The notes below the pieces were generated by a model. The model searched no databases. It saw nothing but the letters and a program-made list of their open reading frames with translations, and was not told where the DNA came from. This document shows, in pieces, positions 1-64,000 of a stretch of DNA of 64,000 bases. A program made the translations under genes and the position numbers. Each line of letters starts with the position of its first letter. The stretch's first letter is position 1. This stretch comes from Bacillota bacterium (GTDB taxonomy: Bacteria > Bacillota > Sulfobacillia > Sulfobacillales > Sulfobacillaceae), in contig JAIMBD010000009.1 in NCBI GenBank assembly GCA_023511625.1, positions 1 through 64,000 of the forward strand. The letters are read 5' to 3'.

Positions 1-153
1 GTCCGCCCCGAAACCGGCCGCACCTCCGACGACCTCGTCCCCGTCATCGCCAGCCTCCCCTTCCTCTCCGAAACCGACAAACGCAAAATCTTCCACGACA
101 ACCCCTTGCGCGTCGTCCCCGGCTTCGCCCAAGCCCTAAAAGCCCGTGCTTGA
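1..153 (+). CDS. Amidohydrolase family protein, C-terminal fragment
   Basis: An open frame enters from the left edge and stops with TGA at 151–153, leaving 50 residues. The fragment carries the FHDNPLRVV-like motif followed by a short helix, which is typical of the C-terminus of metal-dependent amidohydrolase-2 (TIM-barrel) enzymes, where the product strand ends near an N-P/A-x-R-x-x segment. Catalytic metal ligands lie outside the window, so substrate cannot be inferred. A strong hairpin terminator follows 10 bases after the stop. The next gene, a nitrilase-family amidase on the same strand, has its own promoter candidate. Family assignment rests on this short tail only. Confidence 0.55.
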   Translation, partial: VRPETGRTSDDLVPVIASLPFLSETDKRKIFHDNPLRVVPGFAQALKARA

Positions 154-163
154 CCTCTACCCT

Positions 164-194
164 CCCGGGCCGGCCCCGACCGGCCCGGGCTTTT
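164..194 (+). terminator. Intrinsic terminator after the amidohydrolase
   Basis: A perfect 10-bp stem (164–173 with 180–189, arms CCCGGGCCGG/CCGGCCCGGG) closes a 6-base loop and is followed by C-TTTT. It lies 10 bases after the amidohydrolase stop codon, a standard Rho-independent layout. Confidence 0.85.
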
Positions 195-214
195 GCTATC
201 TAGAAGCGAATTCC

Positions 215-244
215 TTGACACCCCAAAGCTGACCATCCTACAGT
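215..244 (+). promoter_or_regulatory. Candidate promoter for the nitrilase gene
   Basis: A perfect TTGACA −35 box (215–220) is followed after 18 bp by TACAGT (239–244, 4/6 to TATAAT). It sits between the upstream terminator and the nitrilase start at 319, giving a leader of roughly 70 nt. Confidence 0.55.
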
Positions 245-318
245 GATCCTGCAAAGCCTAAAGCCGCTCCTCTCTTGCCACCGAAAGGTGCATCCCGTCA
301 CGCGAAAGGGTGGAACCC

Positions 319-1407
319 ATGGGGTATGACCTTTACACAGCGGTCGCCATCCAGCCCGAGATCCGGGTGGCCGAGACCCGCGCCGACATCCAAAAAAACC
401 TAGAGCGGTGCCTCGAGCTCATCGATGCCGCCCCCCAAGTGCAGGCCACGGCCAAAGAAGGGTTTGCCCAAACCTTTGCCCCCATCAAGCTCATCAGCTT
501 CCCCGAATTCTTCATCCAAGGGCACGAAGGGCACTGGCCGTTGGAGCATTATTTGGAAAATGTCCTGATAGAAATCCCGGGCGAGGAGACCTTCCGCCTT
601 GGCCAAAAGGCCCGCGAACACGACATCTTCATCGCCGGCTGCGCGCTGGAGCGCGACCCCGAGTGGAGCCAGGAGGGTTACTTCTTCAACACCCACTTCG
701 TGATCGATCCCCACGGCGAAATCATTCACAAGTACCGCAAGATCACCGTGGCGACCCACTACGAACTCGCCGTAAGCCCCCACGACGTCTACGACCGCTT
801 CGTGGCCCGCTACGGCGATACCCTGGGAAGCTTTTTGCCCGTGACCGAGACCGAGATCGGGAAGATCGGCACCATCACCTGCATGGACGGCCACTTTCCC
901 GAGACGGCCCGCGCGCTCGGCATTCAAGGGGCCGAGGTCATCCTGCACCCGCTCCTGGCTGATCCCCTGATGTCCCCGCCCATGGACCTGTGGCAAGCCA
1001 TGAACAAGATGCGGGCCTGGGAGAACGTGGCCTATGTAGTCAGCGCCTCGTGGGGAGCGCTGCTCGGCGGGCGGCGGCCGAAGTACATCGCCCCCGGCAA
1101 GTCGATGATCGTCGACTACAACGGCGTGGTGCGGGCCTACGCCGACTTTCCGGGAGAGGCCATCGTCAGTGCCGTCATCAACCTCGAAGAGCTCCGCCGC
1201 CGGCGCATGGATCCCAGCCGCAACTTCCCCACCCTCCTGCGCACCGAGATCTACCGGAAGATCTACGAGCACAGCATCTACCCACCCAACCAGTTCGGTG
1301 AGGGGTCCCCGCATACCCGGGCCGCACGAGACCCCCAGGCGATCATCGCCCAGTTCGTGGAAAAAGGGATCTACCTGCCGCCCGCTGGCCAGCCGCCGCG
1401 CCGGTAA
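319..1407 (+). CDS. Nitrilase-superfamily carbon–nitrogen hydrolase (amidase/nitrilase type)
   Basis: Hydrolyses a C–N bond (amide or nitrile); the physiological substrate is unknown. The catalytic triad of the superfamily is visible: Glu63 in SFPEFF, Lys141 in KYRKI and Cys188 in TITCMDG. Between Lys and Cys there is a longer segment than in the shortest amidases, as in formamidase- and nitrilase-type members, and the C-terminus extends about 60 residues past the core. A GTG at 310 is possible, but the ATG at 319 is preferred because an AAGGGTGG Shine-Dalgarno lies about 6 bases before it. It follows an amidohydrolase tail, so a shared catabolic role is conceivable. A terminator follows at 1441. 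Confidence 0.85.
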   Translation: MGYDLYTAVAIQPEIRVAETRADIQKNLERCLELIDAAPQVQATAKEGFAQTFAPIKLISFPEFFIQGHEGHWPLEHYLENVLIEIPGEETFRLGQKAREHDIFIAGCALERDPEWSQEGYFFNTHFVIDPHGEIIHKYRKITVATHYELAVSPHDVYDRFVARYGDTLGSFLPVTETEIGKIGTITCMDGHFPETARALGIQGAEVILHPLLADPLMSPPMDLWQAMNKMRAWENVAYVVSASWGALLGGRRPKYIAPGKSMIVDYNGVVRAYADFPGEAIVSAVINLEELRRRRMDPSRNFPTLLRTEIYRKIYEHSIYPPNQFGEGSPHTRAARDPQAIIAQFVEKGIYLPPAGQPPRR

Positions 1408-1440
1408 AGTCCCTGGACGGCGCCAGGACATCTTACACAG

Positions 1441-1468
1441 GCCCCGGGGGCAAAGCCTCCGGGGCTTT
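1441..1468 (+). terminator. Terminator between the nitrilase gene and murA
   Basis: An 11-position stem with one G·T pair (1441–1451 with 1455–1465) and a 3-base loop is followed by TTTTC. It lies between convergent genes, 33 bases after the nitrilase stop and 12 bases from the murA stop, and could serve both strands. Confidence 0.75.
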
Positions 1469-1480
1469 TCGCGACCCCCA

Positions 1481-2761
1481 TCACAGCAAGGCGTGCGCCG
1501 CCTCCTCGCGCCGCGTGATGACGGCGCCCAAAGCATTAAGCTTCCGCTCCAAGGCGTGATACCCGCGGTCGATGACTTCGGCCCGGTCCACCACCGTCCA
1601 CCCTTCTGCCGCCAGACCGGCCAACACCAACGCTGCCCCCCCGCGAATGTCGCCCGCTTCTACGGGGGCCCCCGTCAGCCGGTCGGTTCCCCGCACAATG
1701 GCGGTCTCGCGATCGATTTGGATGTGCGCGCCCAGGCGCGCCAAGTCGTGAGTATACCCGAAGCGGTTCTCAAAGACCGTTTCCTGCACCACCGAGACGC
1801 CCTCGGCCAACGACAGCAGCGCCACCATCTGCGGTTGCAGGTCGGTAGGAAAGCCGGGATAGGGTAAGGTCTGCACATCCACCGCCTGCGGGCGCCGGTC
1901 CATGGTCAGGCGCACCCAATCCTGGTCCTCCACGACGGTGGCCCCTGCCTGTTCGAGCTTTAACAGCACCGTGCGCAGGTGCTCCGGAATGACCTGCCGC
2001 ACCACCACCTCTCCCCGGGTGATGGCCCCCGCCATGAGGTAGGTACCGGCCTCCAAGCGGTCGGGTATGATTTCGTGATGGGCACCGTGCAGGCGGTCCA
2101 CCCCCTCGATGCGCACAAGCCCCGTCCCTGCTCCGCGCACACGGGCCCCCATGGCGTTGAGAAAGTTCGCCAGGTCCACGACCTCCGGTTCCATGGCCGC
2201 GTTTTCGAGCACGGTCGTCCCTTCGGCCAAGGTGGCGGCGATCATGAGATTGACGGTGGTGCCAAAAGAGGCGCGCTCCACGTACAGGCGCCGCCCTTTC
2301 AGGCGCCCAGACACCTCGCCGAAGATGCTGCCGTGTTCCAGCCCGACGCGCGCCCCCAGATCTTGAAATCCCCGCACGTGAAAGTCGATGGGGCGCGAGC
2401 CGATGGGGCACCCGCCGGGAAAGGCCACCTCCGCCTTCCCCAGGCGGGCCAGCAACAGCCCCAAGAGGTAGGTGGACCCGCGCAACTTGCGCGCCAGCGC
2501 ATAGGGCGCACGCCAGCGGTCAAGGTGTTCTGCCTCCACCACCAGTCGGCTGTGATGCTGCCACTCCACGACGGCCCCAAGCTCGCGCAGGATCTGACAC
2601 AGGTCCTGGATATCGGTGTAGCGGGGCACGTTGTCCAACACCGACACGCCCTCTTGGGCCAGTCCTGCCGCCACCAGGATGGCCAATGCGCTATTCTTGG
2701 ACCCCGCTACGGCCACCTCCCCGCGCAACGGGTGGCCGCCCTCGATCGCCAGTTGGGCCAT
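1481..2761 (-). CDS. murA: UDP-N-acetylglucosamine 1-carboxyvinyltransferase
   Basis: Transfers enolpyruvate from PEP to UDP-GlcNAc, the first committed step of peptidoglycan precursor synthesis in the cytoplasm. At 426 residues it has normal family length. The conserved Lys22-Asn23 of AGSKNSA and the PEP-reactive, fosfomycin-target Cys118 in the FPGGCPIG loop are both present, so it should be active and fosfomycin-sensitive in principle. It lies downstream of guaB (79-bp gap) and murC on the same strand, so cell-wall and GMP synthesis genes may be co-transcribed. The start fits a Shine-Dalgarno-like AAGGAGGGAG just upstream. Confidence 0.95.
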   Translation of the reverse strand: MAQLAIEGGHPLRGEVAVAGSKNSALAILVAAGLAQEGVSVLDNVPRYTDIQDLCQILRELGAVVEWQHHSRLVVEAEHLDRWRAPYALARKLRGSTYLLGLLLARLGKAEVAFPGGCPIGSRPIDFHVRGFQDLGARVGLEHGSIFGEVSGRLKGRRLYVERASFGTTVNLMIAATLAEGTTVLENAAMEPEVVDLANFLNAMGARVRGAGTGLVRIEGVDRLHGAHHEIIPDRLEAGTYLMAGAITRGEVVVRQVIPEHLRTVLLKLEQAGATVVEDQDWVRLTMDRRPQAVDVQTLPYPGFPTDLQPQMVALLSLAEGVSVVQETVFENRFGYTHDLARLGAHIQIDRETAIVRGTDRLTGAPVEAGDIRGGAALVLAGLAAEGWTVVDRAEVIDRGYHALERKLNALGAVITRREEAAHALL

Positions 2762-2840
2762 GCGCGGTGCTCCCTCCTTGCCGGTCCCCCCTTGTCCCCC
2801 TGCCGTGGGCGCCGCGGGCCTGCCTCCGCCCTACGGGGGC

Positions 2841-5745
<2,905 letters not shown>

Positions 5746-5820
5746 GGCGCCCTCCTTTGCCTGCCCCCCAGCGCTGATCGCTGACGCCTCGAATGCCGGT
5801 CGCCCGACGTTTGCTCGCTC

Positions 5821-6333
5821 TCACCGAAACTGCCAGCCGGCATCCTGCCAAAGGCGCTGGTAGCGCTCGGCCGCGCGCTCAATCGCGGCCACCTCGGCCT
5901 CCGTCACGCCCCGCACCACCCGCGCCGGAGCTCCCATCACCACGCTGCCCGGGGGAATCTCGGTGCCTTCGGTCACCAAAGCCCCCGCAGCCACGATGCA
6001 GCGCTCGCCCACCTTGACGCCACTCATCAGAATGGCGCCCATGCCCACCAGCACGCGGTCGCCCACTGTCGCACCGTGAATGATGGCGCGATGCCCCACC
6101 GTCACGTTGCGCCCGATGGTAACCGGCGTCCCCGGATCGACATGAATCACGCATCCGTCCTGAATATTCGATCCCTCGCCGACGCGGATGGCGTCGGTAT
6201 CGGCGCGCAGTACGGCGTTAAACCACACCGACACGAACCGACCCAGCGAGACCTGGCCGATGACATAGGCCCCGGGGGCGATGAACACCGGATCCTGCAC
6301 TTCTGGCACCCGGTCGCCGAAATCCAAGAGCAT
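5821..6333 (-). CDS. Gamma-carbonic-anhydrase-like hexapeptide-repeat protein
   Basis: A left-handed beta-helix protein built of hexapeptide repeats (for example VIGQVS, VTIGRN, ILVGMG-like steps) of the YrdA/PaaY/gamma-carbonic-anhydrase group. It shows the HVDPGTPVTIG…GHRAIIHG pattern holding histidine metal ligands. Some relatives hydrate CO2 while others have no known activity, so function is left open. The in-frame ATG at 6354 is rejected because the −10 box TACAAT at 6363–6368 would put the transcription start almost on it. ATG 6333 has AAGGAG nine bases upstream and gives 170 residues. It lies upstream of murC on the same strand. Confidence 0.8.
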   Translation of the reverse strand: MLLDFGDRVPEVQDPVFIAPGAYVIGQVSLGRFVSVWFNAVLRADTDAIRVGEGSNIQDGCVIHVDPGTPVTIGRNVTVGHRAIIHGATVGDRVLVGMGAILMSGVKVGERCIVAAGALVTEGTEIPPGSVVMGAPARVVRGVTEAEVAAIERAAERYQRLWQDAGWQFR

Positions 6334-6362
6334 AGTCCCTGACTCCTTCACCATATGATGTC

Positions 6363-6368
6363 ATTGTA
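6363..6368 (-). promoter_or_regulatory. −10 element for the gamma-carbonic-anhydrase-like gene
   Basis: TACAAT on the minus strand (5/6 to consensus), 30 bases before the chosen start at 6333. No good −35 hexamer is visible. Confidence 0.45.
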
Positions 6369-6394
6369 TGGTTTCCTCCACCGACCCATGCGCG

Positions 6395-7381
6395 TTATCC
6401 CAGCCGCCAGTCCGGTGCCGGGCTTAAGCCCTCCCATCCCTTGGAGGCCTCACGCGCCCGGTAAAAGCCAAGAGCGGCGACCATGGCGGCGTTATCGGTA
6501 CACCAGCGCGGCTCCGGGAAAACGACGGTGATCCCGGCGCGGGCGGCGGCCCGAGTCAGCCGCTCCCTCAGCCGCTGGTTGGCCGTCACGCCGCCCGCCA
6601 CGTAAATTCGCCGGTGCCCGAGCGCCTCCGCCGCGGCCACAGTCGGTCCGACCAAGGCCTCGACCACGGCCTCCTCCAGCGCGTACGCGATCTCGGCTGC
6701 GGCTTCGGGATGGAGGCGCACCAACTCCTGCGTCGCGGTTTTAAGGCCGCTGAAGCTAAAATCATAGGGGTGTCCCGCCACCCGCGGGCGCGGCAAGGTC
6801 CAGCGGCTGGACTTCACCGTCGCCGCCAGCCGCTCCACCGCCGGTCCCCCCGGATAGCCCAGGCCCAAAAGGCGCGCCCCTTTGTCCAACGCCTCCCCGG
6901 CTGCGTCATCCCGCGTGGCCCCCACCGGATGCAGCACCCCGTGATCGACCCACTCCCACAGCGCCGTGTGCCCGCCAGACACCAACAGGGCCAAAGCGGG
7001 GAGCTCCGGCGGCCCCTCCAAGGCGTGGGCGTAAAGGTGCGCCTCGTGGTGATGGACGCCTAAAACCGGGCGACCCCAGGCCAAGCCGAGGCATTTGGCC
7101 GCCGCCACGCCGACCAACAGAGCACCCAGGAGGCCAGGGCCGCGGGTGACCGCGATGAGGTCGACGGTCTCCCCGTCGACCTCGGCTTCGGCCAAGGCCT
7201 GTGCCACTGCCGGCAAAATGGCGGCCACGTGTTCCCGGGCGGCGACTTCTGGCACCACCCCGCCGAACCGCTCCTGCACCTTGGCCGACGACAACACCAC
7301 CGAAGCCCGTACCCAACGGCCGTCATCCACCACAGCCGCCGCCGTCTCGTCGCATGAGGTTTCGATCCCCAGAACGCGCAT
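6395..7381 (-). CDS. tsaD: tRNA N6-adenosine threonylcarbamoyltransferase
   Basis: Transfers the threonylcarbamoyl group to A37 of ANN-decoding tRNAs, working with TsaB and TsaE, which are encoded about 1.7 kb upstream. The ASKHA-fold protein begins MRVLGIETSCDETAAAVV and contains the HHEAH metal-binding motif, SGGHT and the SFSGLK segment. ATG 7381 (328 aa) is chosen over an upstream in-frame start at 7423 because AGGAGGTGGGG lies directly before it and the family begins at this residue. The neighbour upstream on the opposite strand is an unrelated membrane protein that splits this gene from rimI–tsaB–tsaE. Confidence 0.96.
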   Translation of the reverse strand: MRVLGIETSCDETAAAVVDDGRWVRASVVLSSAKVQERFGGVVPEVAAREHVAAILPAVAQALAEAEVDGETVDLIAVTRGPGLLGALLVGVAAAKCLGLAWGRPVLGVHHHEAHLYAHALEGPPELPALALLVSGGHTALWEWVDHGVLHPVGATRDDAAGEALDKGARLLGLGYPGGPAVERLAATVKSSRWTLPRPRVAGHPYDFSFSGLKTATQELVRLHPEAAAEIAYALEEAVVEALVGPTVAAAEALGHRRIYVAGGVTANQRLRERLTRAAARAGITVVFPEPRWCTDNAAMVAALGFYRAREASKGWEGLSPAPDWRLG

Positions 7382-7468
7382 GCCCCACCTCCTGCCGGGA
7401 TGAAGGGGGCCGCCCTCTCCCATACTATCGGCGCCAAAACCCTGGTCGTCTTTAAGGAGGTTCCCCCG

Positions 7469-7885
7469 GTGTTGGTGCGTGCCGCGAGCATCTGGATCCT
7501 CTTAGCTGCCCCGAGCCTCTGCCTGTTGTCCCCGCTCACCTATCTCTGGCTCAAATGGGCCCAACTGGCGGCGCTGGCCGTATCCCTGGCCCTGGTCCCT
7601 GGCCTGGGCCGCCGCCTTTCCGGCCCCGGCGCCGCCTTTTGGTGGGGGGCGGGGGGTGGAGTGTTCGCCACGGCCGTAGGCGCCACGGTGCGTCGGCTTC
7701 CCGCGGCCGAGGCCGCCTTGGCCGCCACCTTGCCGGGGGTCCCGCCGGCGGCGGTGCATGCCATGCTCACCAGCCACTGGATCTTGGCGGCCGTGCTGTC
7801 GGCGCTGATCAATGGCGGCCTGTTTGGCGTGGCGGCGTGGTACCTCGCCTGGTGGGGCCGCCGCCGCCACCGCCTGCTTGCCTGA
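7469..7885 (+). CDS. Small multi-pass membrane protein of unknown function
   Basis: I do not recognise this family. It encodes 138 residues with about four hydrophobic segments (roughly residues 5–26, 30–46, 57–75 and 103–125) and a basic RRRRH-like C-terminus, consistent with the positive-inside rule. The GTG at 7469 is chosen because a perfect AAGGAGG (7454–7460) lies eight bases before it; an ATG at 7400 has no such site. It runs against the strand of the surrounding tsaD and rimI–tsaB–tsaE genes and ends 10 bp before the rimI stop. Base composition resembles its neighbours. Confidence 0.6.
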   Translation: MLVRAASIWILLAAPSLCLLSPLTYLWLKWAQLAALAVSLALVPGLGRRLSGPGAAFWWGAGGGVFATAVGATVRRLPAAEAALAATLPGVPPAAVHAMLTSHWILAAVLSALINGGLFGVAAWYLAWWGRRRHRLLA

Positions 7886-7895
7886 AGCGCTTCCC

Positions 7896-8375
7896 TCACA
7901 GCGGATCCTTCCACATGATAAACGCGTCTTCGTGGGTGTCGGTATAGTATCCTTTCCGCACCCCGAGCTGCACAAATCCCAATTTCTGATACAAACGCTG
8001 GGCCACGAGGTTAGACCGCCGCACCTCCAACGTCATCCGCCGGGCCCCGAGCGCCCGCGCCCGTTCCATCAATCCGCGCATGATCCGCTCGCCGAGGTAG
8101 TGCCCGCGAAAATCGGGGTGCACGGCCACGTTGGTGATGTGAGCTTCGTCGAGGATGAGCCACATACCTCCGTAAGCCACCACCCGACCGTGCAGCTCCA
8201 ACACGAGATACGTCGCAAAGGTGTTCTCCAACAGCTCGCTGTGATAGGCGCTGCGCGACCATGGGGTGGGAAACGAGGCGGCCTCGATCTCCAGCACCGC
8301 ATCGATGTCGGTCAAGAACATGTCGCGGATGACGACCTCGTCGCTGCCCGCCTCCGGCGCCCCCGGTAAGGCCAT
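7896..8375 (-). CDS. rimI: Ribosomal-protein-S18-alanine N-acetyltransferase
   Basis: GNAT-family N-acetyltransferase. The 159 residues contain the FRGHYLGERIM acetyl-CoA loop (motif A, R/Q-x-x-G-x-G/A type), the NLVAQRLYQKLGF segment typical of RimI and an N-terminal EIEAASFPTPW motif. It is encoded between tsaB (3-bp gap upstream) and tsaD, its usual location in Bacillota. The start ATG has GAGGAG six bases upstream. Like other RimI homologues outside enterobacteria it may have broader N-terminal substrates than S18; that part is inference. Confidence 0.9.
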   Translation of the reverse strand: MALPGAPEAGSDEVVIRDMFLTDIDAVLEIEAASFPTPWSRSAYHSELLENTFATYLVLELHGRVVAYGGMWLILDEAHITNVAVHPDFRGHYLGERIMRGLMERARALGARRMTLEVRRSNLVAQRLYQKLGFVQLGVRKGYYTDTHEDAFIMWKDPL

Positions 8376-8378
8376 GCG

Positions 8379-9050
8379 TCACTCCTCCTCTCGCCCCCGA
8401 GCCGCCCGGCGCGAGACTGCCGGCGGTCGAAGGTAACTCGGCATGAGGCGATCCGGCGGCACGGCCTCGCCTGCCACCAGGCGCCGCCCTGCCAAGCGCG
8501 CCACCCAAGACCCGTAGAGCGGCAGGGCCCGCGGCTCGACCCGTCGGCCAAACCGTGGATGCCATTCGCGGTCCGCCGCCAGTGGCCCGACCAACCACAG
8601 CGGCTCGGGCCAGGGGAAGGGATCCGGCAGCGCGCCGTCCACGGCTGCCTCCGCCATCAACGCCACCGGCTCCGGGTCCGCGACGCGGTACAGGCCGGCA
8701 TAGAAGGCCGCGCCCCGCCGTTCGCTGGTAACCGCCACCACTGTGCCTGGCGGTGCCGCCGCCGCCCATGCCGCCAGCGAGGATACCCCCACCACTGGGA
8801 TGCCCCGCGCCCATGCCAGCATCTTGGCCACCGTAACCGCAATGCGGGTGCCGGTAAAGGAACCCGGGCCCAGGCCCACCCCGATGCCCTCCGGCCACCC
8901 AAACTCCGCGACCACGGCCTTTACCCATTCCACCAAGTGGTTTGAGGCCGTCCGAGGGCGCGTCCACATGCACTCGGCCAGCACCAGCTCCCCTTCGGCC
9001 AATCCCACTGCCACCGCTGGCCCAGAGGCGTCAATGCCCAAGACCCGCAC
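8379..9050 (-). CDS. tsaB: tRNA threonylcarbamoyladenosine biosynthesis protein TsaB
   Basis: Inactive ASKHA-fold paralogue of TsaD that forms the TsaB–TsaD scaffold for t6A synthesis. The 223 residues start MRVLGIDASG and carry the characteristic GLGPGSFTGTRIAVTVAK motif at about residue 59. It overlaps the tsaE stop region by 20 bases and is followed immediately by rimI, so tsaE–tsaB–rimI are translationally close. The GTG start has GAGGTGG upstream. Confidence 0.94.
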   Translation of the reverse strand: MRVLGIDASGPAVAVGLAEGELVLAECMWTRPRTASNHLVEWVKAVVAEFGWPEGIGVGLGPGSFTGTRIAVTVAKMLAWARGIPVVGVSSLAAWAAAAPPGTVVAVTSERRGAAFYAGLYRVADPEPVALMAEAAVDGALPDPFPWPEPLWLVGPLAADREWHPRFGRRVEPRALPLYGSWVARLAGRRLVAGEAVPPDRLMPSYLRPPAVSRRAARGREEE

Positions 9051-9540
9051 CGTCCACCTCGCTTGCCCACGCTTTAAGGCGCGTCGCCGCCTCGCTGCCC
9101 ACGGCGTCCACCGTCAGGCGGCGCGCCTTAGGGCCGTCGAACGCCAACTGGATCTCAAACCGCTCGGGATACCAGGCGCGCAGCCACGTCCCCCACTCGG
9201 CCAACACCACCGCCCGCTCCAGCGGCGGTCCGGGGAGGTCTAACCCCTCGACCTCGTCGGGGTCGCCCAGGCGAAAAAGGTCGGCGTGATACACCCGGAC
9301 GCCTGCTACCTCGGTCTCGTGGACCAAGTCGTAGGTCGGAGAGGTGACCCACTGCGCGAGGCCCCACGGCGCCAAGATCGCCCGCACCAGCGTGGTCTTC
9401 CCGCTTCCCAACGGGCCTACGAGCAACACCACCGCCTCCGGCCAAAACAGGCGCCCGAGTTCCCGACCGACGCGTTCGGTGGCGTCAACTCCGGCCAACC
9501 GAGTGGTCCAGGTGAAAGTGGTCAAAGATTTCGCCCTCAC
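9031..9540 (-). CDS. tsaE: tRNA threonylcarbamoyladenosine biosynthesis ATPase TsaE
   Basis: P-loop ATPase of the t6A pathway. The Walker A motif GPLGSGKTT is visible near residue 42, with a SPTYDLVHE segment and the HADLFRL motif characteristic of TsaE (formerly YjeE). The GTG start at 9540 is backed by GAGGAG seven bases upstream, inside the end of thiL, so the two genes overlap by 56 bases. A TTG at 9525 is a less likely alternative. The 169-residue length is slightly long for the family because of a C-terminal tail. Confidence 0.93.
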   Translation of the reverse strand: MRAKSLTTFTWTTRLAGVDATERVGRELGRLFWPEAVVLLVGPLGSGKTTLVRAILAPWGLAQWVTSPTYDLVHETEVAGVRVYHADLFRLGDPDEVEGLDLPGPPLERAVVLAEWGTWLRAWYPERFEIQLAFDGPKARRLTVDAVGSEAATRLKAWASEVDGAGLGH

Positions 9541-10507
9541 TCAACGGCTCCTCGCGGCCCCCAGGCCGAACGGCCACTACCCCCGGCACGTCGGTAATGA
9601 CCCCGATCTCGGTCAGCGTCAGCTGGCACTCCGCCAAGCGCCGCCGCGCCTCCTCCACGCGCGATGGCGGCACGGCCGCCAACAGCTCAAAGTCTTCCCC
9701 GCCATAGTACGCCCACTGGCTGGGCTCGACCCGATAGCGCCCGGCCACCTCCCGAGTGGCCCCGTCCACCGGCAACCGGTCTTCCCAGACCTTTGCGCCG
9801 ACGCCGCCGAACTGGGTCAACTCCAAGAGTTCAGCCACCAGCCCATCAGACAGATCGGTCATGGCATGCGCCAGCGAAGCCAGCCGGAGTCCAGCCTCCA
9901 CGCGCGCCTTGGGTAAAAGCTGAGCCGTGAGCACCGACCGCTCGGCCACGTTGCGCCCCGGCCACCGCACGCCGTCCCGGAGAAGGGCCAGTCCCGCCCG
10001 GGCCGCGCCGATGCGACCGGTCACCACGAGGCGGTCGCCGGGACGCGCGCCCTGCCGCAAGACCGGATCGGCCTCTACGGCCTGACCCAGCACGGTGACG
10101 CTGATGACCACCGGGCCGAGCGACCCCACTGTGTCCCCGCCGAGCAAGACTGCCCCGTATTCGTCCAACGCCTTCGCCAACCCGCGGTAGAACGCCTCCA
10201 CCCACGCCACCGGCAGATGCCCGGGCAGGCTTAAGCTGGTCAAAAGCCCGCGCGGCGTGCCTCCCATGGCGGCGATGTCGCTGACGTTGACCGCCACCGC
10301 TTTCTCCCCCAACTGGCCGGGGCTGGTCCACTCGGGGTCGAAGTGGATCCCTTCCACCAGCATGTCGGTCGAGACCAGCCAGCCCTGCCCGTTGGCGGGC
10401 AGCACCGCCGCATCGTCCCCGATCCCCAGATACCCCCGGGGAGGACTCTTCTGCAACCGGTGGATGGCGGCGATCAGCCCGCGCTCCCCCAAATCCCGCA
10501 CCTTCAC
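9485..10507 (-). CDS. thiL: Thiamine-monophosphate kinase
   Basis: Phosphorylates thiamine monophosphate to the cofactor thiamine diphosphate. The 340-residue AIR-synthase/PurM-like protein starts with GERGLIAAIHRL, has the GIGDDAAVL metal/ATP motif at about residue 26, the NVSDIAAMGG segment and LGGDT. It heads the thiL–tsaE–tsaB–rimI cluster, an arrangement known in many Bacillota. Start GTG 10507 has AGGAG nine bases upstream. Confidence 0.95.
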   Translation of the reverse strand: MKVRDLGERGLIAAIHRLQKSPPRGYLGIGDDAAVLPANGQGWLVSTDMLVEGIHFDPEWTSPGQLGEKAVAVNVSDIAAMGGTPRGLLTSLSLPGHLPVAWVEAFYRGLAKALDEYGAVLLGGDTVGSLGPVVISVTVLGQAVEADPVLRQGARPGDRLVVTGRIGAARAGLALLRDGVRWPGRNVAERSVLTAQLLPKARVEAGLRLASLAHAMTDLSDGLVAELLELTQFGGVGAKVWEDRLPVDGATREVAGRYRVEPSQWAYYGGEDFELLAAVPPSRVEEARRRLAECQLTLTEIGVITDVPGVVAVRPGGREEPLSEGEIFDHFHLDHSVGRS

Positions 10508-10817
10508 GGCATCGCACTCCTACCTGCCGGCGCACCGTGGGCCGTGTGGCGCCGGCCTTCCGACGTCAGGTCTTCGGCCCCGCAGCATGGCAGGCCAAGC
10601 CCCAGTCCTATCTTAACAAACCCCCGGCGACCGGCGAAATCGGCTGGCTGTCCTCCGGCCACCGGCGGCAGGGCATGGACTTTGGGCCGGGAACTGGGTA
10701 CACTGGAGCATAATGGCGGCGGGGCCAGCACGCTCACGCCGCCCACGGGCCGCCAAGGGAAGGAGGTACGGCGCTCCCAGCGCGGGCGCCACCGCCGTCG
10801 TGGGCCATTCCGAACCG
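10508..10817. other. Divergent intergenic region between thiL and the catabolic operon
   Basis: About 310 bp with no supported gene. An AT-rich patch near 10608–10622 could hold the thiL promoter. The right half carries the plus-strand promoter at 10676–10704. A strong AAGGAGG at 10759–10765 is not followed by a usable start at normal distance, so the leader of the hydrolase gene is unexplained. Confidence 0.5.
10676..10704 (+). promoter_or_regulatory. Candidate promoter of the catabolic operon
   Basis: TGGACT (10676–10681) and TACACT (10699–10704) are exactly 17 bp apart, each 4–5 of 6 to consensus. Transcription would begin near 10711, which argues against the in-frame ATG at 10713 as the hydrolase start. 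Confidence 0.5.
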
Positions 10818-11597
10818 ATGCGACATCAAGCGCCGTGGATCTCCGCCGAAGGGGCCACCTATCGCGTCAGCTGGTACGAATCCGGTGCGGGACCGGCCAT
10901 GGTCTGGTTGCACGGCGGAGGCGGCACCGGCAAGGACTTTTGGTATCAGCTGAAGGCCTTTGGCACCCGCTGGCGGGTTCTGGCGCCCGACCTGCCGGGT
11001 TTCGGCCGTTCGGATTGGCCACCGGAAATCCGAGGCGTGCAGGATCTGCCCGACTTTTTGGCCCGCTGGCTTGCCACCCTCGGCGTGAAGGCCGCCGTGG
11101 TCGGGGGCAATTCCATGGGGGGTCGGGTGGCGCTGGCCTATGCGGCACGCTATCCGGACCGTGTGACGCACCTGATCCTGATTGACTCGGTGGGTCTCGA
11201 CCTTCCTGGCGTGCCGGTGCAAAACCCCCTGGCAGTACCCCCCCAGCGCTTTCTTGAGACCTTGGTGCACCGGCCTACCCAGTACCTGCAACACACGCCC
11301 TACCGCACGGTGGAAGACGCGCAAGAGCTCAGCCGCGGTCGCCAGTCGTTTGCGCGCTACCTGGCCGCCTCGCCCATCGTGCAAGAACCGGGGCTGCTCT
11401 GGGAACAGGTGGCCATGCCTACGTTGGTGGTGTGGGGCCGCGAGGACCGTATCGTCCCCCTCGCGTACGGCGAAGCCTTGGCAGCTCGGCTGCCGCGGGC
11501 CCGCTTGGTGGTGTTCGATGCCTGTGGCCATTTGCCGCACCTGGAATGGCCAGAACGCTTTAACCAGACGGTGGCGGCGTTTTTGGCCGAGGCATAG
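10818..11597 (+). CDS. Alpha/beta-fold hydrolase (C–C bond / meta-cleavage-product hydrolase-like)
   Basis: The catalytic triad of the fold is visible: nucleophile Ser in GGNSMGG, Asp in WGREDRIVP and His in CGHLPHLEWP, plus an HGGGGTG oxyanion-hole loop. The GNSMGG…YPDRVTHLILI pattern is close to BphD/MhpC/HsaD-type enzymes that cleave C–C bonds in ring-degradation products, but esterase activity cannot be excluded. Start ATG 10818 gives 259 residues; GTG 10800 is an alternative, and neither has a strong ribosome-binding site. It is the first gene of the operon reaching 16777, followed 99 bp later by a PaaG-like crotonase. Confidence 0.75.
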   Translation: MRHQAPWISAEGATYRVSWYESGAGPAMVWLHGGGGTGKDFWYQLKAFGTRWRVLAPDLPGFGRSDWPPEIRGVQDLPDFLARWLATLGVKAAVVGGNSMGGRVALAYAARYPDRVTHLILIDSVGLDLPGVPVQNPLAVPPQRFLETLVHRPTQYLQHTPYRTVEDAQELSRGRQSFARYLAASPIVQEPGLLWEQVAMPTLVVWGREDRIVPLAYGEALAARLPRARLVVFDACGHLPHLEWPERFNQTVAAFLAEA

Positions 11598-11624
11598 GCT
11601 TCGGCCCCCGCCGAGCCTAAAAAG

Positions 11625-11646
11625 GGTCCTCTGGGCCCGGAGGACC
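11625..11646 (+). other. Intercistronic hairpin in the catabolic operon
   Basis: A 7-bp perfect stem (GGTCCTC 11625–11631 with GAGGACC 11640–11646) lies in the 99-bp gap between the hydrolase and the crotonase genes. There is no T-tract, so it may be a processing or stability element rather than a terminator. Confidence 0.4.
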
Positions 11647-11696
11647 GACCGCGTGGCCGGCAATGGGTCCTGGCAAGTGACGGGTAAGGAGGAACC

Positions 11697-12494
11697 GTGA
11701 TGGAATGGGAGACCGTGTCGGTAGAATTGCGCCCAGGCTGGGCCGTGGTCACGATGCAGCGCCCGAAGGTGCTCAACGCCCTTAACCGCCGCCTGCGCCA
11801 GGAGTTGGTCGCCGTCCTCGACCATTTGGCCGATCAGGAGCACGTGCGCGGGTTGGTGCTCACTGGGGCAGGACGGGCTTTTTCGGTGGGCCAGGATTTG
11901 GCCGAAATGGAGGCCGATTATCGGGACGGAGCACCCCAGTTGGGGCGCTTGGTGCGCGAAGAGTACGTTCCCATGGTCGAGGCGCTGTACCGCTTTCCCA
12001 AGCCCACCCTGGCCTTGGTGCACGGACCGGCCGCAGGGGGAGGCCTCTCCTTGGCGCTGGCCTGCGACCTGCGAGTCCTGACGGCCGACGCCACCTTGAT
12101 CCCCGCCTTCATCAAAGTCGGCTTGGCGCCGGATACCGGAGCCGCCTATCACGCGGTACGCCAGCTGGGATACGCCCGCGCCCTGGAGTGGTTCTGGTCC
12201 GGACGGGCCCTCGGCGCCGATCAGGCCCAGGCCTGGGGGTTGGCGCACTGGGTGGCAGCCGACGCCGAGACGGCCTGGGAGCGGGTGGCAACGGTCATGG
12301 AGGAGCTCAGCCAAGGACCCACTCGCGCCTACGTCGAGGTCCGGCGCCTCTTGCACCAAGTCGCTGCCTCGCCGTGGGAGACCGCCCTGATTTGGGAGAT
12401 TGAAGCCCAGGACCGCTTGGGTCAGACAGAAGACCACCGCGAAGCGGTGGCCGCCTTCCTGGCCAAGCGCCCGCCCCAGTTCCAAGGGCGCTAG
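11697..12494 (+). CDS. Crotonase-family enoyl-CoA hydratase/isomerase, PaaG-like
   Basis: Acts on an acyl-CoA thioester through the crotonase oxyanion hole (AFSVGQDL and GPAAGGG segments). The two catalytic glutamates of classical enoyl-CoA hydratase are replaced (Ser and Phe at the aligned places). An aspartate, D146, is kept in the KVGLAPDTG motif, as in PaaG-type isomerases (KIGLVPDSGG). An isomerase or ring-modifying role is therefore more likely than simple hydration. GTG 11697 and ATG 11700 both sit behind AAGGAGG; the product is about 265 residues. It lies 61 bp before an SDR gene of the same operon. Confidence 0.8.
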   Translation: MMEWETVSVELRPGWAVVTMQRPKVLNALNRRLRQELVAVLDHLADQEHVRGLVLTGAGRAFSVGQDLAEMEADYRDGAPQLGRLVREEYVPMVEALYRFPKPTLALVHGPAAGGGLSLALACDLRVLTADATLIPAFIKVGLAPDTGAAYHAVRQLGYARALEWFWSGRALGADQAQAWGLAHWVAADAETAWERVATVMEELSQGPTRAYVEVRRLLHQVAASPWETALIWEIEAQDRLGQTEDHREAVAAFLAKRPPQFQGR

Positions 12495-12555
12495 CAAGCC
12501 TTGACCCTGTACTCGCGAGCATCAAGCGATACCAGAGATGAAGGAGGAACCAGCG

Positions 12556-13365
12556 GTGCCTGAACAACCAGAGCGCAGCGGCACCATGTTGCCCCCGGGG
12601 TGCCTGGCGGGCCAGGTGGCGGTGATCACCGGCGGCGCAAGCGGCATCGGATTTGGGATCGCGCGGGAAGTGGCTCAACTTGGGGCCCACGTGGTGCTGG
12701 CCGGACGACACCCGGAAAAACTTGAGGCTGCCCGGGAGGCCCTGAAGCCGACCGGCGTCGACGTGCTGACCGTCCCCACCGACGTGCGCCAACCCGACCA
12801 GGTGGAGGCCCTGTTTCGCAGCGTATCGGATCACTTCGGGCGGGTCGATATGTTGGTCAACGCCGCAGCCGGAAACTTCATCGTGGACAGCGAAAAACTG
12901 TCGGTCAACGGGTGGAACGCAGTGGTAGGCAGCGTGCTGCACGGCACCTTCTACTGCACCCGCGCCGCGGGGCTCCAGATGATCGCCTCCGGGCGCGGCG
13001 GTCGTATCCTGTCCATCGTCGCCAGCTACGCCTGGACCGGCGGTCCCAAGACGGTGCACTCGGTGGCAGCCAAGGCGGGAGTGGTGGCCCTGACCAGGAC
13101 TCTGGCCGTCGAATGGGCGCATTACGGCATTCGCGTCAACGCCTTGTGCCCCGGCCCTACCGACACCGAAGGAGCGCGCCCCCTGTGGGAGGACCCCGAG
13201 ACGCGCCAGCGCGTGTTGCGCCGGATCCCGGTGGGCCGTTTCGGCACCGTGACCGAAGTCGCCCAGGCTGCCAGCTACCTGCTCTCGCCGTACGCCGACT
13301 TCATCAACGGTGAGGTGCTGGTCATCGACGGCGGCGAGTGGTTGGGGAAGGGATTGACTTCATGA
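12556..13365 (+). CDS. SDR oxidoreductase resembling 2,4-dienoyl-CoA reductase
   Basis: Rossmann-fold NAD(P)H oxidoreductase with TGGASGIGFGIA near the N-terminus and NAAAGNF. The canonical YxxxK tyrosine is missing: the site reads VHSVAAKAG, as in peroxisomal/mitochondrial 2,4-dienoyl-CoA reductases (HAGSAK), and is followed by AVEWAHYGIRVNALCPGP. This points to reduction of a dienoyl-CoA rather than an alcohol dehydrogenase reaction. GTG 12556 is preferred over the ATG at 12538 because the codons after that ATG form the AAGGAGG site itself; 269 residues. Its stop overlaps the next gene in ATGA. Confidence 0.8.
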   Translation: MPEQPERSGTMLPPGCLAGQVAVITGGASGIGFGIAREVAQLGAHVVLAGRHPEKLEAAREALKPTGVDVLTVPTDVRQPDQVEALFRSVSDHFGRVDMLVNAAAGNFIVDSEKLSVNGWNAVVGSVLHGTFYCTRAAGLQMIASGRGGRILSIVASYAWTGGPKTVHSVAAKAGVVALTRTLAVEWAHYGIRVNALCPGPTDTEGARPLWEDPETRQRVLRRIPVGRFGTVTEVAQAASYLLSPYADFINGEVLVIDGGEWLGKGLTS

Positions 13366-14252
13366 GGGGGCTTCTGGCAGACCGTGTCGCCCTGGTGACG
13401 GGCAGTGCCCGCGGCATCGGGCGGGCCACTGCACTGGCCATGGCCGAGGCCGGAGCTGACGTGGTAGTCCATTACCGCCGCCATCGGGCCGAGGCCGAAG
13501 CGGTCGCCGACACCATCCGTTCCCGCGGTCGCCAGGCGCTTCTGGTGGAGGCCGACCTCGAGCAGGAATCGGAGGTCCACCGGCTGTTCAACCGAGTCCA
13601 AGACGCCTTCGGCCACCTCGACATCCTGGTGGCCAACGCCGCCGCCACCGCCTTCCGGCCGCTGGCCGAACTGAAACCGCACCACCTCGAGCGCACTTAT
13701 CGATTGGTGGTCTTCAGCCTGGTATGGGCCGTACAGCGCGCGGCCCCCTTGATGGAGGGGCGGCAAGGGCGGATCATCACCGTCTCCGGCCACGGCAGCC
13801 ACTTCACCTTGCCTCTGTACGCCACCATTGGCTCCGCCAAAAGCGCCGTCGAGAGCTTGACCCGCTACCTCGCGTACGAACTCGGCCCCCGCCGCATCAC
13901 CTGCAACTGCATCGCCCCGGGAGTCGTGGACACCGACTCGGCGCGGTACTACACCGCTGAACGCTGGCCCTCCTTTGCCGAGGCGGTGGCCCGCCACACG
14001 CCGCTGGGCCGGGTGGCCACACCCGAGGACGTGGCGCGCGTGGCCGTGTTCTTGGCCAGCGACCTGGCCGGATTCGTCACCGGGCAGGTGATCGCGGTCG
14101 ACGGCGGCTTGACCTTGACCTCGGCTCCGTTCGAAGCGCTGCCACCCCCTCGGCCCGGGTCAGGCACAGTCCCATCGTCCGCGGATAGAGAAAGGAGGGA
14201 GTCGCCGGCGGACCCCCTTCCCCCGGCGGCACAGGGATGGACAAAGTCTTGA
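13362..14252 (+). CDS. SDR oxidoreductase, FabL-like enoyl reductase type
   Basis: Short-chain dehydrogenase with TGSARGIGRA (cofactor), VANAAA, and the active-site run YATIGSAKSAVESLTRYLAYEL. This resembles the YTTVGVSK motif of FabL (enoyl-ACP reductase III). The start ATG overlaps the stop of the previous SDR by 4 bases (ATGA), indicating translational coupling; an upstream frame start at 13338 is rejected. The C-terminus carries an unusual 40-residue Pro/Ser/Arg-rich tail that overlaps the next gene start by 16 bases. In this operon it probably reduces a CoA-bound intermediate. Confidence 0.75.
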   Translation: MRGLLADRVALVTGSARGIGRATALAMAEAGADVVVHYRRHRAEAEAVADTIRSRGRQALLVEADLEQESEVHRLFNRVQDAFGHLDILVANAAATAFRPLAELKPHHLERTYRLVVFSLVWAVQRAAPLMEGRQGRIITVSGHGSHFTLPLYATIGSAKSAVESLTRYLAYELGPRRITCNCIAPGVVDTDSARYYTAERWPSFAEAVARHTPLGRVATPEDVARVAVFLASDLAGFVTGQVIAVDGGLTLTSAPFEALPPPRPGSGTVPSSADRERRESPADPLPPAAQGWTKS

Positions 14253-15103
14253 CGGTTGAGGCCATGGTGGCCAAGGTTCCCGACGGCGCCAGCATCGTGT
14301 TTGGCGGCTCATCGCTTTCGCGCAAGCCGATGGCAGTCGCCCGCGAGCTGGTGCGCCAAGGCCGGCGCGACCTGACGCTCATCGTCAACATCGGAGGGCC
14401 GGAAGTCGACCTCCTGCTCGGGGCAGGCGCTGTCAAGAAGGTGGTGTATGCCTTCGTGGGCTTCGAGATCTTGGGCCTGGCCCCGCACTTTCGCCAAGCC
14501 CGACAGCGCGGACTGGCTCAATTTGAAGAGTGGACAGAGTACACCGTCATCGCCGGGCTGGATGCCACCATCAAGGCGGTGCCCTTCTTGCCCACTCGAG
14601 CAGGCTTGGGCACCGACGTGCTTGCGGTCAATCCCGCCTTCCGCCGCATTGCCGACCCCTTTGGCAGCGGGCAGGAACTGGTGGCGGTCCCTGCCTTGAA
14701 CCCCGACTTTGCCTTCATCCACGTCAACTACGCCGACTGCGCAGGCAACGCGGCCATCCTCGGGGATACGCACATCGACCCGTTGGCGGCCAAAGCCGCG
14801 CGCACCACTTTCGTCACCTGCGAAAAGCTGGTCCCCCCGGAGGTCCTGCGCCGCTTCGGGCGCGACGCCAGCATCCTCCGGATCTGGGTCGACGGCGTGG
14901 CCGAAGTCCCCTGGGGTGCGCACCCCACCGGCTGTGCCCCCCAATACCGGTTCGACCTCGACGCCTTCACCCAATATCTAGAGGCCGCCGCTGAGCCCGA
15001 ACGGTGGGCCGCGTATTTAGATCGGGTGCGCCAACTTAGCCCGGAGGAATACGTCGATCACTGGGGCGGCACCGCCGGGCTACAGGCGCGCCTGAGGGTC
15101 TGA
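14237..15103 (+). CDS. CoA-transferase-like alpha subunit (IpdA/GctA type)
   Basis: Family I CoA-transferase alpha subunit, 288 residues, with a RKPMAVARELV segment, GGPEVDLLLGAGAVKKVVYAFVGFE and FLPTRAGLGTD. These features recur both in glutaconate CoA-transferase subunit A and in IpdA, which with IpdB hydrolytically opens the last steroid ring in actinobacteria. The partner subunit follows 70 bp later. The partner is clearly closer to IpdB than to GctB, so an IpdA-like ring-opening hydrolase is the better reading. True CoA transfer remains possible. Confidence 0.75.
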   Translation: MDKVLTVEAMVAKVPDGASIVFGGSSLSRKPMAVARELVRQGRRDLTLIVNIGGPEVDLLLGAGAVKKVVYAFVGFEILGLAPHFRQARQRGLAQFEEWTEYTVIAGLDATIKAVPFLPTRAGLGTDVLAVNPAFRRIADPFGSGQELVAVPALNPDFAFIHVNYADCAGNAAILGDTHIDPLAAKAARTTFVTCEKLVPPEVLRRFGRDASILRIWVDGVAEVPWGAHPTGCAPQYRFDLDAFTQYLEAAAEPERWAAYLDRVRQLSPEEYVDHWGGTAGLQARLRV

Positions 15104-15173
15104 CCTCGCGCCGCGACGCCACGGCCCCCAATAGACCGGATAGGCAGTGTGAGTGCGACAAGGAGGCGAGCGC

Positions 15174-16022
15174 GTGAACGCGGTGGACTATACGCCCGAC
15201 GAATTGATCATCGTCGCCATGGCCCGCGAACTCGGCGGGGAATACCTGGTCAGCGCCGTGACCCCTTTTGGGCAGTTGGCGGCCGTGGTGGCCAAACACA
15301 CCCACGCCCCTGACCTCGAGCTCTTGGCCACACCCGAGTCGGGAGCGGGATCCGACCCCTGGCCCAGCATCTCCCTGGGTCAGTTTCAAGGTCTCTCGCA
15401 AGGGGCCGTGCCCATCACCATGGAGGACGTGTTCGACGCCATTTTTCGCGACCGGTTCCGCATCTGGATCAACCCCGCCCAAATCGACCGCCACGGCAAC
15501 GTCAACATCACAGCCATCGGCCCGTGGGAGCGCCCGAAGGTGGCCTTGGTGGGATCGCGCGGCATCCCTGAGGACTCCAGCCACTTGAGTCAAATGTTGT
15601 TCTACATCCTCCAGCACAGCCCGCGTACGGTGGTAGAACGGGTCGACTTTCGCAGCGGCGCCGGGTGGGGCCCGGACCGGGAGCGCCACCTGGGTCTTGC
15701 CGGCGCGCCGACGCGCCTGGTGACCAACCTCGGGGTGTTTGACTTCGACGGACCGGACCACAGCCTGCGGCTGCGGTCACTCCACCCAGGGGTGACGACC
15801 GCAGCCGTCCAAGAAGCTTCGGGCTGTCCGGTGGTTATCCCCCCCGACCCGCCCATCACGCCGCCCCCAACTCCGGCAGAACTGGCGGTGCTGCGCGCGC
15901 ACGACCCCTTGGAGCTCCGGCGCTGGGAGTGGGCCTCGGAGGTCGACGGGCTTCGCCGCCGCTGGCAGGAAGAACGCGCGCACCTGCCTCTCGACCATCC
16001 GGAGGTCCGGCGATGGCGCTAA
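15174..16022 (+). CDS. CoA-transferase-like beta subunit (IpdB type)
   Basis: Second subunit of the CoA-transferase-like pair. The segments QIDRHGNVNITAIGPWERP and NLGVFDFDGPDHSLRLRSLHPGV match the IpdB pattern (NQVDRYGNQN…, NLGVFDFGGPDHSMR…) more closely than glutaconate CoA-transferase B. GTG 15174 is used because AAGGAGG lies seven bases upstream; an in-frame start at 15153 precedes that site. The C-terminal 60 residues are Pro/Arg-rich. The stop overlaps the start of the next SDR gene by 10 bases. Confidence 0.8.
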   Translation: MNAVDYTPDELIIVAMARELGGEYLVSAVTPFGQLAAVVAKHTHAPDLELLATPESGAGSDPWPSISLGQFQGLSQGAVPITMEDVFDAIFRDRFRIWINPAQIDRHGNVNITAIGPWERPKVALVGSRGIPEDSSHLSQMLFYILQHSPRTVVERVDFRSGAGWGPDRERHLGLAGAPTRLVTNLGVFDFDGPDHSLRLRSLHPGVTTAAVQEASGCPVVIPPDPPITPPPTPAELAVLRAHDPLELRRWEWASEVDGLRRRWQEERAHLPLDHPEVRRWR

Positions 16023-16777
16023 CGGGAGGCGAGTTCGCCCACCAAGTGGTGCTGATCACCGGCGGGTCCCGCGGCATCGGGTGGGCCGCCGCCACCCGTT
16101 TTTTGGCCGAGGGAGCCCGTGTCGCCGTCTGGGCGCTTCACCCCGAGAGCGCAGCCGCTGCGCGCGCCGCAAGCCACGGCGCCATCTGGGCAGATGCCGT
16201 CGACGTGGCCGACCCCGACGCCGTGACGGCCGGCTACGCCCGAGTGGCCGAGGCCCTCGGCCCCCCTTCCATCCTGGTCAACAACGCCGGCTATACTTTG
16301 ACCAGCCGGTTTCTGGAAGAGACGCGCGAGTACTGGGAGCAGGTCATCGGGACCAATCTGTGGGGCGTCATCCACTGCTGTCGTGCGGCCTTGCCGGCTA
16401 TGGTCGAGCGAGGGGGCGGCGCCGTCGTCAACGTGGTGTCCGACGCCGGGCGGGTGGGCATGGCCGGAGAGGCGGTTTATGCGGCCGCCAAAGGAGGCGT
16501 CATCGCGCTTTCTCGGTCCTTGGCCCAAGAAATGGCCCGCCACCGCATCCGCATCAACTGTGTCTCGCCGGGCCCCACCCGGACCCACATCCTGGAGGTC
16601 AACAGCCAAGACCCCGATGCCCAGCGCCTCATCGACAAAATGATCCAGCGCATCCCCTTAAGGCGGGTGGCGGAACCGGAAGAGGTCGCAGAGGCGATCC
16701 TGTTTTTCGCCAGTCCGCGGGCCTCCCACATCACCGGGCAGGTGCTGTCGGTATCGGGCGGTCTAACGATGGTCTAA
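16013..16777 (+). CDS. SDR oxidoreductase, FabG-like
   Basis: Canonical classical SDR: TGGSRGIG cofactor loop, NNAG, and an intact YAAAKGG active site with Tyr and Lys, followed by INCVSPGPT. The family includes 3-oxoacyl-ACP reductase and many 3-hydroxyacyl-CoA dehydrogenases; in this operon a beta-hydroxyacyl-CoA dehydrogenase role fits. ATG 16013 has GGAGGT six bases upstream and overlaps the IpdB-like gene, so it is the last gene of the coupled run. The product is 254 residues. A separate promoter follows for the next gene. Confidence 0.85.
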   Translation: MALTGGEFAHQVVLITGGSRGIGWAAATRFLAEGARVAVWALHPESAAAARAASHGAIWADAVDVADPDAVTAGYARVAEALGPPSILVNNAGYTLTSRFLEETREYWEQVIGTNLWGVIHCCRAALPAMVERGGGAVVNVVSDAGRVGMAGEAVYAAAKGGVIALSRSLAQEMARHRIRINCVSPGPTRTHILEVNSQDPDAQRLIDKMIQRIPLRRVAEPEEVAEAILFFASPRASHITGQVLSVSGGLTMV

Positions 16778-16814
16778 ACCAAGACCGCGTTCCCTCCGGG
16801 AAGATAGGCGGGAT

Positions 16815-16848
16815 CTGCCTCGCAGGCAGCGATAAACCTTGGTACAAT
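16815..16848 (+). promoter_or_regulatory. Extended −10 promoter with inverted repeat, upstream of the TlpA-like gene
   Basis: TGGTACAAT (16840–16848) is an extended −10 element without a good −35. A perfect 6-3-6 inverted repeat, CTGCCT-CGC-AGGCAG (16815–16829), covers the expected −35 position (16820–16825), which is where a repressor operator is often found. Confidence 0.5.
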
Positions 16849-16888
16849 ACGGGTGGAATCTCGGTGTAGGCAAGGGGGCAGGGCACGC

Positions 16889-17467
16889 GTGAACCAACGG
16901 CTGCGACGGTGGGTCAACATCGCCATCTTGGGCGCGGCGGCCTTGGCCGTGGCCTGGATCCTCAAACCGGTGTGGATGCCCACGGCTCCACCCCGCGCCA
17001 GTGCCCTGCCACACGCCGTAAGCGTCACGGCTCCCCTGTCGGTGGGACAACCCGCGCCGGCCTTTGCGCTCGAGACCGCTGAGGGGACCACCGTGTCGTT
17101 GGCTGCGCTGCGGGGCCGGCCGGTAATCCTCAACTTCTGGGCCACATGGTGCCCCTGGTGCAAGCAGGAGCTCCCGGCCTTTGAATCCGTCAAGCGCCGA
17201 TACGGGTCGCGCATCGCGCTGTATGGCGTAGACATTCAGGAAAGTCCCTCCACCGTTCGCGCCTGGCTCAGGCACCACCGGTTGGACTACCCCGTCTTGC
17301 TCGACACCACCGGCGGCGTCGCCGCGGCCTACGCCGTTGAAGCGGTCCCCACCACCGTCTTCATCGGGCCTGATGGGCGCATCGCGGCCATCCACACCGG
17401 CGCCTTCTCCGGCGCTTCGGCGATCCTCCCCTACGTGCGGGAGGCCATGGGGGCTGGCGGCCGATGA
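16889..17467 (+). CDS. TlpA/ResA-like membrane-anchored thioredoxin
   Basis: Extracytoplasmic thiol–disulfide protein of 192 residues. An N-terminal membrane anchor (about residues 8–27) is followed by a thioredoxin fold with the active site ATWCPWCKQEL and the cis-Pro loop EAVPTTVF. Such proteins reduce cytochrome c apoprotein cysteines or other exported thiols, with electrons supplied by CcdA, which is encoded directly downstream with a 4-base overlap. GTG 16889 is chosen behind AAGGGGGCAGGG; a frame start at 16853 is too close to the −10 box. The diheme cytochrome at 26575 is a plausible client pathway. Confidence 0.88.
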   Translation: MNQRLRRWVNIAILGAAALAVAWILKPVWMPTAPPRASALPHAVSVTAPLSVGQPAPAFALETAEGTTVSLAALRGRPVILNFWATWCPWCKQELPAFESVKRRYGSRIALYGVDIQESPSTVRAWLRHHRLDYPVLLDTTGGVAAAYAVEAVPTTVFIGPDGRIAAIHTGAFSGASAILPYVREAMGAGGR

Positions 17468-18162
17468 GCCTGCCCGTGACGGTGCCGGTGGCGTTTTTGG
17501 CTGGCGCAGGGTCTTTTTTCTCCCCATGCGTCCTGCCGCTGGTGCCGTCTTACCTCTCTGCCCTGGCCGGGCCGGCCGGCGGCAGCCCCACCGCCATCCA
17601 TTGGCAACGGCGAGTGATCGCCAACGCGAGCGGCTTCGTGCTGGGATTGGGGATGCTGCTGGTCGCCTCGGGGCTGGCCGCAACCTGGGTCGGGGCGTGG
17701 TTGCACCGCTACCAAACCGAGATCGCAGAAGTCGGCGGCGTGTTGATCATCCTCTTCGGCCTGCATCTCGTAGGCGCCATCGACCTTCCGGGGTTACGGC
17801 GGGAGTGGCGTCATTGGTGGGGCGGCCGCCCCCAGGGGGGATTCTGGGCAGCGTTCGGCATGGGGCTGGCGTTTGGGGCCGGCTGGACCCCCTGCGTGGG
17901 ACCGGTGTGGGCCAGCATCCTGGTTTTGGCGGCCCAAACGCGCACCGCCTGGGAAGGCGGGATGTTGCTGGCTGCGTACGCGCTCGGCATGGGAGTGCCG
18001 CTGTTGGCGATGGCCGGGCTCGTCTCAGCGGCCGCCAGGTGGGTGCAGCGGGCAAGTCGTTGGACGGGTTGGGTCGAACGAGGCGCCGGTGCGTTGCTGG
18101 TGTTGCTGGGCATCGCACTGCTCACCGGATGGTACACCCACGCGCTCAACTACCTGGCTTGA
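17464..18162 (+). CDS. ccdA: Cytochrome c biogenesis protein CcdA (thiol electron transporter)
   Basis: Integral membrane protein of 232 residues with six predicted membrane segments. The two half-repeats carry the cysteine motifs SPCVLPLVPSY (near residue 20) and WTPCVGP (near residue 140). It carries electrons from cytoplasmic thioredoxin to extracytoplasmic TlpA/ResA-like proteins. Its ATG overlaps the stop of the thioredoxin gene (ATGA), so the two are translationally coupled. Its 3' end overlaps the convergent PerR-like gene by 17 bases. Confidence 0.92.
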   Translation: MSLPVTVPVAFLAGAGSFFSPCVLPLVPSYLSALAGPAGGSPTAIHWQRRVIANASGFVLGLGMLLVASGLAATWVGAWLHRYQTEIAEVGGVLIILFGLHLVGAIDLPGLRREWRHWWGGRPQGGFWAAFGMGLAFGAGWTPCVGPVWASILVLAAQTRTAWEGGMLLAAYALGMGVPLLAMAGLVSAAARWVQRASRWTGWVERGAGALLVLLGIALLTGWYTHALNYLA

Positions 18163-18574
18163 CCTCCTGCCGACAGCGCGGGCACAGCCCGCTCCAGGTC
18201 ACCGAGGCCGCGTCCAGCTCCCAATCCGCAGCCAAGTCCGCCGGGGCCGGCGGCAGCTCCGCCGGGTCGACATCTTCCAACCGTTGGCATCGGCGGCAAT
18301 AGAGGTGGTTGTGGGGATCGGTGCGGGGGTCAAAGCGCCGGCGTTCCCCCACCCGTAGCGGCTGAATGAGCCCGGCCGCACTGAGCCGGTCGAGGGTGTT
18401 ATAGACGGTGGCCAAGCTCAGGGTAGGGTAGCTCGGCTTGACGGCGGCGTACACCGTCTCTGCGTCCGGATGAGACAGATGGGCCAAGGCCGACAACACC
18501 GCCAACCGCTGCGGCGTGGCCCGAAGCCCCGCAGTGTGCAGTGCTGCCACCCATCCCGCAATCCGGTTCTCCAC
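18146..18574 (-). CDS. Fur-family regulator, PerR-like
   Basis: Metal-dependent winged-helix repressor of 142 residues: a DNA-binding half (LRATPQRLAVLSAL, LSLATVYNTLDRL) and a dimerisation half with RRFDPRTDPHNHLYC and two CxxC pairs (CRRC, CPRC) for the structural zinc. The aspartate of the RFD motif and the D/H cluster resemble PerR, which senses peroxide by histidine oxidation. GTG 18574 lies behind AAGGAGG. It is the last gene of the rubrerythrin operon, whose control region carries a PerR/Fur-like box, so it probably represses its own transcription. Confidence 0.85.
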   Translation of the reverse strand: MENRIAGWVAALHTAGLRATPQRLAVLSALAHLSHPDAETVYAAVKPSYPTLSLATVYNTLDRLSAAGLIQPLRVGERRRFDPRTDPHNHLYCRRCQRLEDVDPAELPPAPADLAADWELDAASVTWSGLCPRCRQEVKPGS

Positions 18575-18610
18575 CGAACCCTCCTCCTTCGCGCCGCTGC
18601 GCCCCGTCGC

Positions 18611-19189
18611 TCAAGTCGTAAGGTCCGCCACCAAGGCGGCCACTGTGGCCGGCGCCAACACCGTCCGGTGGGAGTATTGGGAGTGCCGGATCTCCAGAGC
18701 CACCCGCCCTGCTTGGTCCGCAAGACGGCGAAGGTCCTCCGGTTGGAACCGAAACGTCAAGTAGTGCACCGAGCTCGTGGTCTCTTCCGTCGAGCGCCCG
18801 GCCTCGGCCTCGGCGGCGATGACGCGGTCTCCCAGGTCCAGCACCACCGTATGCTCGATCCCGCTCAAGGCGCGCAAGACCGCAGGGATATCATCGTCGT
18901 GCGTCAACTCGATCAACAGCGTCGCCCCGATCGCCAGCCCTTCCGGCAACAGATCGTTGTAGGTCTCGACCTCCTGCCGGATGGCCTCCGGGTCTTCGAT
19001 GTGTTCGATCCGCATCATCTCTTGGATTTGAAATCGCATGGTGTCGCGGTTCTCGAAGACCACCGCCACCCGCGGCCCCACGGCTACCCGCCGCACCTTT
19101 TTCAACGCGATGACGTGGCGGCGGAAAGCCTCCCGCTCCTGTTCATAGGCCGCATTGGACACGATGTCATCCGTGGTCAACGGTCGCAT
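18611..19189 (-). CDS. DUF3501 family protein
   Basis: A 192-residue soluble protein of the DUF3501 family, with no characterised biochemistry that I can state. It begins MRPLTTDDIV, carries an RVAVGPRVAVVFENRDTM stretch typical of the family, and ends with a VHYLTFRF…HSQYSHRT segment. Relatives commonly lie beside rubrerythrin and GlpC-like Fe-S proteins, as here: it overlaps the Fe-S protein gene by 23 bases and precedes the PerR-like regulator by 36 bp. ATG 19189 has GGGGGAG upstream; a start at 19213 is rejected. A role in oxidative-stress defence with its neighbours is inferred from context only. Confidence 0.8.
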   Translation of the reverse strand: MRPLTTDDIVSNAAYEQEREAFRRHVIALKKVRRVAVGPRVAVVFENRDTMRFQIQEMMRIEHIEDPEAIRQEVETYNDLLPEGLAIGATLLIELTHDDDIPAVLRALSGIEHTVVLDLGDRVIAAEAEAGRSTEETTSSVHYLTFRFQPEDLRRLADQAGRVALEIRHSQYSHRTVLAPATVAALVADLTT

Positions 19190-20477
19190 GGTTCTCCCCC
19201 TTGTCTTGCCCATCCATGCCGGGCGGCGTAAAGACCCCGTACGCGTACGCGAGAAGCTCTACGGGATGCCGCGGCGGCTGCCCCGCCCCCACCGCGATCT
19301 GCAGGCCGGCTAAGGCACAGTCCGAACAAGCCCGCGTCCCCCGCTGCCGCTCGAAGGCTTCAGTCATGCGCCGCGCCACGCGCTGGGAGAGGTCGAAAAA
19401 CTCGGCCTTAAATCCCCACGTGCCATCGATCCCGGCACAGGCATCGACCACCGACACGGTGGTCCCCGGAACCTGCTCCAGGAGGGATTTGGCGGCCGTC
19501 GCCAACCCCTGCGCCTTGGTGTGGCAGGATACCTGATAGGTCACCGTCCCCAAGCTGCGGGCGAACGCCGCCGGCAGCCGCCCCGACTTGAGGGCCGCCG
19601 CCAAGTACTCGGTAACGTCTTGTGTCGCCGAAGCCACCGCCTTAGCCTCATCGGTGCCCAGTAACAGGGGGTATTCTTTCTTCAACACGTAGGCGCAGGT
19701 CGGCTGCAGGGCCAAGATGGGCCGGCCGGCCTGTGCGTGCGGCGCCAAGACCGCTACGTTTTGGCGCGCGCGCCGGATGGCGCCGTCCATGTCCCCACCG
19801 TCGAGCGCCGGCATCCCGCAACACACTTGACCCTCTGGCACCGCCGGTTGCATGCCGTGCGCGCGCAGGACCGCCATGGTAGCCTGCCCGATTCCCGGCT
19901 CGTGGTATTCCACCGTGCAGGTCGAAAACACGACGACGTCTGGGGCAGGGGCCGGCGCGGAATGGCGACGCACCCAGGTCGAAAACCGGACCGGGGCGAA
20001 CCGCGGCAGTCGCCGACGCCGGTCGATACCCATGCGCCGCTCAAGCCAGGCGCGAAACCACGGTTGGCGATTGCCCCAGTTGGCCAATGCCGGCATCCGG
20101 TGACCCATGGTCCCTACCCGCTCGGGGTTACCCAGGAAGCGGTCGGCCGGCGCCAGCCCCCGACGGCGCACCCGGATGGCCCGCCAACGCAACATCAGCC
20201 GCGGGAAATCGAGATCAAAGGGGTGCGGTGGGACGTACGGACACTTCAGAAAGCAGAGTTTGCACTGGTAGCAGAGGTCTGCCACCCGGTCCATCTCCGC
20301 CTCGGCCAAGCGGCTGACGTCGTCCTCGTGACCCTCGACCGCCTCGAACAGGGCAGGAAAGGCGGGGCAGAGATTAAAGCAGAGGCGACACCCGTTACAC
20401 ACATCGAACGCCGCCCGCATATCTTGGGCGGCCGCTTCCGCATCCCAGTAGCGAGGGGACCGGGGGTTGTATTCCAT
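19167..20477 (-). CDS. GlpC-like (Fe-S)-binding oxidoreductase with CCG domain
   Basis: A 436-residue protein with two N-terminal 4Fe-4S motifs (CNGCRLCFNLCP and CYQCKLCFLKCP, residues about 27–80) and a C-terminal heterodisulfide-reductase-like cysteine-rich (CCG) region (CCGMP, SCHTKAQG, CSDC). This is the layout of GlpC and of electron-transfer subunits that pass electrons between quinone or flavoproteins and a partner. It has no flavin domain. With rubrerythrin 57 bp upstream and DUF3501 overlapping downstream, an electron-supply role for peroxide reduction is likely but inferred. Confidence 0.87.
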   Translation of the reverse strand: MEYNPRSPRYWDAEAAAQDMRAAFDVCNGCRLCFNLCPAFPALFEAVEGHEDDVSRLAEAEMDRVADLCYQCKLCFLKCPYVPPHPFDLDFPRLMLRWRAIRVRRRGLAPADRFLGNPERVGTMGHRMPALANWGNRQPWFRAWLERRMGIDRRRRLPRFAPVRFSTWVRRHSAPAPAPDVVVFSTCTVEYHEPGIGQATMAVLRAHGMQPAVPEGQVCCGMPALDGGDMDGAIRRARQNVAVLAPHAQAGRPILALQPTCAYVLKKEYPLLLGTDEAKAVASATQDVTEYLAAALKSGRLPAAFARSLGTVTYQVSCHTKAQGLATAAKSLLEQVPGTTVSVVDACAGIDGTWGFKAEFFDLSQRVARRMTEAFERQRGTRACSDCALAGLQIAVGAGQPPRHPVELLAYAYGVFTPPGMDGQDKGENHATVDHG

Positions 20478-20506
20478 GGATTCTCCTCCCCGTCTGGCAA
20501 GATCGC

Positions 20507-20528
20507 AGGGCGGGGTGTCCCCCGCCCT
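20507..20528 (-). other. Intercistronic hairpin between rubrerythrin and the Fe-S protein gene
   Basis: A perfect 9-bp stem, AGGGCGGGG (20507–20515) with CCCCGCCCT (20520–20528), and a 4-base loop occupy the 57-bp gap. No T-tract follows on the minus strand, so it may protect or process the upstream rubrerythrin mRNA instead of terminating all transcription. Confidence 0.5.
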
Positions 20529-20534
20529 CCGGCA

Positions 20535-20957
20535 TCAGCCCTTCAGCTGTTCCAGCCCTCGGGTAAAGCGGCCGGCATGACTCTTTTCGGCGCGGGCCAA
20601 CGTCTCAAACCACTCCGCGATCTCGTCGAACCCCTCCTCGCGGGCGGTCTTGGCAAAACCGGGGTACATCTGGGTGTACTCGTAGGTCTCGCCCTCGATG
20701 GCACTCTTGAGATTCTGTTCGGTGGTTCCCACCGGCGCGCCCGTCACGGGGTCGCCCACCTCTTCGAGGAACTCGAAGTGGCCAAAAGCGTGCCCCGTTT
20801 CCCCTTCGGCCACGTTGCGGAACAGACCGGCAATCTCGGGCTGACCCTCTACATCGGCCTTTTGGGCAAAGTACAGGTAGCGCCGGTTGGCCTGCGACTC
20901 CCCTGCAAATGCCTCCTTGAGGTTTTCCAGGGTCTTGGTTCCCTTCAACGACGGCAT
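20535..20957 (-). CDS. Rubrerythrin, rubredoxin-less type
   Basis: Ferritin-like diiron protein of 140 residues that reduces hydrogen peroxide in the cytoplasm. The four helices carry the metal-ligand motifs [22 protein letters not shown] and ARAEKSHAG. The C-terminal rubredoxin domain of classical rubrerythrin is absent, as in sulerythrin-type proteins, so electrons must come from another protein, perhaps the Fe-S protein encoded next. It is the first gene of the operon and is preceded by a PerR/Fur-box-like operator. Confidence 0.93.
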
Positions 20958-21279
20958 GCTGCATCCTCCCTTCGCGTGGTAGGACCGCGCCTCGCCCCAC
21001 GTCCCACGGAAGCGGTGCGGAGTCCCGATGAAATCCTGCCGGTATGGCCTTATAATGGCCCTTACCTGAGAACGATTCTAAATTGAGGGCAACCGCTCGT
21101 CAAGGGGGGCGATGGAAGATCTCCCCCATGTCCCGGCGCGGCCCGCTCCCTTCCTCCGCCAAAGCGCAAGCGCCCGATCCTCCTCGCCCAGGGCCACCAA
21201 AGACGGCAACGGTCTCCGCCTTCCTCACCTGCCCAGGGTCGTCGGAAGACGAGCCGGGGGCCGCGCTCCCACCCCCGGG
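20958..21279. other. Control region upstream of rubrerythrin
   Basis: About 320 bp without a supported gene. The part nearest rubrerythrin holds a minus-strand −10 candidate TATAAG (21049–21054, 5/6) and the PerR/Fur-like box at 21067–21081, which falls about where the −35 region should be. The remaining 190 bp up to the amidotransferase stop is GC-rich and shows nothing I can support. Confidence 0.5.
21067..21081 (-). promoter_or_regulatory. PerR/Fur-box-like operator
   Basis: The 7-1-7 sequence TGAGAAC-G-ATTCTAA pairs at 5 of 7 arm positions and fits the TnAnAAnnATTnTnA framework of PerR/Fur boxes. It lies 13 bp beyond the −10 candidate TATAAG and about 110 bp from the rubrerythrin start. 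A PerR-like gene is encoded at the end of the operon it would control. Confidence 0.55.
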
Positions 21280-22014
21280 CTACGGTTCCCGGGGTCCTTC
21301 GGAGCCCGCGGCCGCCACCAATCCCCGAAATAGGGCCAAGGCCGCCGGCTCGCGGTCCACCAAGTCTTCCGGATGCCATTGCACTCCCACCCACCACTCG
21401 GGTCCGGTCCATTCGATGGCCTCGATGACGCCGTCGTCGCTTCGAGCCGCCACCCGCCATCCCTCCGGGGCCGCCCGCACCGCCTGATGGTGGAAGGAGT
21501 TTACGGGGAGCACCCGGCTTGGCACCAAAGCCGAAAGCTTGGTCCCCGGCTCTACCACCACGCGGTGCGCAAAGTGGCCGCGCCAGGTGTCGGGAGCGTG
21601 ATCGATGGTGGCAAAGCCTGCCTGGCGCAGATCCTGGATGAGTTCGGCGCCGGCCGCCACCGCTAAGACCTGCATGCCGCGACAAATGCCCAGCACCGGC
21701 AACCGGCGGCGCCGCGCCTCCGCGATGACCGCCAATTCTGCGCCATCGCGCTCCGGCACGACCCCTGTCCAATCGGTGCCCTGATCCTCCCACCCCTGCC
21801 CCCGCGGGTCGACGTCCCCCCCGCCGGTGAGGACCACTCCGTGGCAGGCGGCCAAGGCAGCTTTTGCCTCTGGCAGGCAGGGAAGGAGCACCGGGATGCC
21901 TCCGGCACGGACCACGGCCGCGGAATAGGCCAAACGGACGGCGTCGCGCGCCGTGCCCTCTCGGTCCCACACCCGCTGCGCACAAATGGCGATCACCGGA
22001 GCTTGGGCGCCCAT
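21280..22014 (-). CDS. Gamma-glutamyl-gamma-aminobutyrate hydrolase-like (class I glutamine amidotransferase fold)
   Basis: Peptidase C26/PuuD-like hydrolase of 244 residues. The nucleophile elbow LGICRGMQ, the LTGGGDVDP loop and the distal QWHPED (His/Glu) triad are present, so it should be catalytically competent toward a gamma-glutamyl bond. The substrate is uncertain because no other putrescine/GABA genes are in view. ATG 22014 is preferred to GTG 22023 because GAGGTGGGA is properly spaced before it. It is the last gene of the minus-strand run that begins with a methyltransferase at 26365. A 7-bp hairpin (21273–21294) straddles its stop codon. Confidence 0.82.
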   Translation of the reverse strand: MGAQAPVIAICAQRVWDREGTARDAVRLAYSAAVVRAGGIPVLLPCLPEAKAALAACHGVVLTGGGDVDPRGQGWEDQGTDWTGVVPERDGAELAVIAEARRRRLPVLGICRGMQVLAVAAGAELIQDLRQAGFATIDHAPDTWRGHFAHRVVVEPGTKLSALVPSRVLPVNSFHHQAVRAAPEGWRVAARSDDGVIEAIEWTGPEWWVGVQWHPEDLVDREPAALALFRGLVAAAGSEGPREP

Positions 22015-22047
22015 TGCTCCCACCTCTCTTTGCGCACGGCAGATCGA

Positions 22048-22407
22048 TTATAGTTCAGTCAAGCCAAGGCTGATGGCGATGGCGGTGTTGACCCGGGCCA
22101 TGATTTCGGGTCCCAGATGGGCCACCCGCTCTTTGAGCCGGGATTTGTCGATGGTGCGAATCTGCTCCAAGAGGATGATCGAATCGCGGTGGAGCGAAGA
22201 GTCCTCGGCTTTGAGTTCGACGTGGATGGGAAGCCGGGTCTTGAAAACCTGGGACGTGATGGCACAGACGATGGTGGTCGGGCTGTAGCGGTTTCCGATG
22301 TCGTTCTGGAGAATCAAGACCGGTCGGACCCCACCCTGCTCCGACCCTACCACCGGCGAGAGGTCCGCAAAAAAAATGTCGCCGCGCTTGACGACGGTCT
22401 CCCCCAT
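22048..22407 (-). CDS. ndoA: MazF-type endoribonuclease toxin
   Basis: PemK/MazF-fold mRNA interferase of 119 residues, starting with VKRGDIFFADLSPVVGSEQGGVRPVLILQND, the signature of the Bacillus EndoA/NdoA group, with the conserved Arg and Thr (ITSQVFKTRLP) of the active site. It is encoded 10 bp downstream of its antitoxin and downstream of alr, the same locus as in Bacillus, so it is a core chromosomal copy rather than a mobile one. Confidence 0.93.
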   Translation of the reverse strand: MGETVVKRGDIFFADLSPVVGSEQGGVRPVLILQNDIGNRYSPTTIVCAITSQVFKTRLPIHVELKAEDSSLHRDSIILLEQIRTIDKSRLKERVAHLGPEIMARVNTAIAISLGLTEL

Positions 22408-22417
22408 GGCGCCCCCA

Positions 22418-22672
22418 TTACTCGCTCGGCACCCTTGCCACCTCCCACTGCTCCTGGTCGAAAGCAGGGGTCAGGTGGTGCCATTCCTGATATCCCGCGA
22501 TCAACAGCTCGCGCAGCTTCTGCCGCTGCCGTTCCGCCAAATAAAACTCGACGCTTTCTCGAATCACTTCGCTGCGATGCCGGCGACTGTCTTCCGCCAT
22601 GGCGTCGATGGCATCTACTAAGCGATGGGGCAACCGCACCACCACGCGCCGATTGGCCTCCAACGGTGCCAC
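22418..22672 (-). CDS. ndoAI: Antitoxin of the MazF-type toxin (CopG/RHH-like)
   Basis: An 84-residue ribbon-helix-helix protein: the N-terminal RRVVVRLPHRLVDAIDAMAED strand-helix, then HRSEVIRESVEFYL, and an acidic/Trp-containing C-terminal tail expected to wrap the toxin. GTG 22672 is used; a TTG three codons later (22663) has a better-spaced GAGGTG and may be the real start. It is followed by ndoA after 10 bp. Confidence 0.88.
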   Translation of the reverse strand: MAPLEANRRVVVRLPHRLVDAIDAMAEDSRRHRSEVIRESVEFYLAERQRQKLRELLIAGYQEWHHLTPAFDQEQWEVARVPSE

Positions 22673-22727
22673 CTCTTTTCGAGCCTGGTAACGTCGCCCT
22701 CATTATAGTCGCACCAGATCGGGCGGG

Positions 22728-23849
22728 TCAACCGCACCAGACGCGCGGCACGCGCGCCGAAAGCCCCGTGACCACCTCATAGGCGATGGTCTGCGCGGCT
22801 TCGGCCAGCTCCTCGGCGGTGATGACGGCGCCCTCGTCCTCCCCCAGCAACGTCACCGGGTCGCCCACCGCCACCGGATCGCCCACCGGCACCGCCACCG
22901 TGATCTGGTCCATGGAGACGCGGCCCACGACGGGGTAACGCCGCCCGCGGATCAGGACATGGGCCCGGTTCGACCACGCCCGCCGGTAGCCATCGGCATA
23001 CCCCACCGGCACCGTCGCCAGTTGCATCGGGCTTGGCGTGTGATACGTCCGGCCATACCCCACGGAAAAGCCTTCCCCCACCTGCTTGAGGAAGACCACG
23101 CGCGACAGCCACCGGAGCGCCGGAACCAATCCGTCCGCGGCCGGATAGGGTTTGAGCCCGTACAGGCCGAGTCCCACCCGCACCATGCTCAGATGCGTCC
23201 CCGGAAAGCGTAGCGCGGCCGCGGAATTTGCGCAGTGCAGCCACGGTGGCAGAGCCTGGCGACGTCGAAGGGATTCGATGGCGTCGAGGAATCGGGCAAA
23301 CTGCAGCCGCGTGTAGCCAGGGTCCGGATGGTCCGCGTCCGCAAAATGGGTCATCACGCCGCGCCAGACCACGCCGGACGTGGATCCGAGGGCCTGGACC
23401 CACTCGGCGTCGAATCGCTCCCAGGGCACGCCGACCCGTCCCATCCCCGTATCGATTTTCAAGTGCACCCCCACGAGGCGCCCGCGCGCCACCGCTGCTT
23501 CGCCGACCTCGGCCAAGGTCTCGCGGTCGAAGACCGTCACCTCCAGGCCGTACTCTACGGCCCATGCGATTTGCTGGCCGTAACTTTGGCCCAAGACCAA
23601 GATGGGCGCCGTGATGCCCGCCTCCCGCAACGCGGCCCCTTCCTCCGCCAGCGCTACCCCAAGCCAAGTCGCCCCCGCCTCCAGCGCCGCCCGCGCCACC
23701 GGCACGGCGCCGTGTCCATACCCATCGGCCTTGACCACGGCCATGAGCGCTGTGCCCGGGCTCAAGGCGCTAACGTAACGGCGCACGTTGTGGCGAATCG
23801 CCCCAAGGTTCACCTCGGCCCAGGTGGGCCGTCCTGCGGTCTTGTCCAC
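22728..23849 (-). CDS. alr: Alanine racemase
   Basis: PLP enzyme converting L- to D-alanine for peptidoglycan. The 373 residues contain the PLP-lysine motif AVVKADGYGHG, the VRVGLGLYG segment and the RVSMDQI motif of the C-terminal beta domain holding the catalytic tyrosine region. GTG 23849 lies three bases beyond the nnr stop and has GGAAGGG eight bases upstream; longer in-frame starts would run into nnr. Gene order acpS–nnr–alr–antitoxin–toxin matches the Bacillus locus. Confidence 0.95.
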   Translation of the reverse strand: MDKTAGRPTWAEVNLGAIRHNVRRYVSALSPGTALMAVVKADGYGHGAVPVARAALEAGATWLGVALAEEGAALREAGITAPILVLGQSYGQQIAWAVEYGLEVTVFDRETLAEVGEAAVARGRLVGVHLKIDTGMGRVGVPWERFDAEWVQALGSTSGVVWRGVMTHFADADHPDPGYTRLQFARFLDAIESLRRRQALPPWLHCANSAAALRFPGTHLSMVRVGLGLYGLKPYPAADGLVPALRWLSRVVFLKQVGEGFSVGYGRTYHTPSPMQLATVPVGYADGYRRAWSNRAHVLIRGRRYPVVGRVSMDQITVAVPVGDPVAVGDPVTLLGEDEGAVITAEELAEAAQTIAYEVVTGLSARVPRVWCG

Positions 23850-23851
23850 CC

Positions 23852-25375
23852 TCAACACCCTTCCGGCAACCCCCAAGGTCGACGTTCGGCTTCCACTGCC
23901 GCCCACGCCTCAGGCAACGCATCAATCACGTCGGGAGCCACCACGGCTCGCCCCCGGTGTTCGGCGGCGAAGGTGCCACACCAGCCGTGGAGATAGACCC
24001 CGAGGGTCGCGGCCTCCCGGCCCGCCAACCCCTGTGCCCAGAGCGCCGCAATGATGCCGCTTAAAACGTCCCCGCTTCCGGCCGTAGCCAGCTCCGGGCC
24101 TCCACTCGGATTCACCGCCTGGTGCCGGCGATCGCCCACGATGGTAAACGGCCCTTTCAATACCACCGTGCCTGCATAGCGCGCCGCTGCTGCGCGGAAC
24201 GCCCCCACGCGGTCGGCGTGCACCGCCGCAGGCGAGCAGCCAAGCAGCCGCGCCATCTCGCCCTCATGCGGAGTAAGGACGACCTCCGTCGCCCGGTCCG
24301 CCCCCGGTACGGCCGTCAAGAGGCCGAGGCCGTCGCCGTCGACCACAACCGGGCGGCCCAAAGCCAAAATGCGCGCCAGCAGATTCGGGGCCAGGGCCCG
24401 CCCGCCGCCGGGGCCAAACACCACTGCATCGGCCCGACTTAACATCGCCTCCTCCGCCGGAGTCAGGCGCAACACCCGTTCTCCCGGGCGCCCCACGGGG
24501 CGGACCAACAAGGCCGGCGAGGGGCGCACCCGCGCGGCCAGAGCCTCGGGCACCCACAGCTCCACCACCCCTGCCCCAGCCCGCAGGGCGGCTTCTGCGG
24601 CCAATACCGGTGCCCCCGGCATCGCCTCGGACCCCCCGATGACCACCACCCGGCCTCGGCGATATTTATGGCGGTCCGGCAGGACCGGTGGCAGAAGACG
24701 GCGATAGGCAGCGGGAAGCGGCAGGCGCGCCCCCTCATCCCCCAGCGAGGGCAGCCCGATGTCGGCGACCCACACCTCGCCCCCACGCCCGGCACCCGGA
24801 TAGAGCACCTGCCCCCACTTGAGGGCACCAAAGGTCACCGTCCCCTCTGCCCGCAAGCCATCGGGTCCGCGGTAGACACCGGTATCGCTCTCCACTCCGC
24901 TTACGAGGTCCAAGGCCCACACCGGCAACCCCACCTCGGCCACGCGGCTCAAGGCGGAATAGGCCCACTCCCGAAGCGGCCCCGTAAGACCGGTACCCAG
25001 CACGGCGTCGACCACCCACTGGGACTGGGCCAGCGCGCGGGGGAGGTCCGACTCGGGCAGGATCTCCGCTCCGTATCCACGAGCCGCCACCACCAGCCGG
25101 TCGGCCCCGGCGAAATGGGGCACGCCCCGCAGCAGCACCACCCGCGTCGGTCGCTGCCGGGCCAGATACCGGGCCACCACCAATCCATCCCCGCCGTTCT
25201 GACCCGGTCCCACCAACACCGTGACGGGCCCTTGCGGCGCACGCGCCGTCAGCACGCCCGCTGCCTTGGCTCCGGCCACCTCCATCAGCCAGGCCGGATC
25301 CACGCCGCGTTCCACTGCCGCCTGGTCGTGGGCCCGCGCCTCGGCAGCGCCCCACACCGCATACGCGGGATTCAC
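23852..25375 (-). CDS. nnr: Bifunctional NAD(P)H-hydrate repair enzyme (epimerase + ADP/ATP-dependent dehydratase)
   Basis: Repairs hydrated NADH/NADPH. The N-terminal YjeF domain (about residues 1–210) has VLVGPGQNGGDGLVVARYL, and the C-terminal ribokinase-like domain has GGSEAMPGAPVLA, LTPHEGEMARLLG and the catalytic-site run ATAGSGDVLSG. GTG 25375 (507 aa) overlaps the acpS stop (GTGA), with AAGGAGG about 11 bases upstream. An open frame extends 115 codons further, but this is the antisense-free overlap with acpS and is compositionally Gly/Arg-rich noise. Confidence 0.93.
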   Translation of the reverse strand: MNPAYAVWGAAEARAHDQAAVERGVDPAWLMEVAGAKAAGVLTARAPQGPVTVLVGPGQNGGDGLVVARYLARQRPTRVVLLRGVPHFAGADRLVVAARGYGAEILPESDLPRALAQSQWVVDAVLGTGLTGPLREWAYSALSRVAEVGLPVWALDLVSGVESDTGVYRGPDGLRAEGTVTFGALKWGQVLYPGAGRGGEVWVADIGLPSLGDEGARLPLPAAYRRLLPPVLPDRHKYRRGRVVVIGGSEAMPGAPVLAAEAALRAGAGVVELWVPEALAARVRPSPALLVRPVGRPGERVLRLTPAEEAMLSRADAVVFGPGGGRALAPNLLARILALGRPVVVDGDGLGLLTAVPGADRATEVVLTPHEGEMARLLGCSPAAVHADRVGAFRAAAARYAGTVVLKGPFTIVGDRRHQAVNPSGGPELATAGSGDVLSGIIAALWAQGLAGREAATLGVYLHGWCGTFAAEHRGRAVVAPDVIDALPEAWAAVEAERRPWGLPEGC

Positions 25376-25764
25376 GGCCGGTCGTCCTCCTTCGCCACCG
25401 CCTCCACCACTGCCACGGCCACCACCCATGCGCGCTGGTGGCTCAGCGAGACCCAAACCTCGGCGCCTGCCTGCCTCAGCCACGCCCCTAACGGGCCGCA
25501 CACCTCGACCCGCGGCGGCCCTTCGCCCGACCGCCGGATGGCCACATCCCGCCACCGGCCACCGTGCCATCCCCCGCAGGCCTTGACCACCGCCTCCTTG
25601 GCCGCAAACCGCACCGCCAGGCGTTGGCCGCGAGTCGGTCCCGTCCCTGCCTCCGCTACCTCCTCGGCCGTAAACAGGCGACCGATGAGGCGCGGGCGCC
25701 GGTGGAGGGCTTGCTCCCACCGCGCCACCTCTACCAGGTCCACTCCGATGCCGAGGACGGCCAC
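25372..25764 (-). CDS. acpS: Holo-[acyl-carrier-protein] synthase
   Basis: Transfers 4'-phosphopantetheine from CoA to apo-ACP. The 130-residue protein has the GIGVDLVEVARWE metal-binding motif at the N-terminus and RFAAKEAVVKA, the two signatures of the family, and ends with the SLSHQRAWVVAVAVVE strand. It is positioned between the methyltransferase (1-bp gap upstream) and nnr (overlap downstream). Confidence 0.93.
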   Translation of the reverse strand: MAVLGIGVDLVEVARWEQALHRRPRLIGRLFTAEEVAEAGTGPTRGQRLAVRFAAKEAVVKACGGWHGGRWRDVAIRRSGEGPPRVEVCGPLGAWLRQAGAEVWVSLSHQRAWVVAVAVVEAVAKEDDRP

Positions 25765-25765
25765 C

Positions 25766-26365
25766 TTAGGCCGTGCCCTCCGGTTTGGCCAACACCAACC
25801 CGTACGTCACCGGTCCTGGCCGAAATTCTTCTACCAAGCGGAACCCCACCCGCGTCGCCTCGGCCACCACCACTGCCGGTGCCACGCGGTCTTCCACCGG
25901 CGGGCCCTTTTCCGTGGCTTCGGGTTTCCAGTCCACCACCACCCACAGCCCGCCCGGCTTCAAAATGCGCCACATCTCTGCCACTGCCGCCGCACGGTCC
26001 TCGACCTCATGGTACAGCGCGTGCCACAGCACCCGGTCCACGCTTTGTGCCGGCAGCCCCGTGGCCTCAGCCCGCCCGTCGCGGACCATGACCTGGGCGA
26101 GTCCGGCCTCCCGCGCCCGGTCGTGTATGGTCCCCCGCGCCACAGGGCTGGGGTCGATGGCCTCGACCAACCCGTGCCGCCCCACGGCCACGGCGATAGG
26201 CAAGGCGAAATACCCGGTCCCGGCTCCGACATCGGCCACCCGAAGCCCGGCGGCCAGCCTGAGCGCTTGGATGACGGGAGCCTTCGGCATGATCTGCTCG
26301 CGCTCGGCATGGTCCAACCGCCGCAATTTTTCCGGGTCTCGCCAGTGTTCGTATCGCCCGTGCAT
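25766..26365 (-). CDS. Class I SAM-dependent methyltransferase
   Basis: A 199-residue methyltransferase with the SAM-binding loop VADVGAGTGYFALPIA, the acidic post-II residue VEAIDPS and a LKPGGLWVVVDW post-III segment. The N-terminal HGRYEHWRDPEKLRRLDHAERE resembles UbiE/arsenite-methyltransferase-like proteins, but the substrate is unknown. ATG 26365 is preferred: AGGGGG lies six bases upstream, while the ATG at 26389 overlaps the −10 box. It probably heads the acpS–nnr–alr–toxin run. Confidence 0.82.
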   Translation of the reverse strand: MHGRYEHWRDPEKLRRLDHAEREQIMPKAPVIQALRLAAGLRVADVGAGTGYFALPIAVAVGRHGLVEAIDPSPVARGTIHDRAREAGLAQVMVRDGRAEATGLPAQSVDRVLWHALYHEVEDRAAAVAEMWRILKPGGLWVVVDWKPEATEKGPPVEDRVAPAVVVAEATRVGFRLVEEFRPGPVTYGLVLAKPEGTA

Positions 26366-26387
26366 GGACATCCCCCTTTTTCCTTGC

Positions 26388-26393
26388 ATTATA
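26388..26393 (-). promoter_or_regulatory. −10 element of the methyltransferase–acpS–alr run
   Basis: A perfect TATAAT on the minus strand, 22 bases before the chosen methyltransferase start. The −35 region is GC-rich and shows no good match. Confidence 0.55.
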
Positions 26394-26469
26394 CTGGATC
26401 GCGGGCCGACGCCGGTGCACGCCGGCCCAAAACCGCCCCAAACCGCCCTCGGGGTGGGTTGAACTTCGG

Positions 26470-26483
26470 TACAATGGTATACT
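26470..26483 (+). promoter_or_regulatory. Extended −10 promoter of the cytochrome gene
   Basis: TGGTATACT (26475–26483) is an extended −10 box; an overlapping TACAAT (26470–26475) is a second option. Both lie about 90–100 bases before the cytochrome start. No convincing −35 is present. Confidence 0.5.
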
Positions 26484-26574
26484 GGGGAAGAGGCGGGGCG
26501 CCGGAAAACCCGTGTCGCGGCGGCTCACGAAGCGCCTTGACGGTATGTCAGCGGGCTTTTAAGGAGGTCTAGGC

Positions 26575-27345
26575 GTGCGGTTGAAGAGGGGTTGGAAGCT
26601 GGCCTTAGCGGGCGCTGGCATGGTGCTGGCAGGATGTGGAGCCCAGGCGGCGCCGTCGTATCATCCGCCATCCTTTCCGCCGGGCAATCCCATGGCAGGG
26701 GCACGGCTTTACGCCACCACCTGCTCCACGTGCCACGGCCCCACTGCCCAGGGGGTGCCGGGCGTGGCTCCGGCGCTTAGGGGGCGGCGGGCGTTCGGAA
26801 CCCTTTACACCAGCGAGGCGCAGCTGGCGCAATTTATCGAAGACTACATGCCCAAAAACAATCCGGGTTCGTTAAGCCGCCAACAGGCGGCAGATGCGGC
26901 TGCCTTTATCTGGGGCCTCAACGGCCACCTCGGCGCCGCCACGCAATCCCAGCTGCTGGCGGCATTGGGCCAAGCCCCACCGGCCCCGGCGCCGTCTTCC
27001 GCGCCCAGCGCCGCTCCGCCGTCCGCGGCGCCCTCGCCCGCCCCGGCCCCTTCGCAACCAGCGGTGACGGCGGCGGAAATCGCGGCCGGACAACGGCTAT
27101 ACGCCCAAGTCTGCTCGGTCTGCCACGGCGCCCAAGGCCAAGGCGGCGTGGGGCCGTCCCTGTGGGGCCCGTCGAGCGCCATTACCGCAGGCAGTCCCTT
27201 CGCCAACCTCTCTAGCTTGGCGAACTTTATCAAGACCTCGATGCCGGCAGCACCCACCAACGGCTATGCCCCGGGCAGCCTCTCGCCGGCTCAGGCGCAT
27301 GACGCCGCGGCGTACATCTTGCAACAAAACCATCTGCTTAAGTAG
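26575..27345 (+). CDS. Diheme c-type cytochrome lipoprotein
   Basis: Exported 256-residue protein with a lipoprotein signal peptide ending VLAGC (Cys21). It has two cytochrome c domains: heme motif CSTCH at 50–54 and CSVCH at 180–184, with likely Met ligands in YMPKNNPG and SMPAAP. The domains are joined by a Pro/Ala/Ser-rich linker (about 134–163) that should be flexible. It would be membrane-tethered on the outer face and shuttle electrons. No terminal oxidase or bc1 genes lie next to it. GTG 26575 has AAGGAGG seven bases upstream. Its 3' end overlaps the convergent formiminotransferase by 8 bases. Confidence 0.92.
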   Translation: MRLKRGWKLALAGAGMVLAGCGAQAAPSYHPPSFPPGNPMAGARLYATTCSTCHGPTAQGVPGVAPALRGRRAFGTLYTSEAQLAQFIEDYMPKNNPGSLSRQQAADAAAFIWGLNGHLGAATQSQLLAALGQAPPAPAPSSAPSAAPPSAAPSPAPAPSQPAVTAAEIAAGQRLYAQVCSVCHGAQGQGGVGPSLWGPSSAITAGSPFANLSSLANFIKTSMPAAPTNGYAPGSLSPAQAHDAAAYILQQNHLLK

Positions 27346-28294
27346 GCGGTGCGGCCCCGGGCGCCGGTGCGCCATCGCCGGTCTCCCAGGGCCGCCGCGC
27401 CAGCCTCCATTCCAAAATCTGATCGGCGCGAAGGTCGGGCAGAGCGAGGTAATGGCGAGCAGTATCCAACAGCGCCTCAAACGGCATCAAGCCCACCAAT
27501 TCGGAACCCGCCACCCCAACGCCGAGTCGGGTCGCCTCTGCCCGCAACGTCTCCAGCACTACCGGCAGGGGCGTCGTGGGATAGTTGACCAGGTTCATGG
27601 AGACCTGAACGTGACCGCGCTGCCGGGTGTCCATCGCCAGCGCTTGGACCCCGGGCAGGCCCCCAGAGGACTCGCGCAACCGGCGGGCTAAGTTACGAGC
27701 CACGGCGAGGTCTTGGGTGTCGAGGTACACGTTGAAGGCGATCAGAAGGCGGCGCGCGCCAACCGCCACGGCTCCCGCCGTGGGGTGGGGACGGGCCGGG
27801 CCGAAATCCGGAGGGTCTTCTGCCAACTGGGCGGCCAAGCCCTCGAATCCCCCCCGTCGAAGCTCGGCCAGCAACCGGTGCTTGGGGGTGCGGGCCGCCT
27901 CGCCGTAGAGGTAGACGGGGAGGTCGAGGTCTTCGGCCAGACGCCGACCGATGCGTTCGGCCAACGCCACTGCCGCCGCCATCGGTGTCGCCCCCAAGGG
28001 AACCACCGGCACCACGTCGACTGCCCCGATGCGGGGATGGGTGCCGCGGTGCTGCCGCAGGTCGATAGCCTCCACGGCCACTCGGGCCATGGCCAAGGCG
28101 GCCTCGTAAATGACCGCAGCCCCTCCGGCCACAGTCACCACCGCGCGGTGGTGGTCGGGGTCACCCTCCGCTCCGAGCAGCGTGGCGCCTTGGGCTTCGG
28201 CGGCCCGCCCGATGCGCTCCCACACCCACGGGCGCCGTCCTTCGGAGAAGTTAGGCACGCATTCAAACCAGTCCGATGCCTCTCGGTTGGCCAT
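27338..28294 (-). CDS. Glutamate formimidoyltransferase
   Basis: Transfers the formimino group between N-formimino-L-glutamate and tetrahydrofolate, linking histidine degradation to the one-carbon pool. The 318 residues start with WFECVPNFSEGR and contain DPDHHRAVVTVAG, HRGTHPRIGAVDVVPVVPL and NLVNYPTTPL, the standard motifs of the formiminotransferase domain. The cyclodeaminase domain is absent, as in stand-alone bacterial forms, and no other hut genes are present. It lies 11 bp downstream of panD on the same strand. Confidence 0.9.
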   Translation of the reverse strand: MANREASDWFECVPNFSEGRRPWVWERIGRAAEAQGATLLGAEGDPDHHRAVVTVAGGAAVIYEAALAMARVAVEAIDLRQHRGTHPRIGAVDVVPVVPLGATPMAAAVALAERIGRRLAEDLDLPVYLYGEAARTPKHRLLAELRRGGFEGLAAQLAEDPPDFGPARPHPTAGAVAVGARRLLIAFNVYLDTQDLAVARNLARRLRESSGGLPGVQALAMDTRQRGHVQVSMNLVNYPTTPLPVVLETLRAEATRLGVGVAGSELVGLMPFEALLDTARHYLALPDLRADQILEWRLARRPWETGDGAPAPGAAPPT

Positions 28295-28305
28295 ATTCCC
28301 CTCCC

Positions 28306-28686
28306 TCAGCCCTCAAACGGCGCCTCGTCGCGCCGGACCTCGCGCACCTGGTTGCGTTCGTCCACAAAAACTACCACCGGTCGAAAGTCGGCCAATTCTG
28401 CCTCGCTAAACCCTCCGTAAGACATGATGATCACCAAGTCTCCGGGATGGAAATGACGGGCAGGGGGCCCGTTGAGGCAGATGTCGCCGTGCCCTCGCGG
28501 TCCCGGGATGACATAGGTCACCCACCACGCTCCGTTGGCGAGATTGGTCACCGTGACCTGCTCGTAGGGTAAGATGCCACTCGCCTCCAAAAGCGCCGCG
28601 TCGATGGTGATCGAGCCCATGTAGTGGAGATCGGACTGCGTCACCGTGGCCCGATGAATTTTGGCTTTGCACAACGTGCGAATCAC
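28306..28686 (-). CDS. panD: Aspartate 1-decarboxylase proenzyme
   Basis: Pyruvoyl enzyme making beta-alanine for pantothenate/CoA. From GTG 28686, which has GGGAGGAG four bases upstream, the protein has 126 residues. The self-cleavage site Gly24-Ser25 in HYMGSITID falls exactly where the family processes itself into beta and alpha chains. A start at 28728 would displace this numbering. panB and panC are not nearby. An extended −10 promoter lies at 28733–28741. Confidence 0.95.
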
Positions 28687-28732
28687 GGCTCTCCTCCCGC
28701 CTCGAAAACCGACCGGCTCAACAAGCAATCAA

Positions 28733-28741
28733 ATTGTACCA
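28733..28741 (-). promoter_or_regulatory. Extended −10 promoter of panD
   Basis: TGGTACAAT on the minus strand (TACAAT at 28733–28738), 47 bases before the panD start. No −35 match is evident. Confidence 0.5.
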
Positions 28742-28777
28742 TGATGACGGCCCGCCCCGAGCCACCGGCGCAAAACG

Positions 28778-28805
28778 CAGACAAGGAGCCGCGCCGTGGT
28801 ATAAT
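28778..28805 (+). promoter_or_regulatory. Promoter of purK–purE
   Basis: CAGACA (28778–28783) and a perfect TATAAT (28800–28805) are 16 bp apart; TG at 28797–28798 makes it an extended −10 as well. The following leader of about 125 nt contains a small hairpin, ACTGAC/GTCAGT (28855–28860 with 28871–28876). Confidence 0.65.
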
Positions 28806-28939
28806 GCGGTTCGGGCTGTCGTCGGGCCCCGGTGCGGACGGCCCCAAGACACCAACTGACGCCCACCGATGTCAGTCCAGCATACGCCGGGAGGCAGGAC
28901 TCGGCTGCTGTGCCCGCTCGAAGGAGACGACCAAGACGC

Positions 28940-30067
28940 ATGCGACTCGGAATCTTGGGTGGAGGCCAACTAGGCAAAATGACGGCCGCCGCTGCGCAAC
29001 GGCTGGGCTTCGATGTGGTGGTGTGGTCTGAGGAAGCGCTGTCGCCGGCCGGGCGCACCACCGCCTTTGAGGTCGTGGGGAGCCTGGAAAGTGCGGCCGT
29101 GCGCGCGAAGATGGCGGCGCTGAGCGACCTTTTGACGCTAGAGAACGAATTCATTCCCCCGCATCATCTGCGCTGGTTCGAGGCCCACGGCACGCCGGTG
29201 TATCCCACGGCAGCCACCTTGAGCCAGATCCAGGACAAGTACCATCAGAAACGGTTTTTCGGCCAAGCCGGCCTGCCCGTCCCCGAGACCCTGGCCCTGG
29301 AATCGCCGGAGGACGTGGAAGAGGCGGCCCGTCGTCTCGGCTTCCCCCTGGTGCTCAAGACCCGCACGCTCGGTTACGACGGGCGGGGTACGGCCGTCGC
29401 GCGTCATCCCGAGGCGCTCGCGGCCGCCGTAGACCGTTTGGGAGGCCTGCGCCCGGGGGCGCTGATGGCCGAGGCTTTTATTCCCTTCGACCGCGAACTG
29501 GCTGTCATGGTGGTCCGTGGGCGAGATGGGGAGACGGTGGTCTATCCGGCCGTAGAAACCCAGCAGCCCCACTACATCTGCCGCAAGGTCCTGGCTCCGG
29601 CCCCCATCCCCGAGGCCGATGCCGCCCGCGCCCAAGCTGTGGCCCTCAAGGCCGTCCAAGCCCTGGAAGGCGTCGGCGCCTTCGGCGTGGAGCTGTTTCA
29701 CCACCAAGGGCAAATCTGGATCAACGAGATCGCCCCGCGTCCCCACAACTCCGGCCACTACTCCATCGAAGCCTGCGTCACCTCCCAGTTTGAGAATCAT
29801 GTGCGGGCCGTGACGGGGATGGCTTTGGGAGATCCCGGCATGGTGGCCCCCTATGCGGTGATGGTCAACCTCTTGGGCACCGATGTCGGGCCGGTGCCGG
29901 ATGACGCCTTGTGGCAGGCCAGCCGTATGGCCGACGTGCACCTGCACCTGTACGGCAAACGCTCCCGACACCCTGGCCGAAAGCTGGGCCACGTCACGGC
30001 TTTGGGTCACACCCTAGAGGAGGCGGAGCGCAAGGCCGAAGCCGCCGCAGCGCTCATCCGCCTGTAA
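28940..30067 (+). CDS. purK: 5-(carboxyamino)imidazole ribonucleotide synthase
   Basis: ATP-grasp enzyme converting AIR, bicarbonate and ATP to N5-CAIR in purine synthesis. The 375 residues start MRLGILGGGQLGKMT and include the KYHQKRFFGQAGLPVP, KTRTLGYDGRGT and NEIAPRPHNSGHYSIEAC motifs. ATG 28940 is chosen because the family starts here; a GAAGGAGA lies slightly far upstream. purE follows 36 bp later, the usual pairing, while the rest of the pur pathway is elsewhere. Confidence 0.95.
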   Translation: MRLGILGGGQLGKMTAAAAQRLGFDVVVWSEEALSPAGRTTAFEVVGSLESAAVRAKMAALSDLLTLENEFIPPHHLRWFEAHGTPVYPTAATLSQIQDKYHQKRFFGQAGLPVPETLALESPEDVEEAARRLGFPLVLKTRTLGYDGRGTAVARHPEALAAAVDRLGGLRPGALMAEAFIPFDRELAVMVVRGRDGETVVYPAVETQQPHYICRKVLAPAPIPEADAARAQAVALKAVQALEGVGAFGVELFHHQGQIWINEIAPRPHNSGHYSIEACVTSQFENHVRAVTGMALGDPGMVAPYAVMVNLLGTDVGPVPDDALWQASRMADVHLHLYGKRSRHPGRKLGHVTALGHTLEEAERKAEAAAALIRL

Positions 30068-30103
30068 CCCTGGCATCCCGCGCGAGAAAGGAGGCCTTCG
30101 GCG

Positions 30104-30586
30104 ATGGTGGGCATCGTCATGGGCAGCGATTCCGATTGGGAGGTGATGCGGCAGGCGGCCGAAACCTTAAAAGCGTTTGGCGTTCCCTATGAAACCCATG
30201 TGGTGTCGGCACACCGCACGCCGGACCGCATGGCAGAGTACGGGCGCACGGCCCGTAGCCGGGGCCTGAAGGTGATCATCGCCGGCGCCGGCGGCGCCGC
30301 CCACCTCCCCGGAATGCTGGCGGCCCACACCACGCTGCCGGTCGTCGGCGTCCCTGTCCCCACACGACACCTCGGCGGTCTAGACTCCCTGCTTTCCATC
30401 GTCCAGATGCCGGCCGGAGTCCCGGTGGCCACGGTGGCCATTGGAGGCGCTCGCAACGCCGCACTTCTGGCCGCTGCCATCCTCGCCACCAGCGACCCGG
30501 ACCTGGCCCTGCGCCTGGAAGCCTTTCGACACCAGATGGCCCAAGATTCCCTGGCCAAAGATGCCCGCCTCCAGGCGGAACCTTAG
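30104..30586 (+). CDS. purE: N5-CAIR mutase (class I PurE)
   Basis: Rearranges N5-CAIR to CAIR, the partner step of PurK. The 160 residues show GSDSDWEVM, the catalytic SAHRTPDRM loop and [11 protein letters not shown]. The presence of PurK next door supports the class I (N5-CAIR) reaction. AAAGGAGG lies before the ATG. Its last 4 bases overlap the end of the convergent RraA-family gene. Confidence 0.96.
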
Positions 30587-31272
30587 GGCGTGCTCCGCCA
30601 GCGCACGCCCAAGGCTTCTAAGGTGGGGCCGAGGTGGTAAAAGTCCACGCTGAATTCGCCGCGGGCAAAGCGTGCGCGCGCGAGCGCCTCGCGTTCGCGC
30701 CGCGCCTCAGCCTGGCGCAAAACGGCCGCCACGTCGCCCCCGGGGATCACCACCACCCCGTCGTCATCGGCGACCACAAAGTCGCCTGGGTGCACCGTCA
30801 CGCCCCCCACCACCACGGGGGCGTTCACCCATCCCGGCTGGGATTTGGTGTTGCCGAGCGGCGTGACGTGGTCCGCCCAAACCGGAAACCCCAATGCCCG
30901 AATGGCCTGGACGTCCCGCACTCCACCGTCTACCACCGCGCCAGCAGCCCCGTGCGCGCGAAATCCAGTGGCCAAGAGTTCACCCAAGACGGCGTTGGGC
31001 AAGGGCGCCCACGACCCTACCACCAACACGTCGCCGGGCTGGATCACCTGAAGGGCGACGTGCACCATGAGGTTGTCCCCGGGAGCGCAGATCGCCGTCA
31101 CGGCGCGCCCCGCGATGGCCACGCCGGTTTGGATGGGCCGGATCCGGGGCTGCATGACTGCCGTGCGGGCTACGCCCTCGCCGACCGTAGCGGCTCCTAG
31201 CAGGCGCAGTCGCTCCGCCCAGGCGGAATCCTCCGCATGGCGCACGATCTCCCGCGCCACGTAGTACTCCAA
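30583..31272 (-). CDS. RraA-family aldolase, 4-carboxy-4-hydroxy-2-oxoadipate aldolase/oxaloacetate decarboxylase type
   Basis: Class II (divalent-metal) pyruvate aldolase fold of 229 residues. The motifs [33 protein letters not shown] and DGGVRDV (metal/substrate Asp and Arg) match aldolases of the protocatechuate 4,5-cleavage and gallate pathways rather than the RNase-E regulator RraA. The only start with a correct ribosome site is TTG 31272 (AAGGAGG eight bases upstream); an upstream ATG/GTG frame lacks one. No other protocatechuate genes are here, so it may act as an oxaloacetate decarboxylase or general aldolase. Confidence 0.8.
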
Positions 31273-31346
31273 TGGTTCCCCCTCCTTGTAAAACGACGGA
31301 CGCGGGCCACTTTTGCGCGAGGGCCCCACTCCCATTCGCTGCCTTT

Positions 31347-31373
31347 ATGATACCGCACGCCGGTCGTACCGGC
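31347..31373 (-). promoter_or_regulatory. Promoter and inverted repeat upstream of the RraA-family aldolase
   Basis: TATCAT (31347–31352, minus strand) is a −10 candidate 75 bases before the aldolase start. A perfect 6-3-6 inverted repeat, GCCGGT-CGT-ACCGGC (31359–31373), lies between it and the −35 position, a possible operator. Confidence 0.4.
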
Positions 31374-31413
31374 GGCCAGCGACGATGGCCGTGTCCCATC
31401 GGAGCCCTGCCGT

Positions 31414-31419
31414 ATAATG
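31414..31419 (+). promoter_or_regulatory. −10 element of the MDR oxidoreductase gene
   Basis: A perfect TATAAT on the plus strand, leaving a leader of about 120 nt before the ATG at 31545. No −35 match was found. Confidence 0.45.
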
Positions 31420-31544
31420 GGAGAGAACCGTCCTCCGATTGCTTGCCGGCCGACCGCGGCTTTTCCGACGGGACGGCGCGGAGGCCATTCGGGCGGTCAT
31501 TCGGTCAATTTCCGAAAACGCGATGCGGAAAGGAAAGGGATGCC

Positions 31545-32474
31545 ATGAAAGCCGTAATCATTCCGCGTTTTGGAGGTCCGGAGGTGCTCACGGTCCAAGA
31601 CCTCCCGACACCTGAACCAGGTCCCGGCCAGGTTCGGGTGCGGGTTCGCGCCGCGACCGTCAACCCCACCGATTTGGCCCTCCGCGCGGGGACCCACCGG
31701 GTCACCCAGCCCTTTCCCCTGATCCCGGGCATGGAGTTGGCCGGCGAAATCGACGCAGTGGGGCCCGAGGTGACCGACCGCAAGGTCGGCGAGGCCGTGC
31801 TGGGCATTGTAACCCCCTTCCGGCCCGAGGGGGGCGCGCAAGCCGAACAAGTGGTGGCCTTTGCCGATTCGGTGGTGCCCATCCCGGCCGGAAAGAGCTT
31901 GGTCGAAGCCGCCACCTTACCGATGAATGGCTTGACGGCCCGCCTGGCCCTTGACCGCTTGGCCCTGCCCCCGGGATCCACCCTGGCCATCACGGGTTCG
32001 GCCGGGGCCGTCGGCGGATACCTCATCCAATTGGCCAAAGTCGCCGGGCTGAAGGTGGTAGCCGACGCCGCCCCCCGCGACGAGGCCCTGGTGCATAGCC
32101 TGGGTGCCGATTGGGTGGTCGAGCGCGGCCCGCGAGTGGCCGAGGCCATCCGTGGCGTAATCCCCGAGGGCGTCGATGCCCTGGTGGACTGCGCCGTGCA
32201 AGGGGCCGTGGTGTTGCCTGCAGTGCGCGACGGCGGCCAAGTCGCGGCCGTCCGCCTCTGGCAAGGCGGCACCGAACGAAACATCCGGGTCCATCAGGTG
32301 ATGGTCACCGAATACCTGCGCAACCGCCCGGCCCTCGAAGCGCTCCGGCGTTTGGTCGAGGAAGGTCGCCTGACCCTTCGGGTGGCGGAAACCTTTCCCC
32401 CCGAACAGGCGGCCGAAGCCCACCGCCGACTCGAAGCGGGCGGCGTGCGGGGCCGATTGGTCTTGGTCTTCTGA
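31545..32474 (+). CDS. MDR-superfamily quinone oxidoreductase-like protein
   Basis: Zinc-free medium-chain dehydrogenase/reductase of 309 residues. It shows an N-terminal GroES-like domain (MKAVIIPRFGGPEVL, GMELAGEIDAVG) and a Rossmann domain with ITGSAGAVGGYLIQLAK for NADPH. This is the quinone-oxidoreductase/enoyl reductase group, and no zinc-binding cysteines or histidines are seen. ATG 31545 follows GGAAAGGGA. A GC-rich hairpin terminator at 32482 separates it from the convergent glmS. Confidence 0.88.
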   Translation: MKAVIIPRFGGPEVLTVQDLPTPEPGPGQVRVRVRAATVNPTDLALRAGTHRVTQPFPLIPGMELAGEIDAVGPEVTDRKVGEAVLGIVTPFRPEGGAQAEQVVAFADSVVPIPAGKSLVEAATLPMNGLTARLALDRLALPPGSTLAITGSAGAVGGYLIQLAKVAGLKVVADAAPRDEALVHSLGADWVVERGPRVAEAIRGVIPEGVDALVDCAVQGAVVLPAVRDGGQVAAVRLWQGGTERNIRVHQVMVTEYLRNRPALEALRRLVEEGRLTLRVAETFPPEQAAEAHRRLEAGGVRGRLVLVF

Positions 32475-32481
32475 CGCTCGG

Positions 32482-32507
32482 CCGGGGGCGGCGGTGTTCG
32501 CCCCCGG
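32482..32507 (+). terminator. GC-rich hairpin between MDR oxidoreductase and glmS
   Basis: A perfect 9-bp stem CCGGGGGCG/CGCCCCCGG (32482–32490 with 32499–32507) and an 8-base loop lie in the 40-bp gap between convergent genes. Only a weak T-rich stretch follows, so termination may be partial. Confidence 0.55.
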
Positions 32508-32514
32508 TGTCCCC

Positions 32515-34329
32515 TTATTCCACGGTAACGCTTTTGGCCAGGTTGCGCGGTTGGTCGACGTCTTCGCCCCGCGCCACGGCTGTCCAGTACGCCAAAAGCT
32601 GCAGGGGAATGGCGGCGAGGACCGGCATGAGCAGGGGCTCGAAAGCCGGCACGGCAATCCGGAGGTCTGCGGGAATGGCCGGGGCGTCGGCACGGGCCAC
32701 GGCCCAGACGCAGGCCCCGCGCGCTTTAACCTCCAAGATATTGGAGAGCGTCTTCTCCCATAGCTGGGGCTGCGTGACCAGGGCAATGACCGGCACGCCA
32801 TCTTCGATCAAGGCCAGCGTGCCGTGTTTGAGTTCGCCCGCGGCATAGGCTTCGGCGTGCAGGTAGCTGATTTCCTTTAATTTCAGCTGCCCTTCTTGGG
32901 CCAGTGCCCAATCCAGGCCGCGCCCGATAAAGAAGACGTCGCGGTGCCGGGCCAGATCCTGCCCGTAGCCGGCCATCGCCTCAGCCAACGACTCGAGCAG
33001 CTGACTCCCTGCTTCGGGCAGCCCGGCAAGTTGTGAGACCAAGTCCGGGCGCGGGCGACCGCGTGCGGCAGCCAGGGCCAAGGCAAAGAGGGTCAATACC
33101 AAGATCTGAGTGGTATAGGCCTTGGTAGAGGCCACGGCGATTTCCGGTCCGGCGTGGGTGTAAGCCACGGCATCCGCCTCGCGGGCCAACGTGGAGCCCA
33201 CGGTATTGGTGATGGCCCACACCGGAACCCGAAGACGCTTGGCGAGCGCCACGGATGCCAGGGTATCGGCCGTCTCCCCAGACTGGGAGATGGCCACCAC
33301 CAGGGTGCCCGGCTCCAGGAGCGGATGGCGGTACCGGAACTCAGAGGCCACTTCTACGTCCACCGGAACCCGCGCCAACTCCTCGACCAACGCCTTGCCC
33401 ACCAACCCGGCGTGGTAGGCGGTACCGGCCGCGACCATCTTGATTCGGCGCACCGCCTCCAAGCGCGGGCGGGATAACCCCAGGGCCTCCACCACCACCT
33501 GGCCTTCCTCCACCCGACCCAACAGGCAGTCGGCCCAAGCCTGAGGCTGATCCATGATTTCCTTGAGCATAAAGTGGGCGTACCCCCCGCGCTCGGCCTG
33601 CTCCAACGACCAGTCGATCTGCAGCACCGGACGCTTTACAGGCACCCCCGCCCCGTCCGAGATGTCTACCTGCTCGGGCGTGACCACGGCCACGTCGCCG
33701 TTCTCCAGCACCAGCGCTCGCCGCGTGCGCCGAAGAAAGGCGGTAAAGTCCGAAGCGAGATAGTTCTCCCCCTGCCCGAGGCCGACCACCAAGGGGCTCG
33801 ACCGGCGGACGGCCACGATGCGGTCGGGGTGGTCGGCGGCCACGGCCAAAAACGCATACGCCCCCTTCAACCGCGCCTCGGCCCGGCGCACTGCCTCCAC
33901 CAAGTCCTCGGTTGCGCCGTACTCCTCCAACAGGTGGGGGATGACTTCGGTGTCGGTGTCCGAACGGAAGCGGTGGCCCTTGGCCTCTAACTCGCGCCGG
34001 AGCGGTTGGAAATTCTCAATGATGCCGTTGTGGACCACGGCGATGCGTTGGCGACAGTCGACCTGCGGATGCGCATTGATATCGGTCGGGCGGCCATGGG
34101 TGGCCCAGCGGGTGTGGCCGATTCCGCACCGCCCGGATACGGGCGCCGACGCCAAAGCCGCCGCCAACCGGCTCAATTTGCCTTCGCGCTTGGTGATGGC
34201 CAACCCCTGAGGCTGCACCACCGCCACGCCGGCCGAGTCGTACCCGCGGTATTCCAGGCGTTGAAGCCCTTCCAACAAAAACGGCAGCGCATCTGCTTCG
34301 CTTCCCACAAACCCGACGATCCCGCACAT
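32515..34329 (-). CDS. glmS: Glutamine–fructose-6-phosphate aminotransferase (isomerizing)
   Basis: Makes glucosamine-6-phosphate from fructose-6-phosphate and glutamine. The 604-residue protein starts MCGIVGFVG (the Cys after Met is the Ntn nucleophile) and has the glutaminase domain to about residue 240. Two SIS domains follow with SQSGETADTLASV and a C-terminal NLAKSVTVE. ATG 34329 has GGAGGGG seven bases upstream; the open frame further upstream is noise. The 53-bp gap to glmM is too short for a glmS ribozyme. Confidence 0.97.
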   Translation of the reverse strand: MCGIVGFVGSEADALPFLLEGLQRLEYRGYDSAGVAVVQPQGLAITKREGKLSRLAAALASAPVSGRCGIGHTRWATHGRPTDINAHPQVDCRQRIAVVHNGIIENFQPLRRELEAKGHRFRSDTDTEVIPHLLEEYGATEDLVEAVRRAEARLKGAYAFLAVAADHPDRIVAVRRSSPLVVGLGQGENYLASDFTAFLRRTRRALVLENGDVAVVTPEQVDISDGAGVPVKRPVLQIDWSLEQAERGGYAHFMLKEIMDQPQAWADCLLGRVEEGQVVVEALGLSRPRLEAVRRIKMVAAGTAYHAGLVGKALVEELARVPVDVEVASEFRYRHPLLEPGTLVVAISQSGETADTLASVALAKRLRVPVWAITNTVGSTLAREADAVAYTHAGPEIAVASTKAYTTQILVLTLFALALAAARGRPRPDLVSQLAGLPEAGSQLLESLAEAMAGYGQDLARHRDVFFIGRGLDWALAQEGQLKLKEISYLHAEAYAAGELKHGTLALIEDGVPVIALVTQPQLWEKTLSNILEVKARGACVWAVARADAPAIPADLRIAVPAFEPLLMPVLAAIPLQLLAYWTAVARGEDVDQPRNLAKSVTVE

Positions 34330-34382
34330 GCTGCGACCCCTCCACCCGGTCGAGTTCCCTACCCTGCCAGCCGTCGGTGGAC

Positions 34383-35729
34383 TTACGAGGGCGCCCGCGC
34401 CGGGCCCACGGCAGCCTCCACCACGGCCGCCAGCCGATCCGCCCAGGCGGTGGTGGCAACCGCGTCCCGCCCCTCCACCATCACCCGCAAAAGCGGTTCG
34501 GTCCCGGACCGCCGGACCAGCACACGCCCCTCTTGCCCGAGCGCCGCTTCTGCAGCCGCCACCGCCTCCGCAAGTCCCGGAATCGCGCGCCAATCCCGGT
34601 ATTCGGGCGGGATGGTCAGGTTGCGCAGCACTTGGGGGAACGGTTCAAACCCCTCCACCAGCTCTGCCAGGGAGCGACCGCTCCAGGCCATCTCCCGCAA
34701 CACCGCAAGCGCCGTCAACAGCCCGTCGCCGGTCTCGGCCCACCGCCGGAGGATGATGTGCCCCGACTGCTCGCCCCCGAGGTCGGATCCGGAATCCTTG
34801 AGGGCCTGCGCCACCCAGCGATCCCCAACCGGTGTGCGCACCAACGCCACGCCGATACGGGCCAAGGCCTGTTCCAGTCCCAGGTTGGCCATCACCGTGG
34901 CCACTACCCGGCGGACGCCCAGTTCCCCCCGACGGATCCACCCTTTGGTCAAAAGGTAGAGGAGCCCATCGCCATCGACCACCCGCCCTCGGTGGTCCAC
35001 GGCAATGAGGCGGTCGGCGTCACCGTCAAACGCCAACCCCACATCGGCCCCCCGCTCGACCACTGCTCGGCTTAACGCCTCCGGGTGCGTCGCGCCACAT
35101 CCCTGATTGATCCACCGGCCTCGCGGCAAGGCGTGAATGGCCTCCACCTGCACGCCGAGCGCCTCCAACACCGCCGGGACGGTGGCCACTGCTGCCCCCC
35201 ACGCCAAGTCGACCACCACCCGCACCGGGGCCACCTGGCCCCGAAAGAGGCCCACCAGGTGGTCGCGGTATCGAGCCAGGGCCTCTTCGGCCACCGAGAC
35301 GATGTTCCCAACCGCCACCGGTTCCGCCAACGTCCACCGCCGCTGTGCCACCGCTGCCTCCACGGCCGCCTCGACGGCGGGGTCCCATTTGCCTCCGTCC
35401 TCGCTCAACAGTTTGATGCCGTTGTAAGCGGGAGGATTGTGGGAGGCGGAGATCATGATGCCGGCGGCCGCACCGTACGAAGGAATCAGATGGGCCAAGG
35501 CCGGCGTGGGGATGAGGCCGGCTGAGAGCACCTCCACCCCACTGGCCGCCAACCCGGCACTGAGCGCCGCCTCCAGCATGGGGCCCGAGACGCGGGTATC
35601 CCGGCCCACCAGGACCGTAGCCGGCCTCGGCAAGCACGTCCCCGTCGCCAACCCCACCGACAAGGCCAACTCCGGCGTCATCTCGGCGTTGGCGATGCCG
35701 CGCGCCCCATCGGTTCCGAATAAGGACAA
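34383..35729 (-). CDS. glmM: Phosphoglucosamine mutase
   Basis: Interconverts glucosamine-6- and -1-phosphate. The 448-residue alpha-D-phosphohexomutase has FGTDGARG at the N-terminus, the phosphoserine loop ISASHNPP (Ser96), the metal loop DGDADR and the C-terminal RRSGTEPLLRVMVEG. The start codon is TTG (35729) behind AAAGGAGGAG; no ATG is better placed. It follows cdaR after 45 bp and precedes glmS, the conserved cdaA–cdaR–glmM–glmS order. Confidence 0.96.
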   Translation of the reverse strand: MSLFGTDGARGIANAEMTPELALSVGLATGTCLPRPATVLVGRDTRVSGPMLEAALSAGLAASGVEVLSAGLIPTPALAHLIPSYGAAAGIMISASHNPPAYNGIKLLSEDGGKWDPAVEAAVEAAVAQRRWTLAEPVAVGNIVSVAEEALARYRDHLVGLFRGQVAPVRVVVDLAWGAAVATVPAVLEALGVQVEAIHALPRGRWINQGCGATHPEALSRAVVERGADVGLAFDGDADRLIAVDHRGRVVDGDGLLYLLTKGWIRRGELGVRRVVATVMANLGLEQALARIGVALVRTPVGDRWVAQALKDSGSDLGGEQSGHIILRRWAETGDGLLTALAVLREMAWSGRSLAELVEGFEPFPQVLRNLTIPPEYRDWRAIPGLAEAVAAAEAALGQEGRVLVRRSGTEPLLRVMVEGRDAVATTAWADRLAAVVEAAVGPARAPS

Positions 35730-35774
35730 ACTCGCTCCTCCTTTGTCGCAGTCCTCCCCGGCCCCCGCGCCTGT

Positions 35775-36710
35775 TTACGGGCCGCGGGCGATCCCCACCG
35801 TCGCCGTCACGGTATCGGCCCCCACGGCCGTCACCCCAGCCGGCAACTGGACCGGAACTGTGCGGGTGACATCGGCCGTCGCCCCTCCGATGTCGATAGG
35901 GGCCGTGTTGACTGACGTCACGCCCTTTAGGCTGGCCACGGTGCCGGTAATGGTAATCTTCCCCGGGGTGACCGTAATCCCGGTCACATGATATCCGTTG
36001 GCGGGGTGTCCGGTGAGTTGCACCACCACCCCCACCGTCGCCTGCGGGGGTTTAGGCGCGATCTTGACGTTGGCGGTGATCATCGGAGGGTCGATGGCCA
36101 GATGGGAGACGGCCTCGCCGTGGGCATCCAGGGGAACCAGAATCACCTCCTCGGCAAAGCTTTGGGTGCGGCCCTGGACCGGCAATTCCGCCACCAGGCG
36201 CCGGACGCGGTCAAGGTCATTCGTGGGCCCACTGACCACCGCCGACCGCACTGAGGGGACAATGGCGTCCAGTTGGTAGGCGTTGGGCACCGTCCCCACA
36301 GCTTCTACCTGGACCGGCAACGTGCGGCTGCCGATCTGGTCCAGCACCACTCGGATCTGGGACGGGCTGACACTCACCAGACTCGTGTCGGAGGGCACCG
36401 AGGCCACCACCGGCAAGCTGTAGGTACCGGGTTTGGTGATGTGGCTCAGATCCACCCAGGCGGCAAAACTGCGCAAGCTGGCGCCGGCCACGACCTGCGG
36501 TGGCCCTTTGATCTGAATCTCCACGGCATTGGGCTGCAGGCTGGCGACATCGAGGTTCTTGGCCCCCGGCGGCGTCCACTCCAAGGCCACGGGCCCAAAA
36601 TTGCGGTTGGCGTCTTTCTGATTGGTCAGGGTGACCTGAACCCAGAGCGCAATGGCCACTAATACCGACAAGATCTTGAGCAGGGTGTCGTTCTCGAACA
36701 GCCGGTCCAT
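35775..36710 (-). CDS. cdaR: CdaA regulatory protein, YbbR-domain
   Basis: Membrane-anchored extracytoplasmic regulator of the diadenylate cyclase. The 311 residues have one N-terminal membrane helix (about residues 11–28, KILSVLVAIALWVQVTL) and then three to four YbbR repeats rich in beta strands (for example TYSLPVVASVPSD, RTLPVQVEAVGTVPNAY, VGVVVQLTGHPANGYHV). The ATG follows the cdaA stop directly (no gap), so the two are coupled. The next gene is glmM, whose product is known to interact with CdaA in other Bacillota. Confidence 0.93.
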   Translation of the reverse strand: MDRLFENDTLLKILSVLVAIALWVQVTLTNQKDANRNFGPVALEWTPPGAKNLDVASLQPNAVEIQIKGPPQVVAGASLRSFAAWVDLSHITKPGTYSLPVVASVPSDTSLVSVSPSQIRVVLDQIGSRTLPVQVEAVGTVPNAYQLDAIVPSVRSAVVSGPTNDLDRVRRLVAELPVQGRTQSFAEEVILVPLDAHGEAVSHLAIDPPMITANVKIAPKPPQATVGVVVQLTGHPANGYHVTGITVTPGKITITGTVASLKGVTSVNTAPIDIGGATADVTRTVPVQLPAGVTAVGADTVTATVGIARGP

Positions 36711-37532
36711 CTAAGAACTCGCACCCCGGTGCCAGATGCGCAGCGCCGAAGCCGGGCGCGGCCGGAACAGGCGCGTTAACGTCTCGCGCAGGGCACGGTC
36801 CTCCAAGCGCCGCTGCAAGCGCCCTTCCACGGCCAGCGAGATCCAGCCGGTCTCCTCCGAGACGGCGATGGCCACCGCATCCGATTGTTCGGTGATGCCG
36901 ATAGCAGCGCGGTGACGGCTGCCGAGCTCGCTGCCCGGCTGAGCGCTCTCAGTCAATGGCAAAAAGGCTGCCGCAGCGATGACGCGATTGCCGCGAATGA
37001 TGCAGGCCCCATCGTGCAATGGGGTGTTGGGCGTGAAAATGTTTTCCAAGAGCGCAGCCGTGGCCACGGCCCCAATCGGGATGCCGGTGGCGGCGTACTC
37101 GTTCAGGCCGGTCTGGCGTTCGAGGACAAACAGCGCGCCGATGCGATTGCGGGAGAGGTAGTCGGCGGCCCGCGCCACCTGGTCGATCATGGTGGCGGTA
37201 TCCATCTCTTCGTGGTTGAGAAAGCTCTCCGAGAAGAACCGCCCTTGCCCGATTTGCTCGAGAGCCCGGCGCAACTCCGGTTGGAACACGATGGGCAAAG
37301 CCACCACCAACATCGTCTCGATATCCTGCAACAGCATGTGCGTGGTGTATAGGTGCAGCCAGTTGGCCACCGGCGCCGCCACCAACACGGCGATGATGCC
37401 CTTCACCAGCTGGAGCGCGCGGGTGCCCCGGATGAGGAGAAACAGGCGATAAAACCCGTAGGCGACGATGGCGATGTCCACCACCGAAAGAAGCCAGGAT
37501 GACCAGCTCATGTTGGCAACCAACTGAAGCAC
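36711..37532 (-). CDS. cdaA: Diadenylate cyclase CdaA
   Basis: Synthesises cyclic di-AMP from two ATP. After about three N-terminal membrane helices the DAC domain carries the two active-site motifs, LHDGACI (DGA) and SRHRAAIG (RHR). GTG 37532 is chosen because AGGTGGGG lies seven bases upstream (273 residues); ATG 37511 is the alternative with no ribosome site, and a frame start at 37694 is rejected. It heads cdaA–cdaR–glmM–glmS, tying osmotic/cell-wall signalling to amino-sugar supply. Confidence 0.94.
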   Translation of the reverse strand: MLQLVANMSWSSWLLSVVDIAIVAYGFYRLFLLIRGTRALQLVKGIIAVLVAAPVANWLHLYTTHMLLQDIETMLVVALPIVFQPELRRALEQIGQGRFFSESFLNHEEMDTATMIDQVARAADYLSRNRIGALFVLERQTGLNEYAATGIPIGAVATAALLENIFTPNTPLHDGACIIRGNRVIAAAAFLPLTESAQPGSELGSRHRAAIGITEQSDAVAIAVSEETGWISLAVEGRLQRRLEDRALRETLTRLFRPRPASALRIWHRGASS

Positions 37533-37637
37533 GCCGCATCCCCACCTGCTGCAAGGAATCCCTGCCTTGCTATCAAGGGTACCACAATCCGATCCAAAAC
37601 CATATGGGAGCCGCCGCATCGGCCCCCGCGCCCCTTG

Positions 37638-37646
37638 TGCTAGACT
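37638..37646 (+). promoter_or_regulatory. Extended −10 promoter of the ABC1-kinase gene
   Basis: TGCTAGACT (TG at 37638–37639, TAGACT at 37641–37646) lies 39 bases before the GTG start at 37685. The −35 side is GC-rich with no match. Confidence 0.4.
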
Positions 37647-37684
37647 CGGGGAAGGACCTGGGGCGGGCAGAGAGGGGGGTAGCC

Positions 37685-39367
37685 GTGAAGGCAACCGGCA
37701 CCGGCGACGCCGAATCCGGGCGAAAAGGACAAGCCGGCGCGTCCCGCCGCATGGGGTGGGCGGCCCTTCAGCGCACGGCGGCCGTTGTGGGGCTCTTTCT
37801 CGCCATGGCCTGGGCCGTGTTCTGGCACGGCCGCTGGCAACCGGCCGGAGCCGAAGCCGACGCCTCTCGCGAGGCGCTGTGGCGGCAACTGGCCCGCCGC
37901 TTCCGGATCGTGGCCGAACGCCAGGGCGGCCTGTTGATCAAGGTGGGCCAATTTCTCTCGAGCCGCGTCGACCTTCTGCCCAAACCCTTCATTGAAGAAC
38001 TGCAAGAACTCCAAGACGCCGTGCCGCCTGCGCCTTGGCCGTTGGTCCGAGCCGTCTTAGAACACGAACTCGGCCCCATCGCCGAACGCTTTGCCGACTT
38101 CGATCCCGAGCCGGTGGCGGCCGCTTCGTTGGGACAGGTCTACCGCGGCCGCTTACCCTCGGGCGAAGAGGTGGCGGTCAAAATCCAGCGCCCGGCCATC
38201 CAGTCCTTGGTCTCCGCCGACCTCGTCGGGCTGGAGATGGTGGTCGCCCTCCTGTCCCGCTTTACCCGCTTTGGCCGCACCTTCGACCTGCCCACGGTGC
38301 TCCGGGAGTTCCGCCACATGGTGGCGCAGGAATTGGATTACCGCCACGAGCTCGACAACACCGAACGGCTACGCGCCACGTTGGCCCATCTGCCCTGGGT
38401 GCGGGTCCCGCGCACCTATCCTGAGCTTTCTACGGGCCGCGTGCTGACGATGGAGTTCTGGCGAGGCATCAAGGTCAATCAGCGCCAAGCGCTCGTGGAC
38501 GCGGGGGTGGACGTGCCGGCCTTGGCCCAGCGCCTGATCCATCTTTACCTCTTTATGGTCCTCGATGCCGGATTCTTTCACGCCGACCCCCATCCCGGCA
38601 ACCTGTTGGTCCTCCCCGGCGACGGAGCCGTGGTGCTTTTGGACTACGGAATGGTGGGGCGGATCGAAATGGCCCAAAAGCGCCAGATCCGGCGGCTGTT
38701 CACGGCAGTCACGCTACGCCAGCCCTCAGAACTCGTCGAGAGCCTGCGCGCCTTGGGCATGATTCGACCCGAAGCCGACCTCGGACGGCTCCGGCGCGAG
38801 GTGCGCTACCTTTTGGACCGGTACTATGCGGAGACCTTGGACCAGTTGGCCCGCCTGGACGTGGTGCACTTGATGCGCGACCTCGAGGGGCTCTTGCGTG
38901 AGGAGGCCGTCCAGATCCCCGGCGAGTTTGCCTTTCTCGGGCGCGCCATCGCCATCTTGGTGGGCCTGGCAACGGCCCTGGATCCCAACATCAACCTGAT
39001 TGACCTCTTCGCCCCTTATGTCCAACGCCTGATGACCGAAGAGCGCGGGGGCGTGACCGGCATGGTGCGCAGCGGGCTGCGGCGCTGGAGCCAGGCCGCC
39101 GCGGCGGCTCCGGAGCTGATCTTTCACCTGCTCCAGGAGTTGGAGAACGGCGAGTTCGAAGCCCAATGGACGTGGAACCAAGGGGCCGACGCCCTGCGTG
39201 GCCTCGCCGCCGAAGTGTCCCGCCTGACCCGCGCCATCTGGGTCGTCGGGCTCTGGCTGGTGGCGGTGGGACTGGTCACCCACGGCCATCCAGGATGGGC
39301 GGCCTTGGCAGCGGCCACCGGCGCCGCCATCCTGGTGCGGGGCTGGTTGGGGCGCCCGGGCGCGTAA
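37685..39367 (+). CDS. ABC1/UbiB/AarF-family atypical kinase
   Basis: Membrane-associated protein-kinase-like ATPase of 560 residues, in a family that supports isoprenoid quinone synthesis. Visible motifs are the KxGQ-type signature LLIKVGQFLSSR, the Ala-rich nucleotide loop PVAAASLGQVYRG, the VAVKIQRP lysine, the catalytic DAGFFHADPHPGN loop and the metal DYGMVGR. One hydrophobic helix lies near the N-terminus and two near the C-terminus (VVGLWLVAVGLV, GWAALAAATGAAILV). GTG 37685 follows GAGGGGGG. The nearby polyprenyl synthase and nuo genes make a menaquinone-related role plausible. Confidence 0.88.
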   Translation: MKATGTGDAESGRKGQAGASRRMGWAALQRTAAVVGLFLAMAWAVFWHGRWQPAGAEADASREALWRQLARRFRIVAERQGGLLIKVGQFLSSRVDLLPKPFIEELQELQDAVPPAPWPLVRAVLEHELGPIAERFADFDPEPVAAASLGQVYRGRLPSGEEVAVKIQRPAIQSLVSADLVGLEMVVALLSRFTRFGRTFDLPTVLREFRHMVAQELDYRHELDNTERLRATLAHLPWVRVPRTYPELSTGRVLTMEFWRGIKVNQRQALVDAGVDVPALAQRLIHLYLFMVLDAGFFHADPHPGNLLVLPGDGAVVLLDYGMVGRIEMAQKRQIRRLFTAVTLRQPSELVESLRALGMIRPEADLGRLRREVRYLLDRYYAETLDQLARLDVVHLMRDLEGLLREEAVQIPGEFAFLGRAIAILVGLATALDPNINLIDLFAPYVQRLMTEERGGVTGMVRSGLRRWSQAAAAAPELIFHLLQELENGEFEAQWTWNQGADALRGLAAEVSRLTRAIWVVGLWLVAVGLVTHGHPGWAALAAATGAAILVRGWLGRPGA

Positions 39368-39403
39368 GGGCCGAACGGCAGCAGAAAAGGGGCCAAACGG
39401 GCC

Positions 39404-39432
39404 TTGGGCGTCTGAGTCCCCCTCGGTACGCT
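39404..39432 (+). promoter_or_regulatory. Weak candidate promoter of the CheC-like gene
   Basis: TTGGGC (39404–39409) and TACGCT (39427–39432) are exactly 17 bp apart, each 3 of 6 to consensus, 64 bases before the start at 39497. Confidence 0.3.
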
Positions 39433-39496
39433 GAACCTACCGCCAGCGGTCGCTGACGCGCTGAGCGGACGGGAGCCGCCGAAGGAGGGACAGACC

Positions 39497-40057
39497 ATGG
39501 AAGCCGCCGAGATCCTGACGGCGTGGGAGAAAGCCGCCGCACCCGCACTGCGCCAAGCCGCCGAGGCACTGGCAGGACTGACCGGCCTTGCGGTTGCGCT
39601 CGACGACGCCTGGGTGGAATGGATTCCTTGGCGCCATTTCGTGGAGCAGCTCACGGCCGCCTACCCTGCGCCTCTCTACCTCGTGACTACGCAGGCCCGT
39701 GGCCTGTTCGACGTCGAGTGCTGGCTGGTGTTCACGGCCCCGCATGCCCAAGCCTTGGTCCAAGCCGTCACCCGGTCCCCTGCCCCCGAGCCGTTGGATG
39801 CCCGGGCCTGCTCGGTCTTGGCGGAGGTCGGCGAAGTGGTGGCCTCGGCGTTCGTCAACGTCCTCGCCGACCGCTTCCAGGCCGCCTGGAAGCCCGAGCC
39901 CCTCCAGGTGCACTACGTGACAGCCGGCTGGCTCGAGGACCGGGCACCCGGCCCCACGCGGGTATTGGTGACCGAGGCCCGCATGCGAGTCACCGGCACC
40001 CCGGTGCGGGCCTCGCTCCTCATCCTGCCCCGGGACCTTCACGCTGGCGCCCCGTGA
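39497..40057 (+). CDS. CheC/CheX-like protein lacking the phosphatase asparagine (orphan)
   Basis: A 186-residue soluble protein that I place tentatively in the CheC/CheX fold. The helix SVLAEVGEVVASAFVNVLAD (about residues 106–125) resembles the CheC motif S-x-x-x-E-x-x-N-x-x-x…N-A-L, and a similar but more degenerate helix lies at residues 9–29. The catalytic Asn of ExxN is Glu113 here, so dephosphorylation of CheY-P is not expected. No chemotaxis, flagellar or response-regulator genes are nearby. GAAGGAGG precedes the ATG. It ends 14 bp before the convergent rex gene. An unknown protein of similar fold is the alternative. Confidence 0.5.
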   Translation: MEAAEILTAWEKAAAPALRQAAEALAGLTGLAVALDDAWVEWIPWRHFVEQLTAAYPAPLYLVTTQARGLFDVECWLVFTAPHAQALVQAVTRSPAPEPLDARACSVLAEVGEVVASAFVNVLADRFQAAWKPEPLQVHYVTAGWLEDRAPGPTRVLVTEARMRVTGTPVRASLLILPRDLHAGAP

Positions 40058-40071
40058 GCTGCCCGGCCCGT

Positions 40072-40725
40072 TTACGCCTTCATTTCGGCCGGGGTGTCGC
40101 GCCCCTCCTTGACAAAGTAAGCCAAGGCTTGCAGTTCGAGCATGAGGTCGATATTTTTCACGATCACCTCCGGGCGATCGGTCAAAATGGCGACGGGCGC
40201 GAAGTTCAGGATGGCGCGGACTCCGGCATCGGCCAGCCGCTCTGCCACGCTCCGGGCGGCATAGTCCGGCACCGTCAACACCGCCAAGGCGATCTGCCGC
40301 TCTTTGACCAACCGCTCGAGGTCGCGGACGTCCTCCACGCGCAGCGGCCCGATGGCCGTGCCGATGACTTGGGGATCGACGTCCACCACAGCCACCACCT
40401 CGGTGTCGCTGCGGTTGTTCTGGGTATAGCGCACCAACGCAGTACCGAGATGCCCCGCACCGACCACCATGACCCGGACCCCGCGGTCGATGCCGAGGAT
40501 CCGGCGAATCTGCCGCACCAGTGGCGCCACCTCGTAGCCGACGCCGCGGGTGCCAAAGGCGCCAAAATAGGCGAAGTCCTTGCGCACCTGCTCGGACGAA
40601 AACCCCGCCGCCTTTCCCAGCGCCACCGAGGTGATGCGCTCGGCATGGGTCAGTTCCAACACCCGAAGGTAGGCCGGCAGTCGGCGGATGGTGGTGTCTG
40701 GGATGCGACGCGCCCGCCCTACCAT
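40072..40725 (-). CDS. rex: Redox-sensing transcriptional repressor Rex
   Basis: Senses the NADH/NAD+ ratio and represses respiratory or fermentative genes when NADH is low. The 217 residues comprise a winged-helix domain (TTIRRLPAYLRVLELT, GFSSEQVRKDFAYFG) and a Rossmann domain with VMVVGAGHLGTALV and the C-terminal swapped helix NIDLMLELQALAYFV. It starts inside the stop of the prenyl synthase gene (ATGA), so the two are coupled. A sequence resembling a Rex operator lies in front of nuoA. Confidence 0.95.
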   Translation of the reverse strand: MVGRARRIPDTTIRRLPAYLRVLELTHAERITSVALGKAAGFSSEQVRKDFAYFGAFGTRGVGYEVAPLVRQIRRILGIDRGVRVMVVGAGHLGTALVRYTQNNRSDTEVVAVVDVDPQVIGTAIGPLRVEDVRDLERLVKERQIALAVLTVPDYAARSVAERLADAGVRAILNFAPVAILTDRPEVIVKNIDLMLELQALAYFVKEGRDTPAEMKA

Positions 40726-41675
40726 CAGCGGTCCCGTTCCACCACAAACCGCGCCAAGGCCACCAGGGCCTCCCGCGCTGGCCCCGCAGGCACCGACGCC
40801 AAGGCCTCCACCGCCTGTCCGGCTTCACGCCGCGCGTACGCCAGCGCCTCATCCAAGGCGCCGCTGGCCTCCAACACCTGCCGCACCTCCTCGATGGGGA
40901 CCGGTTTGCGCTGAAGCTGCGCCCTGAGCGCCGAAGCCCACTCGGGCCGGGACAAGGCGCTTAAGACCGGCAAGGTGTACACGCCGCCCGCGATGTCCCC
41001 GCCGGTGGGCTTGCCCAGGCGGCCCGGGTCGGCGCGCCAATCCAACACGTCGTCGACCACCTGAAAGGCCATGCCCAGGTGGTGCCCGTACCGCGCAAGC
41101 CCCGCCTCCACCGCCTCCGGCGCTTCGGCCGCGCGGGCGCCCAAGGCGCAGCTTTGAGCCAGAAAATGGGCGGTCTTGTCCGCGATCCGCCGACGGTATT
41201 CTTCGGCGTCGGTCTCCCGGAACAGGCTTAAGTTTTGGGCGATCTCCCCTTGACACATCACGAACACAATGTCTGCCGCCAACGCCACGATATCTGGCCG
41301 CCCCGTGTCGGACAACAATTGGAACGCGCGTGCAAAGAGGTAATCCCCCGCCAACACCGCCACCGGGTTGCCGAACCGCTGGCGGACCGCCGCCTGTCCC
41401 CGCCGTACGGTGGCCTCATCGATGATGTCATCGTGGACCAGAGTGGCGAGATGAATCATCTCCACCGCCGCCGCCACCACCCGCACCGCCTGCGCTTCGG
41501 GATGGCGGCCAAAGCGACTGGCCAACAGCACCAGCGTGGGGCGAAGCCGCTTGCCGCTGGTGGCCAAAAGGTATTCGGCCACCTGGCGCACCAGCGGGTT
41601 CTCGGCGGTCAAGGTCGCGGTCAACACCTCGTCCACCGCGGCCAGATCCGATTCCACCAACGTAAACAGGCCCAA
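40725..41675 (-). CDS. Polyprenyl diphosphate synthase (long-chain trans-prenyltransferase)
   Basis: Chain-elongating prenyl synthase of 316 residues. The first aspartate-rich motif is HDDIID (FARM) with a small Ala five positions before it, which in this family allows long products. The second is FQVVDDVLD (SARM). GKRLRPTL and QGEIAQ motifs are also present. It probably makes the menaquinone side chain, consistent with nuo and the ABC1 protein nearby. TTG 41675 is chosen because GAGGGGAG is six bases upstream; a TTG at 41699 has none. A promoter candidate lies at 41723–41751. Confidence 0.88.
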   Translation of the reverse strand: MGLFTLVESDLAAVDEVLTATLTAENPLVRQVAEYLLATSGKRLRPTLVLLASRFGRHPEAQAVRVVAAAVEMIHLATLVHDDIIDEATVRRGQAAVRQRFGNPVAVLAGDYLFARAFQLLSDTGRPDIVALAADIVFVMCQGEIAQNLSLFRETDAEEYRRRIADKTAHFLAQSCALGARAAEAPEAVEAGLARYGHHLGMAFQVVDDVLDWRADPGRLGKPTGGDIAGGVYTLPVLSALSRPEWASALRAQLQRKPVPIEEVRQVLEASGALDEALAYARREAGQAVEALASVPAGPAREALVALARFVVERDR

Positions 41676-41722
41676 CGGCTGCTCCCCTCTATTGCCCAAG
41701 GCAAACCCCGCGCTTTTCGTAT

Positions 41723-41751
41723 ACTATAGCAAGCCCCTCGCCCGCCGTCGA
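41723..41751 (-). promoter_or_regulatory. Promoter of the prenyl synthase–rex pair
   Basis: On the minus strand TCGACG (41746–41751) and TATAGT (41723–41728) are 17 bp apart, 4/6 and 5/6 to consensus, about 48 bases before the TTG start. Confidence 0.55.
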
Positions 41752-41759
41752 TCCGGGTC

Positions 41760-43172
41760 CTACCGCAGCCAGAAGAAGTTGGCCGACTGGTCGACGATAT
41801 GCATCATCGGACTGGGGTAGACGCCGAGGAAGAGCGTCCCGCATGCCGCCACCACCAACACCGCTCCGCCTGCCCACGACCAGCGGAACGCCTGCACGCG
41901 CTCCGAGCGGCTGCGCGCAAACATCCGCTGCAGCGGGCGAAGATACGCGGCCAGCCCCACCAAGGTCCCGACCACCAGGCCCACCGCCAGGCCGGTCTGG
42001 TTGGCGACTAGCGCCGCCTGCAAGAGGTAGAACTTGCCGATAAATCCGGCCGTCAAAGGGATTCCCGCCAGCGACAGCATGACCACGATGAAGAGCGCCG
42101 CCGCCCAGGGATGGGCATACGCCAACCCTTCGAGGTCGTCGAGCTGAACCCCTTCCCCGTTGCCCTCCACAAGACGAATGAGGGCGAAGGCGCCGATGGC
42201 CGCAAGCCCATACGGTACGAGGTAGAAGACTGCAGCCATCGACCCCAAGAAATTGTGCGCGGCGATCCCCACCAAAAGAAATCCAGCATGGCCGATACCT
42301 GAATAGGCCAACAGCCGTTTGAGGTCGCGCTGGGGCAACGCCAACAGGTTGCCCACGATCATGGTCAGCACGGCGAGGTAACCGATGAGGGGGCTCCACC
42401 ACTGGGCCTGCGGATAAAAACCGTACGCCACCAGTCGCAAGATGGCAGCCGCTGCCCCCACCTTGGTCCCAAACGCCATGAGGTTGGTGACCGGTGTGGG
42501 CGACCCTTCATAGACATCGGGCACCCACATGTGAAACGGCACCATCGCCACCTTGAACCCCAGGCCTACGAGCACCAAAAGGAATCCCACTCCATACAGG
42601 CCAAATCCTGTGCCCAACGGCAGGTTGGGATAGCGAACAAACAGCGTAGTCCCCGTCGCTCCGTACAAGAGGGCCATGCCGAAAAGCAGGATGCCGGACG
42701 AAAACGCGCCCAAGAGCAGGTATTTTAATCCGGCCTCGCCTCCGAGCGCCGTCCGCTCGCTCGCCGCCAGCACGTAAAGCGGCAGCGAGAGCACCTCCAC
42801 GCCCAAGAAGAGCCAGATGAGGTTGCCGGCCTCAGCCACCATCATCATGCCCAACACGGCCACCGCCACCAAGGCCGGAAACTCGGGCCCGTAGCGGTCG
42901 CCGTTCCAGGACAAGAGCAGGGACGAGACGCCGGCCGCCACCACCAAGAGGTCCACGAGACTGCTGAACGGATCGGCGATCATGGAGCCGGCAACCAGGA
43001 GCGAGAGATTCCCCTCCGCCTGCCACAACACCGCCGCGTCCACCCCCGCGGCCAGGAGCAAGACCAACGCCACCCAGAAGGCGCCGTTCCGCCAACGGGG
43101 AAGGCCGAGGGTGGCCAGCAAGCTCATAAGCGCACCACCCGCCACCAAAATCTTGGGAAGGAGGTACACCAT
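41760..43172 (-). CDS. nuoN: NADH-quinone oxidoreductase subunit N
   Basis: Antiporter-like membrane subunit of complex I, 470 residues and about 14 membrane helices. The conserved Glu of VEVLSLPLYVL and the lysines in the GLKYLLLGAFSSG and LLAYSGIGHAG regions of the proton channel are present. ATG 43172 overlaps the nuoM stop (ATGA) and has AAAGGAGGG eight bases upstream. It is the last gene of the nuo run; a promoter for the next gene pair follows at once. Confidence 0.95.
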   Translation of the reverse strand: MVYLLPKILVAGGALMSLLATLGLPRWRNGAFWVALVLLLAAGVDAAVLWQAEGNLSLLVAGSMIADPFSSLVDLLVVAAGVSSLLLSWNGDRYGPEFPALVAVAVLGMMMVAEAGNLIWLFLGVEVLSLPLYVLAASERTALGGEAGLKYLLLGAFSSGILLFGMALLYGATGTTLFVRYPNLPLGTGFGLYGVGFLLVLVGLGFKVAMVPFHMWVPDVYEGSPTPVTNLMAFGTKVGAAAAILRLVAYGFYPQAQWWSPLIGYLAVLTMIVGNLLALPQRDLKRLLAYSGIGHAGFLLVGIAAHNFLGSMAAVFYLVPYGLAAIGAFALIRLVEGNGEGVQLDDLEGLAYAHPWAAALFIVVMLSLAGIPLTAGFIGKFYLLQAALVANQTGLAVGLVVGTLVGLAAYLRPLQRMFARSRSERVQAFRWSWAGGAVLVVAACGTLFLGVYPSPMMHIVDQSANFFWLR

Positions 43173-44644
43173 CAGCGCATCCCTCCTTTCCCGATTCCGG
43201 TCCCCACGGCCGCATGCCCGACCAACCCCACCGCCCGGTAGAGCGTAGGCGCCGCCCGGCTGGTGATCGACGCGGGCCAGACGCCAAGCAACAGGATGAG
43301 GCCGGCCATGGGAAGCACAAACGCCAGCTGCCGCGGGCCAAGGTCGCGGCCCGGAGCCGGAGCCGTCGGCGGCGGCCCCTGCATCGTCCCCTGGAACAGG
43401 CGTAACATGTACCAAGCCGCCACCACCAGCACGATGACTGCCACCACCGCAAAACCCACGGCACCGGCGACCAACCCTTGGACGATGAGGTACTCGCCCA
43501 CAAATCCCGGCAGGCCGGGCAACCCCAGCACGGCTAAGGCGAAGAATTGAAAGTACGCCGCCAGCCGCGGCAGGTGGCGGGACAATCCGCCGAGCCGGCC
43601 CAGCTCTCGCGTCCCGGTGGCCTCCTCCAACCATCCCAAGAGGATGAACAGTCCCCCCACCATCAACCCATGGGCCACCATCTGGAAGGTGGCCCCGAGG
43701 ATCCCGGCCCGGGTCAACGAGAAGACGCCGAGCGCGATCATCCCGAGGTGAGACATCGAAGCGTAGGCCGCCACCAACTTGGTGTCTTTTTGCCGCAGTG
43801 CCACCAGCGCTCCGTACACGAGGTCGACGGCAGCCCACACCAACAGCCCCATGCGCAAGGGAACAAGTGCCGGGCCAAACAGCGGCAACAAGACGCGCAA
43901 CAGCCCAAAAATCCCGGCCTTGGACAACACCCCTGCCAACAAGGCCGTCACCGGTGCCGGCGCTTCGCTGTAAGCCTCCGGCATCCAGCCGTGCAGGGGC
44001 CATAACGGCGCCTTGATGGCGAAGGCGATGAGGAACGCCGTAAGGAGCCACCCCACGGAGCCCGCAGGCCATGGCGTTCCGGCCAAGGCCGCGATTTCAA
44101 ACGTGTACCGCCCCGTCACCTCGGCGTGGATCACCGCCACGGCCACAATCCCCACCAACATGAAGAGGCTCCCCACCAAGTTCATGATGAGCCACTTCAG
44201 GGCCGCCGCGCGCGCCTGCGGCCGAGGCGCCGCACTGAGAAGGAAAAAGATGGGGATGAGGATGGCCTCCCAGAAGAGGTAGAAGACGAAGAGGTTCAGG
44301 GCTAAAAAGAGCCCCATGGTGGCGAACTCGAGCAAGAGCAGCCAGAAAAAGTAGGTGCGGCCCCGCTCCGCCGGCGACACGAACACGGCGGCCCACGTCA
44401 GGACCGCAGACAGGCCGAGGAGGAAGAGAGAAAGCCCGTCCACTCCCAGGTGAAAGCGAATCCCCCACTCCGGAATCCAGTTCCACACCAAGGCCAGTCG
44501 ATGCGGAGCGCGGACCAGGACCGCTGCCCACACCGCCACCTCCGCCAACGCCCCAATCGTTGCCGCAGCCTTGGCCGCCGCCTTGGGCAGTATCCAGAGC
44601 ACTCCGCTCATCCCCAAGGGGACGAGCAACAACGCCCACAACAT
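43172..44644 (-). CDS. nuoM: NADH-quinone oxidoreductase subunit M
   Basis: Antiporter-like proton-pumping subunit, 490 residues. It shows the FYLFWEAILIPIFFLL segment with the channel Glu, the IKAPLWPLHGWMPEAYSEAPAPV signature of Mrp-type antiporters and AYASMSHLGMIALG. It lies 20 bp after nuoL and overlaps nuoN by one base. Confidence 0.96.
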   Translation of the reverse strand: MLWALLLVPLGMSGVLWILPKAAAKAAATIGALAEVAVWAAVLVRAPHRLALVWNWIPEWGIRFHLGVDGLSLFLLGLSAVLTWAAVFVSPAERGRTYFFWLLLLEFATMGLFLALNLFVFYLFWEAILIPIFFLLSAAPRPQARAAALKWLIMNLVGSLFMLVGIVAVAVIHAEVTGRYTFEIAALAGTPWPAGSVGWLLTAFLIAFAIKAPLWPLHGWMPEAYSEAPAPVTALLAGVLSKAGIFGLLRVLLPLFGPALVPLRMGLLVWAAVDLVYGALVALRQKDTKLVAAYASMSHLGMIALGVFSLTRAGILGATFQMVAHGLMVGGLFILLGWLEEATGTRELGRLGGLSRHLPRLAAYFQFFALAVLGLPGLPGFVGEYLIVQGLVAGAVGFAVVAVIVLVVAAWYMLRLFQGTMQGPPPTAPAPGRDLGPRQLAFVLPMAGLILLLGVWPASITSRAAPTLYRAVGLVGHAAVGTGIGKGGMR

Positions 44645-44664
44645 GCGAATCCTCCTCTGCCGTG

Positions 44665-46542
44665 CTAGACGCGGATCAAATAGTAGGCCAGGATGGCGCC
44701 CAACCCCACCAGGATGGACAGGCCGTATCGCCGCACGTACCCCGACTCCAATGGCCTCAGGTCCTCAGCCCAGGCGGCCACCGTGCGCCCGATGGCCCGC
44801 ACCCCATCCAGCACAGCCGGTTCCACCGCACTCTCGAACGCGCTGCCCACCGCCTTCAACGGAGACACCACGGCCCAGGTCCAGGCCTGGTCCATGCCCC
44901 ACGCCGCCAGCATCCAGCGGCCGGGGATGCGGTCGGTTCCGGCCTTCGCCGGCACCTGGCGGACGCCATACAGGACATAAGCCACCAGCCCGCCCACTAC
45001 TGCCAGCCCCACCGTCAACCCGGTAGAAAAGAGCGGGCCCTCCTGCAGCGCGGCCGTCCCGGCCCCCGGATAGGCGTGAAAGGTCGGGGCCAACCAGGCG
45101 TCGAGCCCCCGGCCGAACCCCCCGCCGATGACTGCCAACACCGCCAGCAGCAAGACCGGAACCGTCATCACTGCCGGGGCCTCATGGGCGTGGTGGTACA
45201 GCCCCTCATCGCGCACCGGACCGAAGAAGGTGAGGAAGAAGGCGCGGAACATGTAAAACGCCGTCATGCCGGCCGTGAGCACGCCCACCCCCCAAAGCAC
45301 CCAATGCCCCTCGTTGAAGGCCTGCCCCAGGATGGCCTCTTTGCTAAAGTACCCCGAGAACGGCGGAATCCCGGCGATGGCGAGACATCCCACAGCGAAG
45401 GCCCCGGCCGTCCACGGCATCTTGCGGCCGAGTCCTCCCATGCGGCCGAGGTCTTGTTCGCCCCCGAGCGCATGAATCACCGAGCCGGCCGCCAGGAACA
45501 GCAGCGCTTTGAAGAAGGCGTGGGTCAGAAAATGGAATACTCCGGCCGTCAGTGCCCCCACCCCCACGCCGAGGAACATGTAGCCCAGTTGGCTTAAGGT
45601 GGAGTAGGCCAAGACCTTTTTGATGTCCTGTTGGTAAAAGGCGATGCTGGCGGCAAAGATGGCCGTAAAGGCCCCGATGTCGCCCACCAACGCCTCAACG
45701 CCAGGGGCCAGCCGCAAGAGCGGATAGATGCGGACCATGAGGTAGACCCCGGCCGTCACCATGGTCGCGGCGTGAATCAGGGCCGACACCGGAGTGGGGC
45801 CTTCCATGGCATCGGCCAACCACATGTGCAGCGGAAACTGCGCCGACTTGGCCATGGCTCCGACGTAGAGCAAAAAGGCAGTCCAGTCGAAAAACGGATC
45901 CCCCGGCTGCGCGTGGGCAAAGACTTGAAACAGCGCCGGATACGACAGCGCATGGTAGCGCAGGTACAACAACACCAAACCCAACAAGATCCCGGCGTCG
46001 CCGAGCGTGTTCATGACAAAGGCCTTCTTCGCCGCGGCCACCGCCGATGGGCGCTCGTACCAAAACCCGATCAAGAAATAGGAGGCCAAACCCACCAAGG
46101 CCCAGCCGATGAGGAGCACGGCGAGGTTGCCGGCCAGCACCAGGAGCAGCATGGCAAAGATAAAGAAGTTGAGGTAGGCGAAGTAGCGCGCCTCCCCCGG
46201 GTCACCGTCCATGTAGCCGATGGAGTAGACGTGGATCAGGAACCCGACCCCGGTGATGACCAGCACCCACACCCCCGACAGGGGGTCTAAGAACAGCCGC
46301 CAGTGCACGGCCGGCCCAAATCCCGTCACCCACGCAAAGAGCGTGCTCTCCATCGCCCGCGCCTGCACCGGCAGGTGGCCGAGCGCCAGCACCGGCCCCA
46401 AGGCCAGCACGAAGCTTACCAGCACCATCAGGCTGGCCCACGCTCCCACCCAGCGCCGCGGAACCCCGTGGCCCAGTGCCGCGATCGACGCCGCTCCGAA
46501 AAGCGGAGGCCACAACACCGTCGCCAATCCATTCATCCCCAT
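44665..46542 (-). CDS. nuoL: NADH-quinone oxidoreductase subunit L
   Basis: Distal proton-pumping subunit, 625 residues, with the SAQFPLHMWLADAMEGPTPVSALIHAATMV signature split across the channel and AYSTLSQLGYMFLG. The C-terminus contains the long amphipathic/lateral helix region of NuoL after about residue 500 and ends in a final membrane helix (LSILVGLGAILAYYLI). It follows nuoK after 34 bp. Confidence 0.96.
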   Translation of the reverse strand: MGMNGLATVLWPPLFGAASIAALGHGVPRRWVGAWASLMVLVSFVLALGPVLALGHLPVQARAMESTLFAWVTGFGPAVHWRLFLDPLSGVWVLVITGVGFLIHVYSIGYMDGDPGEARYFAYLNFFIFAMLLLVLAGNLAVLLIGWALVGLASYFLIGFWYERPSAVAAAKKAFVMNTLGDAGILLGLVLLYLRYHALSYPALFQVFAHAQPGDPFFDWTAFLLYVGAMAKSAQFPLHMWLADAMEGPTPVSALIHAATMVTAGVYLMVRIYPLLRLAPGVEALVGDIGAFTAIFAASIAFYQQDIKKVLAYSTLSQLGYMFLGVGVGALTAGVFHFLTHAFFKALLFLAAGSVIHALGGEQDLGRMGGLGRKMPWTAGAFAVGCLAIAGIPPFSGYFSKEAILGQAFNEGHWVLWGVGVLTAGMTAFYMFRAFFLTFFGPVRDEGLYHHAHEAPAVMTVPVLLLAVLAVIGGGFGRGLDAWLAPTFHAYPGAGTAALQEGPLFSTGLTVGLAVVGGLVAYVLYGVRQVPAKAGTDRIPGRWMLAAWGMDQAWTWAVVSPLKAVGSAFESAVEPAVLDGVRAIGRTVAAWAEDLRPLESGYVRRYGLSILVGLGAILAYYLIRV

Positions 46543-46576
46543 CGCCGACGCCCCTTTGCCGGTTTTCTCCCTCGCG

Positions 46577-46879
46577 CTAACCCTTCAGCCGCGAGATCTC
46601 GTCGATATTCAGCCGATGACGGCGATGGTAGACCGACACGATTAGGGCCAGCCCAATGCCTACCTCCGCCGCCGCCGTGGCGATGATCAAAAACGCCATC
46701 ACCTGCCCGCTGAGGGCGTGGTGTTGGCGGGCGAAGGCCACAAAGGCCAACGCCGCTGCGTTCCACATCATCTCAGCCGCCATGAACATGATCAGCGGGT
46801 TGCGCCGCGTCAACACCCCAATGGCGCCCACCGCAAAGATGGCCACTGCCACCGCCACCGTCCACGTGGTTGCTGTCAC
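46577..46879 (-). CDS. nuoK: NADH-quinone oxidoreductase subunit K
   Basis: Small three-helix membrane subunit of 100 residues with the two channel glutamates in MFMAAEMMWNAA and ATAAAEVGIGLAL. GTG start behind GGGGGCAGGG, 22 bp after nuoJ. Confidence 0.95.
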   Translation of the reverse strand: MTATTWTVAVAVAIFAVGAIGVLTRRNPLIMFMAAEMMWNAAALAFVAFARQHHALSGQVMAFLIIATAAAEVGIGLALIVSVYHRRHRLNIDEISRLKG

Positions 46880-46901
46880 CCGGCCCTGCCCCCTTCCCTG
46901 G

Positions 46902-47423
46902 TCATCGCTCCGATCCTGGTTCCGAACTGCGGGACGGCCGTTCGGGCCGATTGAGTACCAAGACCCCCAGGGCCGCCGTAAGCAGCATCATCGCCACCGC
47001 GAGAAGGTAGGGGAAGCCCCTGCCCCAAAGTGCCGCCCCCAGGGCGTTGAGGGTCCCCACCGGTCCCGCCGGGCCTAGGCCTGAAGACGGGGTTTGGGCC
47101 AGGATCAGCACCAGCACGAGGCCGATGGCCACGGACAGGCCCCCGGCCCACCATCGCTGACCGGAAAGGATTTCCGGAGCTTCCTGCTCCTCCTTGCCGG
47201 CCGTCAACAGCGTGACCACGAACAGGAAGAGGACCATGATGGCCCCCGCATAGACGATGACCTGGGCCGCGGCCAGAAACTCTGCCGACAGCATCAGATA
47301 CAACAGGGCCAAGGCCAGGATGTTGAGAATAAGGCTGATGGCGCTGTGCACCGGCTGGCGCGCCGCCACCACCCCCACCGCGGCCAATACCGCGATGATG
47401 CCCACCAGATAAACGCCCCACAC
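46902..47423 (-). CDS. nuoJ: NADH-quinone oxidoreductase subunit J
   Basis: Five-helix membrane subunit of 173 residues, with the conserved QVIVYAGAIMVLFLFVV helix containing the pi-bulge region of the proton pathway. GTG 47423 has AAAGGTG upstream. It follows nuoI after 37 bp. Confidence 0.94.
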   Translation of the reverse strand: MWGVYLVGIIAVLAAVGVVAARQPVHSAISLILNILALALLYLMLSAEFLAAAQVIVYAGAIMVLFLFVVTLLTAGKEEQEAPEILSGQRWWAGGLSVAIGLVLVLILAQTPSSGLGPAGPVGTLNALGAALWGRGFPYLLAVAMMLLTAALGVLVLNRPERPSRSSEPGSER

Positions 47424-47460
47424 GGCACCTTTCCCCTTTTTGCCGTCCGCCTCCGGCGCC

Positions 47461-47898
47461 TTACTTGCGCACGGGAGGATGCAACAGCTCCTCTTTGTCC
47501 GCGATCATGTCCAATCGGCTGTACGCGGCTAGCTCGTTGAACGGCGTCAGCCGCACCGCATTGGTGGGGCACGCCTCTTCGCACATCCCACAGAAGATGC
47601 AGCGGATGAGGTCGACCTCGTAGTCGACCGAGTACCGGTCGGTCCACGAGATCGGCTTGCCCGGCTCGGCCTCGGCCGCCACTACGCGGATCGCGTTGGC
47701 CGGGCAGACCGCTTCGCACAGCCCGCACCCTACGCACAGCTCATGCCCGTCCTCGTCCTTGGCCAGCATGTGCTTGCCGCGAAAGCGCGGCGCGTACTCG
47801 CGGCGCTTCTCGGGATACGCGATGGTGTCGCGGGGCTCGGTCAGGGCCTTGAAGGTGGTCCCTAACCCCTTGGCCAACGCCTTCACCGTCTTGAACAT
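47461..47898 (-). CDS. nuoI: NADH-quinone oxidoreductase subunit I
   Basis: Peripheral-arm 2×[4Fe-4S] ferredoxin subunit carrying clusters N6a and N6b. The 145 residues contain CVGCGLCEAVCP and CIFCGMCEEACP. ATG 47898 is chosen because GGGGGG lies six bases upstream and the family begins here; a start at 47922 is less likely. It lies 66 bp after nuoH. Confidence 0.95.
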   Translation of the reverse strand: MFKTVKALAKGLGTTFKALTEPRDTIAYPEKRREYAPRFRGKHMLAKDEDGHELCVGCGLCEAVCPANAIRVVAAEAEPGKPISWTDRYSVDYEVDLIRCIFCGMCEEACPTNAVRLTPFNELAAYSRLDMIADKEELLHPPVRK

Positions 47899-47964
47899 CG
47901 TGCGCCCCCCTTTCCTTTCCAATCCTATCCAAATCCAATGCGCGGTTTCAGGCGCGTCGGACGC

Positions 47965-48951
47965 CTACAGGACGCCGCTGACGAAGGCCGCCGTCCCCAA
48001 CAGGTAGAGGAACGACACCGGCAACAGCACCTTCCACCCGAACGACATCAACTTGTCATAGCGAAATCGCGGCAGCGTGGCGCGAATCCAGATGAACAGG
48101 AAGACCACAATCCCGACTTTGATGAAGAACCACAGGATGGGCGGAAGAAATCCGGGCCCAAGCCAGCCGCCGAAGAACAGCGTCACCCAAAGGCCGCTGA
48201 CCGTGATGAGGTTGATGTACTCGGCCACGTAGTACAGCGCGAACCGCATCCCCGAATACTCCGTGTGATACCCGGCCACGAGCTCCGATTCCGCCTCGGG
48301 GAGGTCGAAGGGCGTGCGGTTGGTCTCGGCGATCATGGTGATGAAGAAGACCAAGAGCGGCACGATCTGCGGTAGCCAAAACCAACCCTCTCGCCGCTGG
48401 GCCAAGACGATTTGCTCCAAGTTGGCGGTGTGGGCCAGCATCAACACACCCATCGCCGAAAGCCCCATCGCCAACTCGTAGGAGATGATTTGCGCCGTGG
48501 CGCGAATGCCGCCCAACAGCGAGTACTTGTTCTGAGAGGCCCATCCGCCCAAGACGATCCCGTAGACGCCGAGCGAGCTGAAGGCGAACGCAATCAGGAG
48601 CCCGATGGACGGGTTGGCGATATCGAGGTCGACCGTCAGCCCGAAAACGTGGATAGGCGCGCCAAAAGGAATCACGGCGTCCACGGCCAAGGCGGCGAAG
48701 GCCGAGATGACCGGAGCCAGCCGATAGACCACCGGATCCGCCGAGGCCGGCATGAGGTCTTCCTTCAACATCATCTTGATGGCGTCGGCGATGGGCTGCA
48801 ACAACCCGCCTGGACCCACCCGGTTCGGGCCGAGCCTTAGCTGAAAGAAGCCCAAAAGCCGCCGCTCCAAGAGCATGGTGTAGGCGAATCCGCCCATCAA
48901 GATGGCAATCAACAACAGGACTTTGACGATCAGGATCACGAAGGCGATCAT
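47965..48951 (-). CDS. nuoH: NADH-quinone oxidoreductase subunit H
   Basis: Membrane subunit that forms the quinone chamber with NuoB and NuoD, 328 residues and eight helices. The ERRLLGFFQLRLGPNRVGP loop, the NRTPFDLPEAESELVAGYHTEYSG region (with its glutamates) and the final RATLPRFRYDKLM are clear signatures. The ATG overlaps the nuoG stop (ATGA). Confidence 0.96.
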   Translation of the reverse strand: MIAFVILIVKVLLLIAILMGGFAYTMLLERRLLGFFQLRLGPNRVGPGGLLQPIADAIKMMLKEDLMPASADPVVYRLAPVISAFAALAVDAVIPFGAPIHVFGLTVDLDIANPSIGLLIAFAFSSLGVYGIVLGGWASQNKYSLLGGIRATAQIISYELAMGLSAMGVLMLAHTANLEQIVLAQRREGWFWLPQIVPLLVFFITMIAETNRTPFDLPEAESELVAGYHTEYSGMRFALYYVAEYINLITVSGLWVTLFFGGWLGPGFLPPILWFFIKVGIVVFLFIWIRATLPRFRYDKLMSFGWKVLLPVSFLYLLGTAAFVSGVL

Positions 48952-51278
48952 CCGCCGCGCACCTCCAGCGGTTGGGCCACCGTCACCGGCCCTTCCCCAA
49001 TCTGGTACACCGGAGCTTCGGCCACTCCGATGGGAAGGAAGAGCAGGCCGCGTGGCACCGTCGGGTCAGGCCCGACCGACACCGTCCATCGGCGCCCCTC
49101 CCGCTCCAGGGTCAGGCGTCCGCCACTCGGCCCGGAACCGAAGGCCGCCCAGGTCTCGGGATGAACCCGCCCCCAGAAGGCCGGACGGCGGGGGGCCAAG
49201 ATCTCCGAGGGAGCGCCCTGGGCAAACACGTCGGCCTCGGCCACCACGTAGAGCTGGTCGCCCGCCAGGCGCCACGGAGGCGGGGCAGCGATACTAGGCA
49301 GATCTTCGGCCTCCGGACGCTGGGGACGGGGGAGCAGCCCCGCCTCGGTCCCGACCATGGGGTCCCACGCTTCGGGCGTCCACGGCCGCTTCAAGGCCCG
49401 CGCCAGCCCTGCAAGGATGCTGCGGACCGGTCGCGCGTCGCCCGGCGGCGCCACCGCTTCCGCCACCGGGGAAAGGCGCCCTTCCAGGGTGCTCCAGGTA
49501 CCGGCCTCCTCGGCCCAGGCCGCACCGGGAAGCCATACTCCAAACCGCTCGCCGCCCTGCGGCGGAAACAGGCCTTCGAAGACGGCGTATTCGACCCGCG
49601 CCAACGCCGCCTCCACCAGTCCCGCATCGGGCACCTCGCGCATGAGGTCGGCCCCCCACACCGCGAGGAAACGGATGGCGCCGGAAGCCGCCTGCTCCAA
49701 CAGTCGTCGCAAGGCCTCGTAACCGCCCGGAAACCCCGCCCACTCAAACCCGCGGGCGTTTTCTGGCCCAAACCCCGGCAACACCGGTGTGGGCCGGTCC
49801 CCCCGCACCGAAGCCAAGGCTCGCAGCACGGTCTCCACCTCAGGGTCGTGACCGTCCCAGACCAAAAGCGGCCGCTCGCTCGCCACCAAGACATGGCCCA
49901 AGGCCTCGGCTGCCGCCGGGTCCTCCGGTTCCCACGCCCCGAGTCCGGCCGCCACCGCCCGGGCCGCCGGGTGGTCTTTCGCCGCCCGCTGCAGTGCCCA
50001 GGCCAAGGTGGCCGCCATGGCTTGTGGCCGCACCACGAGGTCCCGCAGAGGCAAGGTCTCGCGTCCAAGCGGCCGCACCCCCACGCCCCAGCGCGGCAGG
50101 GCCGGCTTTCGCCGCCAGTGTTGCCGCAATTTGAGGTGCAGCACGGGCACCGCCCGGTAGGGGTCGGCCCCGATCAGAATCACCGCGTCGGCGGCCTCCA
50201 AATCGTCGTACGTGCCGTGCAGCCACGGCGGTAGATAGCCGCGCACGCGCTGGCTGATGGCCAGTTGGACCCCTGGACCCACCAAGGTCTCGGCGAATCG
50301 GCGCAGGTGGTAGGCGTCCTCCACCGTGTGCTGGCCGCCCACTACGAAGCCGACGGCTCCGGCCCCGTAGCGGTCGCGGACCTCCCCAAGCCACCGGGCC
50401 ACCTGGCGCAGGGCCGCCGCCTCCGGTACCGGCCGCCCCTCCAACCGAGCCGTGAGCAACCGGCTGGGGTGCACGGCGAAGTCATAGCCAAACCGCCCCC
50501 GGTCGCACAACCAGCCCCAGTCCCGATCAGGGATGGGACGCCCCTCCACGCGCATGACATGCTCCTCGCGGGCCGTGACGGTGACGGGGCAACCGACCGG
50601 GCAATGCGGGCACACCGAAGGATAGCGCACCTGGTTCCACGGTCGGGCCTTGAAGCGATACGCCGCCGAGGTCAGCGCGCCCACTGGGCACAGGTCGATG
50701 ACGTTGCCGGAGAAGGGACTGGTCACCGGGCGATCGTCGGCCGGAGCCACCACCGTTTCCACGCCCCGCCCCTTTAACATCAGCTGCGGCTCGCCGGCGT
50801 ACTCGCCTAAGAAGCGCACGCAGCGCTGGCACAAGACGCACCGCTCTTGGTCGATGAGGATGAAGTCGCTGATGGGGGCATCTTTGGCCCGCTCCAACTT
50901 GGACTCGGAAAACCGCCCAGCGGGAGGCCCGTAACGAAAAGTGTAGTCCTGCAGGAAGCATTCGCCGCCCTTGTCGCAGACTGGGCAGTCGAGCGGATGA
51001 TTAATGAGCAAAAATTCCAGGATGCCTTGCCGGCCCTTGTCTACGGCCGGACCCCGAGTGTGCACCACCATCCCTTCGGCCACGGGAGTGGTGCACCCGG
51101 TCACCAACTTGGGCATCTTCTCGACCTGCACCAGGCACATCCGGCAGGCCCCCAGCGGTCCCAAGGCAGGATGGTAGCAGTAGATCGGCACCTCGATCCC
51201 GATCTTGGCCGCCGCGTCGACGATCATGGTGCCCTCTGGCACCGTCACCGCTTGGCCATCAATGGTTAACCGTATCAT
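48948..51278 (-). CDS. nuoG: NADH-quinone oxidoreductase subunit G
   Basis: Large Fe-S subunit, 776 residues. The N-terminal [2Fe-2S] motif (CYHPALGPLGACRMC, residues about 33–47), the His/Cys-ligated N5 region, N4 (CVLCQRCVRFLGE) and an additional CPHCPVGC…C motif for the ancestral cluster N7 are present. A long degenerate molybdopterin-oxidoreductase domain follows. It starts inside the end of nuoF (20-base overlap). ATG 51278 is used because the open frame upstream is antisense-like noise. Cluster N7 is lost in many complexes, so its retention is notable. Confidence 0.94.
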   Translation of the reverse strand: MIRLTIDGQAVTVPEGTMIVDAAAKIGIEVPIYCYHPALGPLGACRMCLVQVEKMPKLVTGCTTPVAEGMVVHTRGPAVDKGRQGILEFLLINHPLDCPVCDKGGECFLQDYTFRYGPPAGRFSESKLERAKDAPISDFILIDQERCVLCQRCVRFLGEYAGEPQLMLKGRGVETVVAPADDRPVTSPFSGNVIDLCPVGALTSAAYRFKARPWNQVRYPSVCPHCPVGCPVTVTAREEHVMRVEGRPIPDRDWGWLCDRGRFGYDFAVHPSRLLTARLEGRPVPEAAALRQVARWLGEVRDRYGAGAVGFVVGGQHTVEDAYHLRRFAETLVGPGVQLAISQRVRGYLPPWLHGTYDDLEAADAVILIGADPYRAVPVLHLKLRQHWRRKPALPRWGVGVRPLGRETLPLRDLVVRPQAMAATLAWALQRAAKDHPAARAVAAGLGAWEPEDPAAAEALGHVLVASERPLLVWDGHDPEVETVLRALASVRGDRPTPVLPGFGPENARGFEWAGFPGGYEALRRLLEQAASGAIRFLAVWGADLMREVPDAGLVEAALARVEYAVFEGLFPPQGGERFGVWLPGAAWAEEAGTWSTLEGRLSPVAEAVAPPGDARPVRSILAGLARALKRPWTPEAWDPMVGTEAGLLPRPQRPEAEDLPSIAAPPPWRLAGDQLYVVAEADVFAQGAPSEILAPRRPAFWGRVHPETWAAFGSGPSGGRLTLEREGRRWTVSVGPDPTVPRGLLFLPIGVAEAPVYQIGEGPVTVAQPLEVRGG

Positions 51279-52554
51279 ACCTGTTCGCCCCCAGCGGGCA
51301 ACCGTGCTCGCGCACGTGCGCCTCGAATTCGTCCCGGAAATGGCGGATCGCGCTGACCATAAACCCGAGGGAAGCATCCCCTAGCGGGCACAGGCACTTG
51401 CCACCGATGTTGTCGGCAAGGTCCAGGAGAAGCTCTAGGTCGCGATCGGTCCCCGCCCCCGCCTCCAGGCGCTCCAGGACGTTGGCCATCCAGTAGGTGC
51501 CCTCGCGGCAAGGCGTGCACTTGCCGCACGACTCTACGCGATAGAACTTCACGAGACGGGCCGCTGCCGCCACCATGCAGGTGCGGTCGTTCATGACGAT
51601 ACAGCCGCCGGACCCCAGCATGGTTCCCGCTGCCATCATCGATTCGTAGTCCAGCGGGGTGTCGATCTGATCCGGCGTCAAGAGCGGCACCGAGCTGCCA
51701 CCGGGGATGATGGCCTTCAGCTGCCCCGGCTCCACGCCCCCGGCGTAGGTTTCGATCAACGTGCGCAAGGGCGTCGCCAAAGGCACCTCGTAATTGCCCG
51801 GCCGCCGCACGTGACCGCTGACGGACATGATCTTGAGTCCCGGGCTCTTCTCGGTGCCCATGCTCCGGTACCATTCCGCGCCGTGGAGGATGAGCATGGG
51901 CACGTTGGCGATGGTCTCGACGTTGTTGACGATGGTCGGCTGTCCGTACAGACCGGCCACGGCTGGAAACGGCGGCTTTAAGCGCGGCTGCCCGCGTTTG
52001 CCTTCGAGCGACTCCAAAAGTGCCGACTCCTCGCCGCAGATGTACGCGCCGGCTCCCCGATAAAGGTGGATGTCCAGGGAGTACCCGCTGTCGAGGATGT
52101 TCTCGCCGAGATAGCCGCGGGCGTACGCCTCGCGAATGGCCCGGCGCAGCTGTTCCGCTCCGTGCAAAAACTCGCCCCGACAGTAGATGTAGGCCTCGTG
52201 ACTGCCGATGGCGTAGGCCGAGATGACCATGCCCTCGATGAGCTGGTGCGGGTTGTGCTCGATCAGTTCGCGGTCCTTGAAGGTCCCCGGTTCGGCTTCG
52301 TCCGAATTGACCACGAGATAGCGGGGGCGCCCATCGTTGGGCAGAAATCCCCACTTCATGCCGGTGGGAAACCCGGCGCCGCCGCGCCCGCGCAACCCAG
52401 AGGCCTTGACTAAGTCCACCACTGCCTGCGGCGTGAACTCCTTGAGCGCGCGGCGCAGGGCGCTGTACCCCTCGTGGGCTTCGTAGACGGCGATCTGGTC
52501 GATGTCCGGCACCTCGCGGTGCCGCAGCAGATAGTAGCGCTGCCCGTCCGCCAC
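51259..52554 (-). CDS. nuoF: NADH-quinone oxidoreductase subunit F
   Basis: NADH-binding FMN flavoprotein of 431 residues that also holds cluster N3. Visible are GRGGAGFPTGMKW (FMN/NADH loop), YICGEESALLESLEG, and the cluster motif SCGKCTPCREGT with the distal Cys in GGKCLCPLG. It starts 2 bp after nuoE ends, so the E–F–G input module is contiguous, meaning this is a NADH-using complex, not a ferredoxin-type one. Confidence 0.96.
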   Translation of the reverse strand: MADGQRYYLLRHREVPDIDQIAVYEAHEGYSALRRALKEFTPQAVVDLVKASGLRGRGGAGFPTGMKWGFLPNDGRPRYLVVNSDEAEPGTFKDRELIEHNPHQLIEGMVISAYAIGSHEAYIYCRGEFLHGAEQLRRAIREAYARGYLGENILDSGYSLDIHLYRGAGAYICGEESALLESLEGKRGQPRLKPPFPAVAGLYGQPTIVNNVETIANVPMLILHGAEWYRSMGTEKSPGLKIMSVSGHVRRPGNYEVPLATPLRTLIETYAGGVEPGQLKAIIPGGSSVPLLTPDQIDTPLDYESMMAAGTMLGSGGCIVMNDRTCMVAAAARLVKFYRVESCGKCTPCREGTYWMANVLERLEAGAGTDRDLELLLDLADNIGGKCLCPLGDASLGFMVSAIRHFRDEFEAHVREHGCPLGANRYDTVNH

Positions 52555-52555
52555 C

Positions 52556-53017
52556 CTATTCGTCCTCCTTCAAAAGCGCCTCAAAGGCCTCTGGGGGAAC
52601 CGGCCCCCGGTACCGCAGGTTGACCTGGGCCACCGGCGCGAGGTCGCAGGCCGCCAAGCACTCGGCTTCAAACAAGCTCACGGCGCCGTCGGGCGTGGTC
52701 TGCCCTTGGCGGATACCGAGATGCGCCTCCAACCGGTGCATCAAGGCGTCAGCCCCTTTGAGGGCGCAGGGGAGGCCGACACAGACGTGGATCACCCGCC
52801 GGCCCACCGGCCGCTTGTAAAACAAGGTGTAAAAGGAGGCCACCGACTCCACCGTCGTCACGGGCAAGTCCAGGAGCGTCGCCACGTCCGCGAGGGTCTC
52901 GGGAGAAAGCCATCCCTCTTCGGTCTGGATCCGATGCAACAGCGGCAGCAGCGCCGAGTGGGCCCGGGGAAACTCCTGCTTCAACTCCTCGGCCCAGGTC
53001 TGCCAATGCGGCTTCAT
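52556..53017 (-). CDS. nuoE: NADH-quinone oxidoreductase subunit E
   Basis: Thioredoxin-fold [2Fe-2S] subunit (cluster N1a) of 153 residues. An N-terminal helical region (ALLPLLHRIQTEEGWLSPE) is followed by VCVGLPCALKG and ECLAACDLAP, giving the four cluster cysteines. ATG 53017 overlaps the nuoD stop (ATGA); a longer frame start is noise. Confidence 0.95.
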   Translation of the reverse strand: MKPHWQTWAEELKQEFPRAHSALLPLLHRIQTEEGWLSPETLADVATLLDLPVTTVESVASFYTLFYKRPVGRRVIHVCVGLPCALKGADALMHRLEAHLGIRQGQTTPDGAVSLFEAECLAACDLAPVAQVNLRYRGPVPPEAFEALLKEDE

Positions 53018-54222
53018 TTGTCGACATCTCCCAACATGATGTCGATGCTCCCGATGGTGGTGATGACGTCGGCCACCAACCCGTCCCGACACATCAGAGG
53101 CATCGTCTGCAGGTTGTAGAACGACGGCGTGCGCGCGCGCCACCGATAGGGGCGCGGCCCTCCGTCTGACACCAGGTAGTACCCCATCTCCCCCCGCGGA
53201 CCTTCGACGGCTTGGTAAACCTCCCCGGCCGGTACCGAGAACCCTTCCGTGACCAGCTTGAACTGGTGGATGAGCGCCTCCATGTTGCCGTAGATCTCGT
53301 CCCGCGGCGGTAGCGCCACCTTGCGATCGCTGGTGGTGTACGGCCCATGCGGCGTGATCTTCTCCAGCGCCTGCTCCATGATCTTGTGGCTCTCGTACAT
53401 CTCGTCGATCCGGACCCAAAACCGCGCCCACGCATCGCCTTCGGTGCGGGTGGGGACGTTAAACTCGAATTCCTCGTAACTGCTGTAGGGGTCGTCCTTG
53501 CGCAGGTCGAGCGGCACGCCGGTGGCGCGCAGGATGGGCCCCGTCACCGAATATGCGTAACACTCCTCGCGGCTGATGACCGCCACCCCTTTCAGGCGCT
53601 CGATGATCAAGGGGTTGTCCTGAACCAGGTTGAGGTACATCTTCATCCAGCGCGGGAAGTCCTTGAGAAACTCGCGCACCTTGTCGTGAAACCCGTCGGG
53701 TAGGTCGTAGGCCAGGCCCCCGACGCGGAAGTAGCTCGGGTTCATGCGCACGCCGGTGGTGGCCTCGATGATGTCGAGCAACACCTCGCGCTCCCGCATG
53801 GTGTAGAAAAACAGGCTCATGGCGCCGAGGTCCATCACGTGAGTGCCGAGCCACACCAAGTGGCTGGCGATGCGGGTCAGCTCCGCGAACAATACCCGGA
53901 TGTACTGCGCCCGTTTGGGCACCTCCAGGTTCATCAGCTTCTCGACCGCCAGGACATATGCCAGGTTGTTGCTCATGGGCGAGAGGTAGTCCAAGCGATC
54001 GGTCACGGTGTTGGCCTGCTGCCAAGTCAGACTCTCTGCCGTCTTCTCGAACCCGGTGTGCAGGTACCCGATGATGGGCTCGGCGTTGACCACCCGTTCC
54101 CCGTCGAGCTCTAAGCGCACCCGCAACACTCCATGGGTGCTGGGATGCTGCGGGCCGAGGTTGATGACCATGGTTTCTTCCTGGAGTTCCCCCGCCCGAT
54201 CGCGGAATTTCTCCGTCGCCAT
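53014..54222 (-). CDS. nuoD: NADH-quinone oxidoreductase subunit D
   Basis: 49-kDa-type subunit forming the quinone site, 402 residues. The GPQHPSTHGVLR loop with the quinone-headgroup histidine, YLHTGFEK, the MSNNLAYVLAVEKL helix and a C-terminal IGSIDIMLGDVDK are the standard signatures. It is separate from nuoC (13-bp gap), not fused. Confidence 0.96.
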   Translation of the reverse strand: MATEKFRDRAGELQEETMVINLGPQHPSTHGVLRVRLELDGERVVNAEPIIGYLHTGFEKTAESLTWQQANTVTDRLDYLSPMSNNLAYVLAVEKLMNLEVPKRAQYIRVLFAELTRIASHLVWLGTHVMDLGAMSLFFYTMREREVLLDIIEATTGVRMNPSYFRVGGLAYDLPDGFHDKVREFLKDFPRWMKMYLNLVQDNPLIIERLKGVAVISREECYAYSVTGPILRATGVPLDLRKDDPYSSYEEFEFNVPTRTEGDAWARFWVRIDEMYESHKIMEQALEKITPHGPYTTSDRKVALPPRDEIYGNMEALIHQFKLVTEGFSVPAGEVYQAVEGPRGEMGYYLVSDGGPRPYRWRARTPSFYNLQTMPLMCRDGLVADVITTIGSIDIMLGDVDK

Positions 54223-54235
54223 CTCGCACCTCCGG

Positions 54236-54694
54236 CTAATCGATGCGGGGACCGCGCAGCGGATAATCCTTGCGCAAAGGATGCCCCTCCCAATCGTCGG
54301 GCATGTAGATCCGCGTCAGGTGGGGATGTCCCTCGAAGCGAATGCCGAAGAGGTCGTAGGCCTCCCGCTCCGGCCAATCGGCCCCCGGCCAAACCTCGGT
54401 GACGCTCGGCACCGCCTCGTCTTCGTCCACCCGGCACTTGACCCTAAGGCGCGCCCGCGTGTCGGGATTCAAGAGATGATAGACCACCTCGAAGCGAGGG
54501 CGCTCGGGGAGGTAGTCGACGCCAGCCACATCGATCAGGAGTCGATACCCTTCCTCGTCGTGCAGGTACCGAGCCACGGCCAACAGCACCGATTTGGGCA
54601 CGCGCACCGTCGGCTGGTCAACCGCCGGCATCGGCTCGACGGCCTCTGGATGGCGCGCCTTCAGCCGCTCGACCACCCCCGCGTCCCCGATCAT
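54236..54694 (-). CDS. nuoC: NADH-quinone oxidoreductase subunit C
   Basis: 30-kDa-type peripheral subunit of 152 residues with the diagnostic [18 protein letters not shown] and [13 protein letters not shown] motifs. The ATG overlaps the nuoB stop by 4 bases. Confidence 0.95.
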
Positions 54695-55218
54695 GCCCCT
54701 CGGGCCTCCCGCTTGATCTGAGCCTCTAGCTCCTTGTATTTAGGCGGCAGCCCCTGGGCGATCTTCTCCTGCAGTTTGAGGATCCCGTACATCAACGCTT
54801 CCGGGTTGGGCGGGCATCCGGGGATATAGACGTCCACCGGCACCACGTGGTCGACCCCTTGAATGATGGCGTAGTTGTCAAACACGCCCCCTGACGACGC
54901 GCACGCCCCCATGGAGATGACCCATTTCGGTTCCGGCATCTGCTCCCAGATGGTGCGCAGGACGGGCGCCATCTTTTGGGTGACGCGCCCCGCCACAATC
55001 ATCAGGTCCGCCTGGCGCGGCGAGGCACGGAACACCTCAGATCCAAAACGGGCCAAGTCGTAGCGCGAGTTGGTCACGCTCATCATCTCGATGGCGCAAC
55101 ACGCCAACCCGAACGTGGCCGGCCACAGCGACGACTTCTGCGCCCAGCGGGCCATCTTTTCTACTGTGGTCAGGAGGATGGACCGCTCTACCTCCCTTTG
55201 ATCGGTGCTCAATGCCAC
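54691..55218 (-). CDS. nuoB: NADH-quinone oxidoreductase subunit B
   Basis: Holds the terminal cluster N2 next to the quinone site. The 175 residues contain the adjacent-cysteine motif [19 protein letters not shown] and [13 protein letters not shown] 55218 is chosen because a GGGGGG run lies six bases upstream; it overlaps the end of nuoA by 10 bases. Frame starts further upstream would run deep into nuoA. Confidence 0.94.
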
Positions 55219-55562
55219 TGAAATCCCCCCCGTTTCCACAGGTAGCCGAAGGTCACCGCCACCACTGCCAAAAAGGGCAAGGCGTGCCAAAACCCGCTCC
55301 GCCCGAGATCGCGGAGGCTGGTGGCCCACGGGTACAAGGCCATCACCGCCACGTCGAAGATCATGAACAACATCGCCACCCGGTAAAACCGGACCGAAAA
55401 ATACCGCACGGGCGCTTCGGGCACGATGCCAGACTCGTAGGTCTCCCGTTTGAGGCCCCCGGGCGCGCGCGGCCCCAAGCGCTCCGAGGCGAAGGACATC
55501 GACAGGGCCACCAAGAGGGCCACCACCAAATAGACCAACAGCGCCTGATACTCCCCGATCAC
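55209..55562 (-). CDS. nuoA: NADH-quinone oxidoreductase subunit A
   Basis: Three-helix membrane subunit of 117 residues with the [30 protein letters not shown] region that forms the cytoplasmic loop and second helix. The GTG start has GGAGGGGG about seven bases upstream. It is the first nuo subunit gene; a small membrane-protein gene lies 136 bp upstream on the same strand. Confidence 0.95.
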
Positions 55563-55598
55563 GCCCGCACCCCCTCCATCGCCATCAGCCGCAGGAAC

Positions 55599-55616
55599 TT
55601 GTTCGCCCTTTCACAT
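55599..55616 (-). promoter_or_regulatory. Rex-operator-like sequence in the nuoA leader
   Basis: The 18-bp sequence TTGTTCG-CCCT-TTCACAT matches the Rex consensus TTGTGAA-n4-TTCACAA at 10 of 14 arm positions, with one half nearly perfect. It lies between the TACAAT −10 box (55653–55658) and the nuoA start, where a bound repressor would block transcription. rex is encoded in the same window. Confidence 0.4.
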
Positions 55617-55652
55617 TACCTTCCGCAACCCAGCTTCTGCTGTTTCACGCCT

Positions 55653-55658
55653 ATTGTA
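55653..55658 (-). promoter_or_regulatory. −10 element upstream of nuoA
   Basis: TACAAT on the minus strand (5/6), about 90 bases before the nuoA start. No clear −35 box is seen; GATTTC-type sequence lies at that distance. Confidence 0.4.
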
Positions 55659-55698
55659 TCCCAATGACTGGCGAAATCCTAGTCGGGGGACGGCCGCG

Positions 55699-55818
55699 TT
55701 ACAACGGCCGCTCGTGGGCATCCTCGCCGCCTTCTGGCTTAAGCCCGCGACTGACTAGCCAGGCCAAAAGAGCCGGCACCACCAGAAACCCGAAGAACAG
55801 GGTGACTGCCAGCGCCAC
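55699..55818 (-). CDS. 39-residue single-span membrane protein at the head of the nuo operon
   Basis: A very short frame from GTG 55818, with AAAGGAGGG suitably upstream, encodes a hydrophobic helix (about residues 2–22, ALAVTLFFGFLVVPALLAWL) followed by a charged tail rich in Glu, Arg and Lys. I do not recognise the family. The strong ribosome-binding site, the TTGCAG-17-TAGGAT promoter candidate upstream and the nuo genes 136 bp downstream argue that it is real and perhaps a small accessory or assembly factor. A CGGCCG…CGGCCG hairpin spans its end. Confidence 0.5.
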   Translation of the reverse strand: MALAVTLFFGFLVVPALLAWLVSRGLKPEGGEDAHERPL

Positions 55819-55867
55819 TGTCGCCTCCCTCCTTTCGCTTCCCTGCCCGTGGGCGACCTCGCCCATC

Positions 55868-55896
55868 ATCCTACCCCAGCCGTGTGGCCCCTGCAA
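55868..55896 (-). promoter_or_regulatory. Candidate promoter of the small membrane gene
   Basis: TTGCAG (55891–55896) and TAGGAT (55868–55873) on the minus strand are 17 bp apart, 50 bases before the GTG at 55818. It is divergent to and close to the plus-strand promoter at 55908. Confidence 0.4.
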
Positions 55897-55907
55897 CCGC
55901 CCGCCCC

Positions 55908-55936
55908 TTGGCCCCGGGACGCGCCTTCGGTATCAT
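55908..55936 (+). promoter_or_regulatory. Promoter of the unknown gene at 56009
   Basis: TTGGCC (55908–55913) and TATCAT (55931–55936) are exactly 17 bp apart, 4/6 and 5/6 to consensus, 72 bases before the ATG. Confidence 0.55.
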
Positions 55937-56008
55937 GGACGGCGTAGGCACCGAAGCCGACTCTGGGACTCTCACGCAATCAAGACCCCAGAGCGAGGGA
56001 GGCAGACG

Positions 56009-56728
56009 ATGGCCCCGACCGTCAAAATGCGCGTGACCGCCAGTGCCACCTTGGCCCAAGCCGCCCCCGGCGCCGCCCGCAATTACGACGTGGCCGGCGC
56101 AATGAACCGCTGGGGATGGGTGGTGCACGGCAACCCTCCGCCCTCCGGCGCCGACGACCTGCCCCTGCAGTGGCTGGTGACCACCCTCGACCACGCCCTC
56201 CGCCGCTATGTGACCGAAGGCGCCTCGGCGCCGCTCCGGATGTTGTTGCCCGAACTGTTGATTCACGTGTCTCGCCAATACCGCCAGATTTGGGGCCAGC
56301 GGTCGGTGTCTCCGGTAGCCAGCTTGGCCGTGGTCCGGGTCGAGGACGACCAAGTCGAGTACGGCGTGTTCGGGGAATGCTTCATCCTGGTCGAAGACGG
56401 GGTGTCCGGCAAGGAGTACCGGTTGGCCCCCACCGACACCACCCGCATCGCCGCCGACCAACGCCATCCGTTGTGGTTTTCTGCTTCGCGCGGCATCCTG
56501 CGTCCCAAAAGCCACGCCTTGTCTGTGATCTTGGCCTCGCTGGGCTTGGAGGCGGTTTGGTCGGCGACCCATGGCCCCGCCACTCCCCATGCCGTCCTGG
56601 CCGCCGTGCGCGCGGAGGGCCTGCACCCTTTGGTGGCGCGCCTCGTGTCCCGTTTCCCGGACCCAGAGCGCCGCCCAGCCGTCGCTTGCACCTACCTTAG
56701 GGTGGATCCGATTCCGACCCCCTGGTGA
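56009..56728 (+). CDS. Conserved-looking protein of unknown function
   Basis: A 239-residue soluble protein with no recognised domain. A central stretch (SVSPVASLAVVRVEDDQVEYGVFGECFILVEDG split over about residues 98–131) is faintly like the strand pair GDCR… of PP2C-type phosphatases, but the metal aspartates are not evident, so that link is weak. GAGGGAGG precedes the ATG 56009 and a good promoter lies upstream, so it is expressed on its own. Its 3' end overlaps the convergent whiA by 32 bases. Confidence 0.6.
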   Translation: MAPTVKMRVTASATLAQAAPGAARNYDVAGAMNRWGWVVHGNPPPSGADDLPLQWLVTTLDHALRRYVTEGASAPLRMLLPELLIHVSRQYRQIWGQRSVSPVASLAVVRVEDDQVEYGVFGECFILVEDGVSGKEYRLAPTDTTRIAADQRHPLWFSASRGILRPKSHALSVILASLGLEAVWSATHGPATPHAVLAAVRAEGLHPLVARLVSRFPDPERRPAVACTYLRVDPIPTPW

Positions 56729-57593
56729 TGGTGCCGACGGACGGCTGCCCGGAGTCCAACGCCCGCCGCAGCGCCTGCCGCATGCGGTGGTTGACGGCCG
56801 ACTTGGAACGCGGCGGGTCCAAGGCCAGCCCGATTTCCCGCAGCGACCAGTCGGGGTGTTGAATGCGCAAGGTCGCCACGGCCCGCACCCCCTCCGGCAG
56901 TTCCTCCCACTCTGGGCTTTCTCGCAAGCGTTGGAGCAGGTTGGCCTGATCCAACCCCGAGACCACGGCCCGGTGGAGATTGGCCGTCTCCGAGTTGACC
57001 AAGCGGTTGATGCGGTTGCGCATGGCCCGGAGCGCCTCGAGGTTCTCGAGCTTCAACACCGCCTCATGGGCACCCACCACAGTAAGGAACCGAATGATGG
57101 CGCGGCGACCCTTCAAATACAGGGCATAGCCGCCGCGGCGCGGCACCCACTTCCCCCGGATGCGCCATCGCGCCAAAACCGCCGCCAGCACCCGGCCCTC
57201 GTCGGCATTGGGGACCCACACCTCGAGATGGGAGCTGCGGTCGGGATCGGTCAGACTCCCGTGCGCTAAAAAGGCCCCCAGCAAAAACCCGTGAGGACAA
57301 GCTTCCGCTGCGCGCAGCGGGTCAAGCGGCGGCAGGTGCCGCCCTACGATCCGAAACGGCAGGCGACGCCGGCGATCGATGTCGAGACGGGGCTCCATCC
57401 CCAAGGCCCGCATCAGGCGATAGGCCCGGCGCGCCACCGCAGCGGAAGCCACGGCCAGCGACGGCGCCTGGGCTCGTCCCGCCAGCCACTGCCCCTTCAT
57501 CCCCCACCACTCCGCCGCCAGGCAGGCGCAGTCGGTCGGCAGCGGCTGCTGACTCAATCGGGCCCGCACTTGGCGCGCATAACTCCAATTCAT
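56697..57593 (-). CDS. whiA: WhiA sporulation/cell-division regulator
   Basis: DNA-binding protein of 298 residues. The N-terminal half is a degenerate LAGLIDADG-homing-endonuclease-like fold (GFLLGAFLAHGSLTDPDRSSHLEV) and the C-terminal half a helix-turn-helix (HPDWSLREIGLALDPPRSKSAVNHRM). The motif RINRLVNSETANL is diagnostic. ATG 57593 overlaps the yvcK stop (ATGA). It closes the conserved rapZ–yvcK–whiA run. Confidence 0.94.
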   Translation of the reverse strand: MNWSYARQVRARLSQQPLPTDCACLAAEWWGMKGQWLAGRAQAPSLAVASAAVARRAYRLMRALGMEPRLDIDRRRRLPFRIVGRHLPPLDPLRAAEACPHGFLLGAFLAHGSLTDPDRSSHLEVWVPNADEGRVLAAVLARWRIRGKWVPRRGGYALYLKGRRAIIRFLTVVGAHEAVLKLENLEALRAMRNRINRLVNSETANLHRAVVSGLDQANLLQRLRESPEWEELPEGVRAVATLRIQHPDWSLREIGLALDPPRSKSAVNHRMRQALRRALDSGQPSVGTITRGSESDPP

Positions 57594-58846
57594 CGGCGGC
57601 CTCGCTCTCTGAGCCGGCTCTCGAGCCACCACCCGTCCAGCCGGTGCCCCTCCGCCCAATGTGGCCGAAACCGCACCAGCACCTGCAACAAGGTGCGAGC
57701 CAACCGGTCCGGATCATGGCGCACCACCCCGTCCACCCGCGCCAAGTCGGCGGCGATGAGGGCAGGGCGCCGGGGAAAGTTGCCGGCCCAAGCCACCGGT
57801 TCTGCCCCCTCCTGGCGGTACCGCTCCAGCACCGCCGGGGGCAAGGGCGTGCGGTGCACCAGCACCACATCGACCACCGGCTGCCCCACGTGTTCCTCCA
57901 CGGCCCGCACGTGGTCCCATACGGAGTATCCGGCCGTCTCCCCCGGCTGGGTCATGAGGTTGGCGACCAAGACCCGCAAGGCGCGACTTTGGGCGATGGC
58001 CTCGCCGATCGGCCGCACCAACAGGTTGGGAATGACGGAAGTATAGAGGCTCCCTGGCCCCAACACGATGAGGTCGGCCTCGCGGATGGCCGCCACCGCT
58101 TCGGCCAGCGGCGTGGCGTCTTCCGGTTCTAGCCACACCCGTTCGATTGGAGCTGGAGCCCGCCCGATCTCGCTCTCCCCGCGCAGAAGGCGGCCGTCGA
58201 CTAATCGGGCCACCAGCTCCACCCGCTCTAGCGTGGCCGGCAACACCTTGCCTCGCACAGCCAAGACCCGACTCGACTCCTTAAGTCCAGTGACGAAGTC
58301 GCCCGTGGTCTGTTCCATCGCTGCCAGGAAGAGGTTGCCGAACGAGTGGCCAGCCAACGCCCCGCTCTCAAACCGGTACTGAAACAACTCCGCCATCAAG
58401 GGCTCGGTATCGGCCAGGGCCACCATGCAGTTGCGCAAGTCGCCCGGCGGCAGCATCCCAAGGTCGTCCCGCAGACGTCCCGAACTGCCTCCGTCGTCGG
58501 CTACCGTCACGATGGCGGTAAGGTTGGCGGTATACTCCTTCAGTCCGCGCAACACCACTGGCATGCCGGTCCCACCGCCCAACGCCACCACCTTGGGCCC
58601 TCGCATCAAGGAGCGGCGCGACACGATCCACCCGGCCCACGGACCGGCCCCCACCCCCTCTGCCAGGGACCGCCACAATCCCCATGCCCCACCTGCCACC
58701 ACCGCAAGACTAGTCGCGGCCAAGAGGAGGACCGGTGGGCGCCACCGGAAGGCCAGGACGGCAGCGGCTCCAATCCCCATCCACCCTGCGGCCACCAGCG
58801 CCGCGTAGCGCTTCAACCGGAGGCCCGGGACCAGATACCGCCACAT
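57590..58846 (-). CDS. yvcK: YvcK/GlmR-type gluconeogenesis factor
   Basis: CofD-fold protein of 418 residues that binds UDP-sugars and tunes carbon flow to cell-wall precursors in relatives. It carries ALGGGTGMPVVLRGLK, TVADDGGSSGRLR, GDLRNCMVAL and GPGSLYTSVIPNLLV. Unlike Bacillus YvcK it has two N-terminal membrane helices (about residues 13–33 and 38–57), as in other high-GC Firmicutes. It sits 14 bp after rapZ and overlaps whiA by 4 bases. Confidence 0.92.
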   Translation of the reverse strand: MWRYLVPGLRLKRYAALVAAGWMGIGAAAVLAFRWRPPVLLLAATSLAVVAGGAWGLWRSLAEGVGAGPWAGWIVSRRSLMRGPKVVALGGGTGMPVVLRGLKEYTANLTAIVTVADDGGSSGRLRDDLGMLPPGDLRNCMVALADTEPLMAELFQYRFESGALAGHSFGNLFLAAMEQTTGDFVTGLKESSRVLAVRGKVLPATLERVELVARLVDGRLLRGESEIGRAPAPIERVWLEPEDATPLAEAVAAIREADLIVLGPGSLYTSVIPNLLVRPIGEAIAQSRALRVLVANLMTQPGETAGYSVWDHVRAVEEHVGQPVVDVVLVHRTPLPPAVLERYRQEGAEPVAWAGNFPRRPALIAADLARVDGVVRHDPDRLARTLLQVLVRFRPHWAEGHRLDGWWLESRLRERGRR

Positions 58847-58860
58847 GCCGTCACCCCCTC

Positions 58861-59724
58861 CTACCGGTCGCCTTGGAGTTCGCGGTGTTCGACCTTCACC
58901 GTCCGGCCCCGCCCCTGCAAATGTTGAGCCAGGGCGTTGGCGAACACCACCGAGCGATGCTGCCCCCCTGTGCAGCCTACGGCCAGCGTGAATGAAGGTT
59001 TCCCTTCCTCCTGATAGAGCGGAATCAAAAAATCCAAGAGGGATTCGAACCGCGTCAGGGTCTCGCGGGCCACCGGCCAGCTAAAGAGCCATTCGCGCAC
59101 AGCCGGGTCGTTGCCGTCCTTCGGGCGGAGAGCAGCGATGTAGTGCGGATTGGGGAGGAAGCGCACGTCCAGTACCATGTCTGCATCTTTGGGCAAGCCG
59201 TGCTTGAACCCGAAGGAAACCAGGCGGACCGTCAGCGACTCCGCCGCGGGATCGAGCCGAAAGATTTCCGCCAACCGGTGGCGCAGCTGCATCGGGGTCA
59301 ACTCGGAGGTGTTCACCACCACGTCGGCCCGACCTCTTAGGGCCTCCAACGCCTGGCGTTCGACGCGGATGGCTTCGATCAAGTTGTATTGCGTCTCCAG
59401 GGGATGGCGTCGGCGCGTCTCCTGATAGCGCCGGATCTGGACCTCCTCGTCGGCTTCGAGAAACAGGATCTGGTAGTGTACCCCTTCGGCGTCTAATTCG
59501 TCCAGAAAAGCCTCCAGTTCCCGAAAGAAGATCCCGCCCCGCACGTCCAAGACCAACGCCGCCCCCTTGACCTCAGGGCTTTTCTGGATCAGCTCGAAAA
59601 ACTTGGGAATCAAGGAGGGCGGCAAGTTGTCGACGCAGAAGTAGCCGAGGTCTTCGAACGCCCGCATCGCCTGCGAGCGTCCGGCTCCGGACAGCCCGGT
59701 GATGATGACCAAGCGCGCCGCCAC
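58861..59724 (-). CDS. rapZ: RapZ/YvcJ nucleotide-binding protein
   Basis: P-loop ATP/GTPase of 287 residues with the Walker A ITGLSGAGRSQA, DNLPPSLIPKF, and the C-terminal domain motifs SFGFKHGLPKDADMVLDVRFLPNPHY (split) and GCTGGQHRSV. In enterobacteria it controls GlmS levels; in Bacillota its role is less clear. GTG 59724 is chosen behind GGGAGGGG; upstream open frame is noise. Confidence 0.94.
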   Translation of the reverse strand: MAARLVIITGLSGAGRSQAMRAFEDLGYFCVDNLPPSLIPKFFELIQKSPEVKGAALVLDVRGGIFFRELEAFLDELDAEGVHYQILFLEADEEVQIRRYQETRRRHPLETQYNLIEAIRVERQALEALRGRADVVVNTSELTPMQLRHRLAEIFRLDPAAESLTVRLVSFGFKHGLPKDADMVLDVRFLPNPHYIAALRPKDGNDPAVREWLFSWPVARETLTRFESLLDFLIPLYQEEGKPSFTLAVGCTGGQHRSVVFANALAQHLQGRGRTVKVEHRELQGDR

Positions 59725-59749
59725 AAAAGCCCCTCCCTTGTATGGCCCT

Positions 59750-59926
59750 TCACCGCCCCGGCCAGACGCCGCTCCAGGGGCTGCGCCAAAAGACGTAGGC
59801 CGCCGTAGCGGCCAAGGCCACGGCAAACGCCAAGCCAAACCCGCGCTCGGCGCGCACCTCGCGCCGGCGTCGAGCCCGTTCGACACGGCTTGGCACCTCG
59901 GGCGGCGTGCGGGAGACGTCAGCCAT
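59750..59926 (-). CDS. Small single-span membrane protein
   Basis: A 58-residue frame with a highly basic N-terminal half (RVERARRRREVRAER) and one hydrophobic segment near residues 32–48 (GFGLAFAVALAATAAYVFW). ATG 59926 lies behind GGAAGGGG and overlaps the pxpC stop by 8 bases, so it is translationally tied to the pxp genes; rapZ follows 25 bp later. The family is unknown to me. Confidence 0.5.
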   Translation of the reverse strand: MADVSRTPPEVPSRVERARRRREVRAERGFGLAFAVALAATAAYVFWRSPWSGVWPGR

Positions 59927-60926
59927 CCCCATCCCCTTCCTTCCTGGTGTCGATTGCGCCGGCGGCGTGACTCCCCATTCGACAGCCATCGCCGATTTCC
60001 CTCTGCGCCCGCCTCCGGACCGCTGCCACCAGGGCCTGACGCGCTCGACGTTCCGCGGCCATCGCCGCCTGGTCGGCGATGAGGTCGAGCCAAAACACCG
60101 CTCCCGGCTGCAGTTCGGCCAAGAGCCCGAAGTCGAGCGGATCGACCACGAACGGCATCGGGTAGCCCCCCGTCGTCTGCCGTTCCGGCCCAAGGATCAG
60201 GTAGTTGCCGGCGGCATCGACCTCGATCACGCCCGGCACGGTGGGGCGGGACGACATCGACCACGGCCGGCGGTACAGCGGCGCCCCCGCAGCGGCGACG
60301 CCCATACGACTCCAACGCCGCACCGTCAAGGGCTTCGTCAGCACCTGGGCCAAAGCCTCCCCCATCTTGGCGTAGTCGGGCCCCGGCCATACCCGAAGCC
60401 GCGCCGGCTGCGGATACGTCGGCCAATGGCGCCGCTCGAGGGCAGGCAACAGCGGCAGTACCCACCCAGGACGGGCCATCAGCACCACGGCCCCCCGACG
60501 GCGGGGGCGAAACCATCCGGCCTCGGTCATCGTCACCGCTTCCGACCGCGACCCGGCCCAGGGACGGGCCCACCATCCCCCGGCCACGGCCACGTAATAG
60601 TGCTGTCCAGGTCCGTCGCCGACCGCGATCGCCATCCCCGGTTCGAGATTCGTCGGGTGATAAAAGGCCAGGGGACGCCCGTCGACCCAAGCGGCGCGGG
60701 GCGGGCCGGCCAGGGTCACCGTCATTCCCATCCGCACCTGGGCGCAAAATCCCCCGCCCACGCCCTCCAACACGGCGGCCGAAGGCGGATTGCCCAACAG
60801 CGCATTGGCGAGCTCGGCCGCCCAAGGATCGAGGGCGCCGGCGGGGAAGACCCCACGGCCCTGCAGCCCCCATCGCCCTTGGTCCTGCACGCTTAACAGC
60901 CCGCGCACTTCAAGGAGTTCCAGCAT
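59919..60926 (-). CDS. pxpC: 5-oxoprolinase subunit C (KipA-like)
   Basis: Biotin-dependent-carboxyltransferase-like protein of 335 residues, subunit of the ATP-dependent PxpABC 5-oxoprolinase that opens pyroglutamate to glutamate. Motifs are LSVQDQGRWGLQGRGVFPAGALDPWAAELAN (N-terminus, split), SRSEAVTMTEAGWFRP and the LGPERQTTGGYPMPFVV run. It follows pxpB after 15 bp. The tail beyond residue 300 is Arg/Ala-rich. Confidence 0.9.
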   Translation of the reverse strand: MLELLEVRGLLSVQDQGRWGLQGRGVFPAGALDPWAAELANALLGNPPSAAVLEGVGGGFCAQVRMGMTVTLAGPPRAAWVDGRPLAFYHPTNLEPGMAIAVGDGPGQHYYVAVAGGWWARPWAGSRSEAVTMTEAGWFRPRRRGAVVLMARPGWVLPLLPALERRHWPTYPQPARLRVWPGPDYAKMGEALAQVLTKPLTVRRWSRMGVAAAGAPLYRRPWSMSSRPTVPGVIEVDAAGNYLILGPERQTTGGYPMPFVVDPLDFGLLAELQPGAVFWLDLIADQAAMAAERRARQALVAAVRRRAQREIGDGCRMGSHAAGAIDTRKEGDGDG

Positions 60927-60941
60927 CGGCCGCCTTCCGCC

Positions 60942-61619
60942 TCAGGCAGGCACCGGCCGCAGGCGCACGCGGTCTCCCGGCGCAAAGGCCACCCCGCGAG
61001 CTCCCCCGATCTCGGGCACCACCGGCACCAAGGCCCGCCCGATCCAGTGCCACCCCCCCGGGCTGGCCACCGGGTAGATCGCCGTCATGCCCTCGGCGAT
61101 GGCCACGGCCCCTGCCGCAACGCGGGGACGGGCAGCCGGGCGACGGGGAAGGACCAGGCGGGGGTCGAGGTCCACCAGGTAGGCAAATCCAGGTAAGAAG
61201 CCCATCCACCCCACCCGGTACTCCCGCCCGGCGTGAATCTCCACCACCGCCTCCGGCGCAAGGCCGGTGGCCGCAGCCACCGCCGCCAGGTCAGGGCCGT
61301 CGTAGACCACGGGGATCTCCCACCGTCGCCCGCTCGGCTCCTCCTCGTCCGGTTGCGCGGCCCGCACCAGCCACTGTCCCATGTGGTGCGCCCAGCGTTC
61401 CCAGGCTTGGGGCGACCGTTCCGGGCCCACCATCGCCACCAGGGACGCCTGGCCCAACATCAGGTCGCGGACGCCCAAAGGCGGCGTTGCCTGCCACTGG
61501 CGCCACACGCGCCACAAAAGCCGCGTCAAAACCGGGCTCGGTGCCTCCCATTCCCAGAGCCACGCCTCCGGTCCATAGGCCAAGACCCGAGGAGGCCGGA
61601 TCCCCGGCCGCTCAGCCAC
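60942..61619 (-). CDS. pxpB: 5-oxoprolinase subunit B (KipI-like)
   Basis: KipI/AHS1-domain protein of about 225 residues, partner of PxpC. The signature VEIHAGREYRVGWMGFLPGFAYLVDLDP (split) and the cyclophilin-like core with ASPGGWHWIGRALVPV are present. GTG 61619 gives an 8-base overlap with pxpA; a longer frame from 61703 would overlap pxpA by 92 bases and is less likely, although the GTG has no clear ribosome site. Confidence 0.88.
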   Translation of the reverse strand: MAERPGIRPPRVLAYGPEAWLWEWEAPSPVLTRLLWRVWRQWQATPPLGVRDLMLGQASLVAMVGPERSPQAWERWAHHMGQWLVRAAQPDEEEPSGRRWEIPVVYDGPDLAAVAAATGLAPEAVVEIHAGREYRVGWMGFLPGFAYLVDLDPRLVLPRRPAARPRVAAGAVAIAEGMTAIYPVASPGGWHWIGRALVPVVPEIGGARGVAFAPGDRVRLRPVPA

Positions 61620-62364
61620 CGCACGCGGGGGCGATGGGCACCCCAGCTCCCTCCAACGCTTCGCGCACCGTCCGCAACACCGCCGCGGCCCCGGGCGTGT
61701 CACCGTGCACGCACAGGCTGTCGACGTGAAGCGTCAACCGTCCTCCGCCCCGGGTCGCAACCTGTCCGGCTACTGCCAATTCGACGGCCTGCGCCGCCGC
61801 TTGAGCAGGATCCAGAACGGCCCCGGGTTGCCTGCGCTCGACCAGGCGCCCGTCGGCGTCGTATCGCCGATCGGCAAACCCTTCCCGGATGACCCGGATC
61901 CCGGCTTCGGCAAACCACTGCACGGCCGGAGTCCCCGCCTGCACCATGACCGCGCGCGGCTCCCCCAACCGCTCCAACACCTCGACCACGAGGGCCTGCC
62001 ACGGGCGTTCCCAGTTGACGGCGTGATACAGGGCGCCATGGGGTTTGACGTAAGCCACGGCCAGGCCTTGGCTCCGGCAGATGGCCGTCAACGCCCCGAT
62101 TTGGGCCAACAGCTCCGGCAACAGCTCGCCCGGTGTCCCTGGCCAGGCCCGGCGTCCAAATCCCCGCCGATCGGGAAACGCCACATGGGCACCCACCGTC
62201 ACGCCCCACCGCGCTGCCAGGGCCACCGTCTCCCACATGGTATCCGGGTCTCCGGCGTGGGCTCCGGTGGCGATATTGGCGGAGGTCAAGTAAGGCATCA
62301 GGGCGGCGTCGTCGCCCATCCGCCAGACTCCATATCCCTCGCCGACATCGGCGTTTAAATCCAC
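61612..62364 (-). CDS. pxpA: 5-oxoprolinase subunit A (LamB/YcsF family)
   Basis: Amidohydrolase-like subunit of PxpABC, 250 residues. It opens with VDLNADVGEGYGVWRMGDDAALMPYLTSANIATGAHAGDP (split), the family hallmark, and has VGAHVAFPDRRGFGRR and VKPHGALYH. GTG 62364 has GGGGGG eight bases upstream and overlaps the HAD gene by 10 bases. Order pxpA–pxpB–pxpC on one strand is the usual one. Confidence 0.92.
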   Translation of the reverse strand: MDLNADVGEGYGVWRMGDDAALMPYLTSANIATGAHAGDPDTMWETVALAARWGVTVGAHVAFPDRRGFGRRAWPGTPGELLPELLAQIGALTAICRSQGLAVAYVKPHGALYHAVNWERPWQALVVEVLERLGEPRAVMVQAGTPAVQWFAEAGIRVIREGFADRRYDADGRLVERRQPGAVLDPAQAAAQAVELAVAGQVATRGGGRLTLHVDSLCVHGDTPGAAAVLRTVREALEGAGVPIAPACGG

Positions 62365-63227
62365 AACGGCTTCCCCCCTTCGCCTTGGCCCACCCCAGGG
62401 GTCCGCTCCAACGCCCAGCGAATGGCCCACGCGGCGCCATCCTCGGACACCGGTCGGGTCACGGCGTCCGCCGCAGCCTTCACCTCGGGCGGACTCTGCC
62501 CCATGGCAATCCCCAGTCCGGCCCAGCGCAACATGTCGATGTCGTTCTCGGCATCGCCGATGGCCATCACCTGATCCCGAGCCACCCCTAGCCGTTCCGC
62601 CACCCAGGCCAAGGCCGGTCCTTTGCCGACCCCGGCCGGCACCATCTCCAAGTAGTCGGCCTGCGACTTCATAAACCGGACCGGGAAGTCGGCGAAGATC
62701 GGCGCCACCGCCGCGCGAAACCGGTCGAGGACCTCGGGTTCAGCTTGCAGCAAGATCTTGATGGGAGGCTCAGGCCAGGCCGTGATCTCGGCCCAAGACC
62801 GAACCCAGGCCGGAATTTTATGCTTCTGGACGTACTGGCGGACCCGAAGGTCCTCTCGCGTCACCCACAGCTCGTCGCCCACGTACACTTGACACAACAG
62901 GTCCCACTCGTTGGCCAGTGCCACCAACCGGCGCGCCGCTTCGTCGTCCAGTTGGCGCCGGTACCACCGGGTGCGTTGCGGCACCTCCACCACCTCGGCG
63001 CCGTTATAGGCAATCAAGGGGCCGCGGCGCAGCCGCAAGGCCTGCCAGTGGGGCAGCGCCGAGACCACCGCCCGCCCGGTGGCCAGGATCACCCGGACGC
63101 CAGACGCCTGGGCCTCGGCCACAGCGGATTTTAAGGCGTCGGAGATGCCGGTGCCCTGGCGAGCATCAAAGGCGGTCCCGTCCAGGTCGAGCGCGATCAA
63201 AGCGATGTCGGTGCGATCCGTCGTCAC
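62355..63227 (-). CDS. HAD-superfamily phosphatase, Cof type
   Basis: Cytoplasmic sugar-phosphate/nucleotide phosphatase of 290 residues. Motif I is ALDLDGTAFD, motif II ILATGRA, motif III a Lys in PPIKILLQ/GKGPAL, and motif IV AIGDAENDIDML; a C2-type cap lies between. The substrate is unknown. GTG 63227 has GGAGGT seven bases upstream. It lies 130 bp after uvrC and overlaps pxpA by 10 bases. Confidence 0.87.
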   Translation of the reverse strand: MTTDRTDIALIALDLDGTAFDARQGTGISDALKSAVAEAQASGVRVILATGRAVVSALPHWQALRLRRGPLIAYNGAEVVEVPQRTRWYRRQLDDEAARRLVALANEWDLLCQVYVGDELWVTREDLRVRQYVQKHKIPAWVRSWAEITAWPEPPIKILLQAEPEVLDRFRAAVAPIFADFPVRFMKSQADYLEMVPAGVGKGPALAWVAERLGVARDQVMAIGDAENDIDMLRWAGLGIAMGQSPPEVKAAADAVTRPVSEDGAAWAIRWALERTPGVGQGEGGKPLWI

Positions 63228-63357
63228 GTCTAAACCTCCAAAATCCGGCGGACGGGCGCCCCGCCGGAAAGATCCCCGCCCTGCCCACTGGAGCCGGTCG
63301 CTTCGCCTCGGGCTGCCCTGCGCCTCCGCCAAGGGCCGGGTAGCCCGCCCGTGCCGT

Positions 63358-64000
63358 TCACGAAGGCGAGGGGGTCCTTGTCGGCGTCTGGTTCAAATAG
63401 GCCTTGAGTGCCTCTGCGGCCCGCGCGGTCATACCGGGCAACTGCGCCAGCTCCTCCACCGGAGCTTGGGCCATGGCCTCGACATCCCGGTAGTGGCGCA
63501 GCAACACGCGCTTGCGTTTCGGCCCGATGCCCGGCACGTCGTCCAGCATCGAGCGCAGATTGCGGCGGGTCCGCAACTGGCGGTGAAAACCGAGGGCGAA
63601 GCGGTGGGCCTCGTCGCGCACCTGTTGGAGCAACTTCAGTCCCGGCGAGCGCCGGTCGAGGATGATGGGCGCCTTTTGGCCCGGCGCGTACAGCCATTCG
63701 TGCTCCTTGGCCAATCCGAACAAGGGGACCGAGCCAAACCCCAACTCTTCCAGCACGCGCGCGGCGTAGGCCACCTGCCCCGGCCCCCCATCGACCACCA
63801 CCAAATCTGGGCGCTCGGCGAACTTGGCCGCACGCGGCTCGCCCTCGGCGGCGCCCGCAGCCAAGTACCGAAATCGCCGGCGGATGACCTCCGCCATGGA
63901 GGCAAAGTCGTTGGGCCCGACCACGCCGGCAATGCGGAAGCGCCGGTACTGAGACTTGTCCGGACGCCCGTCGCGAAAGACCACCATCGATGCCACCGAC
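63358..64000 (-). CDS. uvrC: Excinuclease ABC subunit C, C-terminal part (runs off the window)
   Basis: The frame stays open to the right edge and ends at 63358, giving the last 213 residues of UvrC. It shows VASMVVFRDGRPDKSQYRRF, the RNase-H-like endonuclease domain with DLVVVDGGPGQ (catalytic Asp) and DEAHRFALGFHR. Two C-terminal helix-hairpin-helix motifs follow (VPGIGPKRKRVLL and LPGMTARAAEAL). It makes the 5' incision in nucleotide-excision repair. The N-terminal GIY-YIG domain is outside the window. Confidence 0.95.
   Translation of the reverse strand, partial: SVASMVVFRDGRPDKSQYRRFRIAGVVGPNDFASMAEVIRRRFRYLAAGAAEGEPRAAKFAERPDLVVVDGGPGQVAYAARVLEELGFGSVPLFGLAKEHEWLYAPGQKAPIILDRRSPGLKLLQQVRDEAHRFALGFHRQLRTRRNLRSMLDDVPGIGPKRKRVLLRHYRDVEAMAQAPVEELAQLPGMTARAAEALKAYLNQTPTRTPSPS

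Follow-up and report, generated by a model that had tools for sequence, protein, structure and literature searches.

A probable microgene for a single-span membrane protein beside the nuo operon of a Sulfobacillaceae genome

Our analysis makes it likely that a 39-codon frame upstream of nuoA encodes a translated, single-span inner-membrane microprotein that is maintained by selection and confined to one genus, and that this microgene is a neighbour of the nuo operon and not its leader gene. The latter point follows from the position of nuoA's own control elements, a promoter-like box and Rex-like operator, downstream of the microgene. The window analysed was the first 64,000 nt of contig JAIMBD010000009.1, and its relevant features are collected in Table 1. 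At the level of annotation, this is the case of what is very probably a real gene, by sequence criteria, that is too short for many gene callers, and comparative data do not bear out the function that its place beside a famous operon would suggest.

Table 1. Features of the window that bear on the microgene and on the control of nuoA
Feature	Position	Strand	Basis or remark
nuoA	55209..55562	-	Pfam PF00507 (Oxidored_q4), E 6.1e-25
Rex-like operator ATGTGAAAGGGCGAACAA, upstream of nuoA	55599..55616	-	10/14 consensus positions
-10-like TACAAT of nuoA	55653..55658	-	within GGGATACAATA block common to G001, downstream of microgene
39-codon microgene, putative single-span membrane microprotein	55699..55818	-	translation; ortholog L078:3302-3418
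Shine-Dalgarno AAGGAGG	55828..55834	-	end 9 nt 5' of microgene GTG
Tentative weak -10-like TAGGAT	55868..55873	-	by eye; TTGCAG 17 nt upstream (N17)
div239, divergent 239-codon gene, remotely PP2C-like	56009..56728	+	77% identical in G001
whiA, usual upstream neighbour of nuoA in relatives	56697..57659	-	Pfam HTH_WhiA, E 4.9e-22
rex	40072-40725	-	Put_DNA-bind_N and CoA_binding domains

Coding evidence and distribution of the microgene

The sequence-only reading had described a tiny frame for a single-span membrane protein, preceded by an excellent Shine-Dalgarno sequence and lying ahead of nuoA on the same strand, and each of these elements was recovered. The translation, (M)ALAVTLFFGFLVVPALLAWLVSRGLKPEGGEDAHERPL, begins at a GTG codon, has no internal stops and consists of one hydrophobic helix with a charged tail, nuoA lies 136 nt further on, and the Kyte-Doolittle maximum over a 19-residue span is 2.44. 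The window holds 744 start codons that are followed by 30-50 codons to a stop; once a ribosome site of >=6 nt and a hydropathy maximum of >=1.9 are both required, only two are left, so the combination exceeds what chance would give. The microgene is one, and the other frame (46577-46690) reads like what we take to be the tail of NuoK.

Conservation of the frame was assessed against G001, the sole congener among the 61 genomes searched (the window's own included). The window genome amounts to 2.59 Mb in 40 contigs, against about 3.5 Mb for this congener. A single-protein search of the 61 genomes gave one further full-length relative, located in G001 on contig JAIMAE010000007.1 of a Bacillota metagenome-assembled genome, and a contig scan for the microprotein returned this one locus. 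Protein identity between the two is 78%, and the alignment has a gap of exactly two codons. The 37 aligned codons contain 31 base differences in 111 sites, of which 9, 3 and 19 fall on codon positions 1, 2 and 3. Leaving out the start codon, pN/pS is 0.22 (0.12 for nuoA) and dN/dS is about 0.10, the dS of about 1.6 being near saturation for this pair. When the same changes were placed at random, none of 20,000 placements reached the observed 28 identical residues of 37. DNA identity is 72% within the frame (82/114), 38% upstream of it (54/141, the 141 aligned bases lying in 150 alignment columns) and 31/65 downstream. The G001 ortholog starts with ATG, and an in-frame TGA four codons upstream bounds that start. 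Stops interrupt four of the other five frames of the microgene DNA; the fifth, on the reverse strand, has none, and its ratio is 0.39, the claimed frame giving 0.23. The frame kept in the congener and the strong excess of synonymous changes uphold the proposal of a true coding gene, and the substitution pattern indicates that the microprotein is under purifying selection. This conservation rests on one pair, since only two genomes carry the microgene. For the same reason a chance, untranslated open frame might be suspected; however, the codon-position pattern, the dN/dS of about 0.1, the two-codon gap and the drop in similarity outside the frame make that scarcely credible.

With both microproteins used as a profile on 42 genomes of the order, full-length matches were confined to the two congeners, G000 and G001, the other 40 genomes gave none, and the next E-value (0.001) belonged to part of a 301-codon frame. 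Searches of 61 genomes, of 398 genomes drawn evenly across the phylum (by profile) and of these 42 yielded just partial matches beyond the two carriers, mostly within longer frames, although a strongly diverged microprotein located elsewhere in other genomes could escape the searches used. Upstream of nuoA, a microgene-like ORF was found in none of 42 other relatives (32 of the same family, seven of the same order and three of the same class); 38 of these loci were read in one pass, the 36 with whiA in reach in another, and G024, G027, G033 and, once more, the three class genomes in a third, one of the three having found no place in the first pass. At one locus (L097) a small hydrophobic ORF precedes nuoA, and it was judged by eye to be unrelated.

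Plasmid records gave no match to the microprotein, and neither NCBIfam (up to E 10) nor PHROGs gave one for the window protein; the G001 ortholog reached E 0.078 in PHROGs. For both orthologs, Pfam up to E 10 returned DUF6338 alone (E 0.0014 and 0.025; 18.7 and 14.6 bits against a cut-off of 26.5). These sub-threshold matches cover the same profile stretch in both proteins and were set aside as hydrophobic-helix matches, behind which there may be a remote relation. Solved structures gave seven matches, the best to an antenna helix at E 0.15, and these were rejected as chance. On present data the microgene appears to be confined to one genus.

Gene order and promoter signals upstream of nuoA

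The stretch from the end of whiA to nuoA measures 78-330 nt in 31 of 36 relatives and 571-2,166 nt in the remaining five. The gaps of 0.6-2.2 kb (L085, L091, L097, L100 and L111; 5/36, congeners apart) mark a recurrent insertion place; G034, G035, G039 and G040 have gaps of this size, and that of G003 holds a 409-codon frame. In the genus of the window, div239 occupies this interval and the microgene lies on its nuo side in both species. Among 40 relatives, G001 alone has div239 at the whiA-nuoA locus; a strong match was found in only two of 34 family genomes and some match at E<=1 in 20 of them. Pfam up to E 10 gave no match for div239 itself, and its predicted structure has a mean pLDDT of 46.6. 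It may be a degenerate PP2C-like protein, because PP2C_2 is matched, though below its cut-off, by a weak relative in G021 (L120:1015-1911), the best of the remaining family matches at E 3.4e-7. The simplest account would be an insertion in the genus ancestor, which brought a block of div239 and the microgene into the interval that separates whiA from the nuo control block.

The arrangement beyond the microgene differs between the two species. In G001 a flippase-like gene of 388 codons begins 38 nt past the microgene stop on the same strand, and this gene plus 650 nt separate the microgene from nuoA, which lies 1,855 nt after it. The blocks GGGATACAATA and ATGTGAAANNGCGAACAA are common to both species in the final stretch before nuoA, and in G001 this shared control block adjoins nuoA, after the flippase-like gene. 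In both species, then, microgene and nuoA have a promoter-like box and Rex-like operator between them, which would place the microgene outside the regulated nuo unit. Since the gap in the window genome is only 136 nt and the scan listed no terminator between the two genes, read-through into nuo is possible there.

The microgene had also been credited with a promoter candidate of its own, and this was not sustained. A scan of the minus strand from 55100 to 56200 for sigma-70-type consensus sites returned none, and by eye only the weak TTGCAG-N17-TAGGAT could be seen, with 7/12 consensus positions and 49 nt from the start; the G001 ortholog is preceded by TTGCGC-N18-TAGGAT, 68 nt from its start. 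To judge by motif, the TACAAT near nuoA is the better -10-like box.

Candidate functions and alternative explanations

An AlphaFold model of the microprotein, made from a two-row alignment and with a mean pLDDT of 76.1, shows a single helix at residues 2-25, the tail being less certain. The tail carries a basic SRGLKP stretch, and under the established positive-inside rule it would lie in the cytoplasm, with the N-terminus outside. Fewer than 50 codons, one transmembrane helix and purifying selection, as judged by computation, fit the broad kind of single-span bacterial microproteins. Being under selection, the protein probably does something at the membrane, where its helix might pack against a larger membrane protein and serve as a small accessory or regulator. 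A candidate for its functional partner, slightly favoured over others, would be div239, since among neighbours outside nuo that both genomes retain it is the nearest.

The microprotein was compared with known small subunits. Like it, subunit IIa of B-type (ba3) oxidases is short and single-span, as part of a respiratory enzyme; the microprotein differs in that it has no family match and its immediate neighbours are not oxidase genes. Pfam and NCBIfam, searched up to E 10, gave no match to a curated family of the CydX, CcoQ or KdpF type; models for CydX and CcoQ are presumably held there, and a KdpF model was listed in the NCBIfam search. In size, in its one hydrophobic helix and in the position of its gene near a respiratory operon, the microprotein resembles CydX, the 37-aa subunit of cytochrome bd oxidase. 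However, CydX belongs to the cydABX operon and has >300 homologues (PMC4325964), whereas the microgene lacks a curated-family match above the cut-off, lies upstream of the nuoA control block and occurs in one genus. Another likeness is to NdhP and NdhQ of cyanobacterial NDH-1, which are likewise single-span peptides of <5 kDa, associated with a relative of complex I. NdhP was demonstrated in the purified complex (PMC4131877), whereas the microgene is not conserved with nuo.

The sequence-only reading had placed the microgene at the head of the nuo operon and raised the possibility of an accessory subunit of complex I. Neither proposal found support, given the 1,855 nt and the additional gene in G001, the separate control block of nuoA, and the presence of the ORF upstream of nuoA in none of the 42 other relatives. 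A lineage-specific subunit, comparable to NdhP or CydX in their respective complexes, is unlikely. In the window the microgene does precede nuoA by 136 nt on one strand, it has the right size and one helix, and it stays on the nuo side of div239 in both species, and single-span peptides of <5 kDa do occur in relatives of complex I, as NdhP and NdhQ illustrate (PMC4131877). Against this stand the intervening gene in G001, the absence from 42 of 42 other relatives and the nuoA control block that follows the microgene; no conservation beside nuo in relatives with complex I was found among the 42 relatives and the congener. Encoded outside the nuo operon, the microprotein may still have a role in complex I. 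A version in which a newly arisen, genus-specific microsubunit was recruited to the NADH dehydrogenase after landing at the head of nuo seems improbable to us. Among the papers searched, none joined nuoA, a microprotein and complex I, and we make no wider claim about the literature.

The flippase-like gene of G001 offers another partner, with the microgene as first gene of an operon serving the transporter, and the transporter lost from the window genome. The spacing of 38 nt on one strand favours such an operon, and although Pfam gave no match for the 388-codon gene itself, its relative in G023 matches Polysacc_synt below the cut-off. Yet the window genome has no flippase-like gene at this locus and keeps the microgene frame intact, its sole match to the G001 gene is 35% identical and on another contig, and among 30 flippase-like loci only G001's own has a microgene-like ORF within 700 nt upstream. 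We regard this partnership as unlikely. The window lineage, whose genome is the smaller, may have lost genes, and two genomes alone leave both a gain of the flippase-like gene in G001 and its loss in the window genome possible. Finally, a short ORF with a good ribosome site upstream of an operon could be a leader peptide, acting in cis through its translation on the gene that follows. This is very unlikely here, as the amino-acid sequence is conserved, tail included, although the gene that follows is not the same in the two genomes, and the nuo control block common to both comes only later. The preferred reading thus remains a selected membrane microprotein whose gene neighbours nuo.

A Rex-like operator directly upstream of nuoA

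A by-product of our analysis is the indication of a Rex-like operator that is conserved in this order and sits immediately ahead of nuoA in the nuo operon. Of 41 loci, 36 carry the pattern TGTGAA-N5-[GT]NAC no more than 140 nt from nuoA; G002, G035 and the three class genomes lack it there. In 380,284 nt of DNA further upstream in the relatives (both strands together) it never occurs; this contrast is not a probability, because the loci are related and the pattern was picked after viewing the sequences. When sites were scored for the full consensus TTGTGAANNNNTTCACAA, the best one in 200 nt was equalled by <=5% of first-order random sequences at 26 of the 41 loci. Among the 15 others, several have a top-scoring site that is not the one adjoining nuoA, and the window's own site, with 10/14 positions, lies at the 5% border. 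This consensus, together with Rex repression of nuoA1-N1 in Streptomyces avermitilis, is described in PMC5355995. In many loci of the order the Rex-like operator lies a few bases past a TATAAT box, and the window also has a rex gene, for whose product nuo is a possible target.
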